NCBI RefSeq assembly: GCF_023824195.1
Contig: NZ_CP085442.1
Span: forward strand, 3,696,001 to 3,760,000
Length of the DNA: 64,000 nucleotides
Direction of reading: 5' to 3'
Source: Priestia megaterium
Lineage (GTDB): Bacteria > Bacillota > Bacilli > Bacillales > Bacillaceae_H
Each line of letters opens with the position of its first letter. Within the stretch, counting starts at the first letter, position 1. The position numbers and the translations under genes are program-made. The notes beneath the pieces are model-generated. The model was not told the DNA's origin. It did no database searches and worked only from the letters and a program-made list of their open reading frames with translations. This document shows positions 1-64,000 of this stretch, piece after piece.

Positions 1-539
1 TTCACCAGTGATACATTGTATTTTAGATAACGTACAAAGCCTTTTATAACTAGCTTCGTTACAACTAACATACCTAACATAATAAAATATCCAAGTCCGC
101 AGAATGCTAAAGACATAAATAAATTAAAGAGAAAAAAGCCGCTTGAATGTACAATAGCCTCACCTAGAACTAGAATAGGAGATAGCAAGAAACATAGGCC
201 TATGCCCCAAGCTGACAGAATGAAGCCAGCTAATGCAACGGCAGGCCCAAGAACAATCACTACATTGAAAAAAGCTAAACCAATTACGGCCCAAGTAGCT
301 CTCAAAATATTTTGAGTTGTTGCCTTAGCTGTTGCTTGCTCAACGTGATAATCTGCCAGCAATTCTTTAGCTATTTGATTCGGAGAACCTAGCGACGTTA
401 CAATTTCTTCTTCTGTTTTTCCTTCCTCTAAACCAATGGAGAAATGTTCTTCATAATCTTGTAAAATATCTGCTCGTTCTTTTGCGGATAATGGTTTTAA
501 GGATTCATTTAATTGTTGTAAAAATTTACTCTTCGACAT
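1..539 (-). CDS. HAAS/DUF1700-type membrane signalling protein (partial, runs off left edge)
   Basis: About 179 codons are visible and the frame is still open at the window edge. The protein starts [18 protein letters not shown] and has an N-terminal helical domain of about 75 residues rich in charged and leucine positions, followed by hydrophobic segments from about residue 90 that look like several membrane helices. This is the layout of DUF1700/HAAS proteins, which are commonly coded right after a PadR regulator. The ATG lies inside the end of the padR-like gene (14-nt overlap) with an AAGGTG ribosome-binding site in the padR 3' end, so the two are translationally coupled. Known for the family: membrane protein partners of PadR systems, molecular role poorly defined. 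Confidence 0.8.
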
Positions 540-855
540 TGTTCACACCTTCTTTAATTAATTGATTAACACCTCTTGAAAACTCGTTCCATTCATCGAT
601 AAGTTCGTATAAATAATCCCTGCCTTTAGCTGTAAGCTGATAATATTTCCTTGAAGGACCTTCTGTAGATTCTTTTAAGTAGGTTGTGAAGTATTCTTCT
701 TTTGTTAATCGGCGCAGAAGAGGATATACTGATCCTTCTGATATTTCAATTTGATCGGAGATTTTTTGAACTAATTCATATCCATAGCGGTCTTTCTTAT
801 CAAGTAACACAAGGACACAAAGCTCCAAAACTCCTTTTTTAAATTGTACGTTCAA
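526..855 (-). CDS. PadR family transcriptional regulator
   Basis: A 109-residue winged-helix regulator. The region around residues 20-75 ([35 protein letters not shown]) is the typical PadR DNA-binding core with the wing motif before the C-terminal helix. The start is a TTG preceded by GGGTGA at a good distance. It overlaps the downstream HAAS/DUF1700 gene by 14 nt, so the two form one operon. Two direct copies of a 19-bp element in the upstream region (890-971) are likely self-regulatory operators. PadR-s1 proteins of this size usually repress their own operon and respond to small molecules or envelope stress. The ligand cannot be read from the sequence. Confidence 0.9.
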
Positions 856-889
856 CGTTCTTCACCCTTTTCTTTTCAAATTCGACTAC

Positions 890-971
890 TGTTTATTGTA
901 TAGTACTGATTCACAATAATCTTCCTAATAATTACAATATATCACCAGCTATTGTTTATTGCAAGGTACTG
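890..971. promoter_or_regulatory. Candidate PadR operators (two direct 19-bp repeats)
   Basis: TGTTTATTGTATAGTACTG at 890-908 recurs as TGTTTATTGCAAGGTACTG at 953-971 (16 of 19 identical) just upstream of the TTG start of the padR-like gene. Direct repetition in an otherwise plain AT-rich region fits an autoregulatory operator pair. The family link is inference. Confidence 0.5.
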
Positions 972-1122
972 TTTAATGTTTTTTAAAATTTTAACCATTT
1001 TTACAGTCGTAATGAAGTTTTAAACCCAGATGGATAATAATTAAATAAGGTGTTTTTTATGAAGTAAGGTTCAACCTTCTTTTTCTAATTAGCTTATAGA
1101 TGGAATTATTTTTAACGCGGTC

Positions 1123-1152
1123 AAAAAAAAGCAGCCTATAACTATAGACTAC
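1123..1152 (-). terminator. Intrinsic terminator of the small membrane gene
   Basis: Read on the minus strand, GTAGTCTATA pairs with TATAGGCTGC (two G-T wobbles) and is followed by eight T. It sits just after the stop of the 1173-1332 reading frame. Confidence 0.6.
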
Positions 1153-1172
1153 ACAGCAGCGATCATTCTAGG

Positions 1173-1332
1173 CTATTTTTCTTTCGCTTGTTTAATAAAT
1201 AAAAAGAAAACCGTTATTAAGATAAAATAATTTAGCGGGTTTTTGAAAACAATCCCGCCTAAAGCCAATTGTAATAAAATCCATAAAGCGAATATAACTA
1301 GTATGGCTGGTATTATAAATTTGTTCTTACAT
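1173..1332 (-). pseudogene. Small membrane protein, frameshifted at codon 2
   Basis: From the AAG at 1328-1326 an open frame codes about 51 residues (KNKFIIPAILVIFALWIL..., ending KQAKEK) with two hydrophobic helices, the profile of a tiny Bacillus membrane protein. The only well placed start is an ATG at 1332-1330 preceded by AAGGATGAG, but a single extra T at 1329 makes the next codon TAA. Without that base the product would begin MKNKFIIPAIL. No other ATG, GTG or TTG lies in frame with a ribosome-binding site. It is read as a one-base insertion mutant or a sequencing error. Function is not recognised. The stretch 1333-1571 holds nothing else that I can support. Confidence 0.55.
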
Positions 1333-1571
1333 CACTCATCCTTCGTTTAAGAGTAATAAAGCAATCGTGGCTCTCCATATTTTTTATACTGTAAAATCAA
1401 ATCCATAAATAGCTTTGAAAGCATACTGATTGAATGTTTATAAGAATATCACTTTTAAGATAAAATTTAACAGCTGTTATCACAATTGATAGAAATGTCT
1501 TAAGTAAATTTGATTTTTTTGTAATAAGTTGAAGAAAAAAGCAACCGTTATTTTACATTTGTTAATAATAA

Positions 1572-1596
1572 AAAACAGTCAATTTTATGACTGTTT
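1572..1596 (-). terminator. Terminator of the aldo/keto reductase gene
   Basis: AAAACAGTCA pairs with TGACTGTTTT around a short loop, and the minus strand continues with a T-run. It lies about 50 nt beyond the stop of the reductase gene. Confidence 0.7.
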
Positions 1597-1647
1597 TAAG
1601 TAGATTGCTATCAAAAATTTAATTTTCTGGGTGGTGCAAGTATTTCA

Positions 1648-2550
<903 letters not shown>

Positions 2551-2552
2551 TT

Positions 2553-2583
2553 ATCCTAATACCTTCGTGTAACACGAGGTCAA
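2553..2583 (-). promoter_or_regulatory. MerR-type promoter of the aldo/keto reductase gene
   Basis: On the minus strand a -35 TTGACC and a -10 TAGGAT are separated by 19 bp, the over-long spacer characteristic of promoters activated by MerR proteins. The spacer contains the imperfect dyad CCTCGTGTTACACGAAGG. The neighbouring divergent MerR gene is the likely activator. Confidence 0.75.
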
Positions 2584-2738
2584 GGCTTTTAAATAAATTA
2601 CGTTAAATCTCTTAATGAAAAATTAAAGCGTATACGGTGAAGGAAGTGGATAAACTATACTTCAGCTTTATGTTCAGCTGGGTGTTTGTATAGATTACTT
2701 TGATGGTACGAACAAATTTATTAACTTGAACGATAATC

Positions 2739-2775
2739 ATCCTATTGCCTTCGTGTTACATGAATGTGATAGGAT
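2739..2775. promoter_or_regulatory. Second operator-like inverted repeat upstream of merR gene
   Basis: ATCCTAT (2739-2745) and ATAGGAT (2769-2775) frame a core CCTTCGTGTTACATG that nearly copies the core of the reductase promoter (CCTTCGTGTAACACG). It lies 44 bp before the MerR start and probably mediates autoregulation. Confidence 0.55.
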
Positions 2776-2818
2776 TTTAAACAGTAATGAAGAAAAAATG
2801 TTTATGGGAGTGGCTAAA

Positions 2819-3247
2819 ATGTATACGGTGAAAGATGTAGCTAAGCTACTTGATATAACAGAACATACCGTTCGTTTCTACACGGATAAAGGATTAGTTC
2901 CGAGTGTACAGCGTGATAAAAACAATATTCGCCTTTTTGATCAAGAGTCCATTAACTGGCTTACAGGCGTAAAATATTTAAAACAATGCGGAATGACAGT
3001 GGAAGACATTAAAACTTATGTAGATTTGTGTTTAGAAGGTGGCAGTACCATTCATGAGCGCTATCAAATCATTTTAAAGCAAAAAGAGATCGCTCAAGCT
3101 CAGTTAGAGGAAGCTAAAAAAACCGTAAAGTATATGGAGGAGAAAGCAAACCACTATCTTGATATTATTAACGGGTTATCTCCAGATGACACTAACCCTG
3201 GCGAATGGGAGTTAATACATGCTAATAAAACATCCAAAGAATCTTAA
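2819..3247 (+). CDS. MerR family transcriptional regulator
   Basis: A 142-residue MerR-family protein. The N-terminal winged helix MYTVKDVAKLLDITEHTVRF with YTDKGLVP is followed by a recognition region and a long coiled-coil dimerisation helix (about residues 80-115). I chose the ATG at 2819 because it begins exactly at the family's conserved start and has GGGAG eight bases upstream; the longer frame from 2726 overlaps the operator-like repeat. No cysteine metal-binding loop is seen, so it resembles the aldehyde/redox or AdhR-like branch and not metal sensors. It is divergent from the broken aldo/keto reductase and probably controls it. Confidence 0.88.
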   Translation: MYTVKDVAKLLDITEHTVRFYTDKGLVPSVQRDKNNIRLFDQESINWLTGVKYLKQCGMTVEDIKTYVDLCLEGGSTIHERYQIILKQKEIAQAQLEEAKKTVKYMEEKANHYLDIINGLSPDDTNPGEWELIHANKTSKES

Positions 3248-3280
3248 CATCACCTCTATATCAGCATGTATTTATATCAG

Positions 3281-3328
3281 CAGTAAAAAGACTTATCTAT
3301 CATACCGTATAGATAAGTCTTTTTACTG
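3281..3328. terminator. Bidirectional terminator
   Basis: A perfect 20-bp stem: CAGTAAAAAGACTTATCTAT at 3281-3300 pairs with its complement at 3309-3328 around an 8-nt loop. It separates the MerR gene from the convergent LysR gene. Confidence 0.85.
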
Positions 3329-3429
3329 TCCTCGGTTTTCAACTTTAACTCTCTTTAAAATGTCCCGGGCGATTACAAATCAGATGGAAGCTGTTTTACT
3401 CCATTTGTTTGAGCTAGACCGATGCCCTG

Positions 3430-4332
3430 TCAGTTTAGAGTGTGTGAAAATTCCTCCTGCAGTTCTTTTAAAAACGCATCAGCCGCAGCTGAAAGAACAT
3501 GATGCTTTTTCCATACAATATTTAAACCTGATTCAAGCCTTGGCTGTAAGGGCCTGAAACAAAAGTTACTATTAGTAGATGTATTGACTATTTTATCAAG
3601 TGTTATTGCATATCCAACGCCTTCTTCAACCATAATGGCAGCATTATATGCAAGATTGTATGTAATGACGATGTTTAATTTATGAAAATCTTCGCCAAAC
3701 CAATCCGCAAATTCATTTTTTGAAAAAGTCTGTTTCATGGCCTGTCGTGAACAAATCAGTGGAACTTTTAATAAATCCGCAGCTTGAATGCTTTCTTTGA
3801 CGGCAAGAGGGCTGTCTTCTCTCATAACAACGCCCCAAACATCTTTGGCAGGCATGTTAAGATAATTGTATTTTGAAATATCGGCTGGCTGAATTAAAAT
3901 ACCGAAATCAAGCAGACCCTTGTCAAGCCGTTCCGTTATATCTTCTTCGTTTCCGCTGTAGAGGTGATATCGTATATTGGGATAACGTAACTGTACATCT
4001 TTTGCTACTCGTGCAATGTGTTTCATCGCTTCAGTTTCCCCGCCGCCTATATAGACATCACCACCTATTGTTTCTTCCATAGAACTAAATTCTGCCTCTA
4101 ATTTATCCACCATATTAACGATTTCCTCTGCCCTGTTTCGCAACAGCATTCCTTCATCTGTCAGAATGACACTGTGACTGCTGCGAATAAATAGTTTTTT
4201 ACCTAACTCTTGTTCAAGATCTTTTAATTGTCTCGACAGAGTTGGCTGTGTCACATGCAAAAAATCAGCAGCTCTCGTGATGTTTCCTTCTCTTGCAACC
4301 GTAAGAAAATAGCGCAAAACTCGAAATTCCAC
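3430..4332 (-). CDS. LysR family transcriptional regulator
   Basis: A full-length 300-residue LysR regulator. The N-terminal helix-turn-helix MEFRVLRYFLTVAREGNITRA with QPTLSRQLKDLEQELG is followed by the effector-binding domain (about 90-295). The start has GGAGG directly upstream. It is divergent from a secreted cyclophilin-like lipoprotein gene and an MFS exporter, which it probably controls. Its inducer cannot be deduced. Confidence 0.92.
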   Translation of the reverse strand: MEFRVLRYFLTVAREGNITRAADFLHVTQPTLSRQLKDLEQELGKKLFIRSSHSVILTDEGMLLRNRAEEIVNMVDKLEAEFSSMEETIGGDVYIGGGETEAMKHIARVAKDVQLRYPNIRYHLYSGNEEDITERLDKGLLDFGILIQPADISKYNYLNMPAKDVWGVVMREDSPLAVKESIQAADLLKVPLICSRQAMKQTFSKNEFADWFGEDFHKLNIVITYNLAYNAAIMVEEGVGYAITLDKIVNTSTNSNFCFRPLQPRLESGLNIVWKKHHVLSAAADAFLKELQEEFSHTLN

Positions 4333-4517
4333 ATCCCCCTCCTCCTTTCACATTTCACAAGCTTTAGTATATACATTCCAGAAATGCTTATCAAACATAT
4401 CAGGATATAAGATATAAGTATTTTTTATATCCTGAAGGAACCGTTAGAATAAATATCAATGAAGTTCATATCACAAAAGCAACACTTTAAATTATTCAAA
4501 ATTGAAAGGAGCTTAAA

Positions 4518-5032
4518 ATGAAAAAGCTGTTGGGCCTAGCTTCTATCTTAGTAATAAGCGCTGCCCTCGCTTCTTGTGGCAACAATAATTCATCTGCAGC
4601 GGACAAAGATCATAATGCAAGTAATCCTTTAAACCAAGCACCAGAACAACAAAAAGAAGATAGTATTTCAGATACAAGAATGAAATTGACGTTTAACAAC
4701 AAAGAAGTATTCGTTAGGATGTACGATAACCCAGCAAGTATGGCTTTTCTAGCTCAACTGCCTTTAACAATAACTTTTGAAGATTATATAGGCAAAGAGA
4801 AAATTAGTATTTTACAAAAAAGATTATCAGCAGATGATGTACAAGCCGGAGATCTATCAAAAAAAGAGACTTTGCTTATTACGCTCCTTGGGGAAATGTA
4901 GCTATTTTTTATAAAGATTTTGAGGATGCCACAAATGACCTTATCATACTAGGTCAAATTGAATCAGGAAAAGAAAACGTGGAAAATATTCATGGTGATT
5001 TTACAGTTACCATCGAAAAAGTGACTAAGTAA
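4518..5032 (+). pseudogene. Cyclophilin-like lipoprotein, frameshifted in an A-run
   Basis: The start MKKLLGLASILVISAALASC is a lipoprotein signal with lipobox ALASC and Cys20. A cyclophilin-like fold domain follows (MKLTFNNKEVFVRMYDNPA, FLAQLPLTITFEDYIG). The frame ends early at 4901, but the +1 frame continues the domain: DFAYYAPWGNVAIFYKDF to FTVTIEKVTK and stop at 5032. The shift is placed at the seven-A run 4859-4865; one more A restores the family's GDL...YYAPWGN core. It would then be about 170 residues. It precedes the MFS gene by 81 nt on the same strand, so the two were probably co-transcribed. Confidence 0.8.
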
Positions 5033-5113
5033 AAACATGACAATTGCTCTTTAAACAGCCTGCTTTGAAGCAGCTAGAACATAACACTTTTTAGAAAGAG
5101 GGAAATTTATTTT

Positions 5114-6283
5114 ATGGCTAAACAAAATAAGTTACTTATATTTATCTTAACCCTAGGAGCTTTCGGTATTATAAATACCGAAATGGGGGTTATAGGGATA
5201 CTGCCCTACATTGCTGATCACTTCAATATCAGTGTATCGAAGGCCGGGTGGCTAGTGAGTCTCTTTGCGCTTACTGTATCAATATCCGGTCCAACTATGC
5301 CGTTATTATTTTCAGGAGTCAATCGTAAGAAGGCGATGTTGCTTGTACTTGGTATTTTCGTTTTAGGTAACATTATCTCTATATTTACCTCTAACTTTGC
5401 TATTGCCATAATTGCGCGTGTGATTCCAGCCATCTTTCATCCAATTTATTTTTCAGCAGCTTTTACAATGGCTGCGAACTCAGTTAGCAAGGAAGACGCT
5501 CCAAAAGCTGTCTCAAAAGTCTTTATTGGCGTATCTGCAGGTATGGTACTTGGTGTACCGATCGCAAGTTTTCTTGCAAGCACAGTTTCGTTTCAAATAT
5601 CAATGACGTTTTTTGCTGTCATTAACGCTATAGTATTTATTGCTACGTGGGCATTCTTCCCTTCAATGCCTGTTAAAGAAAGACTTTCATACGGAGCACA
5701 GCTAAGCGTATTAAAAAAATCTGTTACTTGGCTTTCCATTATTGCTGTCCTTTTACTGAATTCAGCAGTATTTGGGGTATACAGTTATCTTGCTGAGTAT
5801 CTTAAAACCGTTACAAATATCTCTGGAAAATTAATTAGCTTCATGTTGATTCTATTCGGTGTGGCAAATATTATTGGAAACATTATCGCAGGGAGGTTGC
5901 TTACAAAAAACGCCATCAGAACTGTAGTAGTATTCCCTTTCGCATTGGGAGTCGTTTACATCATTTTATTCTTCACCGGACAGTTTACTTGGCCTATGGC
6001 TATCATGACTTTAGTTTGGGGAATATTCGCTGGTATAGGAACGAATATTAATCAATATTGGATTTCATCAGCAGCTCCAGAAGCTCCTGATTTCGCGAAC
6101 GGATTGTTTTTATCATCCGTTAACTTAGGAACAACGATTGGTACAGCTGTAGGTGGACTGTTTATATCAGAAATGGGTACACAATACGTTGTACTAGTGG
6201 GGATCTTGTCATTAGTATTGAGCGTAGTATTTATTTTACCAAGAAGCTACATGCATCGTCCTGTAAGTCAACTTTTAAAATAA
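5114..6283 (+). CDS. MFS transporter (AraJ/drug:H+ antiporter-1 type)
   Basis: A 389-residue major facilitator with about 12 hydrophobic segments and no large loops. The opening FGIINTEMGVIGILPYIADHFNISVSKAGWLVS is the signature of the DHA1 group of AraJ/YdhP/NepI-like exporters (TE-hG-LP-IA). It has an AAAGAGGG ribosome-binding site, sits behind the broken lipoprotein gene and is divergent from LysR. Members export sugars, nucleosides or drugs; the substrate is not predictable here. Confidence 0.88.
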   Translation: MAKQNKLLIFILTLGAFGIINTEMGVIGILPYIADHFNISVSKAGWLVSLFALTVSISGPTMPLLFSGVNRKKAMLLVLGIFVLGNIISIFTSNFAIAIIARVIPAIFHPIYFSAAFTMAANSVSKEDAPKAVSKVFIGVSAGMVLGVPIASFLASTVSFQISMTFFAVINAIVFIATWAFFPSMPVKERLSYGAQLSVLKKSVTWLSIIAVLLLNSAVFGVYSYLAEYLKTVTNISGKLISFMLILFGVANIIGNIIAGRLLTKNAIRTVVVFPFALGVVYIILFFTGQFTWPMAIMTLVWGIFAGIGTNINQYWISSAAPEAPDFANGLFLSSVNLGTTIGTAVGGLFISEMGTQYVVLVGILSLVLSVVFILPRSYMHRPVSQLLK

Positions 6284-6306
6284 GACATCAATGCAACTTT
6301 TCTTGG

Positions 6307-6326
6307 GGGACCCTATGTAGGGTCCC
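6307..6326 (+). terminator. Terminator after MFS gene
   Basis: GGGACCCTA and TAGGGTCCC form a perfect hairpin followed by TTTGTTTTCTTTT, 24 nt after the MFS stop. Confidence 0.85.
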
Positions 6327-6381
6327 TTTGTTTTCTTTTATTACATGATGAGAGTGCTTACTAATCTGCCTATAAATTAAA

Positions 6382-6621
6382 GTGATTAATTGCACCGTAA
6401 AAATTATTGGTCATTATAAAGTTATAAATACGATTAATGACTTCTTGATAGGCATCTGGTTCCTAATTGGCAGTATTTTATTCTTCTATGATTCCTTAAA
6501 AAATATAGGGGTTTGGTTATTTATTCTTTGGAGCGTGCAATTGCTCATTCGTTCAACGATTAAATTAGTGCATGATTTTCACTTACGAAAATATTTAAAG
6601 GCAGGTTATCGTAATAAATAA
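6382..6621 (+). CDS. YrhK-like small membrane protein, 5' end uncertain or lost
   Basis: A 79-codon frame with two membrane segments, FLIGIWFLIGSILFFYDS and IGVWLFILWSVQLLIRSTIKL, the layout of the YrhK-like domain. The start would be GTG with no visible ribosome-binding site and a TAA three codons upstream. Family members normally have a longer soluble N-terminus, so the 5' end may have been lost and the gene may be inactive. It ends at a strong shared terminator. Confidence 0.5.
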   Translation: MINCTVKIIGHYKVINTINDFLIGIWFLIGSILFFYDSLKNIGVWLFILWSVQLLIRSTIKLVHDFHLRKYLKAGYRNK

Positions 6622-6660
6622 TCTTCTTTGTGAAAAATTTTTCTTATGAATTCTATATAT

Positions 6661-6698
6661 CAAAAGGGGGTGTAGGCGTTAGCCTACACCCCCTTTTG
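6661..6698. terminator. Bidirectional terminator
   Basis: A 17-bp perfect stem, CAAAAGGGGGTGTAGGC with its complement around GTTA, between convergent genes. Confidence 0.85.
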
Positions 6699-6721
6699 AT
6701 TTCATTTTTAAATCAAATATA

Positions 6722-7135
6722 TCACTCTATGTCTAACCCTTTTTCATTCAATTTATGAGAAGTCACAGCAATTACAAACTTTCCATCATCTAAATCTTTT
6801 TTATGAGAGGTTAGCTCCTCTGTGGGAATACCTAAATTTGCTGCACGGTCTTCTTCATTTGAGTAATTTTGCACCACAAAAAATTTCTTTAATTTATCTA
6901 AGAAAGAATCCGGCTGGGCCCCTCCAGTCATATCTTCATGAGTGACTTCATCTTGGTCAACAGCAGATAGCTTATCCACGTTTACATTCGTTCTATAAGC
7001 TAGATTGCCCGCTGCGGTCTCTTGATTAGTTAGAACTGTAATTTCATTATCCTCATACCCTATCATTCTTAATTTCTCAATTCTAGTTAATGTTTCTTCT
7101 GGCGACTCATATACACCTATAATACTTTTACTCAT
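6722..7135 (-). CDS. YflT-type general stress protein
   Basis: A 137-residue protein beginning MSKSIIGVYESPEETLTRIE, the general stress protein 17M/YflT domain (IGVYES-EE-L-I-L---GY----I-VLT). The start at 7135 follows GGAGGA; the six codons upstream in the longer frame lie over that site. The C-terminus, KFVIAVTSHKLNEKGLDIE, matches the closing beta-strand of the domain. A sigma-B-like promoter lies at 7180-7205, in line with the sigma-B control known for this family. A paralogue lies at 22411-22902. Biochemical function is unknown. Confidence 0.85.
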   Translation of the reverse strand: MSKSIIGVYESPEETLTRIEKLRMIGYEDNEITVLTNQETAAGNLAYRTNVNVDKLSAVDQDEVTHEDMTGGAQPDSFLDKLKKFFVVQNYSNEEDRAANLGIPTEELTSHKKDLDDGKFVIAVTSHKLNEKGLDIE

Positions 7136-7179
7136 AGAGCTTTCCTCCTTCATTAAGATCTTTTCTCCTTACTTTTTAT

Positions 7180-7205
7180 GTACCCGCTATTCTACCCTTA
7201 TTAAC
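7180..7205 (-). promoter_or_regulatory. Sigma-B-type promoter of the stress protein gene
   Basis: On the minus strand GTTAAT, 14 bp, then GGGTAC, close to the sigma-B consensus GTTTAA-N12-14-GGGTAT, 45 bp before the start codon. Confidence 0.6.
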
Positions 7206-7373
7206 AATAGACCCGTAGTTAAAAGAGTGAATAAAATGATTTTCCCTTTTTAAGGAATTCGATTAAATAAATGCTAGCTTGCTTAAAGCAAAACGTTTAT
7301 CTAAAAAAGATTGCCTCCCCTTGGACTGGGTATATATTCATTAAAAGATAATAAAAGGGAGATGAGAAAAAAG

Positions 7374-7784
7374 ATGAAACATGTAAAGGCTCTTATTATA
7401 AAGTTTGTAATGAGCGCTGTGGTCTTAGGTACAGTATTTACAGGCATTTATAATTACGATTTTAGTGACAGCATACTAATCGGTTTAGTCCTCACAGTTG
7501 TCGCTTATGCCCTTGGCGATTTGTTAGTATACCGCAATGCTGCTGATGACTCAGACTACAAAAAAAGAAACATTGTTGCTACAATTTCTGATCTTATTTT
7601 ATCTTTTTTAGTCATCTGGATAATGGGGGCATCCTTTTTTGGAAATACCATAACTGTTATTCAGGCTTCTGTAGTATCAGCTATTGTTATAGCCGTCGGT
7701 GAATGGTTCTTCCATAAGTATCTAGATAAACATGTTCTTAACACTGATAACTATAAACATACCGATGCGACATATAATAAATAA
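7374..7784 (+). CDS. DUF2512 membrane protein (YndM-like)
   Basis: A 136-residue protein with four membrane helices starting MKHVKALIIKFVMSAVVLG, with the family's conserved GLVLTVVAYALGDLLVYR and IGEWFFH-like segment near the C-terminus (VGEWFFHKYL). I use the ATG at 7374 because AAGGGAG ends 12 nt upstream; the ATG at 7362 abuts the ribosome-binding site. A GGGTAT element at 7328-7333 could be a sigma-B -10 but its -35 is weak. Function unknown; family genes are often stress- or sporulation-linked. Confidence 0.8.
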   Translation: MKHVKALIIKFVMSAVVLGTVFTGIYNYDFSDSILIGLVLTVVAYALGDLLVYRNAADDSDYKKRNIVATISDLILSFLVIWIMGASFFGNTITVIQASVVSAIVIAVGEWFFHKYLDKHVLNTDNYKHTDATYNK

Positions 7785-7829
7785 CTTATTAACAGGAAGA
7801 GCAAACATCAAAAATAGACAGATTAGTAA

Positions 7830-7860
7830 AAAGAGCCGTATATATAATAAACGGCTCTTT
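7830..7860. terminator. Terminator after DUF2512 gene
   Basis: AAAGAGCCGT and ACGGCTCTTT pair around an 11-nt AT loop with a T-run following. Confidence 0.8.
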
Positions 7861-7914
7861 TGTAATTCTGAGAGATGCAATTATGGTAGAGAATTCATAT
7901 ATCATATAAGAAAA

Positions 7915-7947
7915 AGCCCACTCCTTTTCAGCTGAAAGAGATGGGCT
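7915..7947 (-). terminator. Terminator of malic enzyme gene
   Basis: AGCCCACTCCTTTTCAGC pairs with GCTGAAAGAGATGGGCT (imperfect), followed on the minus strand by TTTTTCTTATATG. Confidence 0.75.
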
Positions 7948-8019
7948 CTTCTTAACATTGGATGTATCTGTTTATATCAACTCACGAAAGGAATAACCTT
8001 AAAAAAACTTACTGGGAGA

Positions 8020-9735
8020 TCAATTCGCTTCTGCCTTACTTATTGGTCGGATAGTCTTATATTCTGGTTTCCACATAGCTTTTTCTATTAATTTTTCTAC
8101 ATCCTGTTCTTGAACTCTAGATACACCATCTTTAATAGCAGCTTTTGCAACAGCTATAGCCACTGTTTTGGATACGCTTTGAAGATCTTTAATATGAGGA
8201 AGTAACGTATCACCTTTGGTTTGAGTTTCGGCCATATGGGCGACTGCATTTGCAGCTTCAGCGAACATCGTCTCTGTAAATTTTTCAGCTTTTACAGCAA
8301 TTGCGCCTAGACCAAGACCGGGAAATACAAATGCATTATTAGCTTGGCCAATTTCATATGCTTTTCCTCTATACTCCACTGAATCAAATGGACTTCCTGT
8401 TGCAATTAATGCTTTGCCATCTGTCCAATTTATAATATCTTTCGGGATAGCTTCAGCTAACTTAGTAGGATTAGATAAAGGCATAATCACAGGTCTTTCT
8501 ACATGGCGAGCCATTTCTCTAATAATTTCTTCCTTAAATGCCCCTGTTATCCCCGATGTTCCAATTAGGATAGTAGGTTTTACTTGTTTGATTACTTCTA
8601 ACAAAGGTACTTTATTTTCCTTATCTTTTTTCCAATTCTTTATTTCTTCTAATTTACGGGCATAAGGCTGCTGGAATGAAGCTAAATCATTTATCTCCTC
8701 CGTTAACAGTCCTCTATAATCATAGGCCCAAAACCTATCATATGCTTCCTCTTCCGAAAGACCTTCAAGAACCATTGCACTGTGGATTCGATCAGCGTTT
8801 CCAATACCTGCAGAACCTGGTCCAAAGACAACAATACGATGATCTTTTAGGGAGGTCTTTGTAATTTTTAAAGCAGTCAATACAGCACCTAATGTAATCA
8901 CACCCGTACCTTGGATATCATCGTTAAATGTTAAAAGATAATCCCCATACTCTTCTATAATGCGTCTGGCATTTTTATTCCCTAAGTCCTCCCAATGTAA
9001 CAATGCTTTTGGGAACTTATTTATTATTTTATTTACAAATTGATCGATAAATTGATTGTAAGCTTCGCCTGTCACACGCTCATGGCGATTACCTAAATAA
9101 AGCGGATCTTTAAGTAATTCTTTATTATTGGTTCCTACGTCTAACACAATGGGAAGAACACGGCTCGGATCAATACCAGCAGCAGCTGTATATACTGCTA
9201 ATTTACCCACTGCAATGTTAATTCCGCCTACTCCCCAGTCACCTATCCCAAGAATACTTTCAGAGTCTGTAACCACGATTAAATCAATATCCTCTGAGCT
9301 TAATTCTACATTTCCTATCGCTTTGTCCATTTTATCCGCTTCATCAATAGACAAATACAGACCATCAGGACGGTGATATTGATGGCTATATTCTTGAATA
9401 GCTTCTCCGACGGTTGGTGTGTAAATAATCGGTAGCATTTCACTTAAATGATCTTTTAATAATCGATAAAACAATACCACATTTCGATTATGCAGATCGT
9501 TTAATAAATTATTTTTTTGCAGATCATTTGATGCATTCTTAAACTGTTGATAAGCACGTTGTACCTGTTCTTCTAATGTCAGTACGGTGGGCGGTAATAA
9601 TCCATCTAAATTGAGTTCTTCTCTTTCTGTTTTTGTAAATGCAGACCCTTTGTTTAGATAAGGTCTCGATAAAATATTTTTCCCTTTTAATGGTGTTTGA
9701 ACGAAACTCTTTTGTGCTTCAGCAGAAGATCTCAT
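8020..9735 (-). CDS. NAD-dependent malic enzyme (large, SfcA/MalS/MaeA type)
   Basis: A 571-residue malic enzyme: oxidative decarboxylation of L-malate to pyruvate with reduction of NAD(P). The catalytic Tyr motif [12 protein letters not shown], the signature [28 protein letters not shown] with the metal site, [10 protein letters not shown], and the Rossmann motif [14 protein letters not shown] are all present in order. The length matches the long bacterial/eukaryotic-type enzyme (about 565-580 residues), not the 410-440 residue YtsJ/MleA type. Its start has AAAGGGG seven bases upstream. It stands alone with its own terminator. Bacillus species keep several paralogues, so I give no symbol; MalS or MaeA are the nearest. 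Confidence 0.93.
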
Positions 9736-10061
9736 ATATTATCCCCTTTCCGTTCTTAAAAGAATGTAAAAAACCAATGTTTTTCTTATACCATAGATAT
9801 CATTATGGTTAACCAAGATGTTTTCTTGTTGCATACAATACTTTTAAACGGAGAAGCTCTTCCTTAAACATATAATTAAGGCGGCAATTTAGTTTGTATT
9901 CAGATAGATCAAGTGGAAAGAAGCTTTATATGTTATGCTCTTGGGACGTTAACATAGTTAACTAAAGAAAAATTAGTTTTACTATAGTGCTCTTCAGCAA
10001 TCTAAAGCTTCAGTGGTTAAAAATCTTTCTCTCGTATCATAATAATTTCGAGGTGAAAGAT

Positions 10062-11252
10062 ATGTATAAACTGTTATCGCATACGGATTTAGATGGAGTT
10101 GGATGCGGAATTTTAGCAAAGTTAGCTTTTGGAGACAGAATAAAAATTCGTTATAACTCTATTGCATCGCTTAACCGTGAAGTAGAATGGTTTTTAGAAA
10201 ATGAAGAAAGAAATACACATTTATTTATTACGGATTTATCAGTAAACGAAGAGAATGAAAAAAGACTTGAAGAGTTTTATCAAACAGGAGGAAAAGTCCA
10301 GCTGCTTGATCATCATAAAACAGCTCTTCATTTCAACGAATATGAATGGGGACACGTTGTCGTGGAAGATAACGAAGGGAACTTAGCCTCAGGAACGTCC
10401 TTATTTTATGAATACCTTATAGAAAATGAACTTATACAGACTTCCAATGCGGTTGATGAATTTGTAGAACTAGTAAGGCAGTATGATACTTGGGAATGGG
10501 AAAAGAACAACAACCAAGAGGCACACAGGCTAAATGCTCTCTTCTTTTTAATATCTATTGACGAGTTTGAAGAAAAAATGGTTAATAGGCTTCAAAACAG
10601 TGACCACTTCTTTTTTGACGAGTTTGAACAGAAGATATTAGATATGGAAGAAGATAAAGTAGAACGTTATATTCGTCGAAAAAGACGAGAATTGGTGCAA
10701 ACCTCTATAGGTGACTATTTAGCAGGAATCGTGTACGCTGAATCGTATCATTCAGAACTTGGAAACGAATTAGGAAAAGAATATCCTCACCTTGATTACA
10801 TTGCCATGTTGAATATGGGAGGAAAGAGAATTAGCCTTCGGACTATTCATGATCATGTGGATGTATCAGAAGTTGCTGGTCACTATGGAGGCGGAGGTCA
10901 CGCAAAAGCTGCTGGATGTTCGTTAACTAATGAGGCTTATAACCAGTTTGTAACAGATACATTTCATCTGGATCCTGTGCGAGAGGATGCAAAGAGAAAC
11001 CGATATAATTTGAAAGAATCTTCATCTGGTTCTCTCTACGAAACTCAAAATGATGATATGTTCCTTGTTTCTCTTCAGGATGAAGATGAATGGATAATTG
11101 AAAATAGCAAAGGGCTATCGGTTCATACATTTAAAAGCTTTAAGGAAGCAGAAATTTTTCTAAAAAGGAATTATGCCGCTTGGTTAGTAAGAGATGATAT
11201 CTTTGTAAAGTACTTAATAAGGTATATAAAAAAACTAAAGCACGGAGAATAA
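10062..11252 (+). CDS. DHH/DHHA1 family phosphoesterase (YngD-like)
   Basis: A 396-residue DHH phosphoesterase. Motif I SHTDLDGVG (residues 6-14), motif III LLDHHKTA (Asp83-His84-His85) and the DHHA1 GGGGHAKAAG loop near residue 278 supply the metal and substrate contacts. The start is set by GAGGTGAAAGAT before ATG at 10062, where the family's N-terminal strand begins; the longer frame from 9987 has no such site. Family members hydrolyse phosphodiesters in short oligonucleotides, cyclic dinucleotides or pAp. The C-terminal ~90 residues past the DHHA1 domain are charged and unassigned. It stands alone. Confidence 0.88.
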   Translation: MYKLLSHTDLDGVGCGILAKLAFGDRIKIRYNSIASLNREVEWFLENEERNTHLFITDLSVNEENEKRLEEFYQTGGKVQLLDHHKTALHFNEYEWGHVVVEDNEGNLASGTSLFYEYLIENELIQTSNAVDEFVELVRQYDTWEWEKNNNQEAHRLNALFFLISIDEFEEKMVNRLQNSDHFFFDEFEQKILDMEEDKVERYIRRKRRELVQTSIGDYLAGIVYAESYHSELGNELGKEYPHLDYIAMLNMGGKRISLRTIHDHVDVSEVAGHYGGGGHAKAAGCSLTNEAYNQFVTDTFHLDPVREDAKRNRYNLKESSSGSLYETQNDDMFLVSLQDEDEWIIENSKGLSVHTFKSFKEAEIFLKRNYAAWLVRDDIFVKYLIRYIKKLKHGE

Positions 11253-11285
11253 GCACCGAAACATATTTTGTTTAATCTAATGAAT

Positions 11286-11569
11286 GAAAGACGTAGAAAA
11301 GCTATTAAACGAAAATGAAGCAGCTTTCCCCCCAGCTCCGCCTGAACGTTCAGAAGCAGGTTTGGATGATATTCCATGCGGGGCACGTTTTCAAAATCCA
11401 GAAGTCGCAGCGGCTATCTCCATGGAGATAGCCGCTGGTATAGTTTTATAGCTAATTAATTGGCTCGTCTATTCGGAAAGATATTGCAGCGATGTTTGGT
11501 CAAATTCACATGCAAAAAGCACAGATTACAAACAATGAGCTTTCTATAAATACAAAAAATGTTTCTTAG
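11286..11569 (+). pseudogene. Fragment of a DUF3231 gene (truncated and frameshifted)
   Basis: Translation of 11291 onward reads DVEKLLNENEAAFPPAPPER, then GLDDIPCGAR and VAAAISMEIAAGIV, then hits TAG; a +1 shift continues LIGSSIRKDIAAMFGQIHMQ. Each piece aligns with the intact DUF3231 gene at 25822-26334 (VEKLLKENGVALPPTPPERP, FGQIHMQK). The first ~80 codons and the end are missing. It lies downstream of the DHH gene and is a dead copy of the spore-associated ferritin-like family. Confidence 0.8.
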
Positions 11570-11627
11570 CAAATAGGGACATTACGATAACTAACTTTAT
11601 CTATGATATACATATTATTTAATTGAT

Positions 11628-12098
11628 TTAATCCCATATTCTAGGTCGATCAACCTCCATGATTCTCAAATACTGTAAGAGTTGTCCAGCGTGTACCGAT
11701 TCATGATAGCCTATCCGCATCAACATATCCCCTAAAGAACGAATATAACCAACATCTGAACGGTCTATTTGAATGTTAGTTAAATCTTCTTCAGAAAAAG
11801 TAGTAATCATGTCTAAAAATTGTTGGTGGTATGATGCTGCAAACTCCAATTCATCCTTTATAGATTGTAATGGTCTTTTTTCAAAAGGAGAATCAAATTC
11901 CTTTAAGCTGCCCAAATTTTTGATAGCTAGATGATAATAGTATTCTGACTCCAAGACATGACGAACCATTTCTACGCATGTCATAGCTTCTTTATCTGGC
12001 TTCCAATCGAGTTTATCATCAGGAATTGCTTGCCAAACCTTTATACTTCTTCTTCTAATCTCTTTTATATTTAATACTATTGTGTCTGTTCCATTCAT
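11628..12098 (-). CDS. DinB family protein
   Basis: A 156-residue four-helix DinB-like protein. The start MNGTDTIVLN follows GAGGAGG at seven bases; the upstream 21 codons of the longer frame cover that site. The family's metal-site histidines are visible in MVRHVLESEYYYH, around residue 48, and in IGYHESVHAGQLLQYLR near the C-terminus. Known family: putative metal-dependent enzymes, often thiol transferases such as bacillithiol S-transferases. This one lacks context to name a substrate. Confidence 0.82.
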   Translation of the reverse strand: MNGTDTIVLNIKEIRRRSIKVWQAIPDDKLDWKPDKEAMTCVEMVRHVLESEYYYHLAIKNLGSLKEFDSPFEKRPLQSIKDELEFAASYHQQFLDMITTFSEEDLTNIQIDRSDVGYIRSLGDMLMRIGYHESVHAGQLLQYLRIMEVDRPRIWD

Positions 12099-12347
12099 TT
12101 CCATTCCTCCTCTTATCATTATTTTACATGATTTCTCCAAAACAAAGAGGTGAATTTTCAACTAAACTTATTTCAAATATTCATGGTTCTTATGCTGAGT
12201 ATAATAACTTTCATACTTTAGGAATCGTATATTCAATTCTTTTATGTAAAAAACTCCATAAACGCTTAGTAACAAGCTGTAAACCATTGGTTAACACAGA
12301 AGGTATTAGTACTAATCACTATACATGTCCCCATTTAACAAATAAAA

Positions 12348-12370
12348 AAAGCTAGCATAAAGCTAACTTT
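12348..12370 (-). terminator. Terminator of YjcZ-type gene 1
   Basis: AAAGTTAGCT pairs with AGCTAGCTTT on the minus strand, followed by a T-run at 12347-12343. Confidence 0.7.
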
Positions 12371-12400
12371 TTTAAGTTAGAGATAAAGGCAGGCTAATAA

Positions 12401-12553
12401 TTAGCAACCGCCAAATCCTCCCCAACAAGCACAGCCAATAATGATTAATAAGATAAACAGCACGATAATTAAAGCAAAACCACTGCCACCGCCGTAACCG
12501 CAGCCGCCGCCATAACCATAGCCACAACCTCCGCCATAACCGCCAAAGAACAT
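12401..12553 (-). CDS. YjcZ family sporulation miniprotein (copy 1)
   Basis: A 50-residue protein: a Gly/Tyr/Cys-rich head ([20 protein letters not shown]) followed by one hydrophobic helix ([15 protein letters not shown]) and a [10 protein letters not shown] tail. This is the typical YjcZ/YczN sporulation miniprotein layout. GGAGGTGAAGTTT precedes the ATG. Made late in sporulation in related bacilli; function is unknown. Two paralogues lie at 12842 and 62177. The Trp/Arg-rich frame over the same bases is a shadow. Confidence 0.85.
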
Positions 12554-12800
12554 AAACTTCACCTCCTTCTCGTTCATACATTTAGCATATGATGAAAAAC
12601 GAAATTTGCTCCACGAAGTGGATAGACTACGTTTTATATCACTATAAATAAAAAAATAATAACCTTTTAGTTTCTTTTACATACAATGAAGCATCCTCAG
12701 ATCCCATATATGAGTTTTACTCCCTCTGCAATAGATTGTTTGAATTCCGCCCAATCAGTTCTATTGCGTATAAAAGCACTCCCTGCACAACCTAGAATAA

Positions 12801-12832
12801 AAAAGTCTTTCTCAAATTAGAGAAAGACTTTT
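12801..12832 (-). terminator. Terminator of YjcZ-type gene 2
   Basis: AAAAGTCTTTCTC and GAGAAAGACTTTT form a perfect 13-bp stem around AAATTA. Confidence 0.8.
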
Positions 12833-12841
12833 TTATTGTTA

Positions 12842-12949
12842 TTAATAGCCAAATCCGCGGCCGTAACAGCTGCATCCAATAATGACAAGAAGAATAAACA
12901 GGACAACTAATAAAGCAAAACCAGAACCAGCTCCACCATAACTAGACAT
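12842..12949 (-). CDS. YjcZ family sporulation miniprotein (copy 2)
   Basis: A 35-residue frame: [20 protein letters not shown] followed by [15 protein letters not shown]. It shares the [16 protein letters not shown] helix with the copy at 62177 and the YjcZ layout. GAGGTG sits ahead of the ATG. It has its own terminator, so it is a separate unit from copy 1. Function unknown, sporulation-associated by family. Confidence 0.82.
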   Translation of the reverse strand: MSSYGGAGSGFALLVVLFILLVIIGCSCYGRGFGY

Positions 12950-13111
12950 ATAAACACCTCTTTTCGTGGTATTTAACTAAAGGAAAAAACTTTAAATATA
13001 CATGGGTTAAGGTATTATATGTAGACATAGCTCATATCGATTGGATTTTGGTCTAAAATAGGCTACTTTGTTTAACGATAGCTAGATAACATCATAAATT
13101 TCACATAGTAA

Positions 13112-13145
13112 AAACCCTTCATTGTTAAAATGAAGGGGCTTTTTT
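13112..13145 (-). terminator. Terminator of CotD-like gene
   Basis: AAAGCCCCTTCATT pairs imperfectly with the CCCTTCATT arm read in opposite sense (AAAACCCTTCA / TGAAGGGGCTTTT), with T-runs on both sides. Confidence 0.65.
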
Positions 13146-13150
13146 GGCTA

Positions 13151-13489
13151 TCAGCACCAAGGACGTGGTCTAGGAGGACAGCTTGGAGCACAAAAATGTT
13201 GATGCGTTTCCTGACATACAACGGATTCTATGTGCGGGAATGAGTGCATATATTTATAATTTTTTTGATAAACATTTGTGGTATGACTAGGATGAACCAC
13301 TGGCACAAACACATGTTGACCAGTAAAAGATGTATTTTGTTTAACTGGGTCATACTGAGCAGGCATGGTTTGAGGAGGCAATTGACCACAAGGTTTAGAT
13401 TGAGGATAACCGCAGTTACCTTGCTGAGGATACATAGCCCCTTGATAACCACCGTAATTAGAGTGCTGATAAGGATAGTTGTTTCTCAT
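13151..13489 (-). CDS. CotD-like spore coat protein
   Basis: A 112-residue protein rich in Pro, Gln, Tyr, His and Cys. The central FVPVVHPSHTTNVYQKNYKY followed by MHSFPHIESV matches the conserved core of CotD coat proteins (V-HPSHTT-----Y-H-H-FPHT-S). The tail HFCAPSCPPRPRPWC is cysteine-rich, in keeping with coat cross-linking. AAGGAG precedes the ATG at 13489. It stands alone with a terminator. Mother-cell late expression is expected from the family, but I could not fix a sigma-K promoter. Confidence 0.82.
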   Translation of the reverse strand: MRNNYPYQHSNYGGYQGAMYPQQGNCGYPQSKPCGQLPPQTMPAQYDPVKQNTSFTGQHVFVPVVHPSHTTNVYQKNYKYMHSFPHIESVVCQETHQHFCAPSCPPRPRPWC

Positions 13490-13571
13490 ATTAAAAATCT
13501 TCTCCTTGCTGTTAGTAGACTCCTATTACTGTATCTGAAACAACCATAGAATGTTTGGGGAAATACCTAAA

Positions 13572-13597
13572 AAAGACCCTAATTATTTAAGGTCTTC
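13572..13597 (-). terminator. Terminator between 13676 gene and CotD gene
   Basis: AAGACC and GGTCTT with flanking A/T-runs form a small hairpin beyond the stop of the 13676-13864 gene. Confidence 0.5.
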
Positions 13598-13675
13598 TTT
13601 ACTAAGAGAAAAAGAAATGTGTATCCTTAATAACATAGCTATGATATTAAGAAATAGAAGGTTTTTTTATGTCCA

Positions 13676-13864
13676 TTATTCCTCAAGATTCACATCCATC
13701 GCTGCGTTATCAATATTATTTAAAATGGTTTTGTTTTTATCGTCTAATTCATTGCGTAAAAGTGAATTACGGGTCGCTTCGTATAAATCGTAGCTTCTTT
13801 CATCAACTGGAGAATTATGATCTTCACATATCATTTTTTCTGATTCTTTGGATTGATCTGCCAT
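13676..13864 (-). CDS. Small acidic hypothetical protein
   Basis: A 62-residue hydrophilic protein, MADQSKESEKMICEDHNSPV..., ending in an Asp/Asn/Glu-rich tail (NNIDNAAMDVNLEE). GGAGG eight bases before the ATG at 13864 decides the start. No membrane segment or known motif is seen. Family not recognised; its neighbours (CotD, YjcZ, SASP) suggest a sporulation-time gene. Confidence 0.6.
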   Translation of the reverse strand: MADQSKESEKMICEDHNSPVDERSYDLYEATRNSLLRNELDDKNKTILNNIDNAAMDVNLEE

Positions 13865-14001
13865 ATCAGTCACCTCCTTTGTATATTATGTGAGTTGATT
13901 AAGAAAAACATAAGAACTTTATCTGCTTATTGTTGAGTAAGGTTTAGATTTATATCAACGGTTAGCTGCTTCTGTGCATTGTGTTTACATATGACCTAAT
14001 A

Positions 14002-14745
14002 TTAGGTGGACACAACCGTTTCTTGAGCATGCTTTTGAATGATTTCTGGAACTTCCAGCAATGAATTAACGGTTATCAATTTACCTTTTGGCGCAATATC
14101 AATTTTAACTTGGTTGTAGCTCCACTCCAGTTCAGAAGGTACGTGAATCGCATGTATTCCAACTTCTACTGCCGGTCTTATATCGGTTTTTAATGAATTG
14201 CCAATCATCCAAGTCTTTTTTGGATCGTACTTAATTTGGTTTAGTATTTCTTTTAATGCAGGTGTATCTTTTTGTTCAGAAATGAACACCCTTTTTTCAA
14301 AGTATTTAGCTAGCTCTAGCTGAACAATTTTTCTACCTTGATTTTCCTCGTCTCCACCTGTGTGTAAATAGAGATTATGTCCTTGTTCTTTAAGCTTATC
14401 TAATACTTCATACATATTTGGCAGAGGCTCTATCGGTACTTCAAATACACTTTGACCAATTTTCTTGACTCTTTCGACTCTATCTTCATGGATATCTTGA
14501 TGATTTTGTTCACTAAAAAATAAATAAGTAGCTGCTAATGATTCTGGAAAACGAGAAGAGTGAAGGCCATACTTTTCGATACTTTTTAAATCTATCTCTA
14601 ACTGCTTTTGTTTTATTTCTTCCTTAGTCAGATTCTCAAACCATTCCTGCAATTGAGCCACAAAAGCATTTATGGTGTCTCTAAAATATTTATTACAGTG
14701 AACAAGCGTATCGTCTAAATTAAAAATTAAGGTTTGCTTCTGCAT
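14002..14745 (-). CDS. HAD-superfamily protein with an Asn in place of the nucleophile Asp
   Basis: A 247-residue HAD-fold protein with a helical cap (about residues 20-105). Motif I reads IFNLDDTLVH: Asn9 stands where the phosphate-accepting Asp is expected in DxDxT, while Asp11 and Thr13 are kept. Motif II LYLHTGG (Thr), motif III Lys in SEQKDTPALKE, and motif IV TWMIGNSLKTDIRPA are all present. The fold is therefore intact and only the nucleophile is altered. It may be a pseudo-phosphatase or binding protein, or carry a single mutation (GAT to AAT). It stands alone. Confidence 0.85.
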   Translation of the reverse strand: MQKQTLIFNLDDTLVHCNKYFRDTINAFVAQLQEWFENLTKEEIKQKQLEIDLKSIEKYGLHSSRFPESLAATYLFFSEQNHQDIHEDRVERVKKIGQSVFEVPIEPLPNMYEVLDKLKEQGHNLYLHTGGDEENQGRKIVQLELAKYFEKRVFISEQKDTPALKEILNQIKYDPKKTWMIGNSLKTDIRPAVEVGIHAIHVPSELEWSYNQVKIDIAPKGKLITVNSLLEVPEIIQKHAQETVVST

Positions 14746-14899
14746 TTCGTTAAATCCTTTCTACAATGGATGTACAGACAGTATATAAAAAAATACTAAC
14801 CACTTTTATTACCTATCCACACCTAAAACCAAGATGAAATCTCCAATACGTTAGGAATAAGCAGTTGATTTACTATACTGAAATGAGAATATTTAGTGG

Positions 14900-14936
14900 A
14901 AAGATCCTTCTAGCGTATAAAATAGAAGGATCTTTT
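14900..14936. terminator. Strong hairpin with T-run
   Basis: AAAGATCCTTCTA and TAGAAGGATCTTT form a 13-bp stem with TTTTT after it on the plus strand. It can serve the minus-strand gene at 14967, though its better T-run faces the plus strand where no gene is seen. Confidence 0.6.
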
Positions 14937-14966
14937 TATAAGATAAAAAGCTGCAGGATATCCCTG

Positions 14967-15146
14967 CTAATAAATATAACGTTCAAAATGTTTTCTATTC
15001 ATGTTTGTTTTGAACGTAGAGGTACTCAGTCCTGAACGATTTATTAGCGGTTGGCTGCCTTCTTCTTTAGGTATATTCATTTCAAGACCTTGTATAGTGA
15101 AAGGATCATACATATACGTTGTTCGTTCAGTTTCTGTATGCGACAT
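14967..15146 (-). CDS. Small hypothetical protein
   Basis: A 59-residue hydrophilic protein starting MSHTETERTTYMYDPFTIQ. AGAGGTGAAGTTA places the start at 15146 and not at the upstream MKL codons. It is polar with many Thr/Asn and ends HFERYIY. No family recognised; it lies among small spore-type genes. Confidence 0.55.
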   Translation of the reverse strand: MSHTETERTTYMYDPFTIQGLEMNIPKEEGSQPLINRSGLSTSTFKTNMNRKHFERYIY

Positions 15147-15279
15147 TAACTTCACCTCTATTAATAGCCCTCATTTTTTTAAATCATGTTAACTCGTTTA
15201 CAGCAGGTTCTTTAATGAAAATATCTACGTTTCATAGGTCTTTTCGCTAAAAAAGATCCGCCGTTTTCTACTTTTTTTA

Positions 15280-15486
15280 TTAAGTTGTAATTTCTTGTGT
15301 CTCTTCACCTTCAAGGTCAGTAAAGAAATTTTCTAAGGTTTCCCTTGGGTCAAGAGCACGCCCATCCTCTTCGACGACACGGTTAAGCGTAGGATCATTA
15401 TTGCTATCCTTATTTTTATAGTTGTTATAATCGACTCTTTCTGCAATTCCTGAATTATCAACGCCTTTAAAGTCTTTCTTTGGCAT
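15280..15486 (-). CDS. Small acidic hypothetical protein
   Basis: A 68-residue charged, soluble protein MPKKDFKGVDNSGIAERVDY... with an acidic C-terminal half (ETLENFFTDLEGEETQEITT). AGGAGG lies seven bases before the ATG. Family not recognised. It is transcribed away from the 15673 gene. Confidence 0.6.
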   Translation of the reverse strand: MPKKDFKGVDNSGIAERVDYNNYKNKDSNNDPTLNRVVEEDGRALDPRETLENFFTDLEGEETQEITT

Positions 15487-15672
15487 AAAAACACCTCCTA
15501 GCCCTATTGTTTGAAAATTTGAAGAGAAAATAAGTGGAAGGTTAAGTTATATTTTTATTTCCCGAGAATTAAATAGATACTTGTTGCTAAGAGACATGTA
15601 CAACATGCTTAATTGTTTTACGAAATGGGGAAACTAAAACGTCAAAATTTAATTTACTGAGGAGGAATATAA

Positions 15673-15837
15673 GTGGAAAGAAATCCAAGCACAAGACAGT
15701 TTCAGGATGATTTAAAGCAGTATCAAATGCCAGAGTCAGTAAAGCAACAAAAATCAGGAACTTATCGAGTCGGATTTGAATCAAACACTGGAATTGAAAA
15801 AGTACAAAATCAGCAAGAAGGAAGAGAAAATAAATAA
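15673..15837 (+). CDS. Small hydrophilic protein, GTG start, possibly spore-associated
   Basis: A 54-residue frame with GTG start after GAGGAGG: MERNPSTRQFQDDLKQYQMP..., then SGTYRVGFESNTGIEKVQNQ and a Gln/Glu-rich end. It is rich in Gln, Lys and Ser and has no membrane segment. The GT-x3-F-S-T---KVQ-QQ stretch faintly recalls the repeat of gamma-type SASPs (GTEF-SETN--EVKQQN), which is inference only. Followed after 42 nt by another small gene on the same strand. Confidence 0.6.
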   Translation: MERNPSTRQFQDDLKQYQMPESVKQQKSGTYRVGFESNTGIEKVQNQQEGRENK

Positions 15838-15879
15838 GTTTGATCACTCTATACTTTTACATGACGAGGAGGGCATCCC

Positions 15880-16086
15880 ATGGATCAACAAAAAATGTTA
15901 GCAAATGAATTAAGTAACATGCTTACAGAAAATAAGCTGCCGATTACAATTGAAGAAGATATCCATGAAATTTGCAGAGGTTTACAATCAGGTGAAATTA
16001 GCGTGAATGATTTGAAAGAAAAAGACCCTTTTGTTGTAAATGCAGTTCAAGAAGCAATGGGTAGAATAACTAAACACAATTCTTAA
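15880..16086 (+). CDS. Small conserved-looking hypothetical protein
   Basis: A 68-residue helical, acidic protein MDQQKMLANELSNMLTENKL..., with the segment ISVNDLKEKDPFVVNAVQEA. GAGGAGG precedes the ATG. It follows the 15673 gene by 42 nt and shares its terminator, so the two probably form one transcript. No family recognised. Confidence 0.6.
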   Translation: MDQQKMLANELSNMLTENKLPITIEEDIHEICRGLQSGEISVNDLKEKDPFVVNAVQEAMGRITKHNS

Positions 16087-16120
16087 AATAGCTATAAAAA
16101 GCAATCATTTTTATTAAGCC

Positions 16121-16150
16121 AAAGACTAACTCTTTAAAGAGTTAGTCTTT
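16121..16150. terminator. Terminator (perfect palindrome)
   Basis: AAAGACTAACTCTTT followed directly by its complement, then TTATC. Closes the 15673-16086 unit. Confidence 0.75.
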
Positions 16151-16400
16151 TATCATTCAAATGGTATACACATGAACATGAAAAAAGAATGACAAACGAA
16201 ATGTCATTCTCTCTCTTACACATGGCAAGCGTTTAGTTTTTAGTCACAAGGAAATGAAACATCTAATCCCACTTTTTACAGTGTCGGTTGTTTCTAAAAA
16301 TTAGTATGTCATTCTAATAAGGAAATATACATCCATTATTTACCACGAATGCATTTCTTCCACAATAGGAAACTTAAGAAAAACAAGGAGGTGACACAAC

Positions 16401-16610
16401 ATGGCAAACAACAAAAGCAGCAACAACAATGAATTATTAGTATACGGTGCTGAACAAGCAATCGATCAAATGAAATATGAAATCGCTAGCGAATTTGGTG
16501 TAAACCTTGGTGCTGATACAACTGCACGTGCAAACGGATCAGTAGGTGGCGAAATCACAAAACGTCTTGTACAAATGGCTGAGCAACAACTTGGCGGCGG
16601 ACGTTTCTAA
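16401..16610 (+). CDS. Alpha/beta-type small acid-soluble spore protein
   Basis: A 69-residue alpha/beta SASP, a DNA-coating protein made in the forespore that protects spore DNA and is degraded at germination. It carries the family core [20 protein letters not shown] and [14 protein letters not shown]. The germination protease site is EIA-SE (Ala29/Ser30). GGAGGTGACACAAC precedes the ATG. Its product is identical to the 25281 copy except Met for Leu near the C-terminus. Sigma-G control is expected but I could not fix the promoter. Confidence 0.95.
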
Positions 16611-16635
16611 GACAACTTTATAATTGATGGCTGAA

Positions 16636-16659
16636 GGAAGAATGGGTCTCCATTCTTCC
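16636..16659 (+). terminator. SASP terminator, copy A
   Basis: GGAAGAATGG-GTCT-CCATTCTTCC then TTTTTG. The matching hairpin of copy B has a compensating base-pair change. Confidence 0.85.
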
Positions 16660-16693
16660 TTTTTGTTCGAATAAAAAAGGAAGGAGAGATTAT

Positions 16694-16852
16694 ATGCAGC
16701 AAAATCAATCAGCTAAAGAAAATGCGGGTTTTACTGAGAAACCAGCAGCTTCTGCAACAAATGCACAAAAAGTAAAACAAGAAATCCAAAGAGACGTAAG
16801 TGAAGGACAAGGTGCAATGACTTCTCGAGAAGCAGGTGCAATGCGCGATTAA
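16694..16852 (+). CDS. Small hydrophilic protein, probably spore-associated
   Basis: A 52-residue frame MQQNQSAKENAGFTEKPAAS..., then VKQEIQRDVSEG and MTSREAGAMRD. AAGGAGAG precedes the ATG. It is Ala/Gln/Lys-rich and lacks hydrophobic segments, a composition like SASP or other core-spore proteins, but I recognise no family. It lies 84 nt after the SASP gene, behind that gene's terminator. Confidence 0.6.
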   Translation: MQQNQSAKENAGFTEKPAASATNAQKVKQEIQRDVSEGQGAMTSREAGAMRD

Positions 16853-16902
16853 AAATCAATTTGAGCGGTTTTTAATCACGGACTCTTTGTACAAAAACCT
16901 AA

Positions 16903-16932
16903 AAAAGTACCTCGATTAACCGAGGTACTTTT
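16903..16932. terminator. Terminator after 16694 gene
   Basis: AAAAGTACCTCG and CGAGGTACTTTT around ATTAAC. Confidence 0.8.
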
Positions 16933-17072
16933 AGCAGTCTACTCTATTTCGATGCGGAAGATGCTGTGATTTCGGCTGTGTTTCATCGGGTCCATACTGT
17001 TGAAAAACAAAGGAAAACAGTCTAATCCCTAATATATATAAGTCGAGCCTGCCTTGTCCACCTGAAAAATGA

Positions 17073-17712
17073 TTAGTTTGTATTTTGTCCCCCGCCATTC
17101 AGCCCTTCTTTTATGTACGCGTTAACCTTACTATTTGAAAGCAATCCAATATGTCCAATGCCATAAAGCTGAATATTTCTTGCTCCTTGCAGCCTAGAGA
17201 GACTATTAACAACAATTTGATCATTTATGCTGTAGATCGACGTATAAAGAATTTTTTGATTGAGATCTGTACCTGGGAGTGCTGTCGAAGAAACTAAACC
17301 ATTCGCTCCTCCTAACGTCACGACATTTTCAATCTTATCCCCTCCCCCTAGATATTTAATATAGTACAGCGTGTTTGCTCCCCCCATACTATGAGCAACA
17401 ATATCTACCTTCTTAGCTCCCGTCTCCCGTCTCTTTCAACACTTGATCAACGTATCGAGCAAGCTGAGGTCCATTATTCAAATTGTTGCCTGTCTTATCT
17501 ATAAAATCAATAGCATAAAGATCATTGCGATCCCACCCTTGAGCAATTAAATAGTTTTTGATAGCAATAAAGTTATAGGACGCACCGCTGATTCCATGAA
17601 CAAGAACAACCGGATTGTGATGTGCTTCAGCCTTAACATTCGAAGGCTGAATTCCTAATGCAGATACAACCAGGGATAAAGCAAAAATTAATGCGACAAA
17701 CTTTTTCTTCAT
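17073..17712 (-). pseudogene. Secreted LipA-type lipase/esterase, disrupted by a 7-bp tandem duplication
   Basis: The two halves together give a ~210-residue secreted lipase of the B. subtilis LipA family. A Sec signal peptide ([20 protein letters not shown], cleaved near KAEA) is followed by [17 protein letters not shown] (oxyanion region), then [19 protein letters not shown] with the AHSMGG nucleophile elbow, and the Asp and His regions to GHIGLL and [11 protein letters not shown]. Between them the bases TCCCGTC occur twice in tandem (17418-17424, 17425-17431); removing one copy rejoins [16 protein letters not shown] in frame. With the duplication the product ends after about 100 residues, before the catalytic Ser. 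Confidence 0.9.
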
Positions 17713-17902
17713 TTCTTTTCTCCTCCTCAAAATATGTAAATAACAACATCTATAGATTATATATAAAAATCCTAATATGGTAAACTTATACTTATGAGGT
17801 ATTTAAAGTTATATCCATTTGTTATCTATGAGTATTTTTATAATTTATATGACAAAAATCCTCACCTAAGCTTTTCTGTAAAAAATAAGGAGGCGAAGAA
17901 AG

Positions 17903-18265
17903 TTGCATTGGATTTATCTATGTTTAGCTATTCTTTTTGAAGTTGCTGGAACTACGACCATGAAGTTATCAGACGGCTTTACTAAAGTTATGCCAAGTGT
18001 ATTGCTTATACTTTTTTATATTTGTAGTTTATGCTTTTTGACATTAACGTTAAAAAGTTTAGAGGTTTCAATTGCTTACGCTATTTGGTCAGGTATGGGG
18101 ATTATAATTATTACGCTAATTGGATTTATGTACTTTAATGAAAGTGTAAGTCTGCTAAAGATCGTTGCTATAGCTCTAATTATTATCGGCGTAGTGACAT
18201 TAAATATAACCGGGGAAAAAGAAGCTGATACTAGTAAATCCACTTTGGAAGAACACATTAGATAA
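17903..18265 (+). CDS. yvaE: Small multidrug resistance (SMR) transporter, YvaE-like
   Basis: A 120-residue four-helix transporter starting with TTG after AGGAGGCG. MHWIYLCLAILFEVAGTTTM carries the conserved membrane-embedded Glu13, and helix 3 has SIAYAIWSGMGI as in SMR drug/H+ antiporters. It is followed 4 nt later by a YvaD-like gene, the pairing seen in B. subtilis yvaD-yvaE, which supports the name. A nearby regulator is not present. Substrates are probably lipophilic cations. Confidence 0.85.
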   Translation: MHWIYLCLAILFEVAGTTTMKLSDGFTKVMPSVLLILFYICSLCFLTLTLKSLEVSIAYAIWSGMGIIIITLIGFMYFNESVSLLKIVAIALIIIGVVTLNITGEKEADTSKSTLEEHIR

Positions 18266-18269
18266 AAAG

Positions 18270-18680
18270 ATGAAATATTTAAAACCTTTTTTTCTTGTCA
18301 CCGATATAGGATTTATTATCTATTGGATTGTTACTTATTTTCAGCTTATACCTCAAAGTGCAGCTTTTAAAGATTATAATAATCCCATAATCATAGCTTG
18401 GAACTGGTCGTTCTTCCCTCTAGATATTCTTATTTCATTCACTGGCTTATTTAGTCTATATTTATACAAGCTAAATAAGGAATCATGGAAGGGATACGCT
18501 TTAATTTCTCTGGTTTTAACATTTTGCTCAGGGCTACAAGCTATTGCGTATTGGGCATTTATTAAAGATTTCGATTTCACATGGTGGGCTTTTAATTTGT
18601 ACTTGATGATTTATCCTCTATTCTTTATAAAACTATTTATAAAAGATAACAGTAATCAAAAAAAGCACCTTTCCAGGTAA
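18270..18680 (+). CDS. yvaD: YvaD-like membrane protein (DUF5360)
   Basis: A 136-residue protein with four membrane helices, MKYLKPFFLVTDIGFIIYWI to WWAFNLYLMIYPLFFIKLFI, typical of YvaD. Four bases after the SMR stop, so translationally linked. The helper role for the SMR pump is inferred from the conserved neighbourhood; no enzymatic motif is visible. Confidence 0.82.
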   Translation: MKYLKPFFLVTDIGFIIYWIVTYFQLIPQSAAFKDYNNPIIIAWNWSFFPLDILISFTGLFSLYLYKLNKESWKGYALISLVLTFCSGLQAIAYWAFIKDFDFTWWAFNLYLMIYPLFFIKLFIKDNSNQKKHLSR

Positions 18681-18704
18681 TAAAGATATTAATGTATATA
18701 TAAA

Positions 18705-18736
18705 AAGAACAGATCCCCTTAAGGCGATCTGTTCTT
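18705..18736. terminator. Bidirectional terminator
   Basis: AAGAACAGATC and GATCTGTTCTT around a 10-nt loop, between YvaD-like and convergent sacA genes. Confidence 0.8.
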
Positions 18737-18813
18737 CAAGTTAATTTAGTTGCATAAATTGTTGTAATTTCTTTCTTGTACGTTGCTTGGCTACTATCTT
18801 TATATAGTTCCTA

Positions 18814-20328
18814 TTAGCCTTTAAAAATCAGTGGGGAAACGGCTTTTCCTAAGTTCCATTTATTTAAGGTAATCAATTCAATTTCTTGATCTGCAAAGAA
18901 ACAAATACCTTTTGCATTGTCTCCAGGATAGATTCTGCCTGTCATCACTTTCTCGCCTTCATTAATAAAAACTTCAATGGACGATTTATCAACAAACAGA
19001 TGAAGATGCAAGTGATTATCATTCAATTGAACAGATACTTTTCTTACTCCCCCATCACCTTCACCTGATTTATCACGATTAAAGATAAACAAACTTTCTA
19101 GCCTATCATAAGTTAAGAGAGTTTCCTGGTGAGTTTCATTATCTGTTCTCAATTTTATTCCGAATTGTGAAGCAGCTTTTACGTTAATTTTCACTTCAAG
19201 TTCGTAACAATCACCTGAAATACCTGCAAGTTCTTGTTCTCCGTTAACCGTGATATTTTTATACTGTACGTGATGTTGACGAAGCTGCTTAAGCTCTGAA
19301 ATTGGTTTACTAATTATATCCCCGTGTTTAGTAGAAAGCTCACGCGGAATAGTCATTGCTCCTGCCCAATTGTGTTTTTGTTCAGGCATGCTGCTTTCCC
19401 ACATAGCCATCCACGCTATCATAATTCGTCTACCATGTTCATCTTCTGTTGTTTGAGGAGCATAAAAGTCAAACCCGTAGTCCAAAAGCTGAAAGTCTTC
19501 GTGTTGAAGCAGCCCTGTTTTATAGTCTAATTTCCTTTTTACATATCCAGCCTGATGTAAGTTATGATAGAGATTCCCTTCTGGTTTTACCCCTTGAGGC
19601 GACATGACAAGCACGTCCCGTCCATCGAGACTAAAAAGATCCGGACACTCCCACATAAAACCAAGATCTCCTTGACTTTTGGCCATTATATTTATAAACT
19701 CCCATTTCATCAGATCCTTTGAACGATACAAAAGAACTTGGCCCTCATGATCCTTTGTGCGTGATCCAAGAACGCAATAATAATATTCACCCTTTTTCCA
19801 TACTTTTGGATCCCTAAAATGATAAGGGTGAATATCCCCTTCAGGCACTGAATCAATAACTGGATTTTGAGGCACTTTATTAAAATGAACGCCGTCTTCG
19901 CTTACAGCAAGACACTGAACCTGTCTCAAATCTGTATCATAGTTATCCCCTGTCCACACATTCCCTGTGTACATTGCATAAAGCTTTCCGTCTTTTTCAA
20001 TTGCACTTCCTGAAAAACATCCATCCTGATCGTATTCTTCACTCGGAGCAAGAGCGATAGGAAGGTGTTCCCAGTAAGTAAGATCCTTACTTTTTATATG
20101 CCCCCAATACATTGGCCCCCACTTGGGAGAGTAAGGATGATGTTGATAAAACAAATGATACTCACCTTTATAAAAGCTGAATCCGTTTGGGTCATTCATC
20201 CAGTATGCTGGTGTAGACACATGATATTGTAGTCGCCAATGATTCTGATTAACAGACTCCTGCTCGTTTAGCACAGATTCCATTGCCTTTAAGATTTTTT
20301 CTTGATGTTGATTTCTTAATGTTTTCAA
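18814..20328 (-). CDS. sacA: Sucrose-6-phosphate hydrolase (GH32)
   Basis: A 504-residue family-32 glycosidase that splits sucrose-6-phosphate into glucose-6-phosphate and fructose. The nucleophile motif YWMNDPNGF (Asp46), the RDPKVW stabiliser (about residue 172) and the MWECPDLF acid/base motif (about 227) are all present, with the C-terminal beta-sandwich (SSIEVFINEGE). The start is TTG after AGGGTGA. It follows a truncated alpha-glucosidase gene by 54 nt on the same strand, so both were one sugar-use operon. No PTS gene is visible in the window. Confidence 0.93.
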   Translation of the reverse strand: MKTLRNQHQEKILKAMESVLNEQESVNQNHWRLQYHVSTPAYWMNDPNGFSFYKGEYHLFYQHHPYSPKWGPMYWGHIKSKDLTYWEHLPIALAPSEEYDQDGCFSGSAIEKDGKLYAMYTGNVWTGDNYDTDLRQVQCLAVSEDGVHFNKVPQNPVIDSVPEGDIHPYHFRDPKVWKKGEYYYCVLGSRTKDHEGQVLLYRSKDLMKWEFINIMAKSQGDLGFMWECPDLFSLDGRDVLVMSPQGVKPEGNLYHNLHQAGYVKRKLDYKTGLLQHEDFQLLDYGFDFYAPQTTEDEHGRRIMIAWMAMWESSMPEQKHNWAGAMTIPRELSTKHGDIISKPISELKQLRQHHVQYKNITVNGEQELAGISGDCYELEVKINVKAASQFGIKLRTDNETHQETLLTYDRLESLFIFNRDKSGEGDGGVRKVSVQLNDNHLHLHLFVDKSSIEVFINEGEKVMTGRIYPGDNAKGICFFADQEIELITLNKWNLGKAVSPLIFKG

Positions 20329-20382
20329 AAGATTTCACCCTGCCTTTCTATACGTGAATAAGTTAATTGTGATAAAAAGAGA

Positions 20383-21755
20383 TTAAAATGATAAATCGAT
20401 TTCACAAACAATGGACTCGTAAGGTCGTAATTTTATCTGATTTAGGTGTAATTCTAAATGATCATAGTTCGATAAAATAACCTTTTTAATATTAAAATCT
20501 AAGTTTAGAGTTAACTCTTTATTATCAAAGTTAGCAATCACCGCTATTTTTTTATCGTTAAACTCTCTCGTGTAGGCCATGATTTGTAGGCTATCTTTAA
20601 ACATGTCTTCGTATTTACCAAAAGCAATAACATCTGAATATGGACTGCTTTTTCTTAAACTAATTAAATTTTTATAGAAATAAAATAAAGAATTACGATC
20701 TTTTAAAGCATTCTCGACGTTAATAGAAGAGTAATTAGGATTTATCTCTAACCACGGTGTGCCTTGGCTAAACCCTGCATATTCAGAATGATTCCACTGC
20801 ATAGGTGTTCGAGAATTATCACGACTGCGTCTCCAAATCGCTGCTAATGCTTCCTCTTTTGAGAATCCTTCTTTCAGCGCAGAGTAATATTGATCGATTG
20901 AAGCTAAGTCATTGTAATGCTCAATTGATGGATACTCTACATTTGTCATTCCAATTTCTTGCCCTTGATAGATAAATGGCGTCCCTTTTAATAAGAAATA
21001 GACGGTAGCTAACATTTTAGCTGGAATAGGCCCTATATCTTCTGGTTTAATAAATTTGTTTAAAGAACGAGGCTGGTCATGGTTTTCTAAATAAAGCGCT
21101 CCCCACCCTGTGTTGTTATAGAACGTTTGACTGTCAGAAATGGCTTTTTTGAAATCAAGTAGATTCCAATTATACGGTTCATACCATTTTCCTCCTTTTC
21201 CTACATCTAGATCGACATGATCGAACTCAAAAAGCATACTAAAATGCCCGTCTTCTCCCGCATAAATAGGCAGTTCTTTGTGTGATACCCCAGGTGCTTC
21301 TGCCACGGTTAAGATATCATGTGAAGTAAAAGCTTCTTTACTTAGTTCACTTAAAAATTCATGAATGCCTTGTTGATTTGTTTCAATTACATTCATTCCA
21401 TCATGCGAATCAGCAAATATATCCTCAAAGTCTTGTCGTTTTTTTATAAATGTAATGGCATCTACTCTAAAGCCGCTAATTCCTTTATCTAACCACCATG
21501 TGACCATTTTATGGACGGCATTTCGAAGATCAGGGTTTTCCCAATTAAGATCAGGCTGTTTTTTAGAAAATGCATGAAGATAATACTGTCCGGTTTGCTC
21601 ATCATACTCCCAGCACGAACCGCCAAAAATAAATTTCCAATTGTTAGGCGGAGTCCCGTCTTCTCTTCCGTTTCTCCAAATATACCAATCTCTTTTAGGA
21701 TGATTTACATCACTTTTTGATTCTATGAACCATTCATGTTCATCCGTGGTTGCTG
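20383..21755 (-). pseudogene. Alpha-glucosidase (GH13, MalL-like) lacking its first ~105 residues
   Basis: About 457 residues of a GH13 oligo-1,6-glucosidase are readable. From the junction: DEHEWFIESKSDVNHPKRDW, then GGSCWEYDEQTGQYYLHAFS, nucleophile region GFRVDAITFI, acid/base TVAEAPG, NHDQPR and the C-terminal sheet. The normal N-terminus (through LVVNHTS) is gone: the frame fuses out of register with the end of a DUF3231 gene near 21750. The 374-codon part from the ATG at 21507 is not a complete barrel. It is therefore a deletion remnant. The downstream sacA gene stays intact but may have lost its promoter. Confidence 0.88.
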
Positions 21756-22196
21756 ATAAAGTTGTTTTGAAACAAGAAGGTCCTTAGATTTTTTATAAAT
21801 CTCCATCGCATCAAGGTTGCATTGATAATAAAAATCTACAATGTCTGGGCGTAAGGAAGTCGTAAAAGATAGGCTCATTTCATTATGTCCGTGTGTGCTC
21901 ATCATATAAAGGGATTTCAGACACAAAACGTCCGTAAATAGAGGAGGAGCTTCTAAGTTCACGTCTTCTTCTGTAAATCCTTTAGGAATAGGAAACTTCT
22001 CTTTCTTAAATAATGCTTTTAAAGCATCTATGTGTTTAAGTGAATAGTGAAGAGCTGTTTGAAAAAGGCTATGTATCTCAGGATCTTGGATCGTGTGAAG
22101 CATATATTTATTTACACATACAGATAATGTTTCACGGATATAGTGTGTCCATAAATTTGCCATTTCAGGAGATGTTAATCGATTCTTTTTTTGCAA
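21723..22196 (-). pseudogene. DUF3231 gene, first half only, fused to the malL remnant
   Basis: The frame starts with TTG (GGAGG nine bases upstream) and codes one ferritin-like DUF3231 half: SPEMANLWTHYIRETLSVCV through FTEEDVNLEAPPLFTD to the helix ending DLLVSKQLYQQP. Full DUF3231 proteins of this subtype have a second repeat that is missing here. The last residues (RMNMNGS, then stop) are the malL remnant read in another frame. A deletion between the two genes explains both truncations. If translated, the product would be a single-repeat protein similar in size to the 25822 gene. Confidence 0.75.
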
Positions 22197-22299
22197 TTTT
22201 CTGTTCCTCCGTATCAAAGCTCATTTTTCTTAGCTTCCCTTCCTTTTAAGCTTTCATACAAGAAGTCAGCTTTTCACCTAATATTTCCGCTAAAAAAGA

Positions 22300-22328
22300 A
22301 AAAGCTACTCAAATGAGCAGCTTTTAAA
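22300..22328 (-). terminator. Terminator of the 22411 stress gene
   Basis: AAAAGCTGCTCATTTGAGTAGCTTTTTC read on the minus strand: an 11-bp imperfect stem followed by a T-rich tract. Confidence 0.75.
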
Positions 22329-22410
22329 AAAACACATACTTAGGGAAAGATGAGGAATTGGGGTTCCTATATCCTTAGTGTGCTCACAAACTTGAATTTT
22401 ATTCTTCTTT

Positions 22411-22902
22411 CTATTCATGCTTACGATGTTCTCCGTATAATGATTTATCATAAACGGAGTCACCCCTTGCAAAAGGAGAATCTTCTCTATTTCCTAAGAA
22501 CTGATTTGTTTTTGTCTCTCTATTAGCTCTTACTAGCAATAATACTTTTCCTTTTTGCAGATCATCTGCATAAGGTCCCGCTTCTGTAAGAGGGACACCT
22601 AAGTTAATTAAACGCTTTTCTACTCTTGCTTTATCCCTATGAGTCTCTTTAGGGTGATCTGGTGAAAACATATGTTTAATTTTATCCATAATCGACTCAT
22701 CGTGATGATTTTGTGCTGTGGTTTCAACTTTCTTTACGTCAATGCCCTCTCTGCTTTCTACGCCCGAATAGTCCTCTTTATCGATATCTTTGCTGGTTAC
22801 AAGAGAAAGATCCTTCTCTTGAAAACCTTGTGTTTTTAAGTTTTGAATAGCCGTTACAATAGCTTCTTCATTATCATACGTGCCTATCACATTTTTTGTC
22901 AT
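22411..22902 (-). CDS. YflT-type general stress protein (larger paralogue)
   Basis: A 163-residue protein beginning MTKNVIGTYDNEEAIVTAIQ, the same YflT/17M domain as the gene at 6722. It has a longer charged C-terminus (HHDESIMDKIKHMFSPDH, YDKSLYGEHRKHE). A central LVTSKDI and the KGKVLLLVRA strand are typical. AGGAGG sits before the ATG. A good sigma-B promoter lies 63 bp upstream, so stress induction is likely. Biochemical role unknown. Confidence 0.85.
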   Translation of the reverse strand: MTKNVIGTYDNEEAIVTAIQNLKTQGFQEKDLSLVTSKDIDKEDYSGVESREGIDVKKVETTAQNHHDESIMDKIKHMFSPDHPKETHRDKARVEKRLINLGVPLTEAGPYADDLQKGKVLLLVRANRETKTNQFLGNREDSPFARGDSVYDKSLYGEHRKHE

Positions 22903-22964
22903 GAGTAGTTCCTCCTTCTAGTAAAAAATGGTTTATATCAATTAATTCGTTTATGGTACTTGTA

Positions 22965-22989
22965 ATACCCTGGCATCTTTTTCTAAAAC
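22965..22989 (-). promoter_or_regulatory. Sigma-B-type promoter
   Basis: Minus strand GTTTTA, 13 bp, GGGTAT: an almost perfect sigma-B promoter in front of the 22411-22902 gene. Confidence 0.75.
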
Positions 22990-23002
22990 ATTCAAAAAGT
23001 TA

Positions 23003-23158
23003 GACGATCATTGTTTAGATAGTCCTTATGGAAACGGCAACACCAAAAGTTCGCAAAGTATTAAAAAGCAAGTAGACGAAGCTATTGAGCTTCATAAAAA
23101 GATCGCTCATTATATGATTGATAATGAAATGTATCCTGCCTATGATATTGAAGAGTAA
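23003..23158 (+). pseudogene. CotF-like spore coat protein, C-terminal fragment
   Basis: An open stretch without start codon reads SPYGNGNTKSSQSIKKQVDE and AIELHKKIAHYMIDNEMYPA, ending YDIEE and stop at 23158. The AIE-H--IA-YMID-EMY-AYDI pattern is the C-terminal helix of CotF-type coat proteins. The rest of the gene is absent and the fragment abuts a dispersed repeat copy, so it is a relic of rearrangement. Confidence 0.65.
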
Positions 23159-23334
23159 GTATGGATCGCTTGTGACGCCGCTATCGATTTCCGTGCAAGA
23201 CTTCGCTTTCCGCGGGCGGCCGCTAGAAGCAACAAAACACATGAAACCTACGTTTACCATCACAATAAAAAAATCCGAACGATTCATCGTTCGGATCTTT
23301 CTTCAACTAAAATACGTTTGTCCCAGCCTCTTTT
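23159..23334. repeat. Dispersed MITE-like repeat, copy 1 (left end missing)
   Basis: Shares the GAAACCTACGTTTACCAT block, the hairpin AATCCGAACGA/TCGTTCGGATC and the end AAAATACGTTTGTCCCAGCC with copies at 29124, 52735 and 62494. It carries part of the nested GC-rich module (GATTTCCGTGCAAGACTTCG, GCGGGCGGCCG). The outer left end is absent; the cotF fragment abuts instead. Confidence 0.85.
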
Positions 23335-23364
23335 TAACAGAAGATTTAATTGAATAAATCAAGA

Positions 23365-23751
23365 TTAATTATTGTTTTGTTTATATTCTGCATCAAAAGA
23401 GTTTTCACCGGCATGAACAGACAGCAAGGTGTCAGCATAGCCAACCAGCCTGTTGACCAGCTCATCTGCAATTGCATAAACAAGAGGATGGATTTCTGCT
23501 CTAAATAGTGCTGGATCATCTAAGATGACTGTGGTGTTAATAAACATATCTCTATTTCCATAAAGGTTATAATGAATCATTGCTTTTCCTGCAGCTCCAC
23601 CTGTTCTTGGATCTTTATAACCTGGAAGAAACACGTACCATTCTTCTGCTGTAGCAGACCGGAAATTTTTCGTAAAGGTCATTCCGTTGATCACTTTTTC
23701 AATCTGCGTTTTTTGCTCCAAATGAGCTGCATCTACAATTTTCTTCTTCAT
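23365..23751 (-). CDS. Hypothetical protein in operon with DUF1292 gene
   Basis: A 128-residue soluble protein, MKKKIVDAAHLEQKTQIEKV..., with a central EEWYVFLPGYKDPRTGGAAG segment and a helical C-terminus. It lies 18 nt after the DUF1292 gene on the same strand, so the two are co-transcribed. The ATG follows GAGGAGTGCGTT. No catalytic motif and no family recognised. Confidence 0.6.
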   Translation of the reverse strand: MKKKIVDAAHLEQKTQIEKVINGMTFTKNFRSATAEEWYVFLPGYKDPRTGGAAGKAMIHYNLYGNRDMFINTTVILDDPALFRAEIHPLVYAIADELVNRLVGYADTLLSVHAGENSFDAEYKQNNN

Positions 23752-23769
23752 AACGCACTCCTCATAACA

Positions 23770-24033
23770 TTAGCGAAATTCTTCGTCAGCAGGCGTAGCT
23801 TCTACAGCGATTTGATAAGCATCTAAAATGGAGTCACGTTCCTCAGGATCGGTCAATCCAACAAGATATTGTTCACCCTTTTCATCTTCAACGCGCATCA
23901 ACAGCGCTTCCCCGTTTGATTGCAGCAAAGCATAAGTCTGATTTCTCATATCAAATAAAGCCTCAACTGCATATTGTTTTTCAATACCTTTTTCATCTTC
24001 AATGGTTATAAGATCTCTTTCCCTACTGCTCAC
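23770..24033 (-). CDS. DUF1292 (YrzB-like) protein
   Basis: An 87-residue acidic protein starting MSSRERDLITIEDEKGIEKQ, with the family pattern YAVEALFDMRNQTYALL and VEDEKGEQYLVGLTDPEERD. DUF1292 proteins are short, acidic and of unknown function. AGGTGAACGAAAAGTG precedes a start that may be ATG at MSS; first gene of a two-gene unit. Confidence 0.78.
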   Translation of the reverse strand: MSSRERDLITIEDEKGIEKQYAVEALFDMRNQTYALLQSNGEALLMRVEDEKGEQYLVGLTDPEERDSILDAYQIAVEATPADEEFR

Positions 24034-24206
24034 TTTTCGTTCACCTCCACTAAAAATCTTCCCGGTTACTTTACCCGTTCTTCTCTGCTTCTATAATCGT
24101 ACAAAATGAAATTCAATAGCGAAGGCGAATAGGGAGTTTGGTTATGGATATATCTAAAAAAATAGTTATTTATTCGTCTATTGGAGAATGAAACTTTAAG
24201 AAATGA

Positions 24207-24350
24207 TTAAAAAAATGTTTTTACGATATCGTGTTGTGAATGACATTCATGGCAATAACAATTAATTTCTAAAGCATCTTCTGTGAGGGTATGTATAGTT
24301 TCTTTTTTGCACTTTTTACAGTATTCTTTTTTCTGACGTGTCTTTGACAA
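24207..24350 (-). CDS. Tiny zinc-ribbon-like protein
   Basis: A 47-residue frame with TTG start after AAGAGG: MSKTRQKKEYCKKCKKETIH, then LEINCYCHECHSQHDIVKTF. Four cysteines in CxxC ... CxxC arrangement (Cys11, Cys14, Cys33, Cys36 plus Cys31) fit a zinc ribbon. No longer homologue recognised. The first 150 bases after it (24034-24206) hold nothing else. Confidence 0.55.
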   Translation of the reverse strand: MSKTRQKKEYCKKCKKETIHTLTEDALEINCYCHECHSQHDIVKTFF

Positions 24351-24418
24351 TATAACCTCTTCCTCTCTTACATTTTTATTTTATGCTTAGTAGAAGAATA
24401 ACCATTGATACGGTGCCT

Positions 24419-24452
24419 AAAGAGGATTGCAATAGCAATTGCAATCCTCTTC
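24419..24452. other. Strong palindrome of unclear role
   Basis: AAGAGGATTGCAAT and ATTGCAATCCTCTT form a nearly perfect stem (14 bp) around a short loop. There is no clear T-tail on either strand, and no gene ends here in a fitting orientation. Confidence 0.5.
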
Positions 24453-24638
24453 TCACATGGAAACTTTTAGATAACAAGGAAATGAAGGAGGTATTTCGAT
24501 TATTTACGGAGAGAAATATATCCATCACTTTCTTTATTATCACAGTTCAAACACCTTTTATTCAGTCAATACTTTCCGTGTATCTATTTTCGCTTAACAC
24601 AGATGATAAAAGCATACACATAAGGGAGGTGAAAGAAT

Positions 24639-24866
24639 ATGTCAAACAACAGTGGTAATAACAATGATTTATTAGTACGTGGTGCTGAACAAGCAATCGA
24701 TCAAATGAAATATGAAATCGCTAGCGAGTTTGGTGTAAACCTAGGTGCTGAAGCGACTGCACGCGCAAATGGATCAGTAGGTGGCGAAATCACAAAACGT
24801 CTTGTAGCAACAGCTCAGCAACAATTAGCTGGTGGCGTTTCAGGACAATCAGGTACTTCTCGTTAA
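24639..24866 (+). CDS. Alpha/beta-type small acid-soluble spore protein (divergent copy)
   Basis: A 75-residue alpha/beta SASP with the core [20 protein letters not shown] and [14 protein letters not shown] and the EIA-SE germination protease site. It has a different N-terminus ([13 protein letters not shown]) and a longer Gly/Ser tail than the other two. GGGAGGTGAAAGAAT precedes the ATG. Upstream 24460-24640 shows no gene. Forespore expression expected from the family. Confidence 0.95.
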
Positions 24867-24907
24867 TTTTGAGACTTACAATTAAACTTAATACCCTTTA
24901 TGGCTTT

Positions 24908-24934
24908 AGCTGCCTGCTCTATAAGCAGGTAGCT
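24908..24934 (+). terminator. SASP terminator
   Basis: AGCTGCCTGCT and AGCAGGTAGCT around CTATA, then TTTTTCT. Confidence 0.85.
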
Positions 24935-25280
24935 TTTTCTGCATGTGAACCTCTCCTTCAATTACCAGATATTTTTATACTAAATTTGCTGGTGAAGTTA
25001 AAGGCTATCTTCTTCTTTACTTTCGTAGCAGTGCACCATTCTACATACACTAAACGAAATAAAAAAAGAATGACAAACGAGTTGCCATTCTTTTTCCTAC
25101 ACATGGCAAGGATATAGTTTTCTTCACAAGGAAATGAAACATGTAATTCCACTTTTTACAGTGTCGGTTGTTTCTAAAAATTAGTATGTCACCCTGATAA
25201 GGAAATAAACATCCATCATTTACCATGTATATTCTTCTTGACCCCTAGGAAACTTAAGAAAAACAAGGAGGTGATACAAC

Positions 25281-25490
25281 ATGGCAAACAACAAAAGCAG
25301 CAACAACAATGAATTATTAGTATACGGTGCTGAACAAGCAATCGATCAAATGAAATATGAAATCGCTAGCGAATTTGGTGTAAACCTTGGTGCTGATACA
25401 ACTGCACGTGCAAACGGATCAGTAGGTGGCGAAATCACAAAGCGTCTTGTACAATTAGCTGAGCAACAACTTGGCGGCGGACGTTTCTAA
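25281..25490 (+). CDS. Alpha/beta-type small acid-soluble spore protein (copy B)
   Basis: A 69-residue SASP differing from the 16401 product by a single Met-to-Leu exchange ([10 protein letters not shown]). Only three bases differ over 210. It keeps the DNA-binding core and EIA-SE protease site. The start follows GGAGGTGATACAAC. It is a near-identical duplicate whose upstream region is more diverged than its coding region, suggesting gene conversion or strong constraint. Confidence 0.95.
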
Positions 25491-25515
25491 GACAACTTTA
25501 TAATTGATGGCTGAA

Positions 25516-25539
25516 GGAAGAGTGGGTATCCACTCTTCC
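25516..25539 (+). terminator. SASP terminator, copy B
   Basis: GGAAGAGTGG-GTAT-CCACTCTTCC: the stem pair A-T of copy A is G-C here, a covarying change. Confidence 0.85.
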
Positions 25540-25821
25540 TTTTATTATGGACATTTTCTATTTATCATCACAAGCAGAAATCCACATAAAGCATGACAAA
25601 ACAAAAAACTGCCAAAGAAGGCAGCTCTCTGTATAACAAGGGTATTGTGACTAATGCCCTTATAGGCATCTTGAATAGTATACGTAAAATAGTAGATTGT
25701 ATTCACTGATAAAATTCCTTTTTTATATCTAGAAGAATAATAAAACATGATATGGAGACGTTAAGTGTGTGCATAGTAAGAAAGGTGGCACATTATTATG
25801 AATATGTTAAGGAGGATAACA

Positions 25822-26334
25822 ATGGGTATTTTAAGTGGAAATCCTACAGATGAACCGATGCATTACGGTGAAGTGTTTGGAACATGGTCGTTTCTTTCTG
25901 CTTCAAAAGGATTAGTAGCTGGTTATCAAACGTTTCTAAATCATGTAGGAGACAAGGATCTACATAAGTTGGTACAAGAAACGATTGAACAATGTCAGCA
26001 GGAAATGAAAGGTGTAGAAAAGCTATTAAAAGAAAATGGAGTAGCTTTACCTCCAACTCCGCCTGAACGTCCAGAAGCTTGTTTAGATGATATTCCAGTA
26101 GGTGCACGTGTTCAAGATCCCGAAGTTGCTGCGGCTATTTCACTGGATATAGCTGCTGGTCTAGTTGCTTGTAGTCAACTGATTGGCCAATCTATTCGTG
26201 AAGATATTGCAGCAATGTTTGGTCAAATTCACATGCAAAAAGTAGCTCTTGGTGGAAAGTTTTTGCGACTTAACAAAGAAAAAGGCTGGTTAGTTCCACC
26301 ACCTCTTCACAAGTCAAAAAACACGGATTGTTGA
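25822..26334 (+). CDS. DUF3231 ferritin-like protein, intact single-repeat form
   Basis: A 170-residue protein starting MGILSGNPTDEPMHYGEVFG after AGGAGGATAACA, which decides the start over the upstream MNML codons. Helices containing TWSFLSASKGLVAGYQTFLN, HKLVQETIEQCQQEMKGVEK and VGARVQDPEVAAAISLDIAA form a ferritin-like bundle typical of DUF3231, a family tied to spores. The C-terminus GWLVPPPLH is also conserved. A dead copy lies at 11286 and a half copy at 21723. Function unknown. Confidence 0.85.
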   Translation: MGILSGNPTDEPMHYGEVFGTWSFLSASKGLVAGYQTFLNHVGDKDLHKLVQETIEQCQQEMKGVEKLLKENGVALPPTPPERPEACLDDIPVGARVQDPEVAAAISLDIAAGLVACSQLIGQSIREDIAAMFGQIHMQKVALGGKFLRLNKEKGWLVPPPLHKSKNTDC

Positions 26335-26524
26335 TAATGAAATTACTATAAAACGTGAAGATTTCACTTTAAGTGAACCATACCACATGCTACGAAACAT
26401 TGCTTGGAAATCCTCATTTAAGGTGTATTTTTCTTTTTAGTACATGAGTTATTGATAACTTGAGCAAACTACTCAAGATGCAATAGAGAATTATCAACAC
26501 AACATCTATATTTCAACGACTAGG

Positions 26525-26554
26525 AAAACTACTGCACAGGAGCAGTAGTTTTTT
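26525..26554 (+). terminator. Terminator of DUF3231 gene
   Basis: AAAACTACTGC and GCAGTAGTTTT with loop ACAGGA, then TTTTCC. Confidence 0.8.
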
Positions 26555-26858
26555 CCGTTTTTATGTTGTATAGAATATAAAAACATAGTGAACATAATGC
26601 TAGATCATGAACAAACGAGTCAAGACGCTGTGAAGCATCTAACTACTTCTTTATTAACATAATACCAATTTTCAAAAATAACATGTAAAGAAGCTCTCTA
26701 TGGAAAAATAAAGAGCTTTTTCTTGTCAACGAATTCTCCATTTTGATAAAGATTAAGTGTATATCAATGGATTGCATAAAATAAGTAAACAAGACCATAT
26801 TAAATATGAATGATAGGTATAAAAAGTATAGTCCCTTCCAAACTATAGGAGATCGTAT

Positions 26859-27647
26859 ATGAATAATTATAAAAATGACAATACTGCAAGACGCTATATT
26901 GCTCATGTTAGTACCTTTGGAACGACTCAAATTCATTTAAGAAACCCCTATATTGTTGCTTGGTGGTCAGCAGCTTTTCCAGGGTTTGGGCACTTACTAC
27001 TGTCTAAATACCTTCGCGGCTTTGTATTATTTATATGGGAGGTCGTTATAAACCTTAAATCTCATGTGAATTTAGCCATGATTTATTCTTTTCATGGAAA
27101 CATTGATATGGCCAAAGACGTGCTTGATACAAGATGGCTTCTTATTTATATTCCCGTTTATATTTTTGCTATATGGGATAGTTACCGAACAACCGTTGAT
27201 TTAAATAAAATATACGTGTTAGCTGAAAGAGAAAATCATCAGTTCAACTCCTTTAGTATAGGATCCATGGAAATAAACTATTTAGATAAACGGAATCCCA
27301 TCTTATCCGTTATCTGGTCCTTGTTGATGCCAGGTCTAGGACAACTCTATATTCATCGGATCATTGGTGCTTTCTTTGTTATCATTTGGGCAGTCGTTTT
27401 CTTTTATTATTCTCATCTACTTGAGGGTATTTCTCTTCTATTTTTAGGAGAAATAAAACAGGCTACTTCCGTTTTAAATAAAGAATGGTTGTTATTTTTC
27501 CCTTCTCTATATGGTTTTGCTACCTTTGATTCCTATATGAATACCGTTGAGAATAATAAACTTGTTGAAAGAGTGCAGAAAAACTTCTTCGAGAAAATGT
27601 ATCAACACCCAAGCTTTGGTATTGTGAAAGGAAAAAAGGTGGAGTGA
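26859..27647 (+). CDS. Membrane protein with tandem TM2-like halves
   Basis: A 262-residue protein with two similar halves. Each has a helical pair opened by a Pro-Gly turn: FPGFGHLLLSKYLRGFVLFI at about 44-63 and MPGLGQLYIHRIIGAFFVII at about 160-179. Each is followed by a segment ending WLL-Y-P-Y-FA-WDSY or WLLFFPSLYGFATFDSY. The P-G-GQ/H-Y--R--G signature is that of TM2-like small membrane domains, so this is an internal duplication. The start has AGGAGATCGTAT upstream. It is followed 4 nt later by a broken gene with which it is co-transcribed. Function unknown. Confidence 0.75.
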   Translation: MNNYKNDNTARRYIAHVSTFGTTQIHLRNPYIVAWWSAAFPGFGHLLLSKYLRGFVLFIWEVVINLKSHVNLAMIYSFHGNIDMAKDVLDTRWLLIYIPVYIFAIWDSYRTTVDLNKIYVLAERENHQFNSFSIGSMEINYLDKRNPILSVIWSLLMPGLGQLYIHRIIGAFFVIIWAVVFFYYSHLLEGISLLFLGEIKQATSVLNKEWLLFFPSLYGFATFDSYMNTVENNKLVERVQKNFFEKMYQHPSFGIVKGKKVE

Positions 27648-27651
27648 AAAT

Positions 27652-28121
27652 ATGCAAATCTTTTCTACATTTGAATACTCCAGTTACATAGAATTAGCTA
27701 TTTCCGAGCTAGAAAAAAAGGAATAAAGAAAGAGGACATATTTATCGTTCCTCTTAATAATCGAACGGAAGACCGCCGGATTTTTGATAGCCTTCATCGA
27801 GCAGATGGTGTTTCTCTTATTGATTTAGGAATGGCTCTAGCCACAGCCTTTTCAGTCATTGGTGCAAGTATTGGTTTTAAACTAAGCTGGGGACCTATTT
27901 ATTGGGGGATTATTAGTGCTTTTAGCGGATTTATCTTAGGATTAGGAATTAAACTATTTATGTTTAAAGTAATCAGGAAAAATCAACGGCTTCTACGTGG
28001 CAAACATTCCGAAGTCATACTCATTGTTGATTGTCATGCTGCGGACGCCGAAGCGGTTGAACAAACTTTGTGGAAAAATCTTGCCTTAGGTGTTTCAAAA
28101 GTTGGATCTGATGGCTTATAA
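27652..28121 (+). pseudogene. Membrane protein with glycine-rich helix pair, frameshifted in an A-run
   Basis: The ATG at 27652 (GGTGGAG upstream) starts MQIFSTFEYSSYIELAISEL; after ELEKK the frame stops at TAA. Reading on in the +1 frame gives IKKEDIFIVPLNNRTEDRRI, a hydrophobic pair (GMALATAFSVIGASIGFKL, IYWGIISAFSGFILGLGIKL) and the end WKNLALGVSKVGSDGL. The slip maps to the seven-A run 27713-27719, where an eighth A restores ELEKKGIKKED. The intact protein would be about 156 residues. Role unknown; coupled to the upstream TM2-like gene. Confidence 0.75.
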
Positions 28122-28192
28122 AAATAAGTCATCACCGTACAATATAATGGCCAGATACAGGATGAATGAATTACTATTCAGGATTAGAGATA

Positions 28193-28217
28193 ACTTCCTT
28201 AACACATTGAGGGAGTT
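28193..28217 (+). terminator. Terminator of the 26859-28121 unit
   Basis: ACTTCCT and AGGGAGT with a TTTTT tail. Confidence 0.6.
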
Positions 28218-28232
28218 TTTCTGTTTTTAAGC

Positions 28233-28257
28233 TGTATACTCTTTAGTTAGCATAATG
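28233..28257. repeat. Recurring intergenic motif TTAGTTAGCATA (one of five)
   Basis: TGTATACTCTTTAGTTAGCA here resembles elements at 29074-29103 (TGTATACTT then TTAGTTAGCATA), 29956-29982 (GTGTACACTTTCAGTTAGCA), 30393-30408 (TTTTTAGTTAACATAA) and, more weakly, 26567-26600. All lie in gaps between genes. The rest of 28258-28600 is AT-rich and holds nothing I can name. Confidence 0.5.
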
Positions 28258-28600
28258 TCATTTATTAGAACCAAAAAAGCTGCATGAAGAATCTTATTCA
28301 GGCAGTCTTCTGTTTAAAATTTTATTGATTGCGACTCTCTAACTTCTGCATATTTTCCCATATCATTTGAATTTATTAAATGTCATTACAATTTCCTTTT
28401 ATTTCTTAATAAAATAACAATCGATATCAAAGCAACAGTATTAATTAATTCTAAAAGAGGACTTATTCTGTCTAAAAATAAACTAATCATGTTCTATAAC
28501 ATTTGATTCTCACAACCTTCTAATTAAAATCAAAAGATTAAAAACAAATTATAAAACTACTTTTAGGCAACCTATTGAAATATTTCAAGAAAAAACACTG

Positions 28601-29005
28601 TTAATCGGGAAGTTCTAAAAAATCATCTAAGTGTGTTTCAAGCTCAACTTTTATATTGCTAAGTGAATCATCAACTAATTCTCCTATTACTTTGCTTCCA
28701 AAGATTTTTTTCGAGAGTGGTATACCTAAAAACGTACGGCTACATTTCCAAACTACTACGTTATAAAAATCAAGCATATCTCCTTCTATATCATCATTGA
28801 TAAATATAATGACTACAGATTCATACCCTTCATCAAAATGATCACCGTTCGTAACCTCAAACTTCACAAAAAGGTCTAAGTTTTGTTTCTGAAATAAAGG
28901 CGTATATATTTGCTCGAGTTTCATCGTGACATCTCTTAATTCTTGTTCGATTTTATTGATTCTGTTTCTTAGCTGTAACGTAAATTCTCTCTCACCGTAT
29001 TTCAT
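28601..29005 (-). CDS. Hypothetical protein
   Basis: A 134-residue soluble protein, MKYGEREFTLQLRNRINKIE..., with an N-terminal coiled helix then an alternating beta region (VKFEVTNGD, SVVIIFINDD, FYNVVVWKC) and an acidic C-terminal helix. GGTGATTATAA precedes the ATG. I do not recognise the family. Size and isolation recall immunity-type proteins, but no toxin lies beside it, so that is only a guess. Confidence 0.5.
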   Translation of the reverse strand: MKYGEREFTLQLRNRINKIEQELRDVTMKLEQIYTPLFQKQNLDLFVKFEVTNGDHFDEGYESVVIIFINDDIEGDMLDFYNVVVWKCSRTFLGIPLSKKIFGSKVIGELVDDSLSNIKVELETHLDDFLELPD

Positions 29006-29123
29006 TTATAATCACCATTTTCCAAAATTAAGGTTGAGTAACAATTCTACGCATAAAAACAAAATTTCTGTATTGTATACTTCATACATCCTTAGTTAGC
29101 ATACTCACCGCTATTGGTACTAA

Positions 29124-29294
29124 TAAAAAAAGAGATTGAGACATAGCTAAATCAATCGAATCTACAGACGAACAAATGGGATAAATGAAACCTACGTTCA
29201 CCCAATCAATAAAAAATCAGAACAATTAATCGATACTATTGATTAATTGTTCTGATTTTCCTTCAACTAAAATACTTTTGTCCCAGCCTCTTTT
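29124..29294. repeat. Dispersed MITE-like repeat, copy 2 (short form)
   Basis: Ends AAAAAAAGAGATTGAGACAT and CTTTTGTCCCAGCCTCTTTT are imperfect inverted repeats. Inside are AGACGAACAAATGGGATAAA, GAAACCTACGTTCACC and a long hairpin (AATCAGAACAATTAATC / TTGATTAATTGTTCTGATT) replacing the CCGAACGA stem of the other copies. It lacks the nested GC-rich module. Confidence 0.85.
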
Positions 29295-29321
29295 CAGAAG
29301 TCACATATATTAAATGTTATT

Positions 29322-29840
29322 CTACCATCCTTTTTGATTGCTTAATGTGGTAATATGAGCAATATGATGCTTTCCATGCCAAGCGTAAGTGGCTATTAAT
29401 TGCTCAATCGTCACTTCCCCGTTTTCAGGATGGTGGATCGTTCTCTTTAAATTTATTTCATCAAGTGAGTTTAACACTTTATGAAGCCGCTTATGTAAAG
29501 CTGAAAAAAGTTGGAGAGAAATTTCTATCGGTAACTCATTATCAGGAAGATTCGACCAAGCCACTTCATCATATGCCTTAATAGTAGGCTCTTGCTCTGT
29601 TAACCCTAATTTAAAACGGGTATAAGCATTCATATGGGAGTCAGCTAAATGATGGACAACTTGACTTAATGTCCAACCGCCTTCTCGATAAGGCGTAGCT
29701 AACTGCTCACTCGTTAGTCCTTTTACAGCATCAGCTAATTGCTTTGGTGCATCTTCAATGTCATGAATCCAATTTTGAATATCCTCTTTTTGAATATCTT
29801 CTTTCACCGTAAATTTCCCAATCGGATATTGATTAAACAT
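29322..29840 (-). CDS. yfiT: YfiT-like DinB-fold metal-dependent enzyme
   Basis: A 172-residue DinB-fold protein of the YfiT/BstA type. The opening YPIGKFTVKEDIQKEDIQNW, the helix QVVHHLADSHMNAYTRFKLG and the C-terminal TYAWHGKHHIAHITTL carry the three zinc-binding histidines of YfiT. B. subtilis YfiT is a putative metal hydrolase; related enzymes are bacillithiol S-transferases that detoxify electrophiles. A short AAAGGGATGAGG-type site precedes the ATG. It stands alone. Confidence 0.88.
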   Translation of the reverse strand: MFNQYPIGKFTVKEDIQKEDIQNWIHDIEDAPKQLADAVKGLTSEQLATPYREGGWTLSQVVHHLADSHMNAYTRFKLGLTEQEPTIKAYDEVAWSNLPDNELPIEISLQLFSALHKRLHKVLNSLDEINLKRTIHHPENGEVTIEQLIATYAWHGKHHIAHITTLSNQKGW

Positions 29841-30120
29841 ACACCCTCATCCCTTTCTATTGCTATCAATATCTATTATAGCAACTTTAGGTGCATATGA
29901 GTTTAAATATTCAGAATCCAAACTTCCCGATAAAGTATTCCAAATTATGAATACAGTGTACACTTTCAGTTAGCATATTGCCGTTTATCCGCAATAAAAA
30001 ATAATGTAGTCTCCCTTTACTATGGTTCATGATAAGTATTCCTCTAAATTAAGGCCACTTTCAACTAAAATAATAACCGTATAGATAAACATTCCGTAAG
30101 ATTAAGGTGAGGTGATTAAA

Positions 30121-30348
30121 ATGAGCAATAATTATAAAAGCTATTTCTACAGTAAGTTCTTTTTAGTATATTTTATTACACTTTCATTATTTATTATCGT
30201 TGATATCGTAGACTCAGGAAGAATTACACTTTTTTCTTTTGGAGACAGCTGGAATTTCATTTTATATCAAATTGGTTTTTGTTTAATTTCTATTGGCTTT
30301 TTTAGTGCATTCATTGCAAACTTATTATGGAAAATGAAAAAAAGATAA
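30121..30348 (+). CDS. Small two-helix membrane protein
   Basis: A 75-residue protein MSNNYKSYFYSKFFLVYFIT..., with two hydrophobic helices and a basic end (WKMKKR). The ATG at 30121 follows AGGTGAGGTG, which decides it over the GTG at 30112. No family recognised. Confidence 0.6.
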   Translation: MSNNYKSYFYSKFFLVYFITLSLFIIVDIVDSGRITLFSFGDSWNFILYQIGFCLISIGFFSAFIANLLWKMKKR

Positions 30349-30424
30349 GTAATTAATTAAAGATTGAAAATAGAAAATACATACTATATATGTTTTTAGT
30401 TAACATAAAATCTCCTATTATATA

Positions 30425-30922
30425 TTAAACTTTATTATTTAAATACTGAGTAAGTAAATGAACTACACTGTCTTGTTTTTTCTCTATTGCAACCTCTAAA
30501 GGTGTTTTACCATCATCTTTTTGTATCTCGATATCTGCACCTTTTTCTATGAGAAGTTTAATCATATTTTCATCTCCTAGCAACGAGGCCTCATGAAGAC
30601 TCGTCCATCCACCGCTTTGTTTTGCATTTACATCTGCACCTTTTGTAAGTAACAAGTCTACAGCTTGAATTTGTTTATTTGCTACTGCTGCATGAAGAGG
30701 CATGTTTTCATTCGAATTTTTAGCCTTAATATGAATATCTGCCCCTAACGATAACAATAACTTGGCGCTATCCACTTGCCCAAAATAACAAGCTAAGTGT
30801 AAAGGCGTCCATCCATCTAAATTAAGAGCGTTAAGTAAAGACGGCTTTTTATTTAATAGAGCTCTTATCTCTTCACTCTTTCCATTAACTGCAGCATTTG
30901 TTATTTGATCAATATATTCCAT
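30425..30922 (-). CDS. Ankyrin-repeat protein
   Basis: A 165-residue protein with about four ankyrin repeats: NLDGWTPLHLACYFGQVDSA, NENMPLHAAVANKQIQAVDL, SGGWTSLHEASLLGDENMIK and DDGKTPLEVAIEKKQ. There is no signal peptide or other domain, so it is a cytosolic protein-binding module. AGGAGGATGTGAA precedes the ATG. Partner unknown; stands alone. Confidence 0.92.
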   Translation of the reverse strand: MEYIDQITNAAVNGKSEEIRALLNKKPSLLNALNLDGWTPLHLACYFGQVDSAKLLLSLGADIHIKAKNSNENMPLHAAVANKQIQAVDLLLTKGADVNAKQSGGWTSLHEASLLGDENMIKLLIEKGADIEIQKDDGKTPLEVAIEKKQDSVVHLLTQYLNNKV

Positions 30923-31090
30923 TTCACATCCTCCTAATATATAGAAATAACTTGATTATATTTCCATTTTATCATAGATTAGCGGATGAACACGATATAC
31001 AAACTTAGTTGTATAAGTAAGAAGGACGATAAGGAATACGATGATAAAATTAAGTATTATAGTTCCTTTAGTTAAGAGTGGAGAGTTGAT

Positions 31091-31543
31091 ATGAAAACAA
31101 ATAGTAGCGAAGAGTTAGACGTCCCATGGTATGGCGTAAAGGTTCTTTATAAGTACTTAGTAGTGGGTAAACCTAATATAGAAAAGATTGACGAAAATTA
31201 TGAAGAACATCAGATATTTGAAGAAAGTATTTTATTAATTAAAGCCCAATCATTTGATCAAGCCTATGAAGTTGCAGAAAAGAAAGCAAAAGAATGTGAA
31301 GACAGCTATACCAACGTTTATGATCAGACTGTGAATTTCCAATTGATTAAGAGTTTAGATGCCTTCCTCTTATGTGAAGAAGATGAGTTACCAAGTGGTA
31401 CGGAAGTATATTCACGTTTTTTACATATACCTAAAGAAGAAAGTTTAGCTAATGTCTTATCTAGGCACTATCCAGAAGTTATGGAAAATGAAACAGAGCG
31501 GATACGAAAAAACTTCATTTTAAGGAATAGAGATTTTAATTGA
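31091..31543 (+). CDS. DUF4288-type protein
   Basis: A 150-residue soluble protein. WYGVKVLYKYLVVGKP near the N-terminus, then FEESILLIKAQSFDQAYEVA and YTNVYDQTVNFQLIKSLDAF, fit the DUF4288 pattern (W-V-l-f------------eE-i-l--A-s--eA---a). GTGGAGAGTTGAT precedes the ATG. Function unknown. Confidence 0.65.
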   Translation: MKTNSSEELDVPWYGVKVLYKYLVVGKPNIEKIDENYEEHQIFEESILLIKAQSFDQAYEVAEKKAKECEDSYTNVYDQTVNFQLIKSLDAFLLCEEDELPSGTEVYSRFLHIPKEESLANVLSRHYPEVMENETERIRKNFILRNRDFN

Positions 31544-31596
31544 AGATTCACACTAGATATAACGATATTATGGTATACATACTCTGTAGAAACAAC

Positions 31597-31628
31597 AAAT
31601 AAGGAGCCTTAAATAAGGCTCCTTATTT
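31597..31628 (+). terminator. Terminator after DUF4288 gene
   Basis: AAATAAGGAGCCTT and AAGGCTCCTTATTT around AAAT. Confidence 0.85.
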
Positions 31629-31680
31629 GTTCTCTATTTACCTTTTTCTTTTTAAAAATAATGCCCAAGTACATTATTAA

Positions 31681-32250
31681 TTACACTGCATCTGTCATTA
31701 CATATAAATTGGATGGAGTAATTTTGTTTTCTAAAATTAAGTATGGATGACATTTCATTAAAGCAAGTTTAAGAACTTCTGGTACTCTCTCTTCATCATA
31801 CGCGCATACTAGATATAATCCGCCTTTATTTACTAATTTATCTGCCTCATTTTCAAACTCTTCTAAAATAGGTATGATTCCTTCTTGCTGCCCCCATTCT
31901 ACATGAGCCCATATTTGAAAAGACCTATTGTTTTTATAGAAAGGATCTAAGTATTTAGAAAGATGTTCAAAAATTATAGCAGGCTGAAAACTTCCACTTG
32001 AACAGTAATAATCAAAATTATTAATGGTATGTATATATGTTAATTGGTCTTTAGTTAGAATTCCCTCTAATCTTTTGAAAATCAGCGGAATTAGTCTTTC
32101 ACTTTCTATAACTAAGGTATGTCTCTCCTGTTCAATCCCCGAAACAATATAAGACACAAGATTGTCTAAGTACCTTCTCATATCGTCAATATTATAGTAA
32201 ATATGAACGCTTTCATTATTCTCTATCAATTGAGCAAACTGATTTTTCAA
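31681..32250 (-). CDS. MEDS-domain sensor-like protein
   Basis: A 189-residue protein that is almost all a MEDS (DcmR-type sensory) domain: NESVHIYYNIDDMRRYLDNL, GIEQERHTLVIESERLIPLI, IWAHVEWGQQEG and LYLVCAYDEERVPEVLKLAL. Such domains have a degenerate RecA-like fold and occur in anti-sigma and signalling proteins. No helix-turn-helix or kinase domain is attached here. The ATG is at 32250. Ligand unknown. Confidence 0.8.
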   Translation of the reverse strand: MKNQFAQLIENNESVHIYYNIDDMRRYLDNLVSYIVSGIEQERHTLVIESERLIPLIFKRLEGILTKDQLTYIHTINNFDYYCSSGSFQPAIIFEHLSKYLDPFYKNNRSFQIWAHVEWGQQEGIIPILEEFENEADKLVNKGGLYLVCAYDEERVPEVLKLALMKCHPYLILENKITPSNLYVMTDAV

Positions 32251-32524
32251 GTGTGTACGCTCCCTTATATAAAATCAACCTAAATTTTAAGACTCTTAAA
32301 ATCGTAAATTGTCTATTCGTTAGAACAATTCTACGCTTTGCATTCTTGTCTGTCAAAACTAGATGTTTTCCCCTTTGTTTTAGGGTGTACGGCTGTTTTT
32401 TAGAATAGTATGCCTATGTTGTAAATGAGATAACGTTTACGCTAGTTATTTTGGCGCTTTGACTAAAGAATACTTTACCCTTCTCAAATACGATTAAAAC
32501 TTAATAAGAAATAATGAAAGAATT

Positions 32525-32690
32525 AAGTTCATTTATCCTTTTATTCGATAAATTCTCATGTAGCATTGATAGGAGCATTAGTCATCTATTTTTTAGTTTG
32601 TATAACCTATGGAAAACTAGTTACTACAAAATACAAAGAAAAAACACCACTTGCTTTAGTAAGTGGCGCCTTTTCTTTTAAAATATTTGA
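32525..32690 (+). pseudogene. Possible C-terminal relic of a membrane transporter
   Basis: An open stretch without start reads HVALIGALVIYFLVCITYGK then LVTTKYKEK, one hydrophobic helix with a basic tail. It runs into the terminator of the convergent ytaF gene. It may be chance coding. The rest of 32251-32640 shows nothing else. Confidence 0.25.
32645..32668 (-). terminator. Terminator of ytaF
   Basis: CGCCACTT and AAGTGGTG stem on the minus strand followed by TTTTTTC. Confidence 0.75.
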
Positions 32691-33259
32691 GTAAAAGCTA
32701 CAATTAAAATCGTAATCCCACTTATTAACGTTCCAAATTGCCCTAATGTAAATTTCCCAATTTGAACATTTGCTGCTTTTTTCCCCACCATTACTCCTAG
32801 CCATACTGTTATAAAACTGCCAAATGCTGATGTAAGCGAAATAGCTAAAGGTGATAAACCAAGTAAACCCGCTCCTAGACCGTTTGTAAGTGCATTTGCT
32901 GAAAGTGCAACACCTAGGACACTGCTTTCGATCCACCCAACATATCGTACGTTTTCTTGACCACTACTATCTAATTCATCACTTCCGTTATTTCTTTGGG
33001 ATACAACTAATAAAATAATGCGAATCCCAATTAGCGTTAATAATACGACGGCTACAACAACATGGAACACTCCTGGCAAGATTGTTGAAATCCACCTGCC
33101 AAACATAATCCCCACCATGCTAAAGAGGAAACAAATAGCTGCTATCAGTAAATTAGAAAGCCATTTTATCCTTATCTTTCGAACTCCATATGATATTCCT
33201 ACACCAAAGTTATCTATACTTGATGATAGTGCAAAACCTAATATGAATAACCATTCCAT
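32678..33259 (-). CDS. ytaF: Sporulation membrane protein YtaF (MntP-like fold)
   Basis: A 193-residue protein with six membrane helices in two similar halves: FALSSSIDNFGVGISYGVRK and VALSANALTNGLGAGLLGLS, the paired SSIDN/SANAL motif of the MntP/YtaF family. A short polar loop (residues about 85-105) joins them. The family includes manganese exporters; YtaF is expressed in sporulation. The ATG at 33259 is preceded by AAGGAGA. Confidence 0.92.
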   Translation of the reverse strand: MEWLFILGFALSSSIDNFGVGISYGVRKIRIKWLSNLLIAAICFLFSMVGIMFGRWISTILPGVFHVVVAVVLLTLIGIRIILLVVSQRNNGSDELDSSGQENVRYVGWIESSVLGVALSANALTNGLGAGLLGLSPLAISLTSAFGSFITVWLGVMVGKKAANVQIGKFTLGQFGTLISGITILIVAFTQIF

Positions 33260-33378
33260 TTTGTATTCTCCTTTTGTTGATAATGTTGAGGAAATTTGCT
33301 TACTTGTTGCATATATTGTTGATAAACCTTCAATAAAATGATTACTGCGCGTTGAAAAATATAAAGAGGTGAATCGCG

Positions 33379-34020
33379 ATGTCTAACACCCAAAACGATC
33401 AAAGCCTTGGTTTGTTATTAAGGTCTTTATTAAAGGAAAATACTCTATCTATGCGGAAACTTAGCTCACTTACGGGGATTGATACGGCAACTATTTCACG
33501 GATTATAAATGGAAAACAGCAAGCAAACCTACATCATTTGAAACAATTTGCGCACTATTTAAATACTCCTCTTGAAGCATTAATTGACCCTGCTGGATCT
33601 GCTTCAAACAATCAAGAAAATGAATTAGAAACAGGCATTCATTACTCCATTGATAAAATTCAAGAAATACTTAAATCTTTTAATGTAGTAGATACAAACT
33701 TTACGATTGAACGTGTCGAACAAGAACTAACAAAATATAAGCAATATGCACAGACAGACGAAGGACACAGGATGATTTGTAATAATTTTCAAACCAAAAT
33801 AGAGCAAGTCGGCAGCGTCGGAACCTTTATTGATCAATTAAAGCAAATGTATCTTGAATATTGTGATGAAAAAACCTCAGCTGCCAAGCGCTCGATATTG
33901 GGAAGTGCGCTATTGTATTTTATTTTGCCTACCGATATTATCCCAGACTATGTCTTTCCAATCGGCTATTTAGACGATGCAATAGCTGTACAACTGGTAA
34001 TGAATCAACTTACGGAATAA
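33379..34020 (+). CDS. XRE helix-turn-helix protein fused to a DUF1232 domain
   Basis: A 213-residue protein with an N-terminal Cro/CI-type helix-turn-helix (LGLLLRSLLKENTLSMRKLS with GIDTATISRIINGKQQA, residues 10-65). A helical linker is followed by a C-terminal DUF1232 (YkvA-type) membrane-associated domain, ILGSALLYFILPTDIIPDYV to PIGYLDDAIAVQLVMNQ. The combination suggests a membrane-linked regulator. AGAGGTGAATCGCG precedes the ATG. It is divergent from ytaF. Confidence 0.88.
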   Translation: MSNTQNDQSLGLLLRSLLKENTLSMRKLSSLTGIDTATISRIINGKQQANLHHLKQFAHYLNTPLEALIDPAGSASNNQENELETGIHYSIDKIQEILKSFNVVDTNFTIERVEQELTKYKQYAQTDEGHRMICNNFQTKIEQVGSVGTFIDQLKQMYLEYCDEKTSAAKRSILGSALLYFILPTDIIPDYVFPIGYLDDAIAVQLVMNQLTE

Positions 34021-34067
34021 AAACGGCTTTCTATTAAGTGAAATGAATGCGGCATACCGTTCTCTAT

Positions 34068-34335
34068 TTATTGTGAAAATGGAACTTTTTCTTGATCATG
34101 ACGATGGGCAGGTAAATATTCTATTGCTTTCTTTAATTTAAATAATTCCTTTGGCGCAATCTTTTCAATTATGTTTTCTTTTTTGCATGGCTCATGGTTA
34201 CATTTATGTGCACACACACATACCTAAAGGGATTTTTTCTCCTAAAGATGGATCTATATAGACTTCATTTTCAAACAGCTTACTCTTAATAACATTTTCA
34301 TTTTGCAATCTGCAGCAAGTAACGCAATAGTACAT
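34068..34335 (-). pseudogene. Cysteine-rich small protein, frameshifted in a TG repeat
   Basis: ATG at 34335 (AGAGAGTGG upstream) starts MYYCVTCCRLQNENVIKSKL and FENEVYIDPSLGEKIPLGMC, then VCT and stop. The +1 alternative continues AHKCNHEPCKKENIIEKIAP to HRHDQEKVPFSQ and a stop at 34068. The change maps to the GTGTGTGTG tract: one TG fewer than needed. The restored protein (89 residues) has Cys at 4, 7, 8, 41, 43, 47 and 51, perhaps a metal-binding protein. Family not recognised. The 34303-34485 plus-strand frame over the same bases is a shadow. Confidence 0.6.
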
Positions 34336-34528
34336 TCGTTTTCCACTCTCTTTCTTATATTTGATTTTGAAACATCTTATGAGAACTCATCAACAGAAGT
34401 GCTTGTTCCTACATTAAAAGTTGAAAAAAACTCAACAGGCGTTGAAGAATACTCAACACACATCAGTTACAAACATGTAGTTTAATAATGACATCATGAA
34501 GAGTGTCATACTTTGAGGAGAGATAAGG

Positions 34529-34860
34529 ATGAAAACAAGAGGTGTTGTGAACGCTGTAATTGGAATTTGGTTTGTTATTGCCCCTTGGATGCTTGGTTTT
34601 TCATACAATGCAGGAGCTACTTCATCGAGTAATGTATTTGGAACCCTTCAAGTTATCATGTCTTTTTGGGGAACTAACAAACTAGGGTGGAAGCCACGAC
34701 AAAACTGGGTTTCGCTCATTACCGGATTATGGTTTGTTCTTTTTCCCTTTATTTATTAACAGATGGGGTACTTTGGTCTAGCATTATACTTGGGTTAATG
34801 ACCGTACTGCTTAGCTTATGGAGCTTGAGCTCTACATCAAAACTAAAAGCTGTAAATTAA
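34529..34860 (+). pseudogene. SPW-repeat membrane protein, frameshifted
   Basis: MKTRGVVNAVIGIWFVIAPW and NWVSLITGLWFVLFPFIY are two SPW-type membrane repeats (GIWFVIAPW). The frame ends at 34759, but the next frame continues TDGVLWSSIILGLMTVLLSL and WSLSSTSKLKAVN with stop at 34860, the expected last helix. One base is missing near 34735-34757. AGGAGAG precedes the ATG. The intact form would have about 110 residues and four helices. Role unknown. Confidence 0.75.
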
Positions 34861-34942
34861 AAAGTGAATAATATTCCATTATTTACTTAAACTATTGAAG
34901 ATGCCGCAACGTATCGACCTATGTGAGAAACAATTCTTGTAG

Positions 34943-34979
34943 CAGAAAAGCTCCCTACGGAAATAGGGAGCTTTTTCTG
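34943..34979. terminator. Bidirectional terminator
   Basis: AGAAAAAGCTCCCTA with its complement around six bases. Confidence 0.8.
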
Positions 34980-34981
34980 CG

Positions 34982-35118
34982 TTAAAAAAAGTGATGATTA
35001 ATTTTATCTTCAACTTTTTTTAACATATCTTTATACGCGTCATCCTCAAGATATCCAATACTTCTAAATAGTAAATGATCTACCGTCTCAATTCCCGTAA
35101 AATCAAATATTCTATAAA
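34982..35118 (-). pseudogene. C-terminal fragment of a flavodoxin-like NAD(P)H oxidoreductase
   Basis: An open stretch without a start codon reads RIFDFTGIETVDHLLFRSIG, YLEDDAYKDMLKKVEDKI and NHHFF then stop at 34982. The G---V-H--F-------ED---KD-L-K pattern resembles the end of flavodoxin-fold quinone/azo reductases. It is a different protein from the intact neighbour at 35135. It looks like a relic of a second reductase gene in this HxlR locus. Confidence 0.5.
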
Positions 35119-35134
35119 GTCAGTTCCTCATATA

Positions 35135-35707
35135 TTATTCAGCTAGCTGTTTTAAATAGTTACGAAGACGAATTTTCGGATTTAATTCTGTATTTGTAAT
35201 ATGCTTTACATAGCGAATTGAACTTTGAATGATATCATAGTCACTGATTTTATTTGCACGATACTCGACAAAAGGAGGAAGATAGCTCATCCCAACTAAA
35301 CTAGCAGATGCCTGGAACGGCTTTGTTAATTCGCTTACTGAAAATAAATTATATCCCCCCGCTTGATAAGAATGTTCAGGCGAACCGATAGAAATAGCCA
35401 ATACCCACTCCTTTCCTGTCAGCTTCGTTCCGCCAGGACCATGAGCCCAGCCAAAGGTAAACACTTCATCAAACCACTGTTTTAAAAGTGGCGGACTGCT
35501 ATACCAGTACATTGGAAACTGAAAAACAATACGATCATGGGCAAGGAGCAGCTGTTGTTCAAATTCCACATTAATGGGCCGATCACAATATGTTTCATAA
35601 AGGTCATGAACCGTTAGATCCGTTTCACTCAAAACTGATTCCTTCCACTTTTTATTTACTCGGGAAGATTCAATATTTGGATGTGCAATGAGCACTAATG
35701 TTTTCAT
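35135..35707 (-). CDS. NAD(P)H-dependent flavodoxin-like oxidoreductase (YwrO/KefF/MdaB type)
   Basis: A 190-residue flavodoxin-fold reductase: MKTLVLIAHPNIESSRVNKK (phosphate-loop region), FQFPMYWYSSPPLLKQWFDE (flavin contact), FGWAHGPGGTKLTGKEWVLA and a long helical C-terminus. It reduces quinones or electrophiles with NAD(P)H. AGGAGG lies before the ATG. It is divergent from the HxlR regulator at 35827, the standard layout for redox-sensing HxlR/HypR regulation. Confidence 0.9.
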   Translation of the reverse strand: MKTLVLIAHPNIESSRVNKKWKESVLSETDLTVHDLYETYCDRPINVEFEQQLLLAHDRIVFQFPMYWYSSPPLLKQWFDEVFTFGWAHGPGGTKLTGKEWVLAISIGSPEHSYQAGGYNLFSVSELTKPFQASASLVGMSYLPPFVEYRANKISDYDIIQSSIRYVKHITNTELNPKIRLRNYLKQLAE

Positions 35708-35826
35708 ATCTAGACCTCCTTGTTATTTTTGGTATGATTATATTGTATATTTTGTAATAAATTAGAGGAAGTACGCACATTAATTAAACATAGTATAAAA
35801 CTGTATACTACAGGGAGTGAAAATGG

Positions 35827-36204
35827 ATGAGAAACCAAAAAGTAGGATTTAATTATCCCCCCACTAAAATCGGGTGCCCGGTCGAAACCACATTAGACGT
35901 AATAGGAGGAAAATGGAAAGGGATTATACTTTATCATCTTATTGATGGAAAGAAACGTTTTAATGAGTTCCGAAAACTGTATCCTGCCATTACACAGCGG
36001 ATGCTGACCTTACAATTAAGAGAATTAGAAAAAGACGGGATTGTCCATCGTGAAATCTATAAAGAAATCCCTCCAAAAGTAGAGTACTCCCTAACCGAAT
36101 TTGGAAGATCTCTCGAACCAATCATTTTACTTATGAAAGATTGGGGAGAAACGCATAAGAACAGAATCATTAGTGCGAGAACAATAGAAAAAGAAGAAAT
36201 TTAA
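35827..36204 (+). CDS. HxlR family regulator with conserved redox Cys17
   Basis: A 125-residue winged-helix HxlR regulator: GCPVETTLDVIGGKWKGIIL (Cys17 as in YodB/HypR), RFNEFRKLYPAITQRMLTLQ, LRELEKDGIVHREIY and PPKVEYSLTEFGRSL. AGGGAGTG is upstream of the ATG. In related regulators Cys of this position senses electrophiles or disulfide stress and controls a neighbouring reductase. The divergent flavodoxin-like reductase is the likely target. Confidence 0.9.
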   Translation: MRNQKVGFNYPPTKIGCPVETTLDVIGGKWKGIILYHLIDGKKRFNEFRKLYPAITQRMLTLQLRELEKDGIVHREIYKEIPPKVEYSLTEFGRSLEPIILLMKDWGETHKNRIISARTIEKEEI

Positions 36205-36330
36205 ATATGAAATCTATTAATTAATAGATTAGTGTATTTTAGGTATGGCCTATACCCGAGTAGTTACCGTAATAGAATTTCTAGGAACATAGTCATTTAT
36301 ACTTGGATACGTATAAATGAACACTTACAA

Positions 36331-36367
36331 AAAAGCAGCCTCGCTTGCCAATGCCGAGGCTGCTTCT
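36331..36367 (+). terminator. Terminator of the HxlR gene
   Basis: AAAAGCAGCCTCG and CGAGGCTGCTTCTT around an 11-nt loop. Confidence 0.7.
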
Positions 36368-36472
36368 TCTTATTTTTCAAGGACTTTTGTCTTAAAAATG
36401 GACGTATGCCCTGCGAACAAATACTTAGAAATTACATATTATAATATATCTTCTAAGTGAAGGAGGTATGCT

Positions 36473-36616
36473 ATTATAGAAAACTTAGTTAGCTATATTA
36501 AAGATTTAGGCTTTCCAATTGCCCTATCTTTTTACTTACTTGTTCGCATTGAAAGCAAATTAGATCGAATTACAGAGCTGCTTCAAGTTCTTATTGAAAA
36601 AAAGGACAAGCAATAA
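36473..36616 (+). CDS. YvrJ family miniprotein with apparent ATT start
   Basis: A 47-codon frame with sequence ENLVSYIKDLGFPIALSFYL, LVRIESKLDRITELLQVLIE and KKDKQ: a YvrJ-type small membrane protein (LGFPI--SFYLL-R-E-KLD-L). AAGGAGG at 36460-36466 is spaced for the ATT codon at 36473; no ATG, GTG or TTG lies in frame there (the ATG at 36468 is in another frame that stops after three codons). Either it uses an AUU start, as infC does, or its start codon is mutated. Confidence 0.6.
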   Translation: MIENLVSYIKDLGFPIALSFYLLVRIESKLDRITELLQVLIEKKDKQ

Positions 36617-36630
36617 GCAGACTGCTATTT

Positions 36631-37896
36631 TTATACCCAAAGCGAACTCGTGCCTTCGTTTTCAAGATGCAGCACGTTCACTTCTGTTCCTTTATCATAT
36701 TCATGCTCTCCACCTGGGAGAACAATCAGCGCGTTTGCTGCAGCTAATGACGAAATAGCGCCTGACTTGTCCATGCCAACAGGCGTCACGACAAGCTTTC
36801 CACCTTCATCTGAAATCTCTCCTCGCACCATTCTCGTAAAAGCATTCGGTTCTTTGAAGCGGCCGTTTAACACCGCTATTGTTTTATGTAAATGGGGCCG
36901 TGGTGAATGTAAAAAGCTGCGAACAATCGGACGAACAAAAAGCTCAAACCCAACATAGCAAGCAGATGGGTTTCCAGATAATCCAAACAGCAGCTGCCCG
37001 TTTCGTTCTGCGACTGTTGTGACGCTTCCTGGCCGCATCGCAATTTTGTTAAATAGCACATTCGCACCAAGCTTTTCATAAATAGCCGGCAGGTAATCAT
37101 AGTCGCCAACGGATACGCCGCCGGTCGTTAGTAGAATGTCCACTTTTTCAAGCGCTTTTTCTACCGCTTCATAGCAGCGGTCAAAATCATCTTCAAGCTT
37201 CCCTAAATATTTCGGAATCCCGCCGCTTCTTACGATTTGTGCAAGTGCCATATAGGAGTTACTATTGCGGATTTTTCCTGGCTCTAACGGCTCGTTCACA
37301 TCAAGCAGTTCACTTCCTGTTGTTAACACGCCAACCACCGGCTGCTTCAACACAGCTACATCCGCATAGCCAAACGTAGCTAAAAAAGCTGTGACGCCTG
37401 GATTGATGCGCGTTCCTTTTGAAACAAGCACGTCTCCTTTTTTCGTTTCTTCTCCTTTTAACGCAATGTGCTCCCACTTTGAAGCCGGCCTGCTTAACGC
37501 CATACACGTTTTCCCTTCTTTTTCATACGAAGTTGTGACTTCAAGCATTACAACCGCATCACACGAATGAGGCACTTGCGCTCCTGTCATAATACGCACC
37601 GCTTGAAAAGGCTTTACTTCTCCTTCAAAAACAGAGCCTGCACCGATTTCACCTACTACTTCGAACTCAACAGGATGTTCACTCGATACTTCTACGCAGT
37701 CTTGCGCTCGAACCGCAAAGCCGTCGTAAAGCGATTTATTAAAATGAGGCACGTTTTGATCAGCGATAATATCTTCTCCTAAATAGCGTCCGTAGCTTTC
37801 GGTGATCGATACGCGTTCGATACTGCCTTTTCTTTTATATGTCATAACTTTTTCAATTGCTTCAGGAATTGAAATAGGTGTTCTGCTTTCTAACAT
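36631..37896 (-). CDS. moeA: Molybdopterin molybdotransferase MoeA
   Basis: A 421-residue MoeA, which inserts molybdate into adenylylated molybdopterin. Domains in order: N-terminal SIPEAIEKVMTYKR, QNVPHFNKSLYDGFAVRAQD, the MoaB/Mog-like domain with TTGGVSVGDYDYLP and GLSGNPSACYVGFELFVRP, and the C-terminal barrel (MVRGEISDEGGKLVV). The ATG at 37896 (MLESRTPI) follows GGAAGTG, while the longer frame starts inside that region. It is divergent from moaC-moaB, so this is a molybdenum cofactor cluster. Confidence 0.94.
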   Translation of the reverse strand: MLESRTPISIPEAIEKVMTYKRKGSIERVSITESYGRYLGEDIIADQNVPHFNKSLYDGFAVRAQDCVEVSSEHPVEFEVVGEIGAGSVFEGEVKPFQAVRIMTGAQVPHSCDAVVMLEVTTSYEKEGKTCMALSRPASKWEHIALKGEETKKGDVLVSKGTRINPGVTAFLATFGYADVAVLKQPVVGVLTTGSELLDVNEPLEPGKIRNSNSYMALAQIVRSGGIPKYLGKLEDDFDRCYEAVEKALEKVDILLTTGGVSVGDYDYLPAIYEKLGANVLFNKIAMRPGSVTTVAERNGQLLFGLSGNPSACYVGFELFVRPIVRSFLHSPRPHLHKTIAVLNGRFKEPNAFTRMVRGEISDEGGKLVVTPVGMDKSGAISSLAAANALIVLPGGEHEYDKGTEVNVLHLENEGTSSLWV

Positions 37897-38010
37897 ACAT
37901 TCTTCACTTCCTTTTTGTCTGTTCACTTTTTGCGCTATGGTGTAAAATCATAGCATATCTCACTATTTCTATCATACAACAAAATTTACTGAAAAAGGAT
38001 GAAAACACGG

Positions 38011-38499
38011 ATGTCTTCTTTTACACATTTTAATGACCAAGGCCGGGCCAATATGGTCGATATTAGCGAAAAATCTATCACTCGCCGCGTTGCAACAGCT
38101 CGTTCAAGTATACTTGTCAACAAAGAAATTCACGAAGCCATTGTAGAACATAAAATCGGAAAAGGCGACGTCCTTGCTGTCGCACAAGTAGCGGGAATCA
38201 TGGCGGCAAAACGCACGTCTGACATTATTCCGATGTGTCACCCTCTTTTATTAAAAGGCGTAAACCTTTCATTTGACTGGGATACAAGCAATAACCAGTA
38301 CCGTTTATTAATAGAAGCAACTGTTAAAACCGAAGGCTCAACGGGTGTTGAAATGGAAGCTTTAACCGCCGCTTCTGCCTGTGCATTAACCGTTTACGAT
38401 ATGTGCAAAGCCATTGATAAAGGAATGATTATCGGCGAAACGTATTTACTTGAAAAATCAGGCGGTAAAAACGGTGACTACAAACGCACGGAAGCGTAG
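38011..38499 (+). CDS. moaC: Cyclic pyranopterin monophosphate synthase MoaC
   Basis: A 162-residue MoaC, which with MoaA makes cyclic pyranopterin monophosphate from [63 protein letters not shown] and [11 protein letters not shown] are family signatures, with Asp127-like and Lys129-like active residues in YDMCK. The ATG at 38011 follows AAGGATGAAAAC. It is 15 nt from moaB, so both are co-transcribed. Confidence 0.95.
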
Positions 38500-38514
38500 T
38501 AAAGGAGGTACACA

Positions 38515-39027
38515 ATGAGCGTACACGAACATAAATCTAAAGCAACGCAGCCCGTTCGCTGCAAAGTCATTACGGTATCAGACACACGCACAAAAGAAAC
38601 CGATAAAAGCGGCGCGCTGATGATCCAACTTCTGAAAGAACACGACATGCAGGTCGCTTCCTATGAAATTGTAAAAGACGACCAAACGTCGATTCAACAA
38701 GCGATACTTGCCGGATGCAGTGATGAGGGCATTGACGTTGTTCTCACAAACGGCGGGACTGGCATCACAAAACGAGACGTCACGATTGAAGCCGTTCAAG
38801 CGCTGATTCATAAAGAAATCGTTGGGTTTGGCGAGCTGTTTCGCATGCTGAGCTACACCGAAGACATTGGCAGCGCAGCGATTATGAGCCGGGCAATTGC
38901 CGGGACAATTAACGAAAAAGCCGTTTTTTCTACACCGGGATCAAGCGGTGCTGTTCGTCTAGCTATGACCAAGCTGATTTTGCCTGAACTTCGCCACGCT
39001 GTGTGGGAATTAAACCGCCAGCGCTGA
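38515..39027 (+). CDS. moaB: Molybdenum cofactor biosynthesis protein MoaB
   Basis: A 170-residue MoaB that adenylylates molybdopterin: CKVITVSDTRTKETDKSGAL, DVVLTNGGTGITKRDVTIEA and the conserved FGELFRMLSYTEDIGSAAIM. AAGGAGGTACACA precedes the ATG. It is directly after moaC and before a terminator. Confidence 0.94.
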   Translation: MSVHEHKSKATQPVRCKVITVSDTRTKETDKSGALMIQLLKEHDMQVASYEIVKDDQTSIQQAILAGCSDEGIDVVLTNGGTGITKRDVTIEAVQALIHKEIVGFGELFRMLSYTEDIGSAAIMSRAIAGTINEKAVFSTPGSSGAVRLAMTKLILPELRHAVWELNRQR

Positions 39028-39028
39028 C

Positions 39029-39058
39029 AAAATGCCTATGCATACGCATAGGCATTTT
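39029..39058. terminator. Terminator between moaB and YuiH-like gene
   Basis: AAAATGCCTATGC and GCATAGGCATTTT around ATAC. Confidence 0.85.
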
Positions 39059-39060
39059 CA

Positions 39061-39723
39061 TTAATCATAGTCTTTATGTACCCACTCATCTTCTGGAATG
39101 CCTAAATCTTCTCCAGAAAAACGCTCTTCTTTAAACGGATCTCCTCTAAGATGAAAGCCGTTTTGCTCCCAAAAGCCAGGATGATTTTCATCAATGGCTT
39201 CAAAGCCTCGAAGCCATTTGACACTTTTCCAAAAGTACAAATGAGGCACAATCAATCGCAGCGGATATCCATGCTTAGGTGTAAGCGGCTCTCCGTTAAA
39301 GGAATGAGCGAGAAGAATATCGTCTCTCAGTAAATCTTTCACTTCAATGTTTGACGTATAGTCATTATCTCCGTGCAGCATGATGTATTTACTTTTTAAC
39401 TCCACGCCAACTGCTTTTAAAAAGTCTGTAAATAGCACGCCCGTAAATTCATTATCAAGTCTTGTCCATCTCGTTACGCAGTGAATATCGCATTTCACCG
39501 TCGTTTGCGGCATGTCCAATATATCTTGATAGGAAAGCGTCACTTCCCTGTCTACCAATCCAAACACCCGAAGCGTCCACTCTTCTAAGTTATACTTCGG
39601 CACGTCGCCTTCATGTAAAATCGGAAAGCGCTCTGTCACTACTTGCCCCGGAGGCACTCGTCCTTCATACTTTGGGTCAATTTCCGGTGTTTTCATTCGT
39701 TTAATACGGTCTGCTTTGTTCAT
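39061..39723 (-). CDS. yuiH: Sulfite-oxidase-family molybdoprotein (YuiH-like)
   Basis: A 220-residue protein of the sulfite oxidase/YedY molybdopterin-binding fold: PGQVVTERFPILHEGDVPKY, VDREVTLSYQDILDMPQTTV, the Cys ligand in KCDIHCVTRWTRLDNEFTGV and PHLYFWKSVKWLRGFEAIDE. Residues about 100-170 are the substrate-binding part. The ATG at 39723 has GAGGTGG upstream. It lacks a dimerisation domain and signal peptide, so it is a cytosolic YuiH form. Convergent with moaB, in a molybdenum cluster. Substrate unknown. Confidence 0.9.
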   Translation of the reverse strand: MNKADRIKRMKTPEIDPKYEGRVPPGQVVTERFPILHEGDVPKYNLEEWTLRVFGLVDREVTLSYQDILDMPQTTVKCDIHCVTRWTRLDNEFTGVLFTDFLKAVGVELKSKYIMLHGDNDYTSNIEVKDLLRDDILLAHSFNGEPLTPKHGYPLRLIVPHLYFWKSVKWLRGFEAIDENHPGFWEQNGFHLRGDPFKEERFSGEDLGIPEDEWVHKDYD

Positions 39724-39747
39724 AGGTACCACCTCTTTATTTTTTTA

Positions 39748-40665
39748 TCAGCGTGCACTTTGCTGACTTGTTTGATTCGTTTCGACTCCTTTATCTCGTA
39801 AGAAAAACATCGCTGCTAATGTCAGCACGTAAGGGACCATCATCGTAAACTCGGTCGGTATTGAAAAACCTTGTAGCCGTGTACTCACAGCATCCATTAA
39901 GCCGAAAAGTATACTTGACGCTAAAATACCGAGCGGATGAGACTGACCGAGCATCATCGCAACAAGTGCAATAAATCCACGTCCTGAAGTCATACCTTCT
40001 GAGAACATCGTGACTTGTCCTAATGAAAGCTGTGCTCCTGCAATCCCACACAGGATTCCGCATGCTGCAATCGCAAACAGCTGATATCTTATTGCTTTTA
40101 AACCAAGGGTACTTGCTGCTACTTTATTGTAGCCTACTGCTAAAAGACGGAAACCGAAAATCGTTCGATAAAAGAAGATATAAAAAGCAATAGCTGCTAA
40201 AAAAGCAAAATAGACAAGCGGCGACTGTCCGGAAATAATGTCGCCGATTACAGGTATGTCTTTGATCAAAGGAATATCCCATGTGCCTATCCCCTGCATA
40301 TTTTTATCGTAATAGGCACCTTTTGTATGAAAAATAGTCCGGAGTAAAAATGTCGTTAAGCCCAGCGCTAAAAAATTGATGGACACCCCAACAACAATTT
40401 CATTCGCTTTAAACACCACGACCATCATTCCAAAAAGCAAAGCAAAAAGTAAACTTGCTCCAGCAGCAATCACGATAGCAAAAAAGACATTATGAGTATA
40501 ATAGTTGCCGGCAATCCCGCTAAAAGCCCCAATCAAAATCAGACCTTCTAGTCCTACATTAAATATGCCCACACGCGCGCAAAGCATTCCGCCCAGCGCC
40601 GCTAATAAAATAGGCGCAACCATTCGTAACGTTGCATTTAACAGTGACCAATCAAGCAGCTCCAC
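39748..40665 (-). CDS. nupQ: BMP-family nucleoside ABC transporter permease 2 (NupQ/YufQ-like)
   Basis: A 305-residue permease with about eight or nine membrane helices and the family stretch LLAALGGMLCARVGIFNVGL and MLGQSHPLGILASSILFGLM. GTG at 40665 follows AAAGGAGCTGATATTC; the longer frame would start inside the previous gene. It overlaps the end of the upstream permease gene by 14 nt. It is the last gene of the nup-like operon, which imports nucleosides in B. subtilis. Confidence 0.9.
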   Translation of the reverse strand: MELLDWSLLNATLRMVAPILLAALGGMLCARVGIFNVGLEGLILIGAFSGIAGNYYTHNVFFAIVIAAGASLLFALLFGMMVVVFKANEIVVGVSINFLALGLTTFLLRTIFHTKGAYYDKNMQGIGTWDIPLIKDIPVIGDIISGQSPLVYFAFLAAIAFYIFFYRTIFGFRLLAVGYNKVAASTLGLKAIRYQLFAIAACGILCGIAGAQLSLGQVTMFSEGMTSGRGFIALVAMMLGQSHPLGILASSILFGLMDAVSTRLQGFSIPTEFTMMVPYVLTLAAMFFLRDKGVETNQTSQQSAR

Positions 40666-41719
40666 GAATATCAGCTCCTTTCTTTTTTGCTTTCCACCAC
40701 TGCTTTGTGAATTTTGCTGAGATAAATAGAATGAGTACAGCTTGCATAATACTCGCAATTTCTAACGGAATTTCTGTATTACGCTCTAGCCCCATCGCTC
40801 CTGTTTGCAAAGCGGCAAGTAAAAGAGACGTAAAAACAATTCCAATTGGATTCGAGTTGGCTAACAGGGCTGCCATCACTCCAGTCCACGCATATCCGGG
40901 AACGGTGAGCGCACCGTCTACAAAACGGTACTGTGAACCAAGCACTTCAAACCCTCCGGCTAATCCAGCCAAGCTCCCGCTAATAAACATACTGAACAGC
41001 ATGACTTTTACTTGATGAATACCACCATACGCCCCGAACAACGGATTTTTTCCGGATGCGTTCACTTCGTACCCAAACACAGAGTAGCGAAGCACGGTCC
41101 ACAGCAGAAGCGCACCGATTAGGGCAATGATAAATCCGATATGAAGAGGCATTCCTTGAAACACTTTTCCAAGCCACGCCGATTGCTCAATCATAGGCGT
41201 TTGCGCGAGAGCTGCTGAACCTGTTTTGTCTTGAAAAGGATGACCTGCTAAATAGCTTGCAAATAAAACAGCGATATAATTTAATAAAAGTGTCGAAATG
41301 ACGAGCTGAATTTTAAACGCGGCTTCCATCCAGCCTGCTAAAACAGAAAGCAAACCTCCTGCCACAACAGCAGCTGCAATAGCCGCTATAAGCTTGACTA
41401 TCCCTGGAGCTGGTAGGTAATAAGCGACAATTGCTGCGCTAATCGCTCCAACGACCATCTGTCCTTCTCCCCCTAAATTAAACACACCTGCTCTAAAAGC
41501 AAACCCGACACCTAACGCAATTAAAAGAATAGGCGTAGCGCGAGCCAGCGTAGTGGTGAAGAAATAAAAATTACCAAACGCTCCATTCCAGAGCTCTGTA
41601 TATGTTTGGAAAACCGAACCACCTGTTAAGGAGATAATAATGCCTCCTATTGCTAAGCCGAAAATGACCGCAATAACCGGCTGGATTAATGATTTAAGAA
41701 GTTTCTGCAACTGTATCAC
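40652..41719 (-). CDS. nupP: BMP-family nucleoside ABC transporter permease 1 (NupP/YufP-like)
   Basis: A 355-residue permease: LAIGGIIISLTGGSVFQTYTELW, FRAGVFNLGGEGQMVVGAI, GGFEVLGSQYRFVDGALTVP and GVMAALLANSNPIGIVFTSL. The start at 41719 is a GTG overlapping the ATPase stop by 26 nt; a TTG at 41710 following GAAGGTG is an alternative. It pairs with the second permease to form the channel of the importer. Confidence 0.9.
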   Translation of the reverse strand: MIQLQKLLKSLIQPVIAVIFGLAIGGIIISLTGGSVFQTYTELWNGAFGNFYFFTTTLARATPILLIALGVGFAFRAGVFNLGGEGQMVVGAISAAIVAYYLPAPGIVKLIAAIAAAVVAGGLLSVLAGWMEAAFKIQLVISTLLLNYIAVLFASYLAGHPFQDKTGSAALAQTPMIEQSAWLGKVFQGMPLHIGFIIALIGALLLWTVLRYSVFGYEVNASGKNPLFGAYGGIHQVKVMLFSMFISGSLAGLAGGFEVLGSQYRFVDGALTVPGYAWTGVMAALLANSNPIGIVFTSLLLAALQTGAMGLERNTEIPLEIASIMQAVLILFISAKFTKQWWKAKKKGADIRGAA

Positions 41720-43226
41720 CTTCTACCGTTCCTCCTGCCATTAATATGCTTAGTTTCTCTTCCGTTGCTTCTTCCCTTGTAAGCTCTCCGACAATACTGC
41801 CTTCGTACATAACTAAAATTCGATCTGATAGTGAGATAATCTCCGACAGTTCCGAAGACACAAGTAAAATAGCGGAGCCATTATTCCGTTTTTGAATCAA
41901 GGCATCATGAATACGTTCCATTGCCCCAATATCCACTCCTCGCGTTGGTTCAGCAGCAAGTAGAAAAGAAGTGTTTTGCCCAAGCTCTCTGGCAACAATC
42001 AATTTTTGCAGATTTCCCCCTGACAGTTCTCCAGCTTTTTGCTTAGATGAAGTGGCTTTAATCGAAAATTCATTTATCCATTCCTCCACGCTCGACTTGA
42101 ATATCTTTCTTTTAAGCCAGCCCATCTTCGAGTAAGAAGCTTTATACTGATAGCCCATCAGTGCATTTTCTTCGATCGTATCGTCCTTAGAGGCTCCCCA
42201 CATATAGCGGTCTTCTGGAATATGAGCGATTCCTGCCTCTCTTCTTTCACGCACAGATCGCCCTGTAAGATCTTCATCTCCAAGTTTGATACTCCCGCTG
42301 TCTGTTTCTACTAATCCAGCAATTGCTTGAAGCAGCTCCGATTGTCCATTTCCCGAAACGCCTGCAATACCGACAATTTCACCTGTAGAAACGTGAAGAG
42401 ACACATTTTGCAATACGTTTTTTTGTCCTTTTCCTTTTAAAAAGAGATTTTGTACGTTTAAATGAGAGGTACCTTGTGATGGCATTCTTGCAGGACGCTC
42501 TTTTAATTCTCGCCCTACCATCAGCCTGGCTAAGTGGTGAGCATTGGTATCTTCTTTACTTATGACGCCGGCTACTTTACCATTTCGAAGAACCGTAATG
42601 CGGTCCGCTACTTCCATCACTTCTTGCAGCTTATGTGTAATAATAATGATACTTTTACCTTGAGAAGCTAAAAAACGGATTGTTTTTAATAGTTCCTTCA
42701 CTTCATGAGGAGTAAGAACGGCGGTAGGCTCGTCTAAAATAATAATTTCTGCTCCTTGATACAGCACTTTTAAAATTTCAATTTTTTGCTGTTCTCCAAT
42801 TGAGCAATGTTTTACTTTCTTATGAACATCTACTGAAATTTGATAGGTTTGGGTTAATTGCTGTACATCTGCTTTCGCCTGCCTTCTATTAAAAAAGAGG
42901 CCTTTCTTTGGCTCATGCCCCAAGACAATGTTTTCAGCCACTGTAAAATGAGGAAAAACCATAAAATGCTGATGCACCATGCCTATTCCATTTTTGATCG
43001 CATCTGCAGGAGATGAAAACGAGACGGTTTTCCCATGTAGCTGAATACTTCCTGAACTCGGCTTTTCCATTCCGTAAAGTATCCTCATCAATGTCGTTTT
43101 CCCAGCGCCATTTTCTCCAACCAGCGCGTGGACCTCGCCTTTTTTCAGTTTAAAGGACACGTTATCATTTGCTAAAAATGAACCGTATTTTTTCGTCAAA
43201 TTCGTTAACTGCAGCAGCTCACTCAT
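41694..43226 (-). CDS. nupO: BMP-family nucleoside ABC transporter, double ATP-binding protein (NupO/YufO-like)
   Basis: A 510-residue protein with two ABC ATPase domains. First: Walker A VGENGAGKTTLMR, signature CSIGEQQKIEILK, Walker B IIILDEPTAVLT. Second: Walker A-like VSGNGQSELLQA without the standard Lys, signature LSGGNLQKLIVAR and AAEPTRGVDIGA. This is the layout of RbsA-like/YufO proteins, where the second site is degenerate. I place the start at the ATG 43226 with AAGGAG 11 bases upstream; an upstream ATG at 43235 sits too near the site. It follows the lipoprotein gene across a small hairpin. Confidence 0.92.
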   Translation of the reverse strand: MSELLQLTNLTKKYGSFLANDNVSFKLKKGEVHALVGENGAGKTTLMRILYGMEKPSSGSIQLHGKTVSFSSPADAIKNGIGMVHQHFMVFPHFTVAENIVLGHEPKKGLFFNRRQAKADVQQLTQTYQISVDVHKKVKHCSIGEQQKIEILKVLYQGAEIIILDEPTAVLTPHEVKELLKTIRFLASQGKSIIIITHKLQEVMEVADRITVLRNGKVAGVISKEDTNAHHLARLMVGRELKERPARMPSQGTSHLNVQNLFLKGKGQKNVLQNVSLHVSTGEIVGIAGVSGNGQSELLQAIAGLVETDSGSIKLGDEDLTGRSVRERREAGIAHIPEDRYMWGASKDDTIEENALMGYQYKASYSKMGWLKRKIFKSSVEEWINEFSIKATSSKQKAGELSGGNLQKLIVARELGQNTSFLLAAEPTRGVDIGAMERIHDALIQKRNNGSAILLVSSELSEIISLSDRILVMYEGSIVGELTREEATEEKLSILMAGGTVEGDTVAETS

Positions 43227-43270
43227 TCCATTCATTGCTCCTTTCCCCATTAGGATTTTTTCAAAAATAA

Positions 43271-43301
43271 GAAAGAGAAGCCAGCCTTACTCGACTTCTC
43301 T
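43271..43301 (-). terminator. Weak hairpin between nupN-like and nupO-like genes
   Basis: AAGAGAAG and CTTCTCTTT on the minus strand with a T-rich end. It can be a partial terminator or processing site giving more lipoprotein than ATPase. Confidence 0.5.
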
Positions 43302-43308
43302 TTTCAAC

Positions 43309-44319
43309 TCACTTTGCTAACGGATCTTTTACCACTGTTTTTCCATCAATAATCGAATCTTTAATTTCTTTTAATTGATCAATTACATCTTGCCCTACAA
43401 AGTCATTAAGAGGCGTCTTGCTGTCTTGAGTCACATACGTTAACCCAACACCTTTTTCTTTTAAGCCGTATGTCACTACGCCCGATTTAAATTTGTCATT
43501 TGCAAGTGCTTCTACCGTTTCATAAGCAGCCGCATCAGATCCTTTCAACTGCGATAAAACGATATGCTCAGGATCTACTTCCGTACGGTCAATATCTTGG
43601 CCTGCCGTATAAAAACCTTTTTCTTTTGCTGCTTCAAATACACCCAAGTCGCCTACCGCTGAAGCTCCGGCGATAAAGTCAGCTCCTTTTGAAGCCTGTA
43701 AAATAGCAAGTTCTTTTGCCTTAGCTGGGTCAGAGAAGCTTCCAACATAGTTTACTAGAAACTCTGCTTTTGGATTTGTTGATTGTATTCCTTCTTTAAA
43801 ACTTACCGTCCATTTTTTTAATAATGGAATATCATCAGCTGCAACCATTCCTACTTTATTCGTTTTTGTAACCAATCCTGCCGCTGCTCCTAATAAATAT
43901 GAAGCTTCTTGTTCACGGAATACAACGCTTCTTACATTTGGTAAATCGACCACTGTATCAATAATCGCAAATTGACGCTGCGGGTTTTCTTGAGCTACTT
44001 TTTTCAACGCATCTTCGGATTCAAAAGAAGATGTAATAATCAAGTCATAGTTTTCTGCTACGGCAGCACGCAAATTACTTTCAATGGCTGCTTGGTCCGT
44101 AGATTCAATTGTCTTTACATCAATGTTATACTTCTTCCCAGCGCGTTTTGCTCCATCATCCATTTGTTGAAAAAACGGGTTAACTCCAATCTTTTCAGGT
44201 AAAACAAGAGCAATTCGCTTCTTTCCTTTCTCTTCGCTTCCACTGCTTTTTGTGCTTTTTGACTGACAGCCAGTTACGAGTAGTACAAGCGCAACTGCTA
44301 AAATAAGAAACCTCTTCAT
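43309..44319 (-). CDS. nupN: BMP-family substrate-binding lipoprotein (NupN/YufN-like)
   Basis: A 336-residue lipoprotein: MKRFLILAVALVLLVTGC (lipobox, Cys18), then a periplasmic-binding-protein fold with RIALVLPEKIGVNPFFQQMD, VAADDIPLLKKWTVSFKEGI, IAGASAVGDLGVFEAAKEKG and VGLTYVTQ. The BMP family binds nucleosides; the B. subtilis operon nupNOPQ imports guanosine. Here the operon follows a SAM-I riboswitch, so its ligand is probably linked to the methionine/SAM cycle. This is the first gene of a four-gene operon. Confidence 0.9.
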   Translation of the reverse strand: MKRFLILAVALVLLVTGCQSKSTKSSGSEEKGKKRIALVLPEKIGVNPFFQQMDDGAKRAGKKYNIDVKTIESTDQAAIESNLRAAVAENYDLIITSSFESEDALKKVAQENPQRQFAIIDTVVDLPNVRSVVFREQEASYLLGAAAGLVTKTNKVGMVAADDIPLLKKWTVSFKEGIQSTNPKAEFLVNYVGSFSDPAKAKELAILQASKGADFIAGASAVGDLGVFEAAKEKGFYTAGQDIDRTEVDPEHIVLSQLKGSDAAAYETVEALANDKFKSGVVTYGLKEKGVGLTYVTQDSKTPLNDFVGQDVIDQLKEIKDSIIDGKTVVKDPLAK

Positions 44320-44342
44320 TTAACTTACTCCCCCTATAATAT

Positions 44343-44376
44343 AAAAAAAGCTCTTCCTTTATATAAAGGAAGAGCT
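44343..44376 (-). terminator. Riboswitch terminator
   Basis: AGCTCTTCCTTTAT and its exact complement form a 14-bp hairpin, followed by seven U. Its 5' arm CTCTTCCTT can alternatively pair with GAGGAAGAG of the aptamer's 3' P1 strand (antiterminator). Confidence 0.92.
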
Positions 44377-44393
44377 CGTTAACCAAACGTCTC

Positions 44394-44502
44394 TTCCTCA
44401 TCTTCAAGAACATACTGTTCTTAAGGATTTGGCACCATTCTGTCATAGACAGCGGTTGCCGGGTTTCACAGGGCCAGTCCCTCCACCTCTCTTGATAAGG
44501 AA
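44394..44502 (-). ncRNA. SAM-I (S-box) riboswitch upstream of the nup-like operon
   Basis: The minus strand reads TTCCTTATCAAGAGAGGTGG, AGGGACTGGCCC, GAAACCCGGCAACC, GGTGCCAAATCC and GATGAGGAA. These are the S-box core elements in order. The closing P1 helix TTCCTTATC/GATGAGGAA is fully paired. A terminator follows that is mutually exclusive with an antiterminator, so SAM binding should stop transcription. S-box RNAs normally control methionine and SAM uptake and synthesis genes. Placement before a BMP-family importer is unusual. Two TTGAC -35-like sites lie upstream at 44530-44560; I cannot choose between them. Confidence 0.95.
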
Positions 44503-44880
44503 AACAATAGCTATTTGTTTTATGTAATATAGTCAATATTAATAGTTTTTTAACAATTGTCAATATTATTTTTCTTTTTCGCATAAAAAACTTTAAAAAC
44601 AGATAGGATTATAGGGTTTTATTCTACTAAAATACAATCTAAGGCCTTTACCCTTCTCCATCAATCATCGTATATTTCCTAGCAAAACGTTTATAGTAAA
44701 TTGCTGATTTTCTTATTAATAAAAGAATGTTTATTTGTAGCAGATTACTTTTATTACACCTCTTCAGTTAATGGGCTATGGATTGAAATCACTTTACCAA
44801 GAATGTTGGAATGGTAGTTATTTTTATTACTAGTATTGTAGTAACAGGTATAACAAGAGCGAAACTAAGATAAGATAAAG

Positions 44881-44914
44881 AAAACACCACCTTTTATTAG
44901 TAAAGCGGTGTTTT
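44881..44914. terminator. Hairpin with T-run
   Basis: AAAACACC and GGTGTTTT around an AT loop with a TTTT tail. A short open stretch upstream (VVIFITSIVVTGITRAKLR) may be the end of a decayed membrane gene. The rest of 44585-45110 holds nothing I can support. Confidence 0.5.
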
Positions 44915-45114
44915 CTTTTGGCTGCTTTAGTATATAGTAATCTCGGTTAATATCTAATGCTTTATAATGAATTATGATCCTCCCTATATTACGTTTTTTT
45001 ACATAATAAAGGAATATAAACCAATCTTTCCACCTATGATAAATGAATCGTTTTTTGCTTTTCACTTTAGCTGACGTTTACATTCTGCAAGGCATGTTAA
45101 AGTATATATAACAG

Positions 45115-45261
45115 TTACTAACTCAACTAAGACTCCTTGACTATTCCCACAAGGGTTTAGGGTTTACCTATGCGAATGCTACCTACCCCGCAAGGGGGGT
45201 GGCAGACGCTTAGGTCTAGCACCCCGGACCCACCTGCTCTTTAGGTGGGTCCGGGGTGCTA
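45115..45261 (+). ncRNA. GC-rich structured leader upstream of the YjgB-like gene
   Basis: Three nested or serial hairpins stand out in AT-rich DNA. GCTACC-TA-CCCC-GCAA-GGGG-GGTGGC occupies 45178-45203 and is enclosed by CCTATGCG (45167-45174)/CGCTTAGG (45207-45214). A perfect 19-bp stem follows (45217-45235 with 45243-45261, loop GCTCTTT). No T-tail follows, so this is not a normal terminator. It lies 35-180 nt ahead of the start codon. It could be a leader RNA or a relic of an IS605-type hairpin-ended element. Identity unknown. Confidence 0.55.
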
Positions 45262-45295
45262 AATCGATGTATATAAATAAAAGGAGGAAAAAATC

Positions 45296-45880
45296 ATGAA
45301 AATGAAACAGCGACTATCAAAAGCAGCAGCTGCTGCAACGATTACAGGAATTGCTGCGTTTGGATTTGCTCCTGTCGCTCAGTTTGATACACCAGCACAC
45401 GCAGCTACATCTCAAGAAGCAAGCAGTCAAAGTCAAACAGCTGTAAAAAATATCAACGAAATTTATAACGCCGCAGTAAAAGGTGAAGTGCCGCGATTAA
45501 CAGCAGACTTTAAAATTGGCAAAACCCTGCGTCAAGACGTTCGCGATCAGTTCGGTCCGCCGCCTGAAGGTTCATCAAATAGCTTTGACTACTATCACGC
45601 GGAAATGGGCCATCCTGGGTATGCATTTGGCTATGACCAAAATAACGTCATCAACGAAATTCGCTATTTTGGTACGAATGTAGAGCGTCAAACAAACTTA
45701 GGGTCCATCACGCAAGCTAACTTAAAGAAAGAATTAGGTCAGCCGAACTTTACAAGTAAGGTAAAAGGTGACGGTACGACTCAAACGAAGTACACGTATC
45801 ATGCCGGCGCCTATGATCTTGAATTTATTTTTGATGATAGCAAAACATTAAATCACGTAAACTTAGTTACGAAACCTTAA
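45296..45880 (+). CDS. YjgB-like secreted protein (DUF4309)
   Basis: A 194-residue exported protein. A Sec signal peptide MKMKQRLSKAAAAATITGIA is cleaved near AHA-ATS. The mature part has EIYNAAVKGEVPRLTADFKI, GKTLRQDVRDQFGPPPEGSS, the YYHAEMGHPGYAFGYDQNNV strand and VINEIRYFG, as in YjgB/DUF4309. AGGAGGAAAAAATC precedes the ATG. In B. subtilis the homologue is a stress-related secreted protein of unknown function. The structured leader upstream suggests post-transcriptional control. Confidence 0.85.
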   Translation: MKMKQRLSKAAAAATITGIAAFGFAPVAQFDTPAHAATSQEASSQSQTAVKNINEIYNAAVKGEVPRLTADFKIGKTLRQDVRDQFGPPPEGSSNSFDYYHAEMGHPGYAFGYDQNNVINEIRYFGTNVERQTNLGSITQANLKKELGQPNFTSKVKGDGTTQTKYTYHAGAYDLEFIFDDSKTLNHVNLVTKP

Positions 45881-45887
45881 TTCATAG

Positions 45888-45917
45888 AAAAAGTAGCAGA
45901 CAGCCTGCTACTTTTTT
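45888..45917. terminator. Bidirectional terminator
   Basis: AAAAAGTAGCAG and CTGCTACTTTTT around ACAGC. Confidence 0.85.
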
Positions 45918-46750
45918 TCATGAAATAAAACTAATGCTGAATCAGCTACGTGTTCATAGCCAATCTCCATATAAATCTTGTTAGACGTAGGGTTTGTCAT
46001 GTCTGTGTATAGGCTTGTTGTTTGAAAACCGCTGTCTAGCATGAGCTGAGAAAGCGTGGACACACAGCTTGAGGCATAGCCTTTTTTACGTTCTTCACGA
46101 GGCGTGTACACATAGTTAATCGTGACATTATGTACCGTTGGACGCGCGGCATTTGCCATGGATACGTACTTGCCATTCACTTCCCATAAAAATAACCGTC
46201 CTGCTTTAATAAAAGCTTCTCCTGTTTTGACAGCTTGTTCTTTCGATATAGGCTCCCAAATGATATACATAAACTCTCGAACCCACTCCGTTACGAGCGA
46301 AAGGTGCTCCACCCTTGCTTTTACCAGCATTCCTTCAGCATCCGCAGCTTTTTTTACTTTGTCTAACCGGTAAATGCGCTGATCCATTTTCAAAGAAGCT
46401 TCTTGATTCTTTAAATCTGCTAGTTTTTGAGAAAGATATAAAACTGTTTGTCTTTCTCCAACTAAGCCGGGTACTTCAGTTTCTTGTAATAGCTCCGCTG
46501 CTTCGCTTAGTTCACGCTCCGTTAGCTGCTGTATTTGAGACAGGATGATTTGCTGAGGATGCGTTTGCAGTAAAACAAGCACAGCACGATTATTTTTTAA
46601 AATAACACCCATAAAATTTGGTTTGCTGTTTTCATTTAAGCTGTATAAAATGCCAAGCGCTAAGTTATGAAGAATTTCATTCTTTGATAAAAGCGGCTCT
46701 ACTTGATTTTTAAACTCCTGCACTTCTCTGTATCTATGTAGCTGTATCAT
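45908..46750 (-). CDS. GNAT family N-acetyltransferase (two-domain)
   Basis: A 280-residue protein with an N-terminal non-catalytic half and a C-terminal GNAT domain. NVTINYVYTPREERKKGYASSC holds the acetyl-CoA loop (R-x-x-G-Y-A), then FQTTSLYTDMTNPTSNKIYM with the closing EIGYEHV. The start ATGA overlaps the stop of the upstream cyclase gene, so both are co-transcribed. Substrate unknown. Confidence 0.87.
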   Translation of the reverse strand: MIQLHRYREVQEFKNQVEPLLSKNEILHNLALGILYSLNENSKPNFMGVILKNNRAVLVLLQTHPQQIILSQIQQLTERELSEAAELLQETEVPGLVGERQTVLYLSQKLADLKNQEASLKMDQRIYRLDKVKKAADAEGMLVKARVEHLSLVTEWVREFMYIIWEPISKEQAVKTGEAFIKAGRLFLWEVNGKYVSMANAARPTVHNVTINYVYTPREERKKGYASSCVSTLSQLMLDSGFQTTSLYTDMTNPTSNKIYMEIGYEHVADSALVLFHEKK

Positions 46751-47412
46751 TTTCTTTCTACCTCCGCAAATGCTCTTACCGGAAACGTTCCGGCTCCTTT
46801 TATTTTAGGAGGCACGGCGTAAAATAAAAAGGACTCCGTTAGTTGATCTAAGTGACATAAGTGTTCAGCAATCACAATATCCGATCCTAACAGCAGCGTA
46901 TGAGCTGGTCTTGCTTTTCCTTTTGTATCGTCAATGTTCATCGAATCAATTCCAACAAGAGCGGGCTGTTGAGACACTAAATAAGCTGCTGCGCTTTCCG
47001 TTAAGTATGGATGATTTTCTAAATAATCGTCTGTATTCCAGTAGCGATCCCATCCCGTATGAATTAATACCGCTTTCCCTTTTACGTCTACATGTTGAAA
47101 ATGAGATTCATCAATAGCCGTTAAAGTCGGGTCAACCGAAACAACTATTCCTTCTAACCCGGCTGTTTTATCAATAGCCGTTTGAGCTAAATCAGTTCCG
47201 TCTTTGTATCGGTGAAACGGCACGTCAATATACGTACCGGTATTCGTGATCATTTCAATTTTACCGATTTGAAATTCAGTCCCTGGTTCATAAAGCTTCT
47301 TAGACGCTTCTCGGCTCAAGTAATCACAAATGATTGGTGCCGGCAAGCCTTTGTGTGTGATAACTCCGTCTTCAATAACGTGACTTAAATCAATATACGT
47401 TCTTTTTTTCAT
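46747..47412 (-). CDS. Cyclase family (KynB-like) hydrolase with altered metal motif
   Basis: A 221-residue protein of the KynB/cyclase fold: YIDLSHVIEDGVITHKGLPA, VLIHTGWDRYW, ALVGIDSMNIDDTKGKARPA and HTLLLGSDIVIAEHLCHLDQ. The usual HxGTHxDxPxH metal motif reads NTGTYIDVPFH (Asn57, Tyr61, Asp63, His67), so two histidines are replaced. The ATG at 47412 follows GGTGGGAG. The GNAT gene follows with a 4-nt overlap. It may have an unusual metal or none. Substrate unknown. Confidence 0.85.
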   Translation of the reverse strand: MKKRTYIDLSHVIEDGVITHKGLPAPIICDYLSREASKKLYEPGTEFQIGKIEMITNTGTYIDVPFHRYKDGTDLAQTAIDKTAGLEGIVVSVDPTLTAIDESHFQHVDVKGKAVLIHTGWDRYWNTDDYLENHPYLTESAAAYLVSQQPALVGIDSMNIDDTKGKARPAHTLLLGSDIVIAEHLCHLDQLTESFLFYAVPPKIKGAGTFPVRAFAEVERK

Positions 47413-47457
47413 ACTCCCACCCACTTTTTCAATATTCAGTAAAAATAGTCTAACATA

Positions 47458-47494
47458 AAAAAGCTCTTTCTAGTTTCCTAGAAAGAGCTTTTTT
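47458..47494. terminator. Terminator
   Basis: AAAAAAGCTCTTTCTAG with its complement around TTTC. Confidence 0.85.
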
Positions 47495-47506
47495 TAGAGA
47501 GCGTTA

Positions 47507-48634
47507 TTAACTTGATAAACACACATCGTACGCATGCTTTGTATAAACAAAACCTTCGAAAATTAGGCGGGCTGTACGCACTACTTTGATTCCGTTAACC
47601 TGTCCATTCTTTAAATCCACGCTGGTTTCCATAATTCCCATTGGATGAGCAAGTCGAACGGTATCGCCTTTTACCTTAACCATTTCCGACACCAGCGTGC
47701 CTTTTGTATAGATAGCCGCCGTTGTACAAATTGCTCCTGTAATCGCAAGCGTTTGATGCGGTTTTTGCATTGACATCATGCGAATTAATACGTCCATTTG
47801 AGAAGCATTTTTCTCTCTTCCGGTCCCGTCGCAGTGGTTCCTAGGAGGCGCAATAATCGTCATTTTCGGAACGGCTGGTGATAGTTTTGTTGCTTTGTCT
47901 CGAGGTGCGAGCCCCGCTTTTTCCGCTGCAATGGAACGAATTTCTTCAAATATCTGGAGCTGTTTTTCCGTGTATTCATGCGGAAGTTCTGTTCCCTTTA
48001 GGCCAATATCCGCTGCTTCAACAAATACAAGCGGATTTCCTACGTCAACAATCGATGCTTTTACTGTCCCGATGGATGTTTGCAGGAGGTCAATTGTATT
48101 TCCCGTTGGAAGCAGCTTTCCAGTAACGGCTCCTTCTCCGTTTTCAAACGAAAGATAAATAGGTGAACCCGTACCTGGCACTCCAGGAATCATACACGAT
48201 CCTTCTGTTTTCACTTTTCCGTTTTCTACTTCTACTTCCGCTACGATTACTTTTTTGGTATTCGTATTATAAATCCGCACTTTGGTCACCGGTTCCACAG
48301 GTTGTACAAGTCCTTGTTCAATGGCATAAGGCCCCACCGCTGAAGAGATATTGCCGCAGTTTCCTTTAAAATCAACGAGGGATTCGCTGATGCTGACCTG
48401 CGCAAACGTGTAATCTACGTCAGCTTTCTCTAAATCTGATTTTTTTATAATCGCAATTTTACTCGTCAGCGAATTGGCTCCGCCTAACCCGTCAATTTGA
48501 CGTTGATCCGGACTTCCCATTATATCTAGCAAAAACGGTTCCCAATCAGATTTGTTCACAGGCATTTCTTCATGATTGATAAAAACCCCTTTACTCGTTC
48601 CACCTCTCATAACCGTTACAGGAATGCGCGTCAT
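47507..48634 (-). CDS. PrpF/4-oxalomesaconate tautomerase-like isomerase
   Basis: A 375-residue PrpF-family isomerase: MTRIPVTVMRGGTSKGVFIN, the double-psi DapF-like fold with FKGNCGNISSAVGPYAIEQG, IPGVPGTGSPIYLSF and IGTVKASIVDVGNPLVFVEA, ending PHQTLAITGAICTTAAIYTK. The family isomerises tricarboxylates such as 2-methyl-aconitate, oxalomesaconate or aconitate. The ATG at 48634 follows AGGTGATTAAT. A divergent LysR gene and a citrate-type transporter follow, which supports a tricarboxylate role. Confidence 0.88.
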   Translation of the reverse strand: MTRIPVTVMRGGTSKGVFINHEEMPVNKSDWEPFLLDIMGSPDQRQIDGLGGANSLTSKIAIIKKSDLEKADVDYTFAQVSISESLVDFKGNCGNISSAVGPYAIEQGLVQPVEPVTKVRIYNTNTKKVIVAEVEVENGKVKTEGSCMIPGVPGTGSPIYLSFENGEGAVTGKLLPTGNTIDLLQTSIGTVKASIVDVGNPLVFVEAADIGLKGTELPHEYTEKQLQIFEEIRSIAAEKAGLAPRDKATKLSPAVPKMTIIAPPRNHCDGTGREKNASQMDVLIRMMSMQKPHQTLAITGAICTTAAIYTKGTLVSEMVKVKGDTVRLAHPMGIMETSVDLKNGQVNGIKVVRTARLIFEGFVYTKHAYDVCLSS

Positions 48635-48818
48635 ATTAATCACCTTTCTCCCCTACTAACAAACGCCGAGGCGTTCATCAAACCATTTTATTTTTTTACT
48701 ATTTAGAACCGGTTCATTTGCCATTTATCGTATAATAGAGGTGGTCATAAGTAAAATACATAAAATTTATTGTCTTTTTAAAAATTTTTTTATAATCTAC
48801 ATACAAGGGGGAATTGGG

Positions 48819-49679
48819 ATGGATCAAAAAGATTGGATATTAATTAAAACGCTTCACGAAGAAAAGAACATTACGCGAACGGCTGAAAGGCTCTACGTAT
48901 CGCAGCCTTCTTTAAGCTACCGCCTTAAAAATCTTGAAGAAGAATTTGGCGTGACGCTGTTTTTTAAAACGAAAAAAGGAATTGAATTTACATCTGAAGG
49001 TGAGCACCTCGTTCGCTATGCGGAAAATATGTGGAAGCAGCTGCAAGAAACAAAAGACAGCATGCGAAATATGAGCGAAACCGTTACGGGAACACTTCGC
49101 TTAGGGGTATCGAGTAACTTTGCACAGCATAAGCTTCCTAAAATTTTAAAACAGTTTTCTCTTCACTATCCAAACGTGCAGTTCAGTGTGAATACGGGCT
49201 GGAGTACGCAAGTTATGAATCTATTAGACTCTTCGCGTGTTCACGTTGGTATTTTACGAGGCAATTACCCGTGGAACGGAGAAAAATCACTGCTGACGAA
49301 AGAGCGACTTTGCTTAATTTCGAAAAAAGAAATTGCGATCGATGACTTGCCGAACCTGCCTTATATTAATTATAAAACTGATACGTCGCTAAAAGATCTC
49401 ATTCAAGACTGGTGGCATGACAAGTTTTCAGAGCCTCCGTTTGTGGCGATGGAAGTTGACCGGCAAGAAACGGCCAAAGAAATGGTTAAAAATGATTTAG
49501 GCTTTGCGATTTTACCTGAAATTTGCCTTCACTCCAGCGACAATTTATATACATACGGACTTTCATACCGAGATGAATCACCTTTGCTTCGAAACACCTG
49601 GCTCATGTATGATCCTTCTTACTTGAATCTATCGGTCGTGAAAGCATTTATTGACTTTTTAAAGCTAAGTGAAAAATAA
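48819..49679 (+). CDS. LysR family regulator of the carboxylate locus
   Basis: A 286-residue LysR: MDQKDWILIKTLHEEKNITR with QPSLSYRLKNLEEEFGVTLF, then the effector domain (GTLRLGVSSNFAQHKLPKIL). The start at 48819 has AAGGGGG upstream and fits the family, whereas the frame from 48741 adds an AT-rich leader. Divergent from the PrpF-like gene and upstream of the CitMHS gene; probably controls both. Confidence 0.9.
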   Translation: MDQKDWILIKTLHEEKNITRTAERLYVSQPSLSYRLKNLEEEFGVTLFFKTKKGIEFTSEGEHLVRYAENMWKQLQETKDSMRNMSETVTGTLRLGVSSNFAQHKLPKILKQFSLHYPNVQFSVNTGWSTQVMNLLDSSRVHVGILRGNYPWNGEKSLLTKERLCLISKKEIAIDDLPNLPYINYKTDTSLKDLIQDWWHDKFSEPPFVAMEVDRQETAKEMVKNDLGFAILPEICLHSSDNLYTYGLSYRDESPLLRNTWLMYDPSYLNLSVVKAFIDFLKLSEK

Positions 49680-49702
49680 AGCAAAAGCTAAAAAGTTTGC
49701 GT

Positions 49703-49736
49703 CTTGGGAGAGTCTCTCTTTTGGACCAAGCTTTTT
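49703..49736 (+). terminator. Terminator after LysR gene
   Basis: CTTGG and CCAAG with GAGAG/CTCTC inside, followed by TTTTTT. Confidence 0.55.
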
Positions 49737-49928
49737 TCTAGACTACCATTATAAAAATTTTTTATGAACTTTCTAAAAAAACCTATATTTCCTTTATTTT
49801 TCAAAATGTACTAACATGAAAACAAGAAACATCAGCGGGGGTAAAGAGCGGCTTTAAAAATTCTTAATAATCAAACTACTGCTCATACTTGGGGATGAGA
49901 GCTGTTAGGCACGTTTTTTTACTCTAAA

Positions 49929-49942
49929 AGAAAACGCTTTCA
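49929..49942 (+). promoter_or_regulatory. cre (CcpA-binding) site
   Basis: AGAAAACGCTTTCA, matching TGNAANCGNNNNCA at all but the first base, 34 nt ahead of the CitMHS start. Carbon catabolite repression of the transporter is expected. The remaining bases of 49737-49975 hold no gene. Confidence 0.75.
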
Positions 49943-49975
49943 GAGAAAAGAGGGAAAATAAAGGAGGTTGTTTAC

Positions 49976-51292
49976 ATGCTAGCACTACTAGGTTTTACAA
50001 TGATTATTGTCTTTACGTATCTGATTATGTCAAAAAGGATGTCTCCTATCGTAGCTTTAATGGTCATTCCACTTCTTTTTGCCGTGATTGGAGGGTTTGG
50101 CAAAGGCGTCGGAGACATGATGCTAGAAGGGTTAAAACAAGTAGCTCCGTCAGCTGCGATGCTGCTGTTCGCCATCTTATATTTCGGGGTTATGATTGAT
50201 GCCGGACTGTTTGATCCATTAATTAAGCAGCTGTTAAAAATCGTAAAAGGCGATCCGCTTAAAATCGTCATCGGAACGGCTCTTCTATCGCTTTTAGTTG
50301 CACTAGACGGAGACGGTACAACCACTTATATGATTACGGTTTCTGCTCTTCTTCCACTTTATAAACGCCTGAATATGAGTCCGTTAGTGTTAACGACAGT
50401 TGCGATGCTTTCTCTTAGTATCATGAGCAGTATGACGCCTTGGGGAGGCCCAGCTACTCGTGCGATTGTCGCCCTTCACCTCGATGCATCAGAGTTCTTT
50501 ATTCCACTTCTTCCAACGTTAATTGGCGGAGCTTTGTGGGTAATCTTTACAGGTTATATTCTTGGAAAAAAAGAGCGCAGACGACTTGGTGCTATTGACA
50601 TCGAGCAGTTTGAATTAAAAAGCTCGCTTGCTTTTGCTGAAGACGCGTCCTTAACTTCTCAAGAAGATATTACACAGCCTAAAAAAATCTGGATTAACTT
50701 AGCTTTGACCATTGCATTAATGGTTGTATTAGTTTCTGGTATTTGGTCTGTTTCTGTTTTATTTATGATTGGCTTTGCGCTTGCTCTTATGATTAACTAT
50801 CCAAAACTTGAGGATCAAAAAGAACGTTTAATGGCTCATGCAGGCAACGCACTAACCGTTGCAGCACTTGTTTTTGCAGCCGGTATTTTTACAGGAATAC
50901 TATCCGGCACTAAAATGGTGGATGAAATGGCCAGTTTGTTAATTCATTTAGTTCCTGATTCACTCGGTTCCTTTTTACCGACGATTGTCGCTTTAACAAG
51001 CATGCCGTTTACATTTGTGATGAGTAACGACGCCTATTACTTCGGTGTTTTACCAATATTTGCTGAAACGGCTGCTTCTTACGGAATTGATCCGTTGGAA
51101 ATTGCGCGAGCTTCAGTACTCGGACAACCTGTTCATCTGTTAAGTCCACTCGTTGCCTCTACCTTTTTACTTGTAGGTATGGTAGGTGTTGATCTTGGTG
51201 AACATCAGCGCTTTGCATTTAAATGGGCAGTTTTAACGTCTCTTGTTCTGATTGTCCTTGCTATTGTGACAGGCGCACTTACGCTATTTTAA
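49976..51292 (+). CDS. CitMHS family citrate/carboxylate transporter
   Basis: A 438-residue permease with about 11-12 hydrophobic helices: MLALLGFTMIIVFTYLIMSK, LLSLLVALDGDGTTTYMITV, MSSMTPWGGPATRAIVALHL and TSMPFTFVMSNDAYYFGVLP. These match the CitM/CitH family that imports metal-citrate complexes. AGGAGG precedes the ATG. A cre site lies upstream and a LysR and PrpF-like isomerase are adjacent, so the locus probably takes up and rearranges a tricarboxylate such as citrate or aconitate. Confidence 0.93.
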   Translation: MLALLGFTMIIVFTYLIMSKRMSPIVALMVIPLLFAVIGGFGKGVGDMMLEGLKQVAPSAAMLLFAILYFGVMIDAGLFDPLIKQLLKIVKGDPLKIVIGTALLSLLVALDGDGTTTYMITVSALLPLYKRLNMSPLVLTTVAMLSLSIMSSMTPWGGPATRAIVALHLDASEFFIPLLPTLIGGALWVIFTGYILGKKERRRLGAIDIEQFELKSSLAFAEDASLTSQEDITQPKKIWINLALTIALMVVLVSGIWSVSVLFMIGFALALMINYPKLEDQKERLMAHAGNALTVAALVFAAGIFTGILSGTKMVDEMASLLIHLVPDSLGSFLPTIVALTSMPFTFVMSNDAYYFGVLPIFAETAASYGIDPLEIARASVLGQPVHLLSPLVASTFLLVGMVGVDLGEHQRFAFKWAVLTSLVLIVLAIVTGALTLF

Positions 51293-51352
51293 TAGTGAAT
51301 AAAAGCTGTTATAGCTTTTTATTAATAAATGATAGACGGAGGTACTTCTTAA

Positions 51353-51514
51353 ATGTATGTGATTACGTGTTATGTCAGAAAAGGTGAAATGAAAATGTAC
51401 GAGTTTGACAGTAAGGAAGAAGCGCTTAGTCAGCTTAAAAAGCTGAAAGGCTGCAGTATTCTTTCAGAAGTTGTTTACTTTAATGATTCATCGGTTATTC
51501 CGATAGCTATTTAA
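51353..51514 (+). CDS. Small hypothetical protein
   Basis: A 53-residue frame MYVITCYVRKGEMKMYEFDS, then LSQLKKLKGCSILSEVVYFN. GACGGAGG precedes the ATG. Mixed beta-alpha pattern suggests a small folded protein, no family recognised. It ends before a good terminator. Confidence 0.6.
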   Translation: MYVITCYVRKGEMKMYEFDSKEEALSQLKKLKGCSILSEVVYFNDSSVIPIAI

Positions 51515-51548
51515 TTGTGCACTCAACCCTATAGGTACAAACTTGATA

Positions 51549-51580
51549 AGCTTCCTTTCGCTCAAAAGGAAGCTTCTTTT
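51549..51580 (+). terminator. Terminator
   Basis: AAGCTTCCTTT and AAAGGAAGCTT around CGCTCA, then CTTTTTT. Confidence 0.8.
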
Positions 51581-51640
51581 TTATATTTTTTGCACGCCCC
51601 AGCCCAGCGGATTAAAAAGCTGCTGCCAGCACCTTTACTC

Positions 51641-52327
51641 TCATGAGCGTTTTGTTAAGTCTGGTTCATTTTGTTTTCTTGCTTCAATCATATGAATAAT
51701 TCGATTGGTATGTGGAGTTAGCACTGCGCACTTTTGATAGAAGGCTCCGTCTACAACAAGCAGCTCTTCATCCATCCCGCAAAACTTACAGCGCAGCTCT
51801 TGTGGTCCTGCGTAAGAGGTATGATAAACACTATCGTTAAAGATGGTATAAAAAGTATTTCGTTGCTGCGCATCGTAAAAGCCATATTCTTTATTACTGT
51901 CATCACGGTAATTAACTCCATAGTTCCGTTCAAATTCTTCTTGAGTAAATCCATCCTGCAAAAGTTCATTTTGTACTAGTTCCCTTAAACAATCCTCTAT
52001 TTCCTCACCGTTAAATGAACAATCATGCACGTAAACTTCTGGTTCTTCGCTACTGTTCTCTTTTACCATCATTTCGCTGCCGCAAATCTTACAGGGGTGT
52101 TTAGGACGCTGTTGATCAAAATAAGAGAGAGTTCGGACCTTTTCAACTACTATTCCATCGTTAACCTTTTTAAATTTGATGATCACATTTTCCGTTTGAC
52201 TGACGTTTTCGTTATATAACATCACTTCGTATTCATCTATATTCTTTCCGTTTTCTTGTCGACTACAATATTCAACTATTTCATATGAAGAAATAGCAAA
52301 AAACTCTTTAAAATTCACCACTAGCAT
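51641..52327 (-). CDS. Hypothetical protein with two zinc-knuckle-like Cys pairs
   Basis: A 228-residue protein. The start MLVVNFKEFFAISSYEIVEY follows GGAAGGATGC. HPCKICGSE (about residue 80) and LRCKFCGMDEELLVV (about 185) are CxxC pairs that could bind metal. The middle FTQEEFERNYGVNYRDDSNK is acidic. No family recognised. Convergent with the 51353 gene. Confidence 0.6.
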   Translation of the reverse strand: MLVVNFKEFFAISSYEIVEYCSRQENGKNIDEYEVMLYNENVSQTENVIIKFKKVNDGIVVEKVRTLSYFDQQRPKHPCKICGSEMMVKENSSEEPEVYVHDCSFNGEEIEDCLRELVQNELLQDGFTQEEFERNYGVNYRDDSNKEYGFYDAQQRNTFYTIFNDSVYHTSYAGPQELRCKFCGMDEELLVVDGAFYQKCAVLTPHTNRIIHMIEARKQNEPDLTKRS

Positions 52328-52484
52328 GCATCCTTCCAAAAAAGTTTACGTTCTCTGTGTACCAAGCATGCTCTATACTACCATTTTTTCAAAGACTCGC
52401 ACCACTAAACGAACTTCTTTTAGATTCGCATATCCTTTCTTTATCCGGCATACATAACACTAACCCTTTTATAAGGAGGATTTC

Positions 52485-52727
52485 ATGAATACGTATGTAA
52501 TGATCAGCATTGGCGTTGTTGCCAGCGCATTTTTATTTCGGAAATACCGCAAGCAAGTCGTTGAAATATATACAATCAGTGAATTTATTCACGCTAAAAA
52601 CGGTGCAGTCGCTACAAGTTCCACGTGGCTTGGCAATTTTTTTAAAGAGACCTACGCTACCGGTCCACATTATGACAAAACAGAGAATGACGTTAGCGAG
52701 GATGGAGATGGAGACGGCGGCGAATAA
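52485..52727 (+). CDS. Small hypothetical membrane-anchored protein
   Basis: An 80-residue protein with an N-terminal hydrophobic segment (MNTYVMISIGVVASAFLF), a basic stop (RKYRKQ) and a soluble acidic tail (SEDGDGDGGE). AAGGAGG precedes the ATG. No family recognised. A repeat copy starts right after its stop. Confidence 0.55.
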   Translation: MNTYVMISIGVVASAFLFRKYRKQVVEIYTISEFIHAKNGAVATSSTWLGNFFKETYATGPHYDKTENDVSEDGDGDGGE

Positions 52728-52734
52728 ATCAAAC

Positions 52735-52959
52735 AAAAAAGAGACTGAGGCATAACTACATTAATCCAATCTAAAGACGAACAAATGGGATAAATGATCG
52801 AGTATGGAGGATCGCTTGGTATACCGCTAGAAGCAACGAAATAGATGAAACCTACGTTCACCCCACCAATAAAAAAATCCGAACGAAGTTGATTCTCCAT
52901 CAAGAATCTTCACCGTTCGGATCTTCCTTCAACTAAAATACTTTTGTCCCAGCTTCTTT
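52735..52959. repeat. Dispersed MITE-like repeat, copy 3
   Basis: AAAAAAGAGACTGAGGCATA at the left and CTTTTGTCCCAGCTTCTTT at the right. Inside, AAAGACGAACAAATGGGATA, a part of the nested module (GTATGGAGGATCGCTTGG), GAAACCTACGTTCACC and the AATCCGAACGA hairpin with an extra inner stem. Confidence 0.85.
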
Positions 52960-52963
52960 CGTA

Positions 52964-53608
52964 TTAATCATCGCTTCCTAAAATACCGAAAAAGCGAAGC
53001 AAGTTGATGAATAGATTAATAAAATCTAAATACAAAGACAGTGCCAAAATCGGAACAAGCTCTTCTGTGATTTCACCGTGCTTCATTTTATTAAAATCAT
53101 ACAGCACATAAAGTGAGAAAACGATGGTACCAATCACTGAGAATGCCATGAGTCCAGGCGTTGTTAATGGACTAAACAGCGAGAAAATGCTGATACAGAC
53201 CAGTGCTAACAGCGCTACTAATAAAAAGCTGCCTAAAAACCCTAAATCTTTTTTCGTTTTTGCGCCAATTACACCCATCACCGTAAAAATAACGAACGTG
53301 CTTCCAAACGCATAAAGAACGACCTGCGCTCCCGCTACTGACGCATAGTGGCTAACAATTGGAAAGAGCGTGATGCCTGATATAAATGAAAACGCATATG
53401 TAAAACCGTATCCTACGCTTTTTTTCTTTCTTAACATAAATGCCGCAACCAGCATCACAAGTTCAGCAATCGCTAACGGAATAAAATAAGCCGGCGGCAC
53501 ATATTGACCTACGTATAAGCCAACTGTTGAAATAAATAACGAAAAAATAAATGTTACTAATACTTTTTGAAACAGAGACCGCTGCTCTACTCCAATCACT
53601 TCTTGCAT
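52964..53608 (-). CDS. yetJ: Bax inhibitor-1/YetJ-like calcium channel
   Basis: A 214-residue protein with seven membrane helices. FSVIGTIVFSLYVLYDFNKM and ALSLYLDFINLFINLLRFFG keep the paired aspartates (YDF and LDF) that form the pH-sensing latch in BsYetJ. Length equals the family. Function in B. subtilis: pH-sensitive calcium leak. AAGAAGG-type site before the ATG. It stands alone; a repeat copy lies behind it. Confidence 0.93.
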   Translation of the reverse strand: MQEVIGVEQRSLFQKVLVTFIFSLFISTVGLYVGQYVPPAYFIPLAIAELVMLVAAFMLRKKKSVGYGFTYAFSFISGITLFPIVSHYASVAGAQVVLYAFGSTFVIFTVMGVIGAKTKKDLGFLGSFLLVALLALVCISIFSLFSPLTTPGLMAFSVIGTIVFSLYVLYDFNKMKHGEITEELVPILALSLYLDFINLFINLLRFFGILGSDD

Positions 53609-53714
53609 GTGTAAAACCTTCTTTCTAAAATCTGTTATATTTTATATAATACCTACCTTTTTAAGAAAAATAAAGATAATACTAAGGTCTTTTTTCTTAT
53701 TTCTATAGAAAGCA

Positions 53715-53738
53715 AGCATAGACGCTGCCGTCTATGCT
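53715..53738 (-). terminator. Terminator of clpP
   Basis: AGCATAGACG and CGTCTATGCT around CTGC. Confidence 0.7.
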
Positions 53739-53752
53739 TAATTGTCATACCT

Positions 53753-54334
53753 TTATTTCGGCAAAAGAATACCGTCAATAATTCCGTACTCCTTTGCCTC
53801 TTCAGCACTCATAAAATAATCTCGTTCCGTATCGTTTGCCACTTTTTCAACCGGCTGTCCCGTTCGTGTTGATATGATTTCATTAATATGCTGCTTGAGC
53901 TTTAAAATTCGGCGAGCGCTAATTTCAATTTCAGTCGCTTGCCCTCTAGCCCCTCCTAGCGGCTGATGAATCATAATTTCGCTATTCGGCAGTGCATAGC
54001 GCTTTCCTTTTGTTCCTGCTAACAGAAGCAGTGCGCCAAAAGAAGCGGCCATGCCCGTGCAAATCGTTTGAACGTCCGGCTCGATGTACTGCATTGTATC
54101 ATAAATCGCAAACCCTGCTGAAGTCGAACCTCCGGGGCTGTTAATGTAAAGTGAAATATCTTTTTTAGGATCATCTGCCGCAAGAAACAGCAGCTGCGCA
54201 ACCACGCTGTTGGCAATATGATCATTGATTTCATCACCAATTAAAATAATTCGGTCTTTTAACAGCCTCGAATAAATATCATACGAACGTTCACCGCGGT
54301 TACTTTGTTCAATCACATATGGAATGGTGCTCAT
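53753..54334 (-). CDS. clpP: ATP-dependent Clp protease proteolytic subunit (paralogue)
   Basis: A 193-residue ClpP, the barrel protease that degrades unfolded and regulatory proteins fed by Clp ATPases. Catalytic triad Ser98 (GMAASFGA), His123 (MIHQPLGG) and Asp172 (ERDYFMS) are all present. [20 protein letters not shown] is the usual mature N-terminus. The start at 54334 follows AAGGAGGATATCT; the longer frame runs into the sigma gene. The GMAASFGA loop has Phe instead of the common Met, typical of paralogues. It sits 29 nt after an ECF-like sigma gene, likely one transcript. Confidence 0.94.
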
Positions 54335-54363
54335 AGATATCCTCCTTATCACACGTAATATGG

Positions 54364-55029
54364 CTATGCAGCCATGCAGAGAGTGCACGTCGGAGTATAC
54401 GCCGGTTTTTGGATGATGCTTTTTAAGGAAGGTAGAGCATGAATCAAAAGTGCTGGATCCTGCACTTCTAGCGTCTTATAAAAAAGCTCTGACAGCTCTT
54501 TTCGTTCTTTTTCATCCCAAAAAGAATCTGTGGAAAACGGTTCACTCCCTTTTTCTAACCGCTGCTTGGCACGATGCAAATTGCTTTTTACCGCTGTTTC
54601 TGACGTTTGTAAAATCGAAGCGATTTCTTTCAGCTGATAGCGGAATCCTTCTTTTAAGAAAAAGATAACCGCTTGCTTCGGCGTAAATTGACTAAGCAGC
54701 AGCTCGACCGAGTGTCCCTTACTATCAAACGTATGCTTTTCAGCTTGTTGTTCCAAAGCTTTTTCTTCGACTATTCCTTCACGCTTTCTTTTTCGCAGCA
54801 GGTCGATCCAGTGGTGATACGCTATTTTGTTTAACAGCGCGGAAGACAGTCTTTGCTCTTCACCTTTATATCGCTGAGCCTTTAAAAACGTTTCTTGGGC
54901 AATATCGTCTCCATCCCACACATTCTGCGCTAAAAAGCGGCAGTACTGCTGCAATTTTGGGTAATGCTCGTTCCAGCAGGCATCGTCAAAGCTTTCTGTT
55001 TGTATTTCGATTTTTTTTGAACGTGACAT
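54364..55029 (-). CDS. ECF-like sigma factor
   Basis: A 221-residue sigma-70-like protein: region 2 ([40 protein letters not shown]) and region 4 ([40 protein letters not shown]). There is no regions 1 or 3. A C-terminal ~50-residue tail ends with TCTLCMAA, a CxxC pair that could sense redox or bind metal. The ATG at 55029 follows AAAGGAGTG. No anti-sigma gene is adjacent; a clpP gene follows, perhaps linked to its turnover. Confidence 0.85.
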
Positions 55030-55179
55030 GATTTTCACTCCTTTTGCACTCTCTATTTAATAAACGATTAAAGGAAGTTCAAAAGATACGGGGGATCAAA
55101 TTTTTTTACACATTATACGCTTAAGCAGCCATTTTTTTGTATTAATGAAGATACTTTTATCTGAGGAGTCTAAAATAAT

Positions 55180-55719
55180 ATGCGAAGAAGACGATTATAT
55201 GGCAAGAAGAAAACGAACAAACTTCACTATAAAGACTTAACCTGTGAATACCCTCAGCCTGCTTTGCCTATGAGCTATACAAGTGAAGCTCCTTTTTACT
55301 ATTATGACGCGTCAGACGACGAAAGACAAAACGACTTTGAACTATATTCAGAGATTTGTATCATGAATCAAGAACATTTTTTCATTAGAGGCTGTGTTGA
55401 AATTCCTGTTCTCAATGAAGAAAATCCTTTCATTTGGAACGTCTGGGTTTCTTTAAGTGAAGAAAATTTCCGCCGAATGATAGATTTATGGGAAAGTGAC
55501 AAAAGAGAAAATGAACCGCCTTATTTCGGCTGGTTTTCAGTTTCAATTCCAGGCTATCCGGAAACGTTAAATTTAAAAACAAAAGTGCATACAAGATCTG
55601 TTGGAACACGGCCGCTCATTGAATTAGAGCCGACCGATCACCCTTTAGCCGTCGAGCAGCGGGAAGGGATAACTCTAGAGCGAATCAAATACATACAAAA
55701 ACAATTGACTTCGTATTAA
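55180..55719 (+). CDS. DUF2199-like protein
   Basis: A 179-residue soluble protein. LPMSYTSEAPFYYYDASDDE, IMNQEHFFIRGCVEIPVLNE, FIWNVWVSLSEENFRRMIDL and FGWFSVSIPGYPETLNLKTK match DUF2199. It lacks the CxxC that opens many family members. GAGGAG is 11 bases before the ATG. Function unknown. Confidence 0.75.
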   Translation: MRRRRLYGKKKTNKLHYKDLTCEYPQPALPMSYTSEAPFYYYDASDDERQNDFELYSEICIMNQEHFFIRGCVEIPVLNEENPFIWNVWVSLSEENFRRMIDLWESDKRENEPPYFGWFSVSIPGYPETLNLKTKVHTRSVGTRPLIELEPTDHPLAVEQREGITLERIKYIQKQLTSY

Positions 55720-55720
55720 A

Positions 55721-55753
55721 AAAACAAGACAGCCCCAGACTGTCTTGTTTTTT
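55721..55753. terminator. Bidirectional terminator
   Basis: AAAACAAGACAG and CTGTCTTGTTTT around CCCCAGA. Confidence 0.85.
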
Positions 55754-55757
55754 ACCT

Positions 55758-57008
55758 TTATGGCATGCGCTTTGCTCCGTAGTATTTAGGCGCCCAGTAG
55801 CTGTCTACTTTATAGTTTGTAATTTTCACGCCTTGGGATGTAGATACGTGAACGACGTAATCATTTCCAATATAGATAGATGGAATAAGCGAACTTCCTT
55901 CAAAAAAGACGAGATCTCCCGGCTTCAAGTCAGATTGTGAAATGGTTTCTCCTGCTTCCCACTGCTGACTCGCATAGCGCGGAATGTCTTTTCCAGCTGC
56001 TTCTTTGTAAATGTATTGAACAAAACCAGCCGTATCAAAGCCTGCAGAAGGACTTGTCCCCCCTTGTGCGTAAGGTACTTCTCCTACATATTTAAGAGAT
56101 TCCGTCACAAATGGATTGTCTTTTGACAGCGCTAAGTCATCGTAGCGCCTTGCTCCTGCGTACTTAGATGTCCAGTAGCTGCTTGTCAGGTAATCCACCG
56201 TCACATTTTCGCTGCGCTTGGCATGAATAAACTGATTACCGCCTGCATAGATGCCGACGTGTGAAATCCCTTCACGATACGTGTCTTTAAAAAAGATAAC
56301 GTCTCCTGGCTTTAAATCTGCGCGAGCAACTTCTTCTCCAACTTGCCACTGCTGATCGGTTGATCTCGGAAGATAGACGTCCGATGCGTGTTGAAATACA
56401 TACGCAACAAATGCGGAACAGTCAAAACCGTCCGTTGGCGACTCGCCTCCAAATACATATGGTGTACCAAGATGTTTTAATGCTTCTGCAATCACTTCAT
56501 TATCTTTTGCAATTTCCGGTGCTTCTGTAATGCGCTTTGCTTTGGCGAAATGTGATGACCAATACGCGCTGCTTGAAATGTTTTTCACAACGACTTTTCC
56601 GTCTGAAGAAGATGCATAAATCATCTCATCGTCTCCGATATAAATAGCGGCTACGTTCACTTCACCGTTTTCATTGGTGTCAAAAAACAATACATCGCCT
56701 GCTTGCAGCTCGTTTTTATCGACGTCTGTTCCAAGCTCTGACTGTTCTTTCACGGAACGAGGAAGCGTTGTATCGAGCGCTTGCTTAAACACATATTGAA
56801 CGAAGCCAGAGCTGTCAAACCCTTCGCTTAGCGTCTCTCCTCCAGACGTATAATCCGCTCCTTCATACGTTTTTGCTTTGTCAGCAATCACGTTTTCATC
56901 TGTGGCAGCCTGTACTTGCACAGCTTTTTCTGCAGGAAAAGCGCCTTCATAAAAAGTGGCAAGACTAAGTCCTAACGCTGTGACCATAAGAGGTTTCATT
57001 ACTTTCAT
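55758..57008 (-). CDS. Secreted triple NlpC/P60 protein, only the middle domain catalytic
   Basis: A 416-residue exported protein: signal peptide (first ~35 residues, end near VQA-ATD) and three NlpC/P60 repeats. Repeat 2 is intact: GFDCSAFVAYVF (Cys197), GISHVGIY (His250), FIHAKRS (His262). Repeat 1 has GFDSSGF (Ser66), NVAAIYIG (Ala120) and MIYASS; repeat 3 has GFDTAGF (Thr326), IPSIYIG (Ser377) with only YVVHVS kept. So two pseudo-domains flank one active peptidoglycan endopeptidase domain. The cell-wall peptide is the expected substrate; the flanking repeats may bind wall. Confidence 0.9.
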   Translation of the reverse strand: MKVMKPLMVTALGLSLATFYEGAFPAEKAVQVQAATDENVIADKAKTYEGADYTSGGETLSEGFDSSGFVQYVFKQALDTTLPRSVKEQSELGTDVDKNELQAGDVLFFDTNENGEVNVAAIYIGDDEMIYASSSDGKVVVKNISSSAYWSSHFAKAKRITEAPEIAKDNEVIAEALKHLGTPYVFGGESPTDGFDCSAFVAYVFQHASDVYLPRSTDQQWQVGEEVARADLKPGDVIFFKDTYREGISHVGIYAGGNQFIHAKRSENVTVDYLTSSYWTSKYAGARRYDDLALSKDNPFVTESLKYVGEVPYAQGGTSPSAGFDTAGFVQYIYKEAAGKDIPRYASQQWEAGETISQSDLKPGDLVFFEGSSLIPSIYIGNDYVVHVSTSQGVKITNYKVDSYWAPKYYGAKRMP

Positions 57009-57155
57009 GTTTGTTCTCCTTTGTTTTTTATTTCATCCAAGAAGTTTTATATGTAAATGGTTCTCCTGTTAAAGTATGGTGCAGATGGATAGGAATTGGC
57101 TAGTACCTTTTGACTTAAATATGCTTCCCTTCCAAAGTCCTGTAAAAAATCCATA

Positions 57156-57189
57156 AAAAAACTCGGCGCATATTACGCCGAGCTTTTTT
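57156..57189. terminator. Terminator
   Basis: AAACTCGGCG and CGCCGAGCTTT around CATATTA. Confidence 0.8.
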
Positions 57190-58387
57190 ATTTCATGCCT
57201 ACCTGGATATTCGCTGCTTTTTGTTTTTGACGTAAATTTGCAATCCACTTATAGTAAAGTGTAATCAAGAGAACAAAAATCCCAAGCGCAAAGTACAGTT
57301 TTGAATACCCTAAAGCACCTGCTGCAATTCCTAATACAAATGAACCAACCGCAATACCGCTATCATAAAACGTAAAGAATGTGGCAGTTGCATATGCGCT
57401 TCGGTGAGCAGGCGCCGCTTGAATCGCAAGCGTTTGGAAGCTAGGAAGCAGCGTTCCGTAGCCTAGACCTACTAACGCACCTGAAAACAGCAGCATCCAA
57501 GAAGAATGTGTAAGGCTTAAGCTAAATAGACCAATCGCAAAGACAATACATGATGGAATAATCACAATGTTTGGGCCAGATTTATCAAATAATCTTCCTG
57601 TAAACGGTCGTGAAATCAGCATTGCAGCTGCGAACACGACAAAGAAAAAGCTTGCTGTTTTAATCAATCCAAGCGACTGTGCATACACAGAAATAAAAGA
57701 AATAATACTTGCATACGAAAAAGAAACGAGAATACCTACAGATGAAATCGGCATGGATTTCTTTTCAAACAAATCGCTCAGTGAAAATGATTTCTTTACT
57801 GACGGAGCAGCGTTTTCTTGAAGATTTTTGACCATCATTCCGCACAGCCAGCCAACGAGCATAATCACGCCAAATACAAGGAAAATAATGTTGTATGCCA
57901 TGTATTGATGAAGCGTTAATGCTAAAAACGGCCCTGCAACAACGGCTAAGTTCATCGACATTCCAAAGTAGCCAAGTCCTTCTCCTCGTCGTTTAGCGGG
58001 AACTAAATCCGCCGCAATCGCTCCGGTGACGGTTGTCGCTAAGCTGAATGAAATTCCTTGAAAGAAGCGCAGTAATAACAGCACGTTAAAATGGTGGATG
58101 AACATATATAAGAAGGAAGAAAGCGCAAAAATGAGGGTACTAAATACAAGCGTTTTTTTCTTTCCAATGTTTTCAATGACTTTTCCTGAAAATGGTCTCA
58201 CAATAATCGCTGATAATAAAAAGATTGTAACAACAAGCCCTGCCTGCGTACTCGTGCCGTCTAAGGCGTCTAATACATAAATCGGCAGCAGCGTCAACAG
58301 TGCATAAAACACGACAAAAATAAAAAAGTTGGTAATTGCAATGCTGATAAAGCTTTTAGTCCAGATTGGCTCCTGCTGGTTCGTCAT
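57188..58387 (-). CDS. MFS multidrug-type transporter
   Basis: A 399-residue permease with 12 helices: ITNFFIFVVFYALLTLLPIY, SGKVIENIGKKKTLVFS (motif A-like), FFQGISFSLATTVTGAIAAD and GALVGLGYGTLLPSFQTLAI. The MarR gene immediately upstream overlaps it by 32 nt, a classic MarR-controlled efflux pair. GGGTGAA precedes the ATG. Substrate unknown. Confidence 0.88.
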   Translation of the reverse strand: MTNQQEPIWTKSFISIAITNFFIFVVFYALLTLLPIYVLDALDGTSTQAGLVVTIFLLSAIIVRPFSGKVIENIGKKKTLVFSTLIFALSSFLYMFIHHFNVLLLLRFFQGISFSLATTVTGAIAADLVPAKRRGEGLGYFGMSMNLAVVAGPFLALTLHQYMAYNIIFLVFGVIMLVGWLCGMMVKNLQENAAPSVKKSFSLSDLFEKKSMPISSVGILVSFSYASIISFISVYAQSLGLIKTASFFFVVFAAAMLISRPFTGRLFDKSGPNIVIIPSCIVFAIGLFSLSLTHSSWMLLFSGALVGLGYGTLLPSFQTLAIQAAPAHRSAYATATFFTFYDSGIAVGSFVLGIAAGALGYSKLYFALGIFVLLITLYYKWIANLRQKQKAANIQVGMK

Positions 58388-58808
58388 TCATTTCACCCTT
58401 TTCTGTAGATTTACAAATTTTCTTTAATAATGAAATAAGCTGATCTTGTTCGTTGTCGGATAAAGCAATCAGCAAATTTTCTTCCAAACGTTGAATTTCT
58501 TGCTGAATTTCCGGAAGCTTTTTCTTCGCTTGAGGAGATAAATAAACGATGCGCTCTCGTTTATCACTGCCTGCTTTTCGAACGATCCATCCGCTTTTTT
58601 CAAGCCTTGTTAACGTGCGGGTAACCGTTGGCGCTTCGACATTTAAATACTGCCAAATCTCAGTTTGCGTCATCGAACCGAATCGCTTTAAACAAAATAA
58701 AATTGAATACTGTGAACTGTATAGCCCGTACACTTTTAACACTTCATTTACTTCTTTAATAGACAATCTCGACTTTTGATGAAGCTCATGAAACACCAAG
58801 TTATTCAC
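58356..58808 (-). CDS. MarR family transcriptional regulator
   Basis: A 150-residue winged-helix regulator: KSRLSIKEVNEVLKVYGLYS, MTQTEIWQYLNVEAPTVTRT, LTRLEKSGWIVRKAGSDKRE and RIVYLSPQAKKKLPEIQQEI. The GTG start at 58808 has GAGGTGG five to six bases upstream; the longer frame would put the ATG before that site. It precedes and overlaps the MFS gene, which it probably represses. Ligand not known. Confidence 0.88.
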   Translation of the reverse strand: MNNLVFHELHQKSRLSIKEVNEVLKVYGLYSSQYSILFCLKRFGSMTQTEIWQYLNVEAPTVTRTLTRLEKSGWIVRKAGSDKRERIVYLSPQAKKKLPEIQQEIQRLEENLLIALSDNEQDQLISLLKKICKSTEKGEMNDEPAGANLD

Positions 58809-59060
58809 TTTTCCCACCTCACCTTTCATTTTATTTACCTAGGTAACTAATTGTTCTTTTATTAGTATATGTGCTACTACTTAATGTGTAAAGGTAGCCA
58901 AAGAGAGCGAAAAACAGCTGTTTTCTCTCATTTTCGACTAATGATTTACGCTTTCACTTCTGTTTTCTTATTCTTTCGTATCACGAAACTTTTTGTATAT
59001 ATTTACATGCACCTGCAAACTCTGTTAAAGAAGACGAAACAATATGCGGGAGGCTGGTAT

Positions 59061-59489
59061 ATGTTTTCACTGCGCGGCGATGCTCATAAAGTCTACCTTA
59101 AACTGAAAAAAGCGGCTCATCAAAACCAAAACGCAGAAGAAATTGATGAATTAGCGGAAATGGAAGAAATTCGGCAGCTTTACCTTACGCTCGACAGCGC
59201 TATTTTGCGAAAAGTGTATTACCGAATGACTAAAGAAAAAAACGGCTCCGGCGTCATTCCCATCCTTGTTTCTGCCTTGCCTTGGCTCTTTTTTTTATTT
59301 TCGCAGCGACTGCAGCAATTTTTATTTAAAGACGGGAGCTGGCTTTGGATTATTTTTGTGCTGCTGTATGTTTTTATTCTCATTCCAAGCGTGTTTCTTC
59401 ATTTCCGTGAACAATCGTGGGCTTCTGTTCATATTGAAATTATTCAAGACATTTTAAAAGACCGTGAAAAAGAGCCGAAACCCCTTTAA
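59061..59489 (+). CDS. Hypothetical protein with two C-terminal membrane helices
   Basis: A 142-residue protein starting MFSLRGDAHKVYLKLKKAAH after GGGAGGCTGGTAT. The N-terminal 85 residues are helical and charged, then two membrane segments (VIPILVSALPWLFFLF, WLWIIFVLLYVFILIPSVFL). No family recognised. The longer frame from 58869 has no good start. Confidence 0.65.
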   Translation: MFSLRGDAHKVYLKLKKAAHQNQNAEEIDELAEMEEIRQLYLTLDSAILRKVYYRMTKEKNGSGVIPILVSALPWLFFLFSQRLQQFLFKDGSWLWIIFVLLYVFILIPSVFLHFREQSWASVHIEIIQDILKDREKEPKPL

Positions 59490-59508
59490 GGTCCGGCTGT
59501 TTTTTACC
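59473..59508. terminator. Terminator
   Basis: AGCCG and CGGCT with an AT-rich loop and TTTTTT tail. Confidence 0.55.
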
Positions 59509-59510
59509 TA

Positions 59511-60161
59511 TTATGAAATAGCTTGTCTGCTTTCTACGTCTCGACCTAACTTTCTTTTGATACGCTGCAGCGCGTTGTCAATTGACTTGACGTGCGTATT
59601 TAATTCTTTCGAAATTTCAGCGTATGAATGGCCGTCCATATACAGCGTCAATGCTTTTCTTTCCAATTCACTAAGTGTTTCCGCAATTTTTAACTCGCGG
59701 TCTTCCACTTTTTCTTGATGAATCAGCACCGCTTCCGGGTTAGCAATTTGATCGCCAGGAATCATATCCATCAGCGTATAGTTTGATTCTTCATCATACA
59801 GAGGCTTGTCCAATGAAATGTACGAATTTAACGGACCGTGCTTTTGACGAGTAGCCGTTTTAATCGCCGTAATGATTTGTCTTGTGATACATAACTCCGC
59901 AAACCCTTTAAAAGATGTTAGCTTGTCTTCGTTAAAGTCGCGAATTGCTTTGTATAGTCCAATCATTCCTTCTTGGACGATATCTTCTTTTTCAGCACCA
60001 ATCAAAAAGTATTTTCTTGCTTTTCCCCTTACAAGATTTTGATACTTGTTGATTAAATACTCTAATGATTTTTCGTCTCCACTATGAACCATTTCAACCA
60101 AAACATGATCTTCTAACATAGCATAATTTTGAACTTTTTCAATTACGATGCCTACGCTCAC
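59511..60161 (-). CDS. SigH-like RNA polymerase sigma factor
   Basis: A 216-residue sigma factor of the sigma-H (Spo0H) type. Region 2: YFLIGAEKEDIVQEGMIGLY and LTSFKGFAELCITRQIITAI; linker KTATRQKHGPLNSYISLDKP; region 4: LSELERKALTLYMDGHSYAE and LNTHVKSIDNALQRIKRKLG. It strongly resembles sigma-H over its length but has a different N-terminus (MSVGIVIEKVQNYAMLEDHV). It is not in the usual sigH neighbourhood (rpmG-secE-nusG), so it looks like a paralogue. Control by sigma-H-like promoters remains inference. Confidence 0.88.
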   Translation of the reverse strand: MSVGIVIEKVQNYAMLEDHVLVEMVHSGDEKSLEYLINKYQNLVRGKARKYFLIGAEKEDIVQEGMIGLYKAIRDFNEDKLTSFKGFAELCITRQIITAIKTATRQKHGPLNSYISLDKPLYDEESNYTLMDMIPGDQIANPEAVLIHQEKVEDRELKIAETLSELERKALTLYMDGHSYAEISKELNTHVKSIDNALQRIKRKLGRDVESRQAIS

Positions 60162-60546
60162 TCATATCCCCCCGTTACACTTAGTTGAGTTTTGATGTGT
60201 TCTAAACTGATGCATGATCTACTTGTTACGACGCTACTGCAATACGGTCCAGAAACGTAAAAAGCGTACAGAGTAAACTGTCGCTTTCCTCTCTCACTTT
60301 ATGCTCCCCTGCATCTTTCTATAATCTATTATAAAAGAGTATAACCGATAAAAATCAAAAAGGTTGTCGAAATATGAAAGTGTTTGCAAAAAAAATCAAT
60401 TTTTATAGAAAATTCACACAAATCACTTTATTATTTCATATAGTGACAGCAATCTGTAAAAAAAGCAATAAAAAAACACTTCCATATGAAATAAACTTAC
60501 TCAAGCAGAGTAAGTCGAAGTTGCAGATGATACTGCGCATATAGGA

Positions 60547-60696
60547 TTAGTTGCCTTCCGGCTTATCAGCATTTTTTGTTCCCTTGCTTTTATAAGGCTT
60601 TGCATTTTTCTTCTTTTTTGCACTCGCCTGCCAGCGGTTCCACCCTTTTTTTCCGGTGCCTCGCCCCGTGCCGCCTTTACCTTTTGCTTTACTCAT
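60547..60696 (-). CDS. DUF3934 family basic miniprotein
   Basis: A 49-residue very basic protein: MSKAKGKGGTGRGTGKKGWN, RWQASAKKKKNAKPYKSKGT. The start at 60696 follows GGAGGAATACGT. The lysine/glycine composition fits DUF3934, a small protein family of Bacillus. It could bind nucleic acid. Function unknown. The 60162-60546 interval holds only the sigma-gene upstream region and a small CTTACTC/GAGTAAG hairpin near 60490. Confidence 0.75.
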   Translation of the reverse strand: MSKAKGKGGTGRGTGKKGWNRWQASAKKKKNAKPYKSKGTKNADKPEGN

Positions 60697-60730
60697 ACGT
60701 ATTCCTCCGTTACCTGCGTGTTTGCTACAA

Positions 60731-60766
60731 TAAAAAAAGACCCCGTCCAAAGTCGGAGTCTTTTTT
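60731..60766 (-). terminator. Terminator of the cold-shock gene
   Basis: AAAAAGACTCCGACTTT with GGACGGGGTCTTTTTTT (imperfect stem on the minus strand). Confidence 0.75.
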
Positions 60767-60779
60767 GGATTGCATAAAA

Positions 60780-60980
60780 TTATGCTTTTACAACGTTAGC
60801 AGCTTGTGCACCGCGTTGACCTTGCTCGATGTCGAAAGTCACTTTTTGACCTTCATCTAAAGATTTGAATCCGTCGCCTTGAATTGCGCTGAAATGTACG
60901 AATACATCTTCTCCGCCTTCAATTTCGATGAAACCGAAACCTTTTTCTGCATTAAACCATTTTACTGTACCTTCAGTCAT
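60780..60980 (-). CDS. CspA-family cold-shock protein
   Basis: A 66-residue single-strand nucleic-acid-binding protein: [20 protein letters not shown] (RNP1 KGFGFIE), [20 protein letters not shown] (RNP2 VFVHF) and [14 protein letters not shown]. Length and motifs match CspB/CspC/CspD. TGGAGG precedes the ATG. A leader of about 130 nt lies upstream, with a small GTGGA/TTCCAC stem just ahead of the ribosome-binding site. I cannot tell which Csp paralogue it is. Confidence 0.95.
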
Positions 60981-61117
60981 ACTATTTCCTCCAGTGGTGG
61001 AATTACTCCACGCATATATTACTACCCTTGCTCAATCGTACTATTTCCAGATAAAAATTTCTATTGAAGAATATTTCTCTTCTTTCAATTTCATACCGAA
61101 CAAAAATAATTAACCTT

Positions 61118-61146
61118 AGTGTAACATATCAATTTAGAAATAGCAA
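61118..61146 (-). promoter_or_regulatory. Sigma-A promoter of the cold-shock gene
   Basis: Minus strand TTGCTA, 17 bp, TACACT, placing the RNA start about 130 nt before the start codon, typical of csp leaders. Confidence 0.6.
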
Positions 61147-61461
61147 GTTTCTGTTCTAAGACAGGTTTTATATTAATTATACATCTGCTAAAAGCCTACG
61201 GGGCAGCCTTGAGGCTACCAATATTTCTGGATTGTGATGCGGCATAAGGTTTTTTCATTCAGCAATATGTATCATCTCCACAAAAATAAATATTTCATAT
61301 CCTGCTTTCTAAGAACTATGCCACTTATAAATGGACATGCACATTTTTTATCAATTTATTTTCTACTCTCTTTCCTCCCACGCAATAAAATAACCATTAA
61401 TTACAAAATAAGATAATAATAGTATATAATGATACGTGATTTATAGCTAAGAAGGAACAAC

Positions 61462-62136
61462 ATGATTCGTGAACGATCACTTTTGATAAAAGGACTCACC
61501 TTTTTACTAGCTGTTTTTATTTTAAACATCCCTTTCCCTAACTCAACGCCGCTCAGTCATTCTGTCTTTCCTTTTTTAGGTCTTCCCATCTATGGAGATA
61601 AAGAAACAATGACGGGAATTCAACACGCTAGCAATGCGTGGGGAATTATACTTTCACTTGGTCTTTTTGCCCTTTACAAAAGTTTAAATCGTCATCGTTT
61701 AAAATTAACGATTTTAGCTGCGTTTATTGTCATATCGGGTCCTGGTCATATGGTTGAAGCGATGCAAAAGACCGTATTACCAGGTATGTATGCCGTTTCT
61801 TACGATGCGGAAAACAGCATTTGTACATTTGAGAGAAATAAAAAAGAAACCGTATTAACGGGCACCTGTGACCTTTCATTTGAAAATCACAGCTCAAAAC
61901 CTGTTACGTTTGAAGTAGCACTGGATGAGCGCTCCTATTTTAAAGAAGATACCCCTTTTTTACTTATGATGAATAAGCCTAGGCTTCATACTGTTACGTT
62001 GGAACCAAAGACGTATCAAACTGTCGAAATCACTTCATCTGTCAAAGTAGCAGACTTTCCTTCTAAAATCCCTATGAGTGAAGTAAACGGTTTTCATGTA
62101 AACATTTATCAAAAAGAGAAAAAGCGTTATTTATAA
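61462..62136 (+). CDS. Hypothetical membrane protein with a C-terminal beta domain
   Basis: A 224-residue protein: two or three N-terminal membrane helices (LLIKGLTFLLAVFILNIPFP, WGIILSLGLFALYKSL, ILAAFIVISGPGHMVEAM). These are followed by an extracellular beta-sandwich-like part (SYDAENSICTFERNKKETVL, HVNIYQKEKKRYL). Two cysteines at about residues 125 and 140 could pair. AAGGAACAAC precedes the ATG. No family recognised. A GGG hairpin terminator follows. Confidence 0.65.
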   Translation: MIRERSLLIKGLTFLLAVFILNIPFPNSTPLSHSVFPFLGLPIYGDKETMTGIQHASNAWGIILSLGLFALYKSLNRHRLKLTILAAFIVISGPGHMVEAMQKTVLPGMYAVSYDAENSICTFERNKKETVLTGTCDLSFENHSSKPVTFEVALDERSYFKEDTPFLLMMNKPRLHTVTLEPKTYQTVEITSSVKVADFPSKIPMSEVNGFHVNIYQKEKKRYL

Positions 62137-62142
62137 GCATAG

Positions 62143-62165
62143 AAAAAGCCCTTATAGGGCTTTTT
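62143..62165. terminator. Terminator
   Basis: AAAAAGCCCT and AGGGCTTTTT around TAT, between the 61462 gene and the YjcZ-type gene. Confidence 0.8.
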
Positions 62166-62176
62166 AAATGAGTGAA

Positions 62177-62290
62177 TTACCAGCCAAAGCCTCCGCCGTA
62201 GCAGCTGCAGCCGATGATCACTAATAAAATAAATAATACAACTAATAAAGCAAAACCAGATCCATGACCATATCCAGCGTTTCCAGACAT
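62177..62290 (-). CDS. YjcZ family sporulation miniprotein (copy 3)
   Basis: A 37-residue frame [20 protein letters not shown], then [17 protein letters not shown]. It shares the helix [20 protein letters not shown] with the copy at 12842. AGGAAGTG precedes the ATG. Sporulation miniprotein of unknown function. Confidence 0.82.
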
Positions 62291-62493
62291 ACGAACACTT
62301 CCTTTTCTTTAGTTACTCTTTCCTCAAGAAAAATGCCGTTTGCATTTCGCTTGAGTTGAATTATCTTATGCCTGAACACACCGTTTTGACTCTGGTTTTT
62401 TCTTTTTTCTTTTTCCTTCTTGCCATGCACCTCATTAATAAAAGAAGAAAACAGCCTAAGAAAAGCCCTGACTTCGCTTCTTCTTCTCTGTCC

Positions 62494-62783
62494 AAAAGAG
62501 ATTAAGACATAACGAAATCAATCCCAGCTAAAGACGAACAAATGAGATAAATAATCTGGACTGCTTGTTACACCGCTGTTGATTTCCGTGCAAGACTTCG
62601 CTTTCTGCGGGGTCTCACCTATTCCGCTTTTCCCGCAGGAGTCCTCGCCTTGCCTTCCAATCACCAGCTAGAAGCAGCTACATAGATGAAACCTACGTTC
62701 ACCATACCAATAAAAAAATCCGAACGAGTTACATTCATCGTTCGGATCTTCCTCTTAAACTAAAATGCTTTTCAGCCTCTCTT
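62494..62783. repeat. Dispersed MITE-like repeat, copy 4 (long form with nested module)
   Basis: Left end AAAAGAGATTAAGACATAAC, then AAAGACGAACAAATGAGATA, then the nested GC-rich module (GATTTCCGTGCAAGACTTCG, GCGGGGTCTCACC, CCCGCAGGAGTCCTCGCCTT), then GAAACCTACGTTCACCAT and the AATCCGAACGA hairpin, ending TTTTCAGCCTCTCTT. Confidence 0.85.
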
Positions 62784-62793
62784 ACAAAATCAT

Positions 62794-64000
62794 TTATTTT
62801 ACTAACTTACGTCTTTCAGAAGAACGTACTTCCGTGCGCTTACCGATACCTAGTACGTAGTAGCTCAGCACGACAATAGCTAAAAAGATAATGCCGACAA
62901 TCAGCGATATGCGCGTTTCATCATTAAACCACATGCCTACAAGCACCATAAATAAAAACGCGATTGTTACGTAGTTCGTCACAGGAGCAAAAGGCATTTT
63001 AAATGGATGTTGGTCCATCGCCGCTCCTTTTGCTTTTCGAAAACGAATTTGACTGATGAGAATCACAAACCATGGAATCATACCTGGAAGCACGCTCGCA
63101 CTGTACACGTACACAAAAACGTTTGGCGGTGCAATATAATTTAAGACAACGCCCGCAGCTAAGCCAATCATCACCGCAACGGTACTATAAATAGGCACAC
63201 CGTTTCGAGAAACCTTTGTAAAAAAGGCCGGAGCCTGACCGTTTACACCTAGCGTGTAAAGCATACGTCCTGCACTGAAAATTCCGCTGTTGCACCCAGA
63301 CATTGCCGCTGTGATGACAACAAAGTTAATAATGCCCGCCGCTGCCGTAATCCCTACTTTAGCAAATGTAGAAACAAACGGACTGCCAAGCGAATCCAGC
63401 TCGTTCCACGGATACACCGTTACAATCACAAAGATGGCGCCGATATAAAAAATTAAAATACGCCAAATTAAGCTTTGAATCGCACTTGTTAACGTTTTTT
63501 TAGGATCTTTTGCTTCTCCTGCTGTAATTCCAATAAGCTCTACTCCTTGATAGGCAGCAATAACAAGCGATAGGGCAAAGAAAAAGCCTGACCATCCGCC
63601 TGTAAAGAAACCGCCGTTTGCCCACAAATTCGACAGACCAAGCGCTTCGCCGCCGTTTCCAAGACCGAAGAAAATAAGCCCAAGACCGGCAATAATCATA
63701 AGAACAATCGTAACAATTTTAATCATTGCAAACCAAAACTCAAACTCTCCAAACGATTTCACCGAAATTAAATTGGCCCCACCGAGAATGACCATGGCGA
63801 CAATTCCCGGAACCCACGCCGGTAAATGCGGGAACCAGTACTGCATATAAGCTCCGACCGCAATAATCTCTGCCATGCCGACAATCACCCATTGAAACCA
63901 GTTGCTCCAAGCCGTGATATAACCCGCTAACGGATGAATATATTTATGACCAAATGTCGCAAACGAACCCGTACTTGGCTCTAAATAGAGCATCTCACCC
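62794..64000 (-). CDS. Amino acid permease (APC family), partial at right edge
   Basis: About 402 codons of an amino acid-polyamine-organocation permease are visible, open through the edge (start lies outside). [80 protein letters not shown] and [20 protein letters not shown] are typical of AAT-type permeases such as AapA and YdgF (proline, GABA, alanine/serine). The C-terminus [15 protein letters not shown] ends at 62794. Exact substrate not decidable. Upstream context lies beyond the window. Confidence 0.93.

Follow-up and report, generated by a model that had tools for sequence, protein, structure and literature searches.

Which compound is taken up when an ABC importer of the BMP class is placed under a SAM-sensing riboswitch? 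The question is raised by a 64,000-nucleotide stretch of Priestia megaterium DNA, the whole of which was analysed here and is called the window, where such a riboswitch heads an importer operon. We propose that this is a SAM-I-switched salvage operon importing methylthioadenosine (MTA) and/or its sulfoxide, a reading to which we give a probability of about 0.7. Its computed foundations are the riboswitch and its expression platform, the gene order and its conservation, and the ties to mtnA/mtnK and to PurR-type boxes. The features of the locus, in the order of transcription, are the following.

44535..44563, minus strand: promoter-like TTGACA-N16/17 element upstream of the aptamer (consensus scan, 10/12 matches)
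44395..44501, minus strand: SAM-I (S-box) aptamer (RF00162; our covariance model R1 gives 104 bits in G034 and 105.6 in G031, two genomes of the same genus)
44391..44399, minus strand: antiterminator 5' strand GAGGAAGAG (sequence and pairing; overlaps the last P1 strand of the aptamer)
44366..44374, minus strand: antiterminator 3' strand CTCTTCCTT (sequence and pairing; shares the terminator 5' arm)
44343..44377, minus strand: intrinsic terminator with a 13-pair stem, a 4-base loop and seven U
43309..44319, minus strand: bmp, substrate-binding lipoprotein of the BMP family, 336 aa, lipobox LLVTGC by eye (PF02608, 202.6 bits, cut-off 24.1)
43272..43303, minus strand: hairpin resembling a terminator, past bmp and ahead of the ATPase gene, a possible attenuator (pattern scan)
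41694..43250, minus strand: ABC ATPase with two nucleotide-binding domains, 518 aa (PF00005, two stretches)
40652..41719, minus strand: permease 1 (PF02653, 130.8 bits)
39748..40758, minus strand: permease 2 (PF02653, 123.5 bits)
39061..39732, minus strand: YuiH-like molybdopterin oxidoreductase of the sulfite-oxidase fold (PF00174, 154.4 bits)
39029..39058, no strand assigned: perfect inverted repeat AAAATGCC...GGCATTTT, read from the sequence between the convergent yuiH and moaB, a probable two-way terminator

The SAM family RF00162 matches positions 44501-44395 of the minus strand over its full length with 101.2 bits against a cut-off of 44.4 (E 2.2e-23), and it is the sole Rfam family reaching its gathering threshold within the 64-kb window. 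The complete S-box aptamer that the original prediction had placed at 44394-44502 is thus significant under the SAM-I model, with its borders shifted by one base at each end. Sequence, fold and pairing also bear out the predicted mutually exclusive antiterminator and terminator, the two antiterminator strands forming nine pairs. The terminator had been described as a 14-bp stem followed by U7; the seven U stand, but the stem has 13 pairs. The leader folds with a minimum free energy of -60.4 kcal/mol (z -4.3), and none of 200 shuffles did as well. Seventy-five bases separate the aptamer from the bmp start on the same strand, 28 bases lie between the terminator hairpin and the bmp start codon, and strand, spacing and platform agree that the riboswitch belongs to the importer transcript, as had been assumed. 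It is near certain from these sequence features that a SAM-I riboswitch stands at the head of the BMP importer operon. The promoter-like site is a pattern match only, with 16 such sites in the scanned stretch versus 13.9 expected from shuffles; its TTGACA is conserved in G034 and G031. As in other RF00162 systems, an aptamer far above the gathering score is joined to a terminator/antiterminator platform for which OFF logic is expected; the difference lies in the target, a BMP importer or yuiH, which was not met in the accessible portion of the open-access S-box literature searched.

The four-gene operon foreseen behind the riboswitch is present in the order bmp, ATPase, permease, permease, but a fifth co-directional gene, the yuiH-like one 15 bases past the last permease, had been missed. 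The Pfam domain, the two-domain ATPase and the two permeases that characterize the BMP/PnrA importer class were all found, and the earlier label "nupNOPQ-like" is sound in naming a BMP importer (PF02608) but loose, the lipoprotein falling in a clade of its own. The true start of permease 2 probably lies downstream of the listed TTG, overlaps of 14-23 bases being frequent in relatives, and the YuiH-like protein, which has no signal peptide by eye, likely begins at the ATG at 39723. The hairpin at 43272-43303 perhaps allows more lipoprotein than transporter to be made; hairpins of this kind were seen at 6 sites versus 5.4 expected in shuffles. Assignment to the putative B6 importer of NCBIfam (NF047927) was rejected at 72.7 bits against a cut-off of 400.

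A scan of named genomes yielded 80 related loci, 78 of which keep the order bmp, ATPase, permease, permease, yuiH, nucleoside phosphorylase; the exceptions stop at a contig end (L034) or are without a yuiH match (L096). Model R1, built from 13 S-boxes of the window genome (G000), gave at E up to 1 a single match in each of 29 of the 80 loci, always directly upstream of bmp, and no other S-box in the 1.3 Mb scanned around the 80 loci, which answers the question left by the original prediction whether other genomes keep the S-box and the BMP operon together. The carriers are named as Bacillus-like genera and Brevibacillus. The S-box is absent from 50 of the 79 assessable loci, namely all 42 of Paenibacillus and 8 others, L030 being left out because its upstream DNA is too short. 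All 30 leaders (the window and 29 relatives) have a terminator, and all but L045, with only 5 pairs, have an antiterminator of 6 pairs or more; 25 of these 29 antiterminators begin at the aptamer's last P1 strand and 4 pair best elsewhere. No weak S-box appeared at E up to 10 in the 8 S-box-less loci outside Paenibacillus with full upstream DNA, and another Rfam riboswitch before S-box-less operons was rejected, with none at the gathering score in 8 loci. Within the genus only 2 of 10 genomes carry this bmp (E to 1e-80), and within the family only 2 of 16 do (E to 1e-100); G034 has the same operon start, S-box included. In plasmid and phage collections all matches were short or distant. A rapid alignment covering 16 of the 42 Paenibacillus leaders revealed a possible promoter.

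Many of these operons appear to carry a second sensor. The inverted repeat CGAACATT-N18-AATGTTCG, first noticed in S-box-less leaders and searched for as a PurR-type box pair of constant spacing in which as many as 3 mismatches were allowed, occurs in 22 of the 29 S-box loci, between the S-box and bmp and 60-143 bases past the aptamer, and in 8 of 9 S-box-less loci outside Paenibacillus (L030 counted), with 9 occurrences in 3800 shuffles. It was found neither in the 42 Paenibacillus loci nor in the 420 bases upstream of bmp in the window. Three genomes, two with the S-box and one without, were searched throughout: in two of them no site but the operon copy matches with 0 mismatches, and in the third the operon copy, at 1 mismatch, ranks with the best sites. 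At up to 2 mismatches these genomes hold 11, 19 and 14 sites versus 9, 11 and 8 for a reversed control, a modest excess which implies that many weak copies are chance. Of 25 sites read, 3 belong to the operon itself. Seven stand in front of genes identified by HMM as purE, glyA (two), xpt (two), guaC or purT; 3 precede permease-like genes unnamed by NCBIfam, and several lie inside genes or near unrelated ones. The genes purE, glyA, xpt and guaC are classical targets of PurR in Bacillus subtilis. Judged from these boxes, the operon of most non-Paenibacillus relatives would seem to respond to a shortage of SAM, of purine, or of both, and combined methionine and purine control fits MTA. A riboswitch sensing SAM and a repressor sensing purines, each independent of the other, would then call for one nutrient, seemingly because MTA supplies both methionine and adenine. 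Three S-box-less leaders (L050, L051 and L055; upstream of 8001) have a CTCTTCC...GGAAG hairpin that resembles the terminator of S-box leaders; they look as though the aptamer had disappeared and left behind the portion with the PurR boxes.

The binding protein itself points to a nucleoside-like ligand. The structure model of the BMP protein has its best fold match in 7x0r, Lbp with guanosine, and its matches are nucleoside binders; the models are moderate and ligand-free (pLDDT 80.2 for BMP and 77.6 for the second model, from 14 and 7 sequences). According to the accessible text of PMC13325309, the BmpA pocket has an aromatic pair together with an Asp and a Lys on the ribose side. Residues F50, F195, D121, D242 and K259 align with Lbp/PnrA, BmpA being unaligned and its numbering transferred by motif only. 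The base-loop motif DxSFN is absent from all 14 proteins compared, which have an NPFFQQ-like sequence instead, and an extra aromatic, Trp or Tyr, stands at BmpA Phe151. Loops at the place of base recognition differ between BmpD and PnrA (available part of PMC7093131), and in pneumococcal PnrA they tune the choice of base, as told in the part of PMC13325309 at hand. The tree places the operon BMP proteins in a monophyletic, separate clade, several long branches making it unsure; orthology with clostridial mtnA-linked BMP proteins was rejected, their sister grouping being unsupported. It is a fair reading of sequence and model that the lipoprotein would bind a nucleoside-like ligand with altered recognition. 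The system resembles PnrA/BmpD/NupN-type importers in its fold, lipoprotein, two-domain ATPase, two BPD_transp_2 permeases and, as far as alignment indicates, the aromatic pair with Asp/Lys, and differs from them in the base loop, the Trp/Tyr for Phe151 and the separate clade.

The phosphorylase encoded by the sixth gene of the relatives may narrow the choice of ligand. Four phosphorylases were scanned and fall below every NCBIfam cut-off listed, and uridine phosphorylase (TIGR01718) was rejected at 150-165 bits against 280.3 in all four. By sequence, the PDB entries closest to the phosphorylase are those of Plasmodium falciparum PNP (PfPNP); with a predicted model a PfPNP entry also ranks first by fold, uridine phosphorylases scoring nearly as high. 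The catalytic positions Arg45, Arg88, Met183, Glu184 and Asp206 are shared with PfPNP and invariant in 79 of 79 copies, whereas His7 occurs in none (Asn in 34, Ile in 45) and Tyr160 is replaced by Phe in all 79. In PfPNP, which accepts 5'-methylthioinosine, His7 holds the nucleoside 5'-hydroxyl, so its replacement would suit a nucleoside without that hydroxyl.

Gene neighbourhoods point in the same direction. When the phosphorylase was searched for across the phylum, 16 places scored 246 bits or more, 4 of them in the same operon; the remaining 12 and one from a separate search make up 13 non-operon regions, and 22 of 43 lower-scoring rows served as control regions. Gene mtnA lies near the phosphorylase in 10 of the 13 regions versus 0 of 22 controls (p 1.6e-6, overstated since the genomes are related) and was confirmed by HMM in L133, L134, L136, L137 and L141; the regions without it are L138, L139 and L167, of which L167 is truncated by the end of its contig. 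Region L136 reads mtnA, alcohol dehydrogenase, phosphorylase, bmp, ATPase, permease, permease, and L133 additionally has a class II aldolase and an amidohydrolase. Genes for BMP proteins occur in L136, L139 and L141, with a fragment in L138, and also in 6 of the 22 controls with ordinary phosphorylases, so a bmp beside a phosphorylase is not specific by itself. From this context we infer that the relatives' phosphorylase is a candidate for action on 5'-methylthio nucleosides. Its role as an MtnK substitute was rejected, since mtnK was found in every one of the 25 genomes tested among those behind the 80 loci. R1 detected no S-boxes near the clostridial mtnA-phosphorylase clusters; cobalamin riboswitches were seen in 3 of 8 such regions scanned (L134, L135 and L137). 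The window operon is without a phosphorylase gene, and its genome holds no close copy, the best match (28%) being a DeoD-type protein.

The yuiH gene is tied to the same pathway. Across 199 genomes of the order YuiH was matched at 51 places, the best 30 of which were read. Among these best 30 of 51, the ten loci closest to the window YuiH (at least 56%) group with the operon proteins, and an S-box lies directly upstream of yuiH in 7 of the ten versus 0 of 20 in a sister subfamily. The other three are G000 and G034, in which the S-box heads the whole operon, and L174, without one. Loci L177, L178 and L180 read S-box-yuiH-mtnK-mtnA, with a second S-box facing away and mtnW behind it; HMMs confirm mtnK in L177 and L180 and mtnW in L177. 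In G031 (L173) the leader of window positions 44300-44620 stands directly before yuiH with no importer, the importer block having been either deleted in G031 or inserted in the window genome. The sister subfamily (L181-L200, 48-54% identity) has a BioY gene nearby in 12 of 20 loci (five Pfam-checked) among the best 30 of 51; a Na+/H+-antiporter-like cluster gene is likewise present in 12 of these 20 loci (one Pfam-checked), again within the best 30 of 51. In a comparison that drew on 21 of the available operon yuiH rows, the motif beside the presumed molybdenum Cys is HCVTRW in 31 of 31 rows versus HCVTGW in 20 of 20 of the sister subfamily.

Bacillus YuiH shares with MsrP and other sulfite-oxidase-fold enzymes the PF00174 domain and the Cys of HCVT[RG]W, which we take to be the molybdenum ligand; within the family, the HCVTRW subfamily is S-box-linked, whereas its HCVTGW sister is BioY-linked. 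Identity with MsrP (47.6 bits, cut-off 207) or with the SoxC sulfite dehydrogenase (75 bits, cut-off 420) was rejected. Both biotin and MTA contain a thioether sulfur that oxidises to the sulfoxide. YuiH may be read as a thioether sulfoxide reductase, for which we see a chance approaching even, and the HCVTGW subfamily as a candidate biotin sulfoxide reductase. MTA sulfoxide has been measured in human cell-culture supernatants as an extracellular metabolite (accessible part of PMC2219991), and the YuiH family is termed uncharacterised in the available text of PMC8453073.

The following scheme is proposed. When SAM is plentiful, the aptamer would keep its P1 strand and the terminator would form; when SAM is low, the antiterminator would form and the importer would be made. 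The lipoprotein, ATPase and two permeases would then import a SAM-derived purine thionucleoside, likeliest MTA and/or MTA sulfoxide, and the YuiH-like molybdo-enzyme would reduce the sulfoxide to the thioether. In the relatives the phosphorylase would yield adenine and 5-methylthioribose-1-phosphate, the latter entering methionine salvage through MtnA; in the phosphorylase-less window genome, which has both mtnA and mtnN (MTA/SAH nucleosidase), MtnN and MtnK could do the same job. An MTA-class ligand is in our estimation probable, and the SAM breakdown product of MTA type named by the original prediction is supported and probably right, given the mtnA-linked phosphorylase, the S-box-yuiH-mtnK-mtnA operons and the PurR-type boxes. 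More tentative, and rated by us somewhat below even odds, is a dedicated MTA-sulfoxide route in its entirety, in which a SAM riboswitch (with PurR in relatives) would govern BMP import, cytosolic reduction by YuiH and processing by phosphorylase or MtnN/MtnK, the sister YuiH acting likewise on biotin sulfoxide beside BioY.

The structurally solved BMP proteins bind plain nucleosides, PurR-type boxes lie upstream of many of these operons, and BMP importers stand beside ordinary phosphorylases in 6 of 22 controls, all of which would suit a general importer of purine nucleosides (adenosine, inosine, guanosine) placed under the S-box because purine and one-carbon supply needs methionine. This would, however, leave unexplained why yuiH is part of the operon, why it elsewhere forms operons with mtnK and mtnA, why the phosphorylase has mtnA nearby and why its His7 is absent, and the DxSFN of the compared nucleoside binders is replaced in 14 of 14 proteins; we consider such an importer unlikely, and adenosine or guanosine less likely than MTA as the main ligand. 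S-adenosylhomocysteine (SAH), SAM and 5'-deoxyadenosine are, like MTA, 5'-modified adenine nucleosides, and a SAM OFF switch would suit uptake of SAM or SAH. Neither SAH nor SAM is known as a substrate of such phosphorylases. The mtnK and mtnA neighbours indicate methylthioribose, against all three. 5'-Deoxyadenosine can share MTA-type phosphorylases (review PMC6302742, available part), but it contains no sulfur, which makes S-box control odd. Import of any of the three instead of MTA is therefore judged quite improbable.

A different doubt concerns YuiH, which might be unrelated to the imported compound and merely co-regulated, reducing methionine sulfoxide or oxidising sulfite. This is compatible with MTA import, and we hold it possible though doubtful. 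Its similarities to sulfite dehydrogenases and MsrP, weak and all far below the cut-offs, and the S-box-yuiH arrangements without an importer in several genomes speak for such independence; the location of yuiH, which in 78 of 80 loci separates the importer genes from the phosphorylase gene, its place at the head of mtnK-mtnA in 3 loci and the BioY genes near its sister subfamily in 12 of 20 (best 30 of 51) speak against it. If YuiH reduces imported MTA sulfoxide and its sister subfamily does likewise with biotin sulfoxide, the YuiH proteins would form a reductase family acting on small thioethers taken up by the cell, and the operon context offers a candidate function for them.

The survey of S-boxes published in 2004 by Rodionov and co-workers may mention such operons. 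Within the accessible parts of the open-access literature considered here (including PMC3766115, PMC6302742, PMC4958253 and PMC8453073), no S-box-controlled BMP importer, no MTA importer of BMP type and no function of YuiH is described. Uptake of MTA has been seen in Rhodospirillum rubrum, the transporter being left unassigned by the authors (PMC4958253, available part). The MetINQ uptake proposed there is alike in that MTA is imported and used as a sulfur source, but the suggested carrier is a methionine importer and not a BMP system. The operon supplies a candidate bacterial MTA importer whose predicted ligand is testable.

The genome of the window, G000, has 6.0 Mb and 14 S-boxes. The genes behind them, as we read their translations by eye, are presumably yitJ-like, metN, metE, metI, mtnK, mtnW, metK, cysH and others, and the set is a normal methionine regulon. 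Three BMP proteins were found in this genome, one of which (L015) groups with PnrA of Streptococcus pneumoniae, and no PF00174 match other than the operon yuiH was found in the genome. The molybdenum cofactor genes moeA, moaC and moaB (36631-39027) adjoin yuiH in the window and had no match in the stretches examined around the 80 relative loci. Two further S-boxes of the genome (L006 and L014) precede, by eye, a Na+/H+-antiporter-like gene and, some distance off, a deacylase/peptidase-like gene.
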